This document shows positions 1 to 23,626 of a DNA stretch of 23,626 nt, one piece after another; the stretch's first letter is position 1; every line of letters begins with the position of its first letter. A model generated the notes under the pieces. It saw only the letters and a program-made list of their open reading frames with translations. It was not told the origin of the DNA and ran no database searches. The position numbers were made by a program, and so were the translations under genes. The stretch is from positions 1 to 23,626 of the IMG/VR virus record IMGVR_UViG_3300024999_000406; one strand, 5' to 3'. This DNA is from a virus.

Positions 1-323
1 CAATTCGACAGCGTGACGGTCAACCCCTTGCCGAATTGGATAGACGACAGCAGCAGGCCAGCAACCTGCGTAGCTGTGAGCCCGGTTGCCGCATAAATCA
101 CCCTACCATGCCCATCAGCAATCGAGATATTCAGGGTGTTTGGCCCCGTGCTACCCCAGATTATGCCTACGTCGGTCAGGATGCCGCTGACGTTATCCGG
201 GATGCTGCCGACCGGGAAAGAGCCGTCTGCGCCCGCAACAAAATCCAGCACGAATTCGCGGGCAGGGTTGAGGGTGTTGTCGATGTATCCTCTTGAGATA
301 TCTACTGCTACTGTTCCGGCCAT
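1..323 (-). CDS. Beta-rich phage protein of unknown function (3' end cut by window)
   Basis: An open frame runs from an ATG at 323 leftwards off the window edge, giving 107 residues with no stop. The start has a good SD (GAGG, 7 nt upstream) and lies 15 nt after the stop of the holin-like gene, so it continues the operon. The visible part alternates short beta-like segments with Gly/Asn/Thr turns and has no signal peptide or TM segment. The composition resembles small phage virion or decoration-like proteins, but I recognise no motif and assign no function. The C-terminus is missing. Confidence 0.75.
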   Translation of the reverse strand, partial: MAGTVAVDISRGYIDNTLNPAREFVLDFVAGADGSFPVGSIPDNVSGILTDVGIIWGSTGPNTLNISIADGHGRVIYAATGLTATQVAGLLLSSIQFGKGLTVTLSN

Positions 324-338
324 AATTTACCTCACTGA

Positions 339-659
339 TTATGCTTTATGCCTCGGAGGGCAACAATCTTCCTGGCACTCTCGCATTGCCTCGCGGATGT
401 GATCGTGCTCTTCTTTGTGCTCTGTTTTGTACGCTGTGAGGGCTTCCCGCCATTCGCCCCGATTGTCCTTCACAACCGACCGGAGATCGACCCACATAAA
501 CGCGATCACTGCGATAAGTATGGTTCCAAGGGCCCCGCCGAGCGTCACGATGATCTGCCAATCGGCTGCCCCGGTAATCGTGTACTGGTTCGGCGCGATG
601 ATGCCCTTGGCGATTGCGTCAAGCGTCGACAGGAGCTTTTCAACCTGTTCTGGATTCAT
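339..659 (-). CDS. Single-TM membrane protein, candidate holin
   Basis: 106-aa protein. Residues 1-34 are mildly amphipathic. Residues about 35-57 form one strong hydrophobic segment (IIVTLGGALGTILIAVIAF). The rest is a highly charged Lys/Glu/His helix, probably coiled coil, ending in a cysteine cluster (CQEDCC). I chose the ATG at 659, which shares one base with the stop of the DUF1353 gene (TGATG) and follows a GGGGG run, over the GTG at 662. One TM plus a charged tail beside a DUF1353 gene in a late operon suggests a holin or other lysis-associated inner-membrane protein. That is inference from position and topology; no holin family motif was identified. Confidence 0.8.
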   Translation of the reverse strand: MNPEQVEKLLSTLDAIAKGIIAPNQYTITGAADWQIIVTLGGALGTILIAVIAFMWVDLRSVVKDNRGEWREALTAYKTEHKEEHDHIREAMRECQEDCCPPRHKA

Positions 660-1183
660 CACACCCCCGAAAGGTCAAGAGAGTTTCGGTTAAAAGCGGA
701 CGGCCCGCGCTTCCGGTATTTCCGCCATACTATCCAGCCAAAAAGCCGTAACGCGAGATATGCGGCATTGGCCTTGATCGCCTTGCCAGTCGCGCAGATT
801 GTCACGTACTTGAGCATCCAATCAAAAAACGCCTGTTCTTTGCCGGCAAAAACCGGAATGTTTTCGTTAAATTCATCCGGCCGTTTCGCCCGGAGATGGC
901 ACGAGGCAAGGTTGTAAACCTGGGCAGGGCTGTATGGCGACAACAGATAGCCGTGCTGATATCCAAAATCGTGAATGATGCCGCCGTATCTGAGGTCGCC
1001 CATCGGCGACATGACCGGCCACAGCCAGCGAGGCACAGACGCAAAATCGGTCTCGAACCCCTTCGGCACGATCAGGACCAGTCCGCATTTCAGAACGATT
1101 CGCCAATCCTCAATCAACCGGACGCGCATCTCGCCCCGGATGGTTTCTATTCTCGGCTCGGGGATTATCATTTCGGAAGACAT
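659..1183 (-). CDS. DUF1353 family phage protein
   Basis: 174-aa protein recognised as DUF1353 from GFETDFASVPRWLWPVMSP at 42-60 followed by RYGGIIHDFGYQHGYL at 65-80. This is the family's core, with a conserved D/H set (Asp46, His71, Asp72). The family is common in phage late regions, often next to lysis genes, and its biochemical role is not established to my knowledge. The tail (about 135-160) is hydrophobic then basic (WRKYRKR) and could associate with membrane. The start is set at 1183 because AGGTG lies about 8 nt upstream. The longer reading to 1225 would run deep into the previous gene; even so the genes overlap by 16 nt. Confidence 0.88.
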   Translation of the reverse strand: MSSEMIIPEPRIETIRGEMRVRLIEDWRIVLKCGLVLIVPKGFETDFASVPRWLWPVMSPMGDLRYGGIIHDFGYQHGYLLSPYSPAQVYNLASCHLRAKRPDEFNENIPVFAGKEQAFFDWMLKYVTICATGKAIKANAAYLALRLFGWIVWRKYRKRGPSAFNRNSLDLSGV

Positions 1184-1353
1184 AATTTCACACCTGTTGG
1201 CAGTTTGCGAAACCGACCACAACATTTATCAGTGCGGCCGTTGAGATCAAAAGAGAAACACGGCCCTGGTCCTTTGCATTCCTCGTAGTGCATGTGATGT
1301 AGCCCGTTTTCATCCTTTTTGCTCATTTTGAGTTTCTTTTCCGGTATGACCAT
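1168..1353 (-). CDS. Small Cys/His-rich protein, unknown
   Basis: 61-aa protein with an AGAGGG SD about 6 nt before the ATG at 1353. A longer reading to 1452 exists but would overlap the 28-aa zinc-ribbon gene out of frame, so I reject it. The sequence holds a His cluster (LHHMHYEEC) and five cysteines, arranged as Cys-8-Cys, then CC, then a Cys near the end, with many basic residues. This suggests metal binding or disulphide bonding; I recognise no family. It overlaps the DUF1353 gene by 16 nt, so the two are probably translationally coupled. Confidence 0.65.
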   Translation of the reverse strand: MVIPEKKLKMSKKDENGLHHMHYEECKGPGPCFSFDLNGRTDKCCGRFRKLPTGVKLCLPK

Positions 1354-1384
1354 TTTGATCCCTCTAGGGTCAGAATTGTCAGCC

Positions 1385-1471
1385 TCAGTCCTCGCAATCG
1401 TCGTTTGGATATCCACACACCGGGCAATATGATCCACGGTATCGGTGTCCACATTCTTTACAGGTCGTCAT
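1385..1471 (-). CDS. 28-aa zinc-ribbon miniprotein
   Basis: A very short frame whose ATG at 1471-1469 shares a base with the stop of the upstream gene (TGATG). It contains two CxxC knuckles, CKECGH at residues 4-9 and CPVCGY at 16-21, with a further Cys near the C-terminus. This is the layout of a minimal zinc ribbon. Stop-start coupling is the same as at many other junctions here, which supports translation. There is no room for another domain, so it would have to work as a free zinc knuckle or bind a partner. Function unknown. Confidence 0.6.
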   Translation of the reverse strand: MTTCKECGHRYRGSYCPVCGYPNDDCED

Positions 1472-2163
1472 CACCATTCCATCTTGACGGTCTTGCTATT
1501 GTCGCCATGCGGCGCCTGCAAGTAGATGCCGCCATGAGATGTTCCGATATCGGAGTCACCATCCCCGTTCGGTTTTCCATTGCCAGGCTTGAAAACAAAC
1601 CCGTAGAGCGGTGACCGGCTATCACGGCTGCATGTATCTTCACGGTCCCTGCAGTTTTTCGCCGTGCTTTTGACCGTGAATGTTTTCCCGCTCGAGAACG
1701 TGAATCTCACCGGCCCCGGCCCGAGGGAATCGCCGCGCTTGCTGATCCGCCAGGCCTGCCTTTTATTACGGACCCCGTAACTATCATAGGTCGCAGAGTT
1801 CTTGTACTGCCCGGCCGGCGCTGGCCCTGCCGGTGTTTCCCCGGACGACCCGGTCGCATAGTAGGTCTGGCCATCTGCGGTCGTGATGATCATCCGGAGT
1901 GGCCGGGAGTATGCGGTTCCGGGCTTGCTCATTAGAAAGACCGGGCAACCTTTGTACGGGATTCCTTTTCGGGCAAACTCGCCATTGACAATCACCGACG
2001 AGACGGCCCCATCAGCCAGGGTTCGGAAAAGGATTGCCGCTGCGCCGTTGCCCTGGTCGGAATCGTTCTCGAAGGTGATTTTGTGCGGGAAGACCTTGAC
2101 CGGATCCGGTTGCGGGGTCGAGCCCTCAATGAAAGTGTGACCGCAGTTTGGACATTTCGGCAT
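1471..2163 (-). CDS. Hypothetical protein with N-terminal CxxC knuckle
   Basis: 230-aa protein. It begins MPKCPNCGHTF, half a zinc ribbon with a single CxxC pair. Residues about 20-110 look beta-rich, then come a Gly/Pro-rich linker and a basic stretch. The C-terminal part has two cysteines in CRDREDTC and a Gly/Asp-rich tail with SHGGIYLQAPHG. The start is the ATG at 2163, overlapping the lipoprotein stop by one base (TAATG) with GGAG upstream. I recognise no enzyme fold and no lysozyme, amidase or peptidase motif, although the position near holin-like and DUF1353 genes is where an endolysin would be expected. Confidence 0.75.
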   Translation of the reverse strand: MPKCPNCGHTFIEGSTPQPDPVKVFPHKITFENDSDQGNGAAAILFRTLADGAVSSVIVNGEFARKGIPYKGCPVFLMSKPGTAYSRPLRMIITTADGQTYYATGSSGETPAGPAPAGQYKNSATYDSYGVRNKRQAWRISKRGDSLGPGPVRFTFSSGKTFTVKSTAKNCRDREDTCSRDSRSPLYGFVFKPGNGKPNGDGDSDIGTSHGGIYLQAPHGDNSKTVKMEW

Positions 2164-2579
2164 TATTCAATCTCCTCGATCTGGCCGGCCGGCGCTGGAA
2201 TATCGTCAAGGCCTTCCGGCTCGGCGATTTCCTCGACTGGTGCGGCAGGTTCTGCCGGCTTAACCTCTTCCTTGATCTCGGTCTTTGTGGTCGTAGTCGT
2301 GGTCTTCTGCGACATATCCGGCACGAGCTTACCAACCGCATCTCTAATTCCACCGAGAGAAGCAAGCCCACCATCAGCCGCCGCTGAACCGCTGGCATCC
2401 TGAGTAGGCGTTGTGGCGGTCGTGAGCCCCTTGGCGTCTGTCTTCATCGTGCCTTTTCCTTCGCCGCTGACCGTCTGAGAGAATGTGATCTCGGTAGGAC
2501 TGTAATTCACCGAGCACCCAGCCAGTCCGGCCAGTCCGGCCAGCGACAATGCCATTATTGCAATCAATGTTTTTGTCAT
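2163..2579 (-). CDS. Phage-encoded lipoprotein
   Basis: 138-aa protein with a clear lipoprotein signal: a basic N-terminus (MTKT), a hydrophobic core at 5-20 and lipobox LAGC at 19-22, so mature Cys22 would be lipid-anchored. The mature part is low-complexity and Thr/Ala-rich, with a run of six Thr, then an acidic Pro/Ala/Glu tail. It starts 7-8 nt after GGAGG and overlaps the previous gene by ATGA. Phage lipoproteins in late regions are either outer-membrane spanins or lysogenic-conversion/superinfection-exclusion proteins. The long mature chain is larger than typical Rz1-like spanins and I see no partner i-spanin, so the role stays open. Confidence 0.82.
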   Translation of the reverse strand: MTKTLIAIMALSLAGLAGLAGCSVNYSPTEITFSQTVSGEGKGTMKTDAKGLTTATTPTQDASGSAAADGGLASLGGIRDAVGKLVPDMSQKTTTTTTKTEIKEEVKPAEPAAPVEEIAEPEGLDDIPAPAGQIEEIE

Positions 2580-2860
2580 ACAAAACCTCCCGTTTCCATC
2601 TCAAAATTTGTTACTGCCAAATCAATCAGCGGTTTTATTTCCATTTTTGATTGCTCTGCAAAATGCAATAAATCAATCATCAGCCCCAGTATATCAGTCT
2701 CTAATTTGTCTTCATTAAATCCATCCGTGGTGACTGGTGGTATCCATGCTCTCAGTGCTTTTTTTGCCCGGTCGGCCCGCTCCTTGTTGACAGCCTCCAC
2801 CGCCGCTTTCTTGCCCCGCATCGCCGCTTCAACGATGATCCCTGTGCCTACCTTCTTCAC
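2576..2860 (-). CDS. Hypothetical protein
   Basis: 94-aa protein, probably from a GTG at 2860, 6 nt after the stop of the repeat protein; the SD is weak. The N-terminal half is basic and helical (MRGKKAAVEAVNKERADRAK), followed by a Pro-containing break (IPPVTTDGF) and a second helical, hydrophobic half (ETDILGLMIDLLHFAEQ). There is no TM segment or signal peptide. It overlaps the lipoprotein gene by four bases. I do not recognise a family. Confidence 0.65.
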   Translation of the reverse strand: MKKVGTGIIVEAAMRGKKAAVEAVNKERADRAKKALRAWIPPVTTDGFNEDKLETDILGLMIDLLHFAEQSKMEIKPLIDLAVTNFEMETGGFV

Positions 2861-2866
2861 CGTAGC

Positions 2867-3067
2867 TCAGAAAAATAGGTTGATAAATGGTCTGCCGCCG
2901 CCCGCCGATGCCTCTTCTGGCGCCAGCACCGCATAAGCAACAGCCTTGGATATCCCGACAGTGACCTCTGTAGAAAGCACCGCATAAGCAATAGCCTTTG
3001 AGATGTTCGACCCATCTGGCGGCGACAGGACTGAATAACCAACCGCTTTTGATATCTCGGTGGTCAT
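2867..3067 (-). CDS. Small protein built of three 17-residue repeats
   Basis: 66-aa protein with three tandem 17-aa units at residues 5-21, 22-38 and 39-55. Each starts ISKA[VI]xYxVL and is followed by a variable seven-residue segment; a short Gly-rich tail follows. Units of this kind look like a beta-strand motif and, from memory, occur next to fibre or lectin-like genes in other phages; I cannot verify that here. It follows the LamG-like protein gene by 4 nt with a GGG-type SD. Position in the tail-fibre region suggests a virion or adsorption accessory protein, which is inference. Confidence 0.75.
   Translation of the reverse strand: MTTEISKAVGYSVLSPPDGSNISKAIAYAVLSTEVTVGISKAVAYAVLAPEEASAGGGRPFINLFF
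2903..3055 (-). repeat. Three tandem 51-bp coding repeats
   Basis: Each 51-bp unit encodes ISKA[VI]xYxVL plus seven variable residues. Units 2 and 3 share the run GCTTATGCGGTGCT exactly, while unit 1 has diverged (GGTTATTCAGTCCT). This suggests a later duplication of the downstream copies. Confidence 0.8.
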
Positions 3068-3071
3068 CGCC

Positions 3072-4019
3072 CTACACCGCCACCGATTTCACGGCAATCT
3101 GCAGGGCCTCAATTTCAGCAGGCGTGAATCGGTTTGATGTGACCGGGTTTAATTGATACAGTTTCTCGTCAGTTTCCCATACACCACCGAGCGTGATCGA
3201 TGCTCCGAGGTCAACCGTTGAATTGGTCTTTACCCCAATCTGAATGCCAATCCCGCCGACTCCATCAGTTGCCCTGACCGCGACCCTTACACCCTTGCAG
3301 ATAAAATCCCCGGCAGGCATTCCGGTGAGATTGCATTGAAAGCTCTGGTCAGCCGTGTCGGTGTAGATGGTATCGGCATCTGAAATTGTAACCTCGTCAA
3401 TGCTGGCGTAACCATTTGTCCACTCACTGGCATCTCCGTCAGCATTCGGAGCAAGGGTTTTCAATGACATCAGCCTTGTATCTTCGTCGGCCACTATTAA
3501 TTCAGATAAATAATAATCAACAGCGGCACTCCCAACGATAGCCACGGAGTTCAGTTCTGATATTCCGGAAATCGATGAGTCCCCGGTAAAGTCAATTTTT
3601 AAGGTGCCGTTGAAATATAGTTTTATATTTGAGCTTGCCCCGAAGTTTGTTATTTGCAGGTCAAACAAACCGGCGCTCGTAAACGATGCTCCCGATTCTT
3701 CGGCTAGTTGGGCAAAAGAACTGCCGTCGAACGTCGCAATAGCGAGTTTGGCTGTGGTTGCTGAAACTCTGACAAATACCCCTTTCCCGCTGGATAGGTC
3801 AACCAGCCCAGCCAGCGTCTTGCTTGTTGACGAGCTGTTGAAATAGCAATAAAAATGTAGCCACCCCGCCGTTATTGGCGAAAAAGCTTTTGTTTTGTTC
3901 GTCGCAGCACATACCAATCCGCACCTTGCGTAGGCCGCTCTTTGCCTTCCTGTATTTATCGTAACCGCGCCACCATTCGGGAAGTCGATATCCTCACCAC
4001 CGCACCAAATAATACTCAT
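3072..4019 (-). CDS. Lectin-like (LamG/ConA-type) tail fibre or adsorption protein
   Basis: 315-aa protein starting at ATG 4019 (ATGA overlap with the previous gene, AAGGGG SD); a longer reading from 4058 lacks these signals. It opens with SIIWCGGEDIDFPNGG. Residues about 40-200 are beta-rich with features of a concanavalin/LamG sandwich (GWLHFYCYF, GLFDLQITNF, IKLYFNGTL, YLSELIVADED). The C-terminal third is a second beta-rich module with a Thr/Asp-rich start. Such proteins usually sit at the tail tip and bind host surface sugars. The lectin call is by pattern and is moderate; placement among tail genes is firm. Confidence 0.78.
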   Translation of the reverse strand: MSIIWCGGEDIDFPNGGAVTINTGRQRAAYARCGLVCAATNKTKAFSPITAGWLHFYCYFNSSSTSKTLAGLVDLSSGKGVFVRVSATTAKLAIATFDGSSFAQLAEESGASFTSAGLFDLQITNFGASSNIKLYFNGTLKIDFTGDSSISGISELNSVAIVGSAAVDYYLSELIVADEDTRLMSLKTLAPNADGDASEWTNGYASIDEVTISDADTIYTDTADQSFQCNLTGMPAGDFICKGVRVAVRATDGVGGIGIQIGVKTNSTVDLGASITLGGVWETDEKLYQLNPVTSNRFTPAEIEALQIAVKSVAV

Positions 4020-4540
4020 GACCGTACCCCTTTGACCATTATCGAAACACCAGCCCATGTTGCATCTTGGGCGGGAAAAACGAAAGACAACCTATCTCCG
4101 GCCGCAAAAGCGGTTTCGGTGCCCGCCCATGTTGCCGAAGTCGTGCCGCCGGCAGCAACCGTCATTGTGGCAAACTGGGTGCCGTTTTTCCTGATACTGA
4201 CCACAGCCTCAGCGGTCGGGCCGGTATTGGCAAAATAGGCCGATCCGGTGAGATTTGCCGGGAATGTGACACCAGATGGCAGAATGCAGCTTATCTCGGC
4301 GGCGGCGGCCGGTTTGTCGCCTGACTGGTACCCAATACTCACCCCGACAGTAGTGGCCCCGGCCAGCTCGGTCTCGGTAAAATACCTGTCATCATGGGTA
4401 TGAGACGTGGCCGCCTTGCCGCTGATGGCCGAGACATTCGCGGTGATCTGCGAGTCCAGGCTCGCGAGTGGCGGGTTCATCTCTGCCGCCGAGAAGTGCG
4501 TTACCTCATCTTGGTATGGAGTATGATAATTTGTCGTCAT
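4016..4540 (-). CDS. Tail fibre-like protein
   Basis: 174-aa protein carrying SHTHDDRYFTETEL at residues 46-59, a motif widely seen in trimeric phage tail fibres, where it marks the junction of a coiled-coil shaft and a beta domain. Residues 1-45 contain a probable short coiled coil (ASLDSQITANVSAIS). The rest is a Gly/Ala/Thr-rich beta domain likely to be a small C-terminal head domain. It overlaps both neighbours by four bases. It is shorter than most fibres and may attach to a larger tail protein. Confidence 0.8.
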   Translation of the reverse strand: MTTNYHTPYQDEVTHFSAAEMNPPLASLDSQITANVSAISGKAATSHTHDDRYFTETELAGATTVGVSIGYQSGDKPAAAAEISCILPSGVTFPANLTGSAYFANTGPTAEAVVSIRKNGTQFATMTVAAGGTTSATWAGTETAFAAGDRLSFVFPAQDATWAGVSIMVKGVRS

Positions 4541-4770
4541 TTCAACATATCCTTCATCGGTTTGAACATTTCGGCAATCTGTGGATTCTGCATGATCGGC
4601 GATTTATCGAGCATCGCAATTACCGCGCTCATGCTTGCATCAGCGGCCTTTTTCTTCTCGTCGCATGGCGTTGTGTTGGCGTCGATGGCTTCAACAAAAG
4701 ATATCAGTTTGTCAAGTTTCAACCCCATTTCTTCAATCTGTTTTGCCAGTAATTCGAGTGTGATTTCCAT
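4537..4770 (-). CDS. Small helical hypothetical protein
   Basis: 77-aa protein, almost entirely helical. The N-terminal heptad-like stretch (ITLELLAKQIEEMGLKLDKL) suggests a coiled coil; there is one Cys at the middle (TPCDEKKK) and a Met-rich amphipathic C-terminus (EMFKPMKDMLK). It starts 1 nt after the upstream stop and overlaps the fibre gene by ATGA, so it is translated with the tail-fibre genes. It could be a fibre assembly chaperone or a shaft trimeriser, but no motif supports a specific function. Confidence 0.7.
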   Translation of the reverse strand: MEITLELLAKQIEEMGLKLDKLISFVEAIDANTTPCDEKKKAADASMSAVIAMLDKSPIMQNPQIAEMFKPMKDMLK

Positions 4771-4771
4771 A

Positions 4772-5869
4772 TTATCCCAAGGCGTAAAGTAGTGTCATGT
4801 TCATCACGAAAGCGTGGAGTGGAGGAGATGATTCAACCGTGAGCATGAAATACGGCTGGACCTCTGTTGCAAGTTGGTCGCGTTGGTATTTGAATGAGGC
4901 TGAACTACCGGAAAGGACGGTTTTCGATGCTTCGTCCGCGTCATATCCGGTCGTTGCCGAATATACCTGACCGGTGCCTATGATCTTCGTGAACGTCACT
5001 TTCCATCCGGTTGATGGCGCACTTATCAGCCTGCCGTATTGGTCCCGGAACTGGACTGAAATATCAGTCTCTGGCGTGTCGTCGGATTCGCTCCATGGAA
5101 ATTCCGCATCAGAGGTTGTGGTCAGTGAAGTGGCCCTTGGCACCGTCCAAAGAATACCGATTCTCTCGCTTGTGATCGTGGCCTCGCCGCCGACCCAAAG
5201 GATGAAGTTGAGCAGGATATGATTCGCCGGCACTCCCGGCATCGGTGGATTGCTGGTTGCAGGTGTCCCCGTGATGTAATCGGTCACCCGGTCGGCGCCG
5301 ATCACAATCAGATCATAGCGGAAGTATCCTTCGGCGGGTGGCGCTGCAAGCTCAAACGATGGCACGCCAAGTCCCATCACCGGGACCGATCCCATCACTA
5401 TTGTCGAGTCGGCGGTCATCAGGGGGTATCCGGTATTTTCTCCCAGGTAGTTATAAATCGTGCCGTTGATCCGATATCGGCCCGCTGATATCAGGACACT
5501 GTTAGATGGCGGCTCGGTTGCGGAAACAACCATGCCCTCGATAATTCCGTCTGCCGTGGTGCCGGCCGGCGGCAGGGCGCTGCCGAGAACAGGTTGAGGA
5601 ATGGCCCGACCCTGGCCGGAAACCTCAAGATACCCCCGGACGCCGCCGCGATGTGATATCCTGACCGCATTGCCTATTCTCAGCCATGACGGTCGAGCCT
5701 TCTGGTTTCTGGGAAAATGGCAGGTTATCAGCTCGTTGCTGCCCTGGATTTTCACCCGGCAAGAACTGTCTGAGTCAATGGCCCACAGGACACCATCCCT
5801 TGACTCGACCCGGCTTTTTGAGGATCGATCAATGGCCCGCCCCAGGAATTTACGCCGCGCCGACCTCAT
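4772..5869 (-). CDS. Tail tip/baseplate-associated structural protein
   Basis: 365 aa counted from the ATG at 5869, which forms an ATGA overlap with the hub gene and has GGGTGG upstream; the GTG at 5878 is the alternative. The N-terminus is basic (RSARRKFLGRAIDRSSKSR). Residues about 25-90 look like a small OB-like beta domain (VLWAIDSDSSCRVKIQG, WLRIGNAVRISHRGG). The rest is beta-rich with Pro-rich linkers and one hydrophobic Gly/Val stretch but no convincing TM. Position directly after the hub gene fits an adaptor between hub and fibres. I do not recognise a named family. Confidence 0.75.
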   Translation of the reverse strand: MRSARRKFLGRAIDRSSKSRVESRDGVLWAIDSDSSCRVKIQGSNELITCHFPRNQKARPSWLRIGNAVRISHRGGVRGYLEVSGQGRAIPQPVLGSALPPAGTTADGIIEGMVVSATEPPSNSVLISAGRYRINGTIYNYLGENTGYPLMTADSTIVMGSVPVMGLGVPSFELAAPPAEGYFRYDLIVIGADRVTDYITGTPATSNPPMPGVPANHILLNFILWVGGEATITSERIGILWTVPRATSLTTTSDAEFPWSESDDTPETDISVQFRDQYGRLISAPSTGWKVTFTKIIGTGQVYSATTGYDADEASKTVLSGSSASFKYQRDQLATEVQPYFMLTVESSPPLHAFVMNMTLLYALG

Positions 5870-8800
5870 AGCCGCCACCCGGTGATAGTGTCAATCACGC
5901 CACCCACGGTACTGCTGCCGTCAGGCTTGGTATATGTGCGCTGCAGGTCGGTGATAAATACATCGATAACGGCACCGGAATATGGATGCTCGATCTGTAT
6001 CCGGTCGCAGATTTCATCCTGCAGATGGGCAATTTTCTCGAATGACAGCCGGCTGCGTTGGGCCTGGACGATGGCCATTTCGTGTTCCGCCACCTCACGG
6101 CAACTCTGCGTCGTATAGCAGAACGGGTCATCGAACGTCTCGGTAACCACCAGGCCGCCGAGTAGGGCTTGAAATTCGGTGTCGTCAACCTGCGCCGAGA
6201 CGATCTGTTTTTCCTCGCCGGTCGGCTTGGCGTAAACCTCATAGGAGTAGCTTGCTACTTGCCCGAGGATGTAATTGATGGCGGCAGAGACGACAGACAG
6301 TGCGAAGATATACGGCCCGCAACTCTGGGTGCAGCTGATCGCGATGGCACCGACGATAAGCAGCAGGGCGATGGCGGCAATCAGCACATCCATGATCCCC
6401 GGTAGAATAATTGTGATCTCGCAATATCGGTTGTTCGGGTCGACCAGGGAAAGGTATTCGTCGCCGCCAGACCGGGACCAGAGGATTTTGAAATCCTTGA
6501 TAGAGGCCAGCACCACAAGGCGCGGGTCGTAGCAAACCCGGTCAAGGTCGGTGCTGTAGTTGACCCGAACAACTTTCGTGTCGTTGTCCCACCATCCGCA
6601 CGACCCCATGATGGTTTCCATCAGCTCTTCGGCGTAAGTGACTTCCAGGAAATACAACCCTTCACCGGTCACCACGACCCGGTTCGTGAACGATGAATAA
6701 TTGTCGTCAGGCGTGAAGCGGATAATCTCAGAGCCTACGTAGGCATGAGAAACAGATTGTTCCAGGTCAATGACCTTCGGCGCGAAGATGCCGTCCATGT
6801 CGAAATACGGCACACATTGAAAGTGGTCGAGAATCGCCGAGATAATGGCCTGGAAATCAACATCGACCCACTGATGGTGAATCTCGTGGGAATTCGGGAA
6901 ATCAGGGATGGCGATGGACCCGGCGTTGATGTTGGCGTGATCCATCAGCAGTGAGGTTGTCATTTGCTCCGGCGCGTTGGTGTCGTACCGCGTCGTTGCC
7001 GGTATCTCGATATCGCCCCAGATGAAATCAGGGCTCACGCAATCAACCTTCATTGTCGGGTATTGGCCGCGCACGTAGTCGATATGTAGTGCGTCAACGA
7101 TGTACTTGCCTTGCGGCTGCCAGTAATCAATGCCGCCGATTCTTTCCCCGAGGGACACCTCGATCTGCTTTCCTTTTTTCAGGAATTCAGACCATGTCGA
7201 ATATCGGTTATTCGGGTCAAAGAGATGGCCATGGCTGACGGCAAAAGAGAGCGTCCCGGTCTTATCCACAGACCATCCGAGCGTCACCGGTTGGCCGTCA
7301 ACGAGATAATCGGCCAAGGTTTTTTCCTTCACATCACGGTCCCACACCGCGCTTAATTCCGTACCGTCAAGCCGGGTCCAGGTTGACCACAGGATGTTTT
7401 CCTGGTCGACAGCGACGGCTTGGTTGGTTTCTGCCCGGCCAAGTGTCAGGTCTTCCGGCGTACCCCATACCCAGCCGCCAGAATTAATGCCTTCTGTGAG
7501 CTTCCCCTTATTGAAAGATCCGTCCTCGTCAAACACCTGGACGCCGGTCGTGACAAAAACCGCACCGGTCATAATCCTTCCATTCTCGGCGTCATAGGCC
7601 ACAGAATAAATATTACCGTCGCTGAACCCTTGCACTGAATTTTGATCGTAAAGTGTCCATGCTCCGCTCTCGATATCGAAAGACGCCACACCACCGATAG
7701 AATCGTCGACGGCAACCAATATCCTGCCATCACCGGTCGGCACCTTTTGGATAAGATTGTATTCGTTAACGGTCGCCCATGACGGCTGGTAATATGTGAT
7801 CTCTTCGGTGTCGAGGTTGATTTTTACCATTCCTCGATGGTTTTCCTGGTCGTCTATGGTCACATAGTCAAATGAACCGTACAGACAGCCATCGTAATAA
7901 CAGGCATGATGCACCCCGCCATGAGGATACGATGAGTGGGTAGATACCGCAAATTCCTTTAAAATCTCGCCACTCAACATGTCGATAACCGTTGTTTTTC
8001 CCGGTTTGTTGCTCCATGTTGGGAGTGAAGAGTTCGCCAAAACGATGATGCAATTCCTCTCGGGGACAACTATCATCTGTCCCATGCCGTCAACCTGCGC
8101 GTCGGTAAACAGATCCGCTGTCGACAAAATCACATGGAAGGGATATTTGCCGGTGGCTGCATCAATCGTCTCGGTGAGGTCGATATACCCAAGGACCGTC
8201 GATCTGAAATATATATAGCCGTTTGCCAGTAACACATAGACCCGTTTTGCCGTCGCGTCGGCCCACGTGGCCTTAATATTTGCAGCGTATTCGGTATCAA
8301 AAGATGCCTTGTAATATGGCCAGGTGACATCTACGTTACAGGTAATCTCAAGGTCTGGGTTGGAGCTGAAGGAGTATTCGGTTATCGTCTCTTCGATATC
8401 ATTGATAACACAAAGGACCTTTGTGTTTCCAGCGGTGGAAAAGACAATATACTCTCCATCTCCTCGATCTTTCTGCGCCCAAACATGATCATTTTTGAAG
8501 ATGTCATTGTACCCAGGAGAGGTCTGTGTGGTATACGACTGGACAACTTCCCATGACTCGGTGTCGATAACAACTATGCCGCACAGTATTCTGTATCCTG
8601 AATAATAATGGACCTGATATACATAGAGGCGATGCGTGGCAGGGTTAAAGTGCAGACTTGAGGCATCAACGTAAGAGTCGTATTCACAATCAACCGGCCA
8701 TAACAAGGTTTCACTGTTCGCAGTCAGCACCTTGCGCTCGTCGGTGTAGGCAAGCGCTAAATCGCCGTTGGTGCGCTCCGCAATGAATGGATTGATGCAC

Positions 8801-9591
8801 GACGTTCCCCATTCGGTATATGTGGTCACCTGTACCGGTGCGCCCCACGTTGCCCCGCTGTCGGCCGACAAGATGTAGTAGACATTCGATATGGTCGTCA
8901 GGCCCTCATCCTTCTCGAAGTCCACGTAATCGAAAAACAGCAAGGTCTCGCCGCCTGTCGTGTGAATCATTGCGAGGTTGGCGATGGTCCTGGTGTTGAG
9001 CAGGCCCAAAAGGGTCACATTGCTCGCCGCCGACCATGTGAGGAAGTCTGCGGAAGTCCTTGTCCTGATCTGGTACGTTTCCGCCGTTGAATTGTAAACG
9101 ATGTATGCCAACAGGAAAGATCCATCCGCCAACCGCACAACCGCCGGGTCGAGTGGCGTTTCCGGGGATACCAGTGTTTGAATGATGGCCGAGGCGGAAA
9201 CGACATTGCTCGAACCATCCAGGACCGTGCGGCGAAGAACGCGGCCTACTGTGTAGACGATTCCGATATTGCCGTCCACCAGTTCGGCGGCGGCGATATT
9301 CTGAATGGTGCCGTAATTGACTGGCGAAACGGATTCAGTCCAGAATGTGCGGTTGTCGTCGGTTCTGACCTGGACAATATTGACGCCGTTGCGGATAAAG
9401 AGCCCGACCATGGCGGACGATACGGAAGGAATCAGGATGTTCTTTTCTTCCTTGATCGATGAACCGTTGAAATATTCACCATCGAAGGGAATGGAATCCT
9501 GTGCCTGAGTGGCCAACATCTTAATGATGGGATGGCGGCCAGTGATGCTGTCCTGCGCGGCGGCGAGTGCCGGTGTAAGCGTGATGGCCAT
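5866..9591 (-). CDS. Tail hub protein with large beta-propeller insertion
   Basis: 1241 aa. The N-terminus (LTPALAAAQDSITGRHPIIK) and the C-terminal third (about 745-1241, including GWSVDKTGTLSF and a long hub-like tail ending near YTKPDGSS) look like one phage tail-hub protein. Between them, residues about 50-745 contain repeating four-stranded patterns with an Asp-box (SADSGATW at 242-249) and later quinoprotein/WD-like blades (DGRILVAVDD, YSVAYDAENGRIMTG), suggesting one or two beta-propellers. Two hydrophobic segments lie at about 1067-1087 and 1094-1112. The start overlaps the upstream stop (TAATG). Likely role: tail tip, receptor or glycan binding and genome delivery. Domain limits are by eye. 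Confidence 0.85.
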   Translation of the reverse strand: MAITLTPALAAAQDSITGRHPIIKMLATQAQDSIPFDGEYFNGSSIKEEKNILIPSVSSAMVGLFIRNGVNIVQVRTDDNRTFWTESVSPVNYGTIQNIAAAELVDGNIGIVYTVGRVLRRTVLDGSSNVVSASAIIQTLVSPETPLDPAVVRLADGSFLLAYIVYNSTAETYQIRTRTSADFLTWSAASNVTLLGLLNTRTIANLAMIHTTGGETLLFFDYVDFEKDEGLTTISNVYYILSADSGATWGAPVQVTTYTEWGTSCINPFIAERTNGDLALAYTDERKVLTANSETLLWPVDCEYDSYVDASSLHFNPATHRLYVYQVHYYSGYRILCGIVVIDTESWEVVQSYTTQTSPGYNDIFKNDHVWAQKDRGDGEYIVFSTAGNTKVLCVINDIEETITEYSFSSNPDLEITCNVDVTWPYYKASFDTEYAANIKATWADATAKRVYVLLANGYIYFRSTVLGYIDLTETIDAATGKYPFHVILSTADLFTDAQVDGMGQMIVVPERNCIIVLANSSLPTWSNKPGKTTVIDMLSGEILKEFAVSTHSSYPHGGVHHACYYDGCLYGSFDYVTIDDQENHRGMVKINLDTEEITYYQPSWATVNEYNLIQKVPTGDGRILVAVDDSIGGVASFDIESGAWTLYDQNSVQGFSDGNIYSVAYDAENGRIMTGAVFVTTGVQVFDEDGSFNKGKLTEGINSGGWVWGTPEDLTLGRAETNQAVAVDQENILWSTWTRLDGTELSAVWDRDVKEKTLADYLVDGQPVTLGWSVDKTGTLSFAVSHGHLFDPNNRYSTWSEFLKKGKQIEVSLGERIGGIDYWQPQGKYIVDALHIDYVRGQYPTMKVDCVSPDFIWGDIEIPATTRYDTNAPEQMTTSLLMDHANINAGSIAIPDFPNSHEIHHQWVDVDFQAIISAILDHFQCVPYFDMDGIFAPKVIDLEQSVSHAYVGSEIIRFTPDDNYSSFTNRVVVTGEGLYFLEVTYAEELMETIMGSCGWWDNDTKVVRVNYSTDLDRVCYDPRLVVLASIKDFKILWSRSGGDEYLSLVDPNNRYCEITIILPGIMDVLIAAIALLLIVGAIAISCTQSCGPYIFALSVVSAAINYILGQVASYSYEVYAKPTGEEKQIVSAQVDDTEFQALLGGLVVTETFDDPFCYTTQSCREVAEHEMAIVQAQRSRLSFEKIAHLQDEICDRIQIEHPYSGAVIDVFITDLQRTYTKPDGSSTVGGVIDTITGWRL

Positions 9592-9971
9592 TAAACCGCC
9601 ACTCCTTCGTCAAGGATCAAGAGCTTCATGGATACATTCTGCCGCCACCACTTCCCCAAGAACATGAATAATTGGCCGTCGTAGTCCAGAACCTCAACCG
9701 AGTATTTCTTTCCGCCGCCGTCTTGCGGCGTCCAAAATACCGGAGTGTCGGCGAGGTAAATGGTCTCCATGGCGTCATATTGGGCGGTCTCACACAGGGT
9801 CCAGTCGAGGGTGATCTTTTTCCCGGTCAGCATTGCGCCCCATGAGAAAAAGGCTACTCCGCCGTAGGTCTGCACATCGGCCGTGGTCCTGACGGGTGTC
9901 AAAAGATTGGACACCTTGTTCGGATTTCGGGAAAATGTGTAATTCCCGAGCGACATCCGCAGGTAGCTCAT
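9591..9971 (-). CDS. Distal-tail-like small tail protein
   Basis: 126-aa protein between the tape measure and the hub, the position of Dit-type proteins in siphophages. It is beta-rich with conserved-looking elements MSLGNYTFSRNP at 6-17, ITLDWTLCE near 53-61 and a Trp-rich end (FLGKWWRQNVSMKLLIL). It lacks the C-terminal galectin-like half of larger Dit proteins, so if it is Dit-like it is the ring-forming half only. Both junctions are overlapping (ATGA upstream, TAATG downstream). The call rests mainly on gene order and size. Confidence 0.75.
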   Translation of the reverse strand: MSYLRMSLGNYTFSRNPNKVSNLLTPVRTTADVQTYGGVAFFSWGAMLTGKKITLDWTLCETAQYDAMETIYLADTPVFWTPQDGGGKKYSVEVLDYDGQLFMFLGKWWRQNVSMKLLILDEGVAV

Positions 9972-12900
9972 GCGGCCCCCCGGATCACCCTGATAACCGC
10001 GTCTTCAATCTCCCGCTTCAATTCAACCGATATCCTCTTCGACATCTCGCCGCCATTGATCGCAACCGGGACGTTGATGGTATTTGACTGGTTTACGCTG
10101 CTCTGCTGTGCATTGTCCTTCCGCCCTACAATATGCTGACTGAGTGCTTCAAGTTGTCCGGGGGTAAACACCGCTTCATCTTTCTTGAGGATGCTCAGGA
10201 ATTCGTCAGACTTGAGACCGTTATGAAATTTGGGGATTCCGGATGTGCTCGCCAGGGGAACATCACGAGTGAATGCAGGCTGATCAACACCGACAACACC
10301 GCCGCCATGCATGGCCCCTGCCCCGGCGCTCATCCCAGCCCTCAGCCAACTGACCCCGCTTGTCATGTTGCCGATCAACCACTTCGCCCAGAAGTCGGCA
10401 AGCGCCCGGGTAAGGGAATTCATGAAACCCTTGAAATAGTCCATGAAGGATTTCATGTCGCCCTGCAGCGCGTCGAAGAACAGGTCTTCAAACGATGAGT
10501 GCATGGCGTTGGCGGTATCACTGGCGAGATCAGCCATGCGTTTTGTCGATGAGGCCCAATCTTTGGTAGCGTCCTTCCATGCTACGGCAAAGGCCCCGGC
10601 CTCGGTCGTCATGTCTTGATATCTCTGCCGCAGGGCATCAAGGTATGCGAGGTGTTCTGGAGACTCGCCCCTGAGTTTCGCCAGCTCGATTTCAATGTCG
10701 AGCAGCTTGGCTTCGGCCGCCGCCTGCTTTTCGTATTCGCCGGTCAGTTCAGCGAGGGAAGAAGCCGCTTCGCCTGCCGATCTGGCCTTGTCAAGTTCCA
10801 GTTCGCGGTAATTGATGGCCTGCTGTTTCTGAAGGGCAAAGAGCGCCTGCTGCGCCGCCATGTCGCCTTCCCGTGCGGCCGCCATCATTCTGAGCCGTTC
10901 GACGCTCTGGTTGTCGAGTGATGCCTGTTCGCGGGCCGCTTCAAGGGTCTTGCCTTGGGATTCAAGGAGTTGGATCTCGATTTCCTTGTATGCTCGCAAG
11001 GTTTCCCGGCTGGTAGTGATCGCTTCGGCGGACCCTTTCTCCCGCGCAATGTTCAGTTTGCCCTGTGCCTCTTCGACTGCCCGTGTGGCGTTCTCAACCC
11101 GCTTGAGTGCGTCGTACTCGTTCTTCAGGTCTTTATCGGGCCTGGACTTGCCTTCTTTGTCGGTGACCGGCGCAACCTTGGCGGCGGCAGCCTGCGCGTC
11201 GGCAAGCTCCTTCTGCTTGGCCTTCAGGTCGGCCTCGAGGGATTTCTCGGCAATGCTCTGTCTGGTGTCGACATATTTCTGATAAGATTCAATCCCGAGC
11301 GCGTAGGCCGTCTCGTTGACTTGCTGCTCCATGTCGAGGCTGTTTTTGATGATGGCGAGCTTGCGCTCTTCGGCCGCCTTGAGGTATTCAAACTTCGCGC
11401 TGTTGGCGGCATTCATGTCATTGGCCAGGCTTCGGCCGCCATCCTCGTCAGGTGCCGCCGGATTCCGCACAAACTTGTCAGATGTTCCGCCGCTCCTGCC
11501 GGTGCCGTCGGTATTCAGGCCGATTGATCTGTTTGCCAACCCTTGTAGCTTGCGGTCGCCCTCTTCGTATCTCTTTTTAAAAAGGTCGTTCCACTCCCGG
11601 AACTTGGAATCCATGTCGCCGAAAGTCAGGGCCGCGCCGATGGTCGTCATCGTCCCGCCGACTTTATCAAGCAGCATGTTGAGCCGGTAGAATTCCGCTA
11701 TGATCGACGTGACACCTTCCTTGATCGACGTAACACCTGAAAGGAAATCCTCGGACCATTTGAGCTGTTTGGTCTTTTCATCCATCACAACGATGGAATC
11801 GATGATCTCTTTCAGCTCAAGCTTGAACGCTTCAAAGAGAGGTTCACCGATCAAGGCGGCTACCTGCTGGGCAACGTCAAGCATGTTCGACATGACGCCT
11901 TTCCAGGTGCTCTGCAGTTCGACCCCGGCCACCTGATACGCAGACAGTTTGCCCATCAGGAAATTAAACATGCCGTTTGCGTTGCCCTTGAATTCCGCCA
12001 CATCCTTGTTGGTGATTCCGAGGACCGTGGCAATTCGGCTTGTTCGCGGATTGATGGCACCGGTCAGCATGCTGCGCGTTTCCTCACCGAGTTGGTGCAT
12101 CAAGGCCCCGGATGCGTCGATAGCGCCGGCAGCCTGAATCATGGCTGTGGTGAACTGCTGCACCTGTGACTTGTCGAAGCCGGCCCGCATGGCAACCGGC
12201 AGGGTCTCTTGATATGCCCTGACAAGCTGGTCAAGGGTCGCGATGGTGGCAAGATTCGCGGCCTTCAATTCCTCAAGGACATCTCTTGAATCGGACTGTG
12301 CCTCCTTGAATGCCGCCGCGCCGTCCAATACTTTGCCGGTGTAGACGTCGACATACTTGCCGGCCGTAAGGAATGATGAGGCAATGCCGAGTTGAGATAT
12401 TTCGATCTGCGCGTTGTAGGTGATGACGCTTTTCAGGCCGTCAATCAGTTTTGATATCGCCGTGAACGCCGCAGTATAAATTCCGACCGTGATGATCATG
12501 TCCTTGAATTTCGTCATCGAAAATTCAGTGGACTTGCCGAGATTGTTCATCCCGGCGGCGGTCTTGTCTATGGTCGCCTGGGATACGTTCATCGACGCCC
12601 CAAGTTGGCGCATTTCCTGCTCGGTGAGGTTGGCGGCCTTAGCGATGCTGGCGAGTGCTCTTTCTTGCGCTTTAGTGGCCTGGGTCTGCAGGAGTTTGCC
12701 TTGCAGTCTGGCAAATTCGGTTTCCGTCAATCCGGTTTGCCGCTGCAGGGTCTTCATGTCGACCCCGAGCGAATCCATGGCAGCGCCGGCAACCTTGCCG
12801 CTATTCGAAAGCGCGGTCAGGTCGTTTGCAAATGCGGCGGTCTGGCCCTTGAACCCGGCGAACAGTCCGGCGTTGGCTTCCAGTGAGAGAGAGGACATTG

Positions 12901-13366
12901 CAGCAGCGGCGCCATGGATGGCTGTCGTGACCGTGTAAACCTGTGCAGCAGACACGCCCATCTGCTGGCCAAGGGCGGCAATCTCAACTTTCGACAGTCC
13001 GGCAGCCACCGCAACTGACTTGAGAGCTTTTTCCTGCTGGCTGGCGGCCTGGGTCTCAAGCATCCGCTGCTGCAGTTTGACAAACTCGCCACTGGCAAGG
13101 CCGGTGATTCGCTGCAGACCCCCAAGGCCGACGCCGATATTCTGGAAGCTTTCTTTTACCAGGCTCTGCGAGCGTGAAAGGGTCCCGAGATTGGCAACCA
13201 GACTGTTGATGCTACCCTTGATTTTCGACGGTGCGAAGGCGTTGTTCAGCGCATCCGACATGCCCTTGGCAGATTCGGTGATAATCTGCTTCGCCTGCAG
13301 CATGTCCTTGCGGAGCTGGGTGTAATCTCCCTTGATCGGTACATAGATGCCCGTTATTTTTCTCAT
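9968..13366 (-). CDS. Tape measure protein
   Basis: 1132-aa, helix-rich protein that would set tail length and be threaded inside the tail tube. It has a coiled-coil N-terminus with a duplicated 63-residue block (84-146 and 207-269), hydrophobic patches near 290-308 (MIITVGIYTAAFTAI), a long charged coiled coil through about 640-900, and a lambda-type C-terminus with FEDLFFDALQGDMKSFMDYF followed by Gly-rich GGGVVGVDQP and SILKKDEAVFTPGQLEAL. Size and place after the tail chaperone fit the family. It starts by ATGA overlap with the gp10-like gene. At about 1.5 angstrom per residue, a tail of roughly 150-170 nm would be expected; that is a rule of thumb, not a measurement. Confidence 0.96.
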   Translation of the reverse strand: MRKITGIYVPIKGDYTQLRKDMLQAKQIITESAKGMSDALNNAFAPSKIKGSINSLVANLGTLSRSQSLVKESFQNIGVGLGGLQRITGLASGEFVKLQQRMLETQAASQQEKALKSVAVAAGLSKVEIAALGQQMGVSAAQVYTVTTAIHGAAAAMSSLSLEANAGLFAGFKGQTAAFANDLTALSNSGKVAGAAMDSLGVDMKTLQRQTGLTETEFARLQGKLLQTQATKAQERALASIAKAANLTEQEMRQLGASMNVSQATIDKTAAGMNNLGKSTEFSMTKFKDMIITVGIYTAAFTAISKLIDGLKSVITYNAQIEISQLGIASSFLTAGKYVDVYTGKVLDGAAAFKEAQSDSRDVLEELKAANLATIATLDQLVRAYQETLPVAMRAGFDKSQVQQFTTAMIQAAGAIDASGALMHQLGEETRSMLTGAINPRTSRIATVLGITNKDVAEFKGNANGMFNFLMGKLSAYQVAGVELQSTWKGVMSNMLDVAQQVAALIGEPLFEAFKLELKEIIDSIVVMDEKTKQLKWSEDFLSGVTSIKEGVTSIIAEFYRLNMLLDKVGGTMTTIGAALTFGDMDSKFREWNDLFKKRYEEGDRKLQGLANRSIGLNTDGTGRSGGTSDKFVRNPAAPDEDGGRSLANDMNAANSAKFEYLKAAEERKLAIIKNSLDMEQQVNETAYALGIESYQKYVDTRQSIAEKSLEADLKAKQKELADAQAAAAKVAPVTDKEGKSRPDKDLKNEYDALKRVENATRAVEEAQGKLNIAREKGSAEAITTSRETLRAYKEIEIQLLESQGKTLEAAREQASLDNQSVERLRMMAAAREGDMAAQQALFALQKQQAINYRELELDKARSAGEAASSLAELTGEYEKQAAAEAKLLDIEIELAKLRGESPEHLAYLDALRQRYQDMTTEAGAFAVAWKDATKDWASSTKRMADLASDTANAMHSSFEDLFFDALQGDMKSFMDYFKGFMNSLTRALADFWAKWLIGNMTSGVSWLRAGMSAGAGAMHGGGVVGVDQPAFTRDVPLASTSGIPKFHNGLKSDEFLSILKKDEAVFTPGQLEALSQHIVGRKDNAQQSSVNQSNTINVPVAINGGEMSKRISVELKREIEDAVIRVIRGAA
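12560..13117 (-). repeat. Duplicated 63-residue block in tape measure
   Basis: Residues 84-146 (nt 13117-12929) and 207-269 (nt 12748-12560) align without gaps at a spacing of 123 residues. Shared positions include LQR-TGL, EF--LQ--LL-TQA, Q--AL-S-A-AA-L and QLG--M-VS-A. The block is all helical and resembles a repeated structural unit of the inner tail. Confidence 0.8.
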
Positions 13367-13722
13367 TCGCCGTCACCTATTTCGCCGATAGTTTCTTCAA
13401 GGGCTTTCCGTAAAAAAGAATGTGCCGGGACTCGTTCACCTGTCGGTTTGCCGGCAATGAATTTCACGTGACCGTATTCAACAAGATGGGCTTTGGGGTC
13501 TTTGGCGAAGACGATGTATCCACCGTCCTCGAATTTGGATTTCCGCATTCCGATGCTTTTGCGGAGTTTGCCCTTGCGGTCGATAAAAGCACTTGTGTTT
13601 CTGGCCTTATCGCGCACGGATGTTGCGATGGGGAGAATGTCCTTGCTGTCGATGTTGTTGATGATCTCGTCGACTTCGGTGTCGAACCCTTCGATATTGA
13701 CGATGACTTCAGCGTTCAGCAT
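13363..13722 (-). CDS. HK97 gp10-like tail completion/neck protein
   Basis: 119-aa protein with the HK97-gp10 family signature: AHLVEYGH at 78-85 and VPAHSFLRKALEE at 98-110, preceded by a basic segment (RKGKLRKSIGMRKS). Members act at the head-tail junction or in tail completion. It normally lies between the connector genes and the tail tube, but here it sits after the chaperone pair and directly before the tape measure, overlapping them by 14 and 4 nt. The start at 13722 is supported by GCGGAGC upstream. Family assignment is confident; the position is unusual. Confidence 0.88.
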   Translation of the reverse strand: MLNAEVIVNIEGFDTEVDEIINNIDSKDILPIATSVRDKARNTSAFIDRKGKLRKSIGMRKSKFEDGGYIVFAKDPKAHLVEYGHVKFIAGKPTGERVPAHSFLRKALEETIGEIGDGE

Positions 13723-14050
13723 TGCTCCGCATCTCCTTTAAAGCCGCCGATTCCATGATCCGTAGACACTCAAAAACGTCATCGTATTCATCATCGTCCT
13801 TGATCCGCCTGATTGCCGGGATGGTCGGCAGGACTCCAAAATCAAGGCCGGTTGCGCCGTTCATCCCTACTCGCCACTGGGTGAGCATGTCGGCAAAAAC
13901 TGACACCGGGATAACATTGTCCAGGTAAACGCCATCATATTCCCTGAAGCCTTCAGACTCCTGGATCAATTCAACAGGAAGCCCTGTCCGGTTGGCCGTC
14001 TCTTCGATATCGCTGCCGCCGCCCATCAGCGCAACGGCGGCAGCTCTCAG
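13709..14050 (-). CDS. Tail chaperone frameshift extension (gpT-like, DUF1799-like)
   Basis: 113 codons read after a -1 shift from the chaperone gene, entering at CTG 14050. The sequence holds LTQWRVGMNGATGLDFGVLP, the hallmark of DUF1799 proteins found next to tail chaperones. An in-frame ATG at 14026 exists but has no SD and lies in the loop of the downstream hairpin, so independent initiation is unlikely. By analogy with lambda gpGT, the fused product (about 228 aa) would bind both tape measure and tail tube protein during tail assembly. The end overlaps the gp10-like gene by 14 nt. Confidence 0.85.
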   Translation of the reverse strand: MRAAAVALMGGGSDIEETANRTGLPVELIQESEGFREYDGVYLDNVIPVSVFADMLTQWRVGMNGATGLDFGVLPTIPAIRRIKDDDEYDDVFECLRIMESAALKEMRSNAER

Positions 14051-14056
14051 TTTTTT
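14012..14056 (-). promoter_or_regulatory. Programmed -1 ribosomal frameshift signal
   Basis: Minus-strand order: slippery heptamer A_AAA_AAC at 14056-14050 in the correct zero frame (GCA AAA AAC), the TGA stop immediately after at 14049-14047, 5-nt spacer TGAGA, then GCTGCCGCC at 14044-14036 pairing perfectly with GGCGGCAGC at 14020-14012 across a 15-nt loop. Shifting by -1 joins the chaperone to the DUF1799-like frame with no stop between them. All parts expected of a bacterial -1 signal are present except a clear upstream SD-like stimulator. Confidence 0.9.
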
Positions 14057-14394
14057 GCTCGACTCTCAAGAAGCAGTCTCGAGTACTGGCTGAAGATTTC
14101 GAGGTATGCCGCTGGATAGTTGTTGAGGAAAGCCTCAATGTTTTCCTTGTTGAATTCAACGTCCATCCCTTGCCATCCGGTAACAAATTCCGGGAAAGCC
14201 TCCGCCACGGTTTTCCCTTTTTCGGTCACCTTGCCTTTCTTGTCCACCTTCTCGCCGAGCCAGTCGAGGAATTCGGAATACTCCTTGCGGCCCCGGTATT
14301 TGAAGGTGAGCGAGATGGTGCCAAGTTCTTTCTGTCCGGGGACGGTAATTTCGACATCATCCGTAAACTGTGGATCAGGGTTTAGTTTCAGCAT
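14047..14394 (-). CDS. Tail assembly chaperone (gpG-like)
   Basis: 115-aa protein from the ATG at 14394, preceded by AAGGA; a longer reading from 14433 lacks an SD and overlaps the previous gene more. It is mixed alpha/beta (ISLTFKYRGRKEYSEFLDWL) and ends in a helical tail (IEAFLNNYPAAYLEIFSQY) like phage TAC proteins that finish with YP-A---IF--Y. Its position between tube and tape measure is that of lambda gpG. Translation ends at TGA 14049-14047, next to a slippery sequence, so a minority of ribosomes should produce the longer GT-type protein. Chaperones of this kind coat the tape measure and recruit tube subunits. Confidence 0.88.
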   Translation of the reverse strand: MLKLNPDPQFTDDVEITVPGQKELGTISLTFKYRGRKEYSEFLDWLGEKVDKKGKVTEKGKTVAEAFPEFVTGWQGMDVEFNKENIEAFLNNYPAAYLEIFSQYSRLLLESRAKN

Positions 14395-14590
14395 CAGTTT
14401 TTCCTTGTATGATGTCGGATATTTTTTTAACAATACCGCTTTTTAGAATGTACTTGACTGACACTGTGGCAACCTGCGAATGGCCGATATCAATGGTCAC
14501 ATCAATAACTGAATGTTTATTGATATCAATATCCAGAGCCTCGCAGATTGCCCGCGAAACTTGCCTTCCTATAAGTATGTCCTTCGACAT
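14375..14590 (-). CDS. Small hypothetical protein between tail tube and chaperone
   Basis: 71-aa protein starting at ATG 14590, 3 nt after the tail tube stop, with a weak SD. It is rich in Ile/Asp/Lys; residues 7-20 form a likely helix and 25-50 alternate hydrophobic residues as beta strands (SVIDVTIDIGHSQVATVSVKYIL). It overlaps the chaperone start by 20 nt. No family is recognised. The layout suggests a tail assembly accessory that is co-translated with tube and chaperone. Confidence 0.7.
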   Translation of the reverse strand: MSKDILIGRQVSRAICEALDIDINKHSVIDVTIDIGHSQVATVSVKYILKSGIVKKISDIIQGKTDAETKP

Positions 14591-14593
14591 TGA

Positions 14594-15238
14594 TCAGCTC
14601 GCGTAATAGGTCGGGGTCCCTTCCATCGTGATAACCGAGGAAGTCGTGACAAGCCCCTGGGCCTGGCCGCCGGGAAGAAGAGAGCATCCGACGAATCCAG
14701 CAAAGGCCAGGATTTTCCCGCCCACGCCAAAGGTGAATTTGAAAGCTCTTTTCCCCTGGATATTGGAGGCGGCCTGCATTGCCAGGAGTCCGGCGTCGGC
14801 GGCGTCCCAGATATGGGAGAACTGATACGAGATTGCCGAGGGCAGGCCGGGGATCTGGGATTTCGTATTCTGGTGAATCGTGGTCGTGTCCACAAAATCG
14901 AACTCGCCGCCGGACCCGTTGACGGTCAGGGCCGTGGTGATGCTGGTTCCGAAGGTCAATTTCTGAGCCCCGCCAGAGGTAAAGGTGTCAAAGTTGGTCG
15001 TATCGACGCCCTCAAGCTCGAAAGTACCGGCCGCGACATTGGCGACCCTGACAACCTTCTCGTCAAGCTGATACATACCGAGAAGATCAAGATAGACATA
15101 ATCTCCGTTGCTGTATCCATGGTCGGCGGAAGAGACTACGCCAGGATTGGCCTTGGTGATTCCAGTGATAGTCTTGGCGGCGGCGATTGCCGACTGCATT
15201 GCGACTGCAACATTTTTCCATACAATTGGAGTAGCCAT
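14594..15238 (-). CDS. Major tail tube protein
   Basis: 214-aa protein with a very strong SD (AAGGAG, 7-8 nt before the ATG), as expected for a highly made virion protein. The C-terminal half (IPGLPSAISYQFSHIWDAAD, IQGKRAFKFTFGVGGKILAF, PTYYAS end) fits the tail tube fold, in which a beta sandwich forms the tube wall. Residues about 23-90 form a distinct module, ITGITKANPGVVSSADHGYS through TFELEGVD, resembling the FCCH-like beta domains often inserted in phage structural proteins. It lies between the tail completion and chaperone genes, the standard order. Confidence 0.88.
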   Translation of the reverse strand: MATPIVWKNVAVAMQSAIAAAKTITGITKANPGVVSSADHGYSNGDYVYLDLLGMYQLDEKVVRVANVAAGTFELEGVDTTNFDTFTSGGAQKLTFGTSITTALTVNGSGGEFDFVDTTTIHQNTKSQIPGLPSAISYQFSHIWDAADAGLLAMQAASNIQGKRAFKFTFGVGGKILAFAGFVGCSLLPGGQAQGLVTTSSVITMEGTPTYYAS

Positions 15239-15254
15239 TTTTCGTGCTCCTTAT

Positions 15255-15297
15255 GTCATCACGACATTAGTCTTGGCCCCTGCCCAGTCATCACGAC
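15255..15297. repeat. Direct repeat in the gap before the tail tube gene
   Basis: GTCATCACGAC occurs exactly at 15255-15265 and 15287-15297, 32 nt apart, inside the 82-nt non-coding gap (15239-15320) between the tail completion and tube genes. This is one of the longer gaps in an otherwise packed operon. The repeat could be an operator or a remnant; no promoter elements are obvious. Confidence 0.5.
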
Positions 15298-15320
15298 GGT
15301 CAGTGCCAAATTTTGCTGGC

Positions 15321-15674
15321 CTACGCTGGCCAGATATAAAACTCGATCATTACTCGGTATTCCTTACTGACTTCTTCGTACAAATCCATGGTTGCAATCA
15401 ATGCGGTCCCGGCAAAGGTCGCCGTGTCGATTGCCGTTTTTGCCGAGGCTGCAAGAGTCTTCGCCGCCCCGTAGGTTGCTGCCCAGATATCGACCTGCAG
15501 CCTCATTTTCTCCGGTTTCGCGCTGTTGGCTGATACCAGCATCGGCACCGCGTCAATCACCTGAAAAGTGATGTACGGAGAGACGAGCGTCGGCATGGTG
15601 TTGACTACCGGGTAACACCGGCCGGAACAGAGATTCCCGAGAAGGGTCTGTATGCTGGCCTCGATGGTTGGCAT
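15321..15674 (-). CDS. DUF3168-type tail completion protein
   Basis: 117-aa protein with the DUF3168 layout: an N-terminal helix with a Pro break, PYITFQVID at 33-41, RLQVDIWAATYGAAKTLAA at 58-76 (strand followed by helix), and a closing strand YRVMIEFYIW at 106-115. Family members cap the tail tube or join it to the head in siphophages. It overlaps the previous gene by one base (TGATG) and precedes the tube gene, as usual. No odd features. Confidence 0.87.
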   Translation of the reverse strand: MPTIEASIQTLLGNLCSGRCYPVVNTMPTLVSPYITFQVIDAVPMLVSANSAKPEKMRLQVDIWAATYGAAKTLAASAKTAIDTATFAGTALIATMDLYEEVSKEYRVMIEFYIWPA

Positions 15675-15898
15675 CAGTCTTTGGTTTCCTCTTGGTCAGG
15701 CTCATCTACCTCAATGAGGCGGTATTTCCGTTTAACAAGCTCTTTTGGTGGATCGTCCGGGTAGTACTCAACGTCCACGACAACCAGTTCGCTCGCGTGG
15801 GCGCGAAGGGTAAAACCTTTGCAATTCTTCGGCAGGCCAAGCAGTTCGGTAAGTTCTTTGACAAGCCTGCTTTTTTGCGCTGCTATCGGTGCGGCCAT
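15674..15898 (-). CDS. Small hypothetical protein
   Basis: 74-aa protein with a GAGGG SD directly before TAAATG. An N-terminal helical part (AAQKSRLVKELTELLGLP) is followed by strands (GFTLRAHASELVVVDVEYYP) and a charged C-terminus with DEPDQEETKD. It lies between the head-tail joining and tail completion genes. Small proteins at this place are common in HK97-like modules, but I cannot name a family. Confidence 0.72.
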   Translation of the reverse strand: MAAPIAAQKSRLVKELTELLGLPKNCKGFTLRAHASELVVVDVEYYPDDPPKELVKRKYRLIEVDEPDQEETKD

Positions 15899-16228
15899 TT
15901 AACCCTCACTCAACCCGGTTTTGGCCATGATATCGTATTCAACGTGTTTCTCGCCGATATCGATCAGGGCCGTGATGTCGTAATATTTGCTATCATAAAC
16001 AATCCGCATCGTTGCATTAAGTCCAGCAATCCAGCGGATGTTGAATCGTGTCGTCGTTTCATTCTGCGCCGCCTGCGCCGCCACCAGATCGCGGCCGCGC
16101 AATGGCAGAACTGCTGCCCATATCGGCTGTCCGAAATCTGCCCATGTGTGAACTGTGCCACCGTATGTGTCGGTGGTTTCGGTTCTGCTCTGGATGGTGA
16201 TGATTTTATCTCTCTGACCTGGTCTCAT
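15899..16228 (-). CDS. Head-tail joining (adaptor/stopper) protein
   Basis: 109-aa protein with the family pattern MRPGQRDKIITIQSRTE at the N-terminus, DTYGGTVHTWADFGQPIWA at 20-38, a helix around 46-58 and a closing beta region (RFNIRWIAGL, MRIVYDSKYYDI). This matches Phage_H_T_join/SPP1 gp16-type stoppers, which close the portal channel after packaging and connect to the tail. The start is TGATG-coupled to the connector gene with GGAGG 5 nt upstream. Confidence is high from motif plus order. Confidence 0.9.
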   Translation of the reverse strand: MRPGQRDKIITIQSRTETTDTYGGTVHTWADFGQPIWAAVLPLRGRDLVAAQAAQNETTTRFNIRWIAGLNATMRIVYDSKYYDITALIDIGEKHVEYDIMAKTGLSEG

Positions 16229-17067
16229 CAGAACCTCCGCGCCGAATCCATGGCGAACAGATGAGAGGCCGCCCGGGGCAACCTTGCCGGAATCACGTTT
16301 CGCTCAAGCACGGTATCGCCCCTGTTCTCGTGAAAGTCGGTGATTATCAGCTTCATACCGGCAATCGTGGTCTGCGGAATTTCCCCGATAAACATGGATC
16401 CGGTCCCGGCCGTGGTGATATCGATTGCTGCGCCGCCGGAAGTCGCCGCCAGTTTCAGCGAGACACCGGCCACAGCATCATGGACGAAATAATCTGTGAG
16501 AGCGGCCAGGCCGGTAGGTAATGCCCCGCCGGACACCGACAGCCTGACCTTGTCGCCATCGGCAAATGGATGGTTGGCGGCCGCCAAGGTATCAGTAGCC
16601 GCGGTCGCCGTTAATGGCACCAGATAGCCGGCCTTGAACCTGATATGGATCGGGTTTTTCGGCGAAAGCGTTGCATCCGGCCAGGATTTGTCATATCCAA
16701 GCACGATTCGGCCAGGTGTCGAATCCGTGTCGACCTCATACTCGGTATCGGCGAAGGTGTTCACCGTGCCGTCACTGTCTCGGTATTTCACGAACTCCAC
16801 GGCCCGTAGCGGCGGATGATGTAACTGGATCTCACCGTCGGCCGGCCAGGCGTCAAGGTACAAATCCCAGATCTGCAGGACCATGGCCTTCCATGTCTCG
16901 GTTTCCGCAACCTGACGAGCTGCCGTGATCCAGCCGGTCAGCATCTCATCCTTGACGGTATATAAAGCGGCACCGGCAGCATCAACGGCGAGGCCAAGAT
17001 GCAGCTTCGCTTCGGTGAGCGAGATGGGCTCGGCGGCCGGCGCCGTATATTGAGACAGGGCAGACAA
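16228..17067 (-). CDS. gp6-like head-tail connector with inserted beta domain
   Basis: 279 aa, longer than the roughly 100-200 aa usual for gp6-like connectors. The connector fold is split: residues 12-150 (ISLTEAKLHL, VAETETWKAMVLQIWDL, EIQLHHPPLRAVEFVKY, IHIRFKAGY) and 229-279 (KLIITDFHENRGD, DSARRF). Between them, about 152-228, lies an Ala/Thr/Gly-rich beta module with NHPFADGDKVRLS and TDYFVHDAVAG. The likely start is a TTG at 17067, immediately after the upstream stop. The protein would form the ring below the portal; the insert would project outwards. Confidence 0.88.
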   Translation of the reverse strand: MSALSQYTAPAAEPISLTEAKLHLGLAVDAAGAALYTVKDEMLTGWITAARQVAETETWKAMVLQIWDLYLDAWPADGEIQLHHPPLRAVEFVKYRDSDGTVNTFADTEYEVDTDSTPGRIVLGYDKSWPDATLSPKNPIHIRFKAGYLVPLTATAATDTLAAANHPFADGDKVRLSVSGGALPTGLAALTDYFVHDAVAGVSLKLAATSGGAAIDITTAGTGSMFIGEIPQTTIAGMKLIITDFHENRGDTVLERNVIPARLPRAASHLFAMDSARRF

Positions 17068-17583
17068 TTACGCGGCCTCGACCATGTAGGACAAGATCAC
17101 GTCGATATGGGTCGCTGTGGCCAGGTTGCTGCCGGCCGCCTGTTTCGACACATACACGCCGGTATTTGCATCATTGGCGACAAATGACGCACCATCGGCA
17201 AGCACTGTGACGTTTGCAGAGTTCGGCTTGACTATGGCCGATTGTGTCAAGGCGGCGACGGCAACGACAAACGGCCTTGCCGCGCTTCCACCTTGGGTCG
17301 TGACGATATCGACAGAGGTTGCGGTTTGAGCCGCGCCGCCGATAGCTATCATCGTCAGATCAACTATCCGGTATTTGTAGCCGGCGAGCTGCGGTAGGAT
17401 TAAAAGGCCAGCGTTGACCTCGGCTGTGGTCGCCCTGACGCGTTTGTTCAGGACAAGCCCGGTGACGATTGAGCCGGACTGAGCGTCGATCTTGCCGCCG
17501 TTCTGCACCTCTATCGTCCCGCCATCAGCAACGACCCTCTTTGCGCCGCCCTGCTCGTTGTAAACTTTGGTGTTGTAACTCAT
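17068..17583 (-). CDS. Virion surface/head fibre-like structural protein
   Basis: 171-aa protein. The N-terminus (MSYNTKVYNEQGGAKRVVAD) leads into short beta repeats (GGTIEVQNGGKIDAQSGSIV) like a small beta-helix or fibre base. The C-terminal part (50-171) is a Val/Ala/Thr-rich beta domain ending ATHIDVILSYMVEAA. Proteins of this type near capsid genes are often head decoration or head-fibre proteins; this is inference. It overlaps the preceding small gene by ATGA and leads directly into the connector gene. Confidence 0.75.
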   Translation of the reverse strand: MSYNTKVYNEQGGAKRVVADGGTIEVQNGGKIDAQSGSIVTGLVLNKRVRATTAEVNAGLLILPQLAGYKYRIVDLTMIAIGGAAQTATSVDIVTTQGGSAARPFVVAVAALTQSAIVKPNSANVTVLADGASFVANDANTGVYVSKQAAGSNLATATHIDVILSYMVEAA

Positions 17584-17798
17584 TTTTTACCTCTCGGTTT
17601 CGCCTTTTTCGGGCGAGCGTCAGTGTTTTCTTGAGGCTCAATCACGGCCATTTCGACGCGGGCCGGCCCGCGTTCTACCAGTTCCGCATAGCCGCCCCTG
17701 ATAAGGGAAACCCCGGTTTCATTATCAACCGTGATCTCCTGGCCGGGCATGGCCGGCCCGTCGGGACCGGCCATGATTGATTTCAGCTTAACCTTCAC
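17580..17798 (-). CDS. Small phage protein between capsid and connector genes
   Basis: 72-aa protein beginning MKVKLKSIMAGPDGPAMPGQ, followed by TGVSLIRGGYAELVE. This 'GPxGxxxPGxE...GGYAE' arrangement is common in small proteins encoded beside capsid and connector genes of siphophages. The C-terminus is strongly basic (RPKKAKPRGKK). Its function is not established. It overlaps the next gene by four bases and follows the previous by 3 nt. Confidence 0.78.
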   Translation of the reverse strand: MKVKLKSIMAGPDGPAMPGQEITVDNETGVSLIRGGYAELVERGPARVEMAVIEPQENTDARPKKAKPRGKK

Positions 17799-17801
17799 CG
17801 A

Positions 17802-18248
17802 TTACGCCGCTGCAGGGCTGGCCGCAAAGGAAGATGCCAGTAACCCGGTGGTAAGTTCGGGCTTGACCTTGCCGTTGTACCTGATCGCGGTAACACCAAG
17901 GATCAGGGTATTTGCCACCCCGAGTGTGATCATGCCCTCAAGATACCGATATGTGGTCGGGTCAGGTTGATAGATGTCGACCACAATGGCCGAATGGGTA
18001 AGTGCCGCAGTGGTGGCTGTGACGGTATGGGTTGCACCTCCGGCAAGCTTGGTGCCACCGGTTGCATTGGTGGAATTGCCGTTGATGTCGCAGGCGATAG
18101 TCCCAGTGGCAAGCAGGGTTCCAAACTCGAAAATCAACATGAGGCCTTCATATCCGGCCATGTCGATGATATCGGTTTTTCTGGTGGTCTGTGCGGCAGC
18201 AAAATAGCCGAGCACCTGATCCACTTTCACATTTTTTGACAGATTCAT
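17802..18248 (-). CDS. Capsid-associated structural/decoration-like protein
   Basis: 148 aa counted from the ATG at 18248, which has AAGGTG about 6 nt upstream; a longer reading to 18287 starts inside the post-capsid hairpin and is rejected. The protein is beta-rich with low charge (GYFAAAQTTRKTDIIDMAGY, THTVTATTAALTHSAIVVDI) and ends in Ala/Ser/Pro. Placed directly after the major capsid gene, it is probably a virion component such as a decoration protein. No specific family is recognised. Confidence 0.78.
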   Translation of the reverse strand: MNLSKNVKVDQVLGYFAAAQTTRKTDIIDMAGYEGLMLIFEFGTLLATGTIACDINGNSTNATGGTKLAGGATHTVTATTAALTHSAIVVDIYQPDPTTYRYLEGMITLGVANTLILGVTAIRYNGKVKPELTTGLLASSFAASPAAA

Positions 18249-18272
18249 ATCTTCACCTTTATTGACTTTTGA

Positions 18273-18293
18273 GCCCTGGCTCATCACCAGGGC
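18273..18293 (-). promoter_or_regulatory. Hairpin after the major capsid gene
   Basis: GCCCTGG and CCAGGGC form a perfect 7-bp stem with a 7-nt loop, 16 nt after the capsid stop. The minus-strand transcript continues TCAAAAGTC, with no U-run, so this is not a standard intrinsic terminator. A role in mRNA processing or protection of the capsid message is more likely. Confidence 0.6.
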
Positions 18294-18309
18294 GGGAAGG
18301 TTCTACCGA

Positions 18310-19515
18310 TTAGGGTTTGGTTTTGATCCTGGCAAACGCCTCGGAGAGTACCGGCATACCGTCAAACTCGGTGTCGAACAGGAAGCCAACCTGGCGCTCT
18401 CTGGCGAAAAGCTCATTCAGGCGCTTAATTCGCAAAGAGAGCGACTGTACGGTCCAATACCAGGAGAAGTCACCGAACATGCCGACGTAAAGGCCGGCGG
18501 TAAAGGTGTTCGGCACATACTCGCTCATGTAGAGAGGAGAACCCTTGAGATTGTCCATCTCGCCGACCTTGTCGGTCATCTCAAAGAGCCACCGACCCTC
18601 GCCGTCTTTGACCTTGGCGAGCTTGGCAACTGCGGTCCGATTGAACAGCCACACAGCCTTTCGCATGTATTGCGATTTCAGGCTGTATTTGATGTTGACG
18701 ATGTCGTCGGCCACGAAGTCGGTTGACTGCTCAAGGGTAACGTCACGGTCGGTGTTGATGCCCTTTGCTGATGCGACAAACACGCCAAGGGGTTCCTGAT
18801 TGCCGGATCCGAGCAGATATTTGTTCTCTTTCAGGACTGAATACTTGTATGCGGCCCGGTCCATGACAATGGCCTCCGGATTCATGCCGTCGGCGCGAAG
18901 CATTGCGTCACTGATTTTGATCAGCTTGCTGGATGGATGGGGTTTGAATTCCCGCTTGCCGAACGACAGGGCGGTATCTTCCGGTGCCGTCTTGATCTCG
19001 GTGATCATGGCAAAATCATCGACATCGTTTTCCAGGGTCGGGTATCCCAGGCCGTTGACATTGGTCGTGGTATGTCCGGTGGCGAGCTGCTCCATGAAAA
19101 CCAGATTTTTCACGGCAGAGATGAGTTTCGGCACGAACTCTTGGGGAGCGTTAAGGAAGCCGCCGCCGGTGTCACTGCTGGTCACGAGCGCCCGCTGCTC
19201 CTCCGGGGAAAGATTGCCGGTGCGGAGCAGGTTGCGGAATGCGGCAGACCTTAACTCAGCGTCCGGGGTCGGAGGTGCGGCCGATCCTTCGCCACCGATC
19301 TTTGCGGCAGCATTCGCCCGCTCTTCTTCCTGAAGCCTGGTTTCCCGGTCGATATTCTCCCGGAGCGTTACGGCCTCACTGAGAAGTGCGTCATACTGCC
19401 CCTTTTCTTCGGCGGAAAGCTCTCGTTTTTCTGCCTCTGCCTTGTCAACCAGGGCGCGGCCCTCGGTCACGGCCCGGTTCCGCTTTTCAAGCATTTCTCT
19501 AAGCTTTGCACTCAT
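18310..19515 (-). CDS. HK97-type major capsid protein
   Basis: 401 aa. The start at 19515 is decided by AAAGGAG 6 nt upstream; the frame is open further to 19644 but that part is not protein-like. Residues 1-70 are coiled coil and, with the acidic linker to about 105, form the delta/scaffold domain that the protease removes. The mature shell domain begins near TSSDTGGGFLNAPQEF (112-127) and shows HK97-fold landmarks (PTLEN, KISDAML, GSGNQEPLGV, PLYMSEYVP, VGMFGDFSWY). It follows the protease gene with a 79-nt gap holding a hairpin. It would be among the most abundant proteins of the phage. Confidence 0.96.
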   Translation of the reverse strand: MSAKLREMLEKRNRAVTEGRALVDKAEAEKRELSAEEKGQYDALLSEAVTLRENIDRETRLQEEERANAAAKIGGEGSAAPPTPDAELRSAAFRNLLRTGNLSPEEQRALVTSSDTGGGFLNAPQEFVPKLISAVKNLVFMEQLATGHTTTNVNGLGYPTLENDVDDFAMITEIKTAPEDTALSFGKREFKPHPSSKLIKISDAMLRADGMNPEAIVMDRAAYKYSVLKENKYLLGSGNQEPLGVFVASAKGINTDRDVTLEQSTDFVADDIVNIKYSLKSQYMRKAVWLFNRTAVAKLAKVKDGEGRWLFEMTDKVGEMDNLKGSPLYMSEYVPNTFTAGLYVGMFGDFSWYWTVQSLSLRIKRLNELFARERQVGFLFDTEFDGMPVLSEAFARIKTKP

Positions 19516-19521
19516 ATTGTG

Positions 19522-19542
19522 CTCCTTTCCGCCCAAGCGGAA
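19522..19542 (-). promoter_or_regulatory. Hairpin joined to the capsid ribosome binding site
   Basis: TTCCGC-TTGG-GCGGAA (19542-19527) is a perfect 6-bp stem with a tetraloop. The capsid SD AAAGGAG (19528-19522) begins with the last two bases of the stem. The SD core GGAG stays single-stranded. The placement suggests that the hairpin stabilises the 5' end or positions the ribosome. A second weak stem (GAGCC/GGCTC) lies at 19593-19580. Confidence 0.6.
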
Positions 19543-19594
19543 GTGTTCCGGCCCTGCCTTACGGCGGTCCTTTTGTTGTGAGCCTGTGGGCTCC

Positions 19595-20203
19595 CTACAA
19601 CGCGGCCTCCAGGTCCAGACGGAGCCGCCGCAAATAACTGTCATTCACCTTCGGTACTTCTTTCGCCTTCGCCCCTTCAAGGGATCGAAGGGCACAATCT
19701 GTTTCCGGGTAGGCTGGATACGTCACCGGGGAAGCATCATAGATTCGCTCGAATTTCCCTATGGTCCTGGTCCAGTTACCTGAATCGTCGGCATCTCTAG
19801 TCCAGATATCTCCACCATCGGCGACCTTGAAGGCAAAGGACATCTCTTTTACGTCTTTCCGCTCCATGGAGACGCGGAGGTCACGACCAGCCGTCGTGTC
19901 AGGTAGGTCTATTTCAACAGAAAGCCCGGTTTCATCCTCTTTCATGCGGAGGGTTCCGGATGATGTCCGGCCTAAAACATGATCGGGGTTGTGGTTCCAT
20001 AAGGCGCGAACATCGGACACCTTTAGGGCTTCAGTAAACGCGCCAGGCTTGATAATTTCACGGAAGCAACCGGCGAGAAGTTCGGATGGAGAATCGAACA
20101 CCGCCGCATGACCGCGAAACATCTGGGTTCCGTCCTCTTTGGTATCCATTCGAAGTTCGAATGATAGCCCCCTCCGCTCTTTGCCCTCTATATTCGGTTT
20201 CAT
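19595..20203 (-). CDS. HK97-family prohead protease
   Basis: 202-aa serine protease that matures the capsid by removing the delta domain. The catalytic His lies in LWNHNPDHVLGRT (His71) and the nucleophile in KEMSFAF (Ser122); the third family motif is SPVTYPAYP (158-166), with an acidic residue just before it (Asp156 or Glu152) as candidate third member. The spacing of His and Ser is close to that in HK97 gp4. The C-terminus is basic (YLRRLRLDLEAAL). It overlaps the portal by ATGA and precedes the capsid gene, the standard order. Confidence 0.95.
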   Translation of the reverse strand: MKPNIEGKERRGLSFELRMDTKEDGTQMFRGHAAVFDSPSELLAGCFREIIKPGAFTEALKVSDVRALWNHNPDHVLGRTSSGTLRMKEDETGLSVEIDLPDTTAGRDLRVSMERKDVKEMSFAFKVADGGDIWTRDADDSGNWTRTIGKFERIYDASPVTYPAYPETDCALRSLEGAKAKEVPKVNDSYLRRLRLDLEAAL

Positions 20204-21504
20204 GCTGTTTTTTCCTTTTGTGCAGGTGGTTTCTGTCCTGCCATTTTCACCGGCATCATTCCCGACTGTAGGTAATACTGTTTTCCCTCTTCGGTGCCGG
20301 TTGGGTTCTCGCCCTCGTAGAGTCGGATGCCGTCCGGGGTTATTGAGGCCATGTCGAACCTGTTCTTGAGATATACCGCCCTGGCCGCTACATCCCCCCG
20401 CATCAGGGCGTCCATGTCAAAGTCGATATCAATGACGCCGATTTCGGATGGATACAGGAGGTCACGTTCAAGCGCACCCTCCCACCGACGAACATTCGGC
20501 CACATCGTGTTCACGCGAAAAAGGGTCATAAATTGCTCTGCACTGGCGAAAGTCGGCGCTTTGTCGCCGGCGGCACCGAGCATCAGCGGGACATGGTAGA
20601 TGCGGAAAATGTCCTCGATCTGGAATTTCCTTGTTTCGAGGAATTGTGATTCTTCGGCGGTCATGCCGATCTTGGCAATGTCCATTCCCTCTTCAAGAAT
20701 CAGGGTTTTATGGGCGTTGGCCGATCCGGCATATTCGCCGCCTGTGTTCAGTTGGCCCTTCAGCCGATTGTACGCCTCTTCTTTCAACTTCTGTGGGTGC
20801 TTAAATACCTTTCCGATCTGTGCCCCATTGCTGAACAGTTTCGCGCCGTGTTCCTCGGTCGCCATGGCCAGCCCTACAGCCTGGTAGGCCGCCCACTTTA
20901 TCCGGCCGATACCGATAATCCCGTTAATGGTGTAATCACGGATGTGCAGCACTTCGTCGGACGTTAAAACCTCAGAGCTGCCGTTCAGTGGGAAGTGATG
21001 ATAATAAAGAGTTGAACCGGCGGGTGGGCATGGGGTTGTGTCGCTCAGATAGTAGGTGCTTTGCTCGGGAGTAATAACAAAGGGGAAAACATAGTCAGGG
21101 TGCATCGGGACCAGTTCGTTGAGCCCCCGGCCTGGATGAAAAACTATCTTTGCATAGCCATTTCCCCGTAAAAGCCTGTGCCCCTCCATCATTTCGATGA
21201 ATTCAAACGACGATTGCCACCTATTCGGCCGATAAAGCAGGAGTTTTGAGCATCTATGAGAAGGGACTAAATCCTTACCCCCATCATCCCTGATCCGCTT
21301 GGTCTGCAAGGGGAATGACGCCAGCGTCTCAGAGAGGACCGAAACGCAACAGTAGACGGCGGATGTGCGGAGGGCGGTATTTGGAGTGACATTCTGGCCT
21401 GAAGCGTTGACATGGCCACCGAGATACTCGGAGATGGCGGGGTCGCCTGATTTCAGCGATATTGTCGACCGTTGCTCTATGGCTCGGGATAGGAATCCCA
21501 TCAT
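20200..21504 (-). CDS. HK97-type portal protein
   Basis: 434 aa, a normal length for HK97-type portals. Recognisable elements are SAVYCCVSVLSETLASFPL (48-66), LLRGNGYAKI (111-120), LVPMHPDYV (131-139), a helical stem region with MTAEESQFLETRKFQIEDIF, and VPLMLGAAGDKAPTFASAEQF followed by the Trp-containing crown-proximal helix. The protein forms the dodecameric ring through which DNA is packaged. There are two adjacent ATGs at 21504 and 21501; GAGGGG upstream allows either. The C-terminal tail is Lys/Pro-rich. It overlaps the small membrane protein gene upstream and the protease downstream. Confidence 0.95.
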   Translation of the reverse strand: MMGFLSRAIEQRSTISLKSGDPAISEYLGGHVNASGQNVTPNTALRTSAVYCCVSVLSETLASFPLQTKRIRDDGGKDLVPSHRCSKLLLYRPNRWQSSFEFIEMMEGHRLLRGNGYAKIVFHPGRGLNELVPMHPDYVFPFVITPEQSTYYLSDTTPCPPAGSTLYYHHFPLNGSSEVLTSDEVLHIRDYTINGIIGIGRIKWAAYQAVGLAMATEEHGAKLFSNGAQIGKVFKHPQKLKEEAYNRLKGQLNTGGEYAGSANAHKTLILEEGMDIAKIGMTAEESQFLETRKFQIEDIFRIYHVPLMLGAAGDKAPTFASAEQFMTLFRVNTMWPNVRRWEGALERDLLYPSEIGVIDIDFDMDALMRGDVAARAVYLKNRFDMASITPDGIRLYEGENPTGTEEGKQYYLQSGMMPVKMAGQKPPAQKEKTA

Positions 21505-21650
21505 TTACCCCTCGGAGTAGAGAGGAATACGCCACCGGCAAGCATGATTGATCCGCAAACTGTGTAAGATATCCAGGGATTAACGAGGAAAAGACCGTAC
21601 CCAAGGAGGCACAGTCCTGATATGGCGAGGAGGTCGGGAAGGAATTTCAA
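21501..21650 (-). CDS. 49-aa two-TM membrane protein (TTG start)
   Basis: A short frame from TTG 21650 with GAGG 7 nt upstream, ending by overlap with the portal start. It encodes MKFLPDLLAISGLCLLGYGL at 1-20, a Trp-containing turn (NPWISY), and a second hydrophobic segment (CGSIMLAGGVFL), then a basic end. Two TM helices with both termini on the same side are predicted. Similar tiny membrane proteins beside portal genes occur in other phages as far as I recall. The role is unknown; no start other than TTG fits. Confidence 0.68.
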   Translation of the reverse strand: MKFLPDLLAISGLCLLGYGLFLVNPWISYTVCGSIMLAGGVFLSTPRGK

Positions 21651-21657
21651 TACAAAA

Positions 21658-21710
21658 CCTCATCTTTTAGCGGGATTATGGTCTATTTACCCATACGCTA
21701 AAAGATGAGG
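21658..21710 (-). promoter_or_regulatory. 15-bp inverted repeat covering a ribosome binding site
   Basis: CCTCATCTTTTAGCG (21658-21672) and its exact complement (21696-21710) flank 23 nt, within which TATGG/CCATA adds a further 5 bp. On the minus-strand transcript the 3' arm ends in GAGG, the SD of the 49-aa protein, and TTTTG follows. The element could attenuate transcription between packaging and structural genes, block translation of the small protein, or bind a dimeric regulator. Confidence 0.8.
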
Positions 21711-21720
21711 CTATACAATA

Positions 21721-21758
21721 GGTGGTGTTGCTGGTGGTGTGGTAGTATACTGGTGGTG
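21721..21758 (+). repeat. GGTGGTG direct repeats
   Basis: GGTGGTG occurs at 21721-21727, 21733-21739 and 21752-21758 within the 117-nt non-coding stretch between the HTH and small membrane genes, with an 8-bp palindrome AGTATACT between the second and third. The G-rich strand has enough GG pairs for a two-layer quadruplex. It is also a plausible multi-site protein target. Confidence 0.6.
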
Positions 21759-21767
21759 CGAAATAAT

Positions 21768-21953
21768 TTACTGAACTGTGGTCTTGCAGACCCGTTCAAT
21801 GCATTTTTCCAGAGACTCGACCGTCACCCGGATGAGTTTTTTTCCAACCCTGACAGCCTCAAGCGGACTGTCAGGGTCAACAATCATCCGCCTGATTGTC
21901 ATCTCGGAAACGGAAAGGCGCTTTGCTGCTACTTGGACCTCGATTAGTTTCAT
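21768..21953 (-). CDS. Excisionase/MerR-like HTH DNA-binding protein
   Basis: 61-aa protein from ATG 21953 (GAGG 5 nt upstream; the GTG at 21959 is less likely). It has the compact winged-helix layout of the helix-turn-helix_17/excisionase family: VQVAAKRLSVSEMTIRRMI at 7-25 is the HTH, followed by a linker and the wing strand LEAVRVGKKLIRVTVESL. Family members bind DNA as Xis, terminase small-subunit-like or regulatory proteins. Lying between the terminase large subunit and portal genes, next to an inverted repeat, it could regulate the operon or assist packaging. Its target is unknown. Confidence 0.85.
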   Translation of the reverse strand: MKLIEVQVAAKRLSVSEMTIRRMIVDPDSPLEAVRVGKKLIRVTVESLEKCIERVCKTTVQ

Positions 21954-21960
21954 TTTCACC

Positions 21961-23586
21961 TCAGAGGGCTAAAATTCCGCGACTTTCATAAACACTCGAT
22001 TCATCGTCCAGTTCTTCCATCCGGCTCGCAATCCCAATAGCCATGGCCAGTGCAACAAGTCCGTCAATCCTGCCGGTTGACTTCTTTTTCTCGAACTTCC
22101 TGGCCTTGGTTGGATCAAATACCACCAGGGCGTTGCTCGCGCACATGGTTAGAACTGGGTGCATGTTGTGAGCCACTCGGGCGTTGAGCAATTCAGCCTC
22201 AAGAGCCTCGATGCTTGGCGACATATCCTTGAAACCCTGGCCGTGCATCACCAGCGGCAGGCGCTCATCTTCTGGGACATCCTCTTCCAGTTTCGCCAAT
22301 ACTTTCTTGAGATCCTCAATCCGCCACCGATCAAAGGCAATACCCTTCACATTGAGGCCGTTGGTAATTTCCAGTATTTCCGGAGCCACGTATTCGTAGT
22401 CTACGGTCGCGCCGGGTGTGGTCCGGATCTTGCCGGCCGCCACCCACTGGTCATAAGGGGACCGGTCCTTCTTTGACCTCTCCCGTAGGCCAACCTCGGG
22501 AGTCCAGAACCATACCCATACATGCCAGACTCCCGCCTGTTTCTGCGCCAATACCAGCGCGGTAAGGTCGGTGCGCTGAGAAAGGTCAAGCCCGCCCCAT
22601 ACCGGCAACAATGGGTCAATTTCCGCAACCTCGCCGCCGCACGACAGCCATACTGATTTTGAGACGAATGGTGATGTAACCTCGACCCGTTGGTTTAGGT
22701 AGAGGTTACGAAACGTGTTCTCGTAAGACGGCATCCGCTTCGCCTTCTCAGCTGATTTCCGGAATTCGACCTCTGACCGGAAATTACCAAGCGCTGGATT
22801 GGCAAACAGCCACTGTTTCTCATCCATCAAATCGCAATCGTCATCTGCCGCGTAGAGATGGGCGACAATGTGCGGATCCTGGCTTGATTTGGCGTCGTCC
22901 AAAATCACGGATAGCAGGTCGGCGTCGTTCGGGGCCTGGGTGCTGATACCAATCCTGAGTGCATGATCATAGGCACCCTGGCTGGTGATGATGGCATCCA
23001 CGTAATCGTCCTGGTTGCCCCTGACCTGCCCCAACTCATCAAGGATTGCGACCACTGGAGAGCCACCGTGCGCGGTCTTTGCTTCGGCCGAGCTGGCGGC
23101 ATAGACCACATTCATTGGCAGTCCGACGAGTTTCTTCCCTGAAGGGATGATCCGGATGTATTTCGACAGCTCATCCGACGCCATGACCATCTTCGAGGCG
23201 TATTTGTAAACCTGGCCGGCTTGATCCCTGGACCGAGCCCCGGACATTATTTCCGAGTTTTTGAACGCTTCTGGGCCGACGGTGTGAAGAAGCACGATCA
23301 TGGCAATTGTCGCCGTCTTGGCGTTCAAACTACCGATTGACAAATATGCCTCGCTGGTACCGGCTGGATTGTCATAGACCGCATAGAAGAAAACCTCCTG
23401 GAAGATGTCGAGCACAACCGGCCGGCCCTGTAGGTTGCCTTCTGGTGCCACACAATACCGCTCCACGAACTTCATATTGCGCTCGGCCCTGGTCAACTCC
23501 TTGGCCCCAAGCTTTCGCCAATCGCGGACTTTCGGTATCGGCCCGCAGATTATGGCACGGCTTACGTGTTCGGGGAGGGCTATCAA
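21961..23586 (-). CDS. terL: Terminase large subunit (HK97-type)
   Basis: 541 aa, typical length. The ATPase domain (about 45-270) has a Walker A-type loop GSLNAKT at 85-91 (Lys90, Thr91), Walker B VVAILDE at 178-184 (Asp183, Glu184) and the coupling motif STQAPNDADLL at 215-225. The nuclease domain has GGLDLSQRTD (Asp334), GIAFDRWR (Asp419) and GRIDGLVALAMAIG (Asp508), the expected acidic triad. The enzyme cuts concatemers and pumps DNA through the portal. The start is a TTG at 23586; no ATG or GTG precedes it before the in-frame stop, so the N-terminus is slightly uncertain. The usual small subunit would lie beyond the window. Confidence 0.96.
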   Translation of the reverse strand: MIALPEHVSRAIICGPIPKVRDWRKLGAKELTRAERNMKFVERYCVAPEGNLQGRPVVLDIFQEVFFYAVYDNPAGTSEAYLSIGSLNAKTATIAMIVLLHTVGPEAFKNSEIMSGARSRDQAGQVYKYASKMVMASDELSKYIRIIPSGKKLVGLPMNVVYAASSAEAKTAHGGSPVVAILDELGQVRGNQDDYVDAIITSQGAYDHALRIGISTQAPNDADLLSVILDDAKSSQDPHIVAHLYAADDDCDLMDEKQWLFANPALGNFRSEVEFRKSAEKAKRMPSYENTFRNLYLNQRVEVTSPFVSKSVWLSCGGEVAEIDPLLPVWGGLDLSQRTDLTALVLAQKQAGVWHVWVWFWTPEVGLRERSKKDRSPYDQWVAAGKIRTTPGATVDYEYVAPEILEITNGLNVKGIAFDRWRIEDLKKVLAKLEEDVPEDERLPLVMHGQGFKDMSPSIEALEAELLNARVAHNMHPVLTMCASNALVVFDPTKARKFEKKKSTGRIDGLVALAMAIGIASRMEELDDESSVYESRGILAL

Positions 23587-23588
23587 AA

Positions 23589-23626
23589 TTATTGAATCAA
23601 CCCAGGAATCAAACCCTCACCATCGT
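23589..23626 (-). CDS. Possible 3' end of the gene upstream of terL
   Basis: One minus-strand frame entering from the window edge stays open for 11 codons (DGEGLIPGLIQ) and stops at TAA 23591-23589, 2 nt before the terL start. Such spacing fits the operon, and the terminase small subunit is the expected neighbour, but the piece is too short to identify. Another frame stops at 23609, so this remains weak. Confidence 0.3.
   Translation of the reverse strand, partial: DGEGLIPGLIQ

Follow-up and report, generated by a model that had tools for sequence, protein, structure and literature searches.

A siphovirus tail hub with two predicted nested beta-propellers, a candidate surface-binding module, in uncultivated bacterial viruses

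Introduction

Hubs of the gp27-type fold are trimers. To our knowledge, solved siphophage hubs carry small binding modules or work with separate receptor-binding proteins, and we know of no propellers in the Mu gp44, T4 gp27, VgrG or eCIS hubs. At the siphophage tail tip, a propeller is reportedly borne by the receptor-binding protein Gp45 of phage phi11. GH33 sialidases are recognised by a catalytic arginine triad and a Tyr/Glu nucleophile pair, and sialidases usually have several Asp-boxes.

The evolved Tals of Gram-positive siphophages hold carbohydrate-binding modules in a gp27-like domain (PMC7291167). The megatron (g15) of the Rhodobacter gene transfer agent (RcGTA) consists of an N-terminal segment (residues 1-46), about 700 residues of adhesin-like/peripheral domains and a central hub from residue 745 (PMC7296036). 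The muzzle of crAss001 has a propeller of seven blades, into which further domains are inserted, as well as a gating loop (PMC10172136). Receptor contact opens the hub of T5 and brings its plug hairpins to the membrane; the channel is thought to be formed by segments of the tape measure (PMC10038345). No account of a propeller within a hub of the gp27 type came to light in the literature searched.

Results

The window analysed here is an IMG/VR virus record of 23,626 bases, whose minus strand encodes a head module of the HK97 type together with a long-tail module. Terminase, portal, protease, major capsid, major tail protein and tail assembly genes are followed by the tape measure, a 126-aa gene, a 1241-aa gene, a 368-aa gene and fibre-like genes (Table 1); the closest terminase in the phage collection is that of HK97-like enterobacterial phages (~56% identity). 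The 1241-aa hub gene comes directly after the tape measure and the small 126-aa tail gene in the window, and the gene order in its relatives is similar. By position only, the 126-aa gene would be the distal-tail (Dit-like) gene; 30 of 31 loci have a homologue of it before the hub, mostly adjacent and sometimes with one more gene between. These 31 loci lie on 30 contigs, L047 and L054 sharing one, and several loci lacking a 126-aa or 368-aa homologue end near the hub. Tape-measure patterns used as queries returned no relatives, and the Nitratiruptor phages, in which a portion of the tape measure is shared, gave no lead.

Table 1. Coordinates in the window of the hub gene, its predicted parts and the neighbouring tail genes
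Feature	Size or residues	Position	Strand	Description
Tail hub gene	1241 aa	5866..9591	-	N-terminal segment, nested double propeller and gp27-like hub (predicted)
N-terminal segment	1-39	9475..9591	-	Helix 7-12, strand 19-28
P1, first part	~40-291	8719..9474	-	Blades 1-4 and start of blade 5, six-bladed sialidase fold (predicted)
Asp-box SADSGATW	242-249	8845..8868	-	After third strand of P1 blade 4
P2	~300-690	7522..8694	-	Seven-bladed WD40/YncE-like propeller inside P1 blade 5 (predicted)
P1, second part	~691-758	7318..7521	-	End of blade 5 and blade 6, closes P1 (predicted)
Hub	~759-1241	5869..7317	-	gp27 / Mu gp44 / VgrG-type tail hub (predicted)
Hydrophobic two-helix hairpin	1067-1109	6265..6393	-	Inside hub
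Tape-measure protein	1132 aa	9968..13366	-	Gene directly before the 126-aa gene
126-aa gene	126 aa	9591..9971	-	Upstream of hub; Dit-like by position
368-aa gene	368 aa	4772..5878	-	Directly downstream of hub; homologue directly after hub in 26/31 loci
Fibre-like genes		4019-4540		Downstream of hub

Sequence searches of Pfam, PHROG, NCBIfam and the PDB with the hub protein gave weak matches only, none of them above the Pfam cut-off or significant in PHROG. An AlphaFold2 model of residues 1-1200, built from a 28-row alignment (mean pLDDT 85.9, pTM 0.63), is all-beta throughout the propeller region, which forms two beta-propellers, hereafter P1 and P2. Blades were counted and assigned by reading the DSSP line: the strands make up four P1 blades (residues 48-254) and part of a fifth (263-291), then seven P2 blades (310-690), and finally the rest of P1 blade 5 together with blade 6 (693-758). 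Structures were compared by VIA-align against PDB matches from Foldseek. Since about 390 residues of the range aligned with sialidases (32-754) belong to P2, the sialidase-like propeller must be split. In the modelled anatomy, in which we have high confidence, P1 is divided around a nested P2 and is followed by a gp27-type hub. The sequence-only reading of this DNA had placed a propeller region at 7357-9444 (residues 50-745), with an Asp-box part followed by a WD/quinoprotein-like part; prediction and fold search bear this out, with propeller blades in that range, a sialidase-fold P1 (Z 30.2) and a WD40/YncE-like P2 (Z ~25). The nesting of P2 in P1, the C-terminal part of P1 and the family-wide occurrence of this architecture had escaped that reading. 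The short segment that precedes P1 is conserved in the family, with L9, P21 and P35 invariant, and its strand may belong to the first domain of the hub, judging from the start of a distant propeller-less hub protein described below.

P1 has the six-bladed fold of GH33 sialidases, its best match being NanA (3h71_A, Z 30.2, 301 aligned residues, rmsd 2.7). The Asp-box reported by the earlier reading is indeed present. A strict Asp-box, S.[DN].G.T[WFY], arises in 131 of 20,000 shuffles of the hub protein, so that the motif is unlikely by chance, yet it is suggestive and weak evidence alone; looser degenerate Asp-boxes occur at chance frequency (2 observed against 1.4 expected). One canonical-type Asp-box is present in 20 of the 29 family members, the window protein included. 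Pfam BNR_2 matches the window protein below its curated cut-off (E 7e-4 with the whole protein, 2e-5 with an N-terminal piece) and recurs in 16 of the 29 members, with a best value of 3.2e-7, and the family profile matches solved sialidases around residues 176-290 (E ~6e-4). Like GH33 sialidases, P1 combines a six-bladed fold with an Asp-box; unlike them, it lacks a conserved Arg triad, is interrupted by a whole propeller and is part of a virion hub.

The absence of the Arg triad was judged from alignment columns. Arg occupies at least 20 of 29 rows at three P1 columns, 60, 81 and 178, and all three are Arg together in 17 rows. Column 60 is Arg in 25 rows and Ala in two, one of which is the window protein; R81 and R178 are Arg in the window protein. 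No conserved Arg was found at columns 50-56 of the 29-row alignment. By column counts only, Tyr column 698 (24/29 rows) is Leu in the window protein, and other Tyr columns exist. Sialidase-type glycan cleavage by P1, which the earlier reading had raised as a possible activity, is not supported at the level of the alignment, with Ala at column 60 and no conserved Arg at columns 50-56.

P2 adopts a seven-bladed WD40/YncE-type fold. Over the model range 286-690, it aligns with the propellers 7seu_D (Z 25.9), 3vgz (Z ~25.8) and 8pqw_B (Z 25.3).

Residues 755-1241, predicted separately (pLDDT 88.6, pTM 0.69), match hubs of phages, pyocins, T6SS and eCIS end to end, the best match being 8fqc_C1 (Z 23.7), with Mu 9ki1_G (Z 23.2), eCIS 7aef_q (Z 22.4), VgrG1 4mtk (Z 22.2), 1wru (Z 21.4) and T4 gp27 1k28_D (Z 17.9) also aligned. 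The two tail-tube-like domains of the gp27/gp44-type hub fold are present, and the single hub chain spans residues 10-336 of Mu 9ki1_G. The fold shared with the Mu gp44, T4 gp27, VgrG and eCIS hubs extends over about 300 residues; unlike those hubs, ours has about 180 further residues in 755-1241, among them a hydrophobic hairpin. Its helices (1067-1086 and 1092-1109) are placed between two hub strands. All 28 aligned members that reach this site have a hydrophobic segment at the equivalent place, with variable sequence; in 25 of them a 19-residue Kyte-Doolittle window exceeds 1.6, the exceptions being L067, L060 and L076, and in several further members the hydrophobic peak spans only one of the two helices. 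By analogy with T5, the hairpin may have a plug or membrane role, or it could instead pack inside the trimer and not enter a membrane.

Relatives of the hub were recovered from IMG/VR. Neither the whole hub protein nor pieces of it matched cultured phages, the hubs of two relatives likewise gave no matches in phages (nor did one of them in plasmids), and single-sequence hub patterns returned no relatives among viral contigs or genome contigs. A restricted hub stretch used as query retrieved L047, which is 33% identical over the whole length, and a two-row alignment (A2) of the window protein and L047 then retrieved 30 IMG/VR loci, all with full-length hubs except L074, whose hub is cut by the contig end. 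The resulting 29-row alignment (A3), comprising the window protein and 28 relatives that are ~25-54% identical to it, omits L054 (on the contig of L047), L063 (equal to L076 by score) and L072 (equal to L069 by score). A scan with the hub domain only yielded 48 IMG/VR contigs, namely the known 30 and 18 new ones as compared by contig name. Separate P1, P2 and hub profiles found all three parts, in the same order, in 47 of the 48, including 17 of the 18 new contigs; as the scan used hub patterns only, it did not favour contigs with propellers. The sole contig with a hub alone, L105 (521 aa), was considered as a natural propeller-less sibling and set aside, for its 5' part is cut off inside the final blade of P1 and a head module in inverted orientation adjoins it; it is probably a rearranged or chimeric contig and was not counted as evidence. 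No alignable hub was found in the head-module relatives L002-L015 or at loci L016-L046.

Genome searches with the single hub protein (0/14, 0/301 and 0/113) and with A3 (0/400 and 0/113) were negative. In 321 genomes from the class to which G011 belongs, A3 gave one match, L079 (profile E 6e-16). This distant hub (L079/L080) is a 485-aa protein in a prophage-like locus; it is without propellers and has a similar hydrophobic stretch, and it aligns with the family by hhalign at probability 98.2 over 359 columns with 14% identity. The same locus holds further related genes, for a tape measure (E 3e-12) and a fibre (E 5e-7). With a propeller-less hub in the equivalent gene slot, the slot evidently exists both with and without the propeller module.

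Pairwise identities were computed for 378 pairs from 28 rows, L074 being left out. Mean identity is 42.6% in the hub, 29.8% in the hydrophobic hairpin, 29.1% in P1 and 25.6% in P2, and the hub is more similar than P2 in 377 and than P1 in 368 of the 378 pairs. Pairwise-identity ranks correlate between the parts (Spearman 0.49-0.65). Between L055 and L061, identity is 55-80% over residues 1-260, falls to ~20-33% over residues 361-700 and is 71-75% at 761-860, with most windows flanking P2 above 50%; the window phage and L048 share 25-38% over residues 41-220 and 67% in the hub. In L060 and L076 the pattern is reversed, with propellers at 79-80% and the hub at 68%. Extra residues within P1 amount to 213 in two stretches in L077 and to 74 in L061, and L099 has ~385 extra N-terminal residues. 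This pattern fits, at the sequence level, a module under host-surface selection with, perhaps, some exchange.

Among the described systems, our best reading is that the hub would be an extreme analogue of the Gram-positive evolved Tals. As in evolved Tals, an extra module accompanies a gp27-like hub domain beside the tape measure, P1-P2 being set between residues 39 and 759; unlike their two carbohydrate-binding modules, this one comprises two nested propellers, is far larger (~700 residues), belongs to uncultivated phages and accompanies a hub with a hydrophobic hairpin. The RcGTA megatron shares the domain order of short N-terminus, ~700 peripheral residues and hub, and the RcGTA virion chain 6tba_8A aligns with our hub (Z 14.1). 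In RcGTA the gp27-like fold is divided over two proteins, whereas ours lies in one chain; in the account cited above, the peripheral part of the megatron is not described as a propeller, and its iris/penetration helix is N-terminal and not a hub hairpin.

Discussion

The predicted folds agree with the earlier proposal that a tail hub with a large propeller region would combine an adsorption-type module and a DNA-exit ring in one chain. We favour, with moderate confidence, the interpretation that this is a siphovirus tail hub in which the two nested beta-propellers make up an adhesin module that contacts a host surface ligand; surface binding by the modelled propellers is likewise, in our judgement, somewhat probable. 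The ligand bound or sensed would probably be a glycan, given the fold and the divergence pattern. The adhesin interpretation draws on the folds of P1, P2 and the hub, the position after the tape measure, the joint presence of all three parts in 47 of 48 contigs, the faster divergence of P1 and P2 than of the hub, the extra P1 domains of L077 and L061, the hydrophobic segment at an equivalent place in all 28 members reaching it, and the precedent of evolved Tals (PMC7291167). Against it, the separate fibre-like genes downstream could be the true receptor binders, and faster divergence is also expected for any peripheral domain without assembly contacts. As in phi11 Gp45, a propeller would serve surface binding, here by prediction; Gp45 is a separate protein and not part of the hub chain.

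In a mechanism built on this adhesin interpretation, the hub would be the ring that closes off the tube beneath the tape measure, and a trimeric hub would place six propellers around the tail tip. P1 would be a docking platform that has lost sialidase activity, and P1 and above all P2 would touch the host surface ligand. On contact, the propellers may pull on the hub, which would open and release the tape measure, with the hydrophobic hairpin plugging the closed tube or entering the membrane. Tentatively, and with less confidence than in surface binding itself, we suggest a widespread uncultivated siphophage lineage in which recognition, triggering, gating and membrane entry are merged in one hub chain: P2, set in a catalytically dead sialidase-fold platform, would be an exchangeable host-range cassette, and binding would be relayed directly to the hub ring and hairpin without separate fibres. 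With a ~700-residue nested double propeller in its hub, the family would offer a compact example of a single chain that serves both adsorption and DNA gating, and P2 a sequence handle for host-range prediction of uncultivated phages. The analysis also supplies an annotation for a gene that Pfam and PHROG leave without an accepted match; dozens of further uncultivated bacterial viruses share the nested architecture.

A rather unlikely alternative is that the propellers form a structural collar or gate that braces the tail tip or docks fibres, with no ligand of its own. Tail-end propellers of podoviruses are structural, as exemplified by the crAss001 muzzle (PMC10172136), the conserved P1 residues are mostly W, Y, G and N of the fold, and the fibre-like genes come after the hub gene. 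The likeness to the podovirus nozzle and crassvirus muzzle is that of a tail-end propeller with inserted domains; theirs is hexameric and on a short tail, whereas ours is attached to the gp27-type hub of a long tail. Against such a brace, no other large parts of the protein are as poorly conserved as P1 and P2, which differ sharply even among close relatives and tolerate large inserts; greater constancy would be expected of a brace that touches conserved partners.

We regard as improbable that P1 is an active non-sialidase glycosidase or depolymerase which removes surface polysaccharide in front of the hub. P1 does align with GH93 arabinanase folds (3a71, Z 28.4; 2w5n, Z 27.6) and, in one of 29 family members, Pfam GH43 gives a weak match (E 4e-4); some acidic columns are conserved as well, with E48 in 23 and D751 in 21 of 29 rows. 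In the same 29-row alignment, however, no conserved catalytic set was recognised, the Arg triad is absent, and most of the conserved acids (78, 182 and 244) sit in Asp-box-like hairpins.

That the window hub acquired the region recently, by a single capture of a host gene, is hardly credible: although the distant L079/L080 hub occupies an equivalent slot without the module, P1 and P2 occur in the same order in all 47 relatives whose gene start is intact, and the aligned relatives are only ~25-54% identical to the window protein, which indicates that the module is old. The description of the region as inserted in the sequence-only reading thus stands relative to solved hubs and to L079/L080 and fails as a one-off event, since P1, P2 and hub occur together across the family: the propeller region is an added module by comparison with those hubs and is constant within its own family.

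Probable exchange of the tail tip and variation around the hub

The head genes of the sister phage represented by loci L002 and L011 are 56-91% identical to those of the window (terminase, 83%; capsid, 84%), but its tape measure is 2280 aa long and its tail tip differs and contains no hub homologue, a combination that points to tail-tip exchange. In L013, a head-module relative, the 1303-aa hub-like protein carries a similar motif, L.PA..AA.DS..R.P, at its N-terminal start, hinting at a docking segment common to different hubs. The phrog_6368-like gene, whose copies in the window, L051 and L105 share 48-49% identity, lies 3' of the hub in the first and last and 5' in L051, as if it had moved on its own.

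In three hub-bearing relatives (L052, L059 and L075), the P0003-like gene is separated from the hub by 320-389-aa genes in which part of P0003, the small tail gene product upstream of the hub, recurs. The L105 hub is 5'-truncated and immediately adjoined by an inverted head module, an arrangement that marks this locus as presumably a chimeric contig or a rearranged phage. Residues ~155-227 of the 279-aa head-tail gene product match segments of tail-fibre PHROGs, and several homologues in relatives are shorter. The six-bladed propeller P1, already host to one propeller, bears another insertion in L077, amounting to 213 additional residues in stretches of 37 and 176.

Locations of features in the window and related loci
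Feature	Locus	Position	Remark
1303-aa hub-like protein	L013	8529-12437	unalignable
279-aa head-tail gene	window	16228-17067	
P1 insertion	L077	between residues 164 and 171	hub alignment numbering
phrog_6368-like gene	window	3072-4058	downstream of hub
phrog_6368-like gene	L051	5784-6752	upstream of hub
phrog_6368-like gene	L105	7994-9013	downstream of hub
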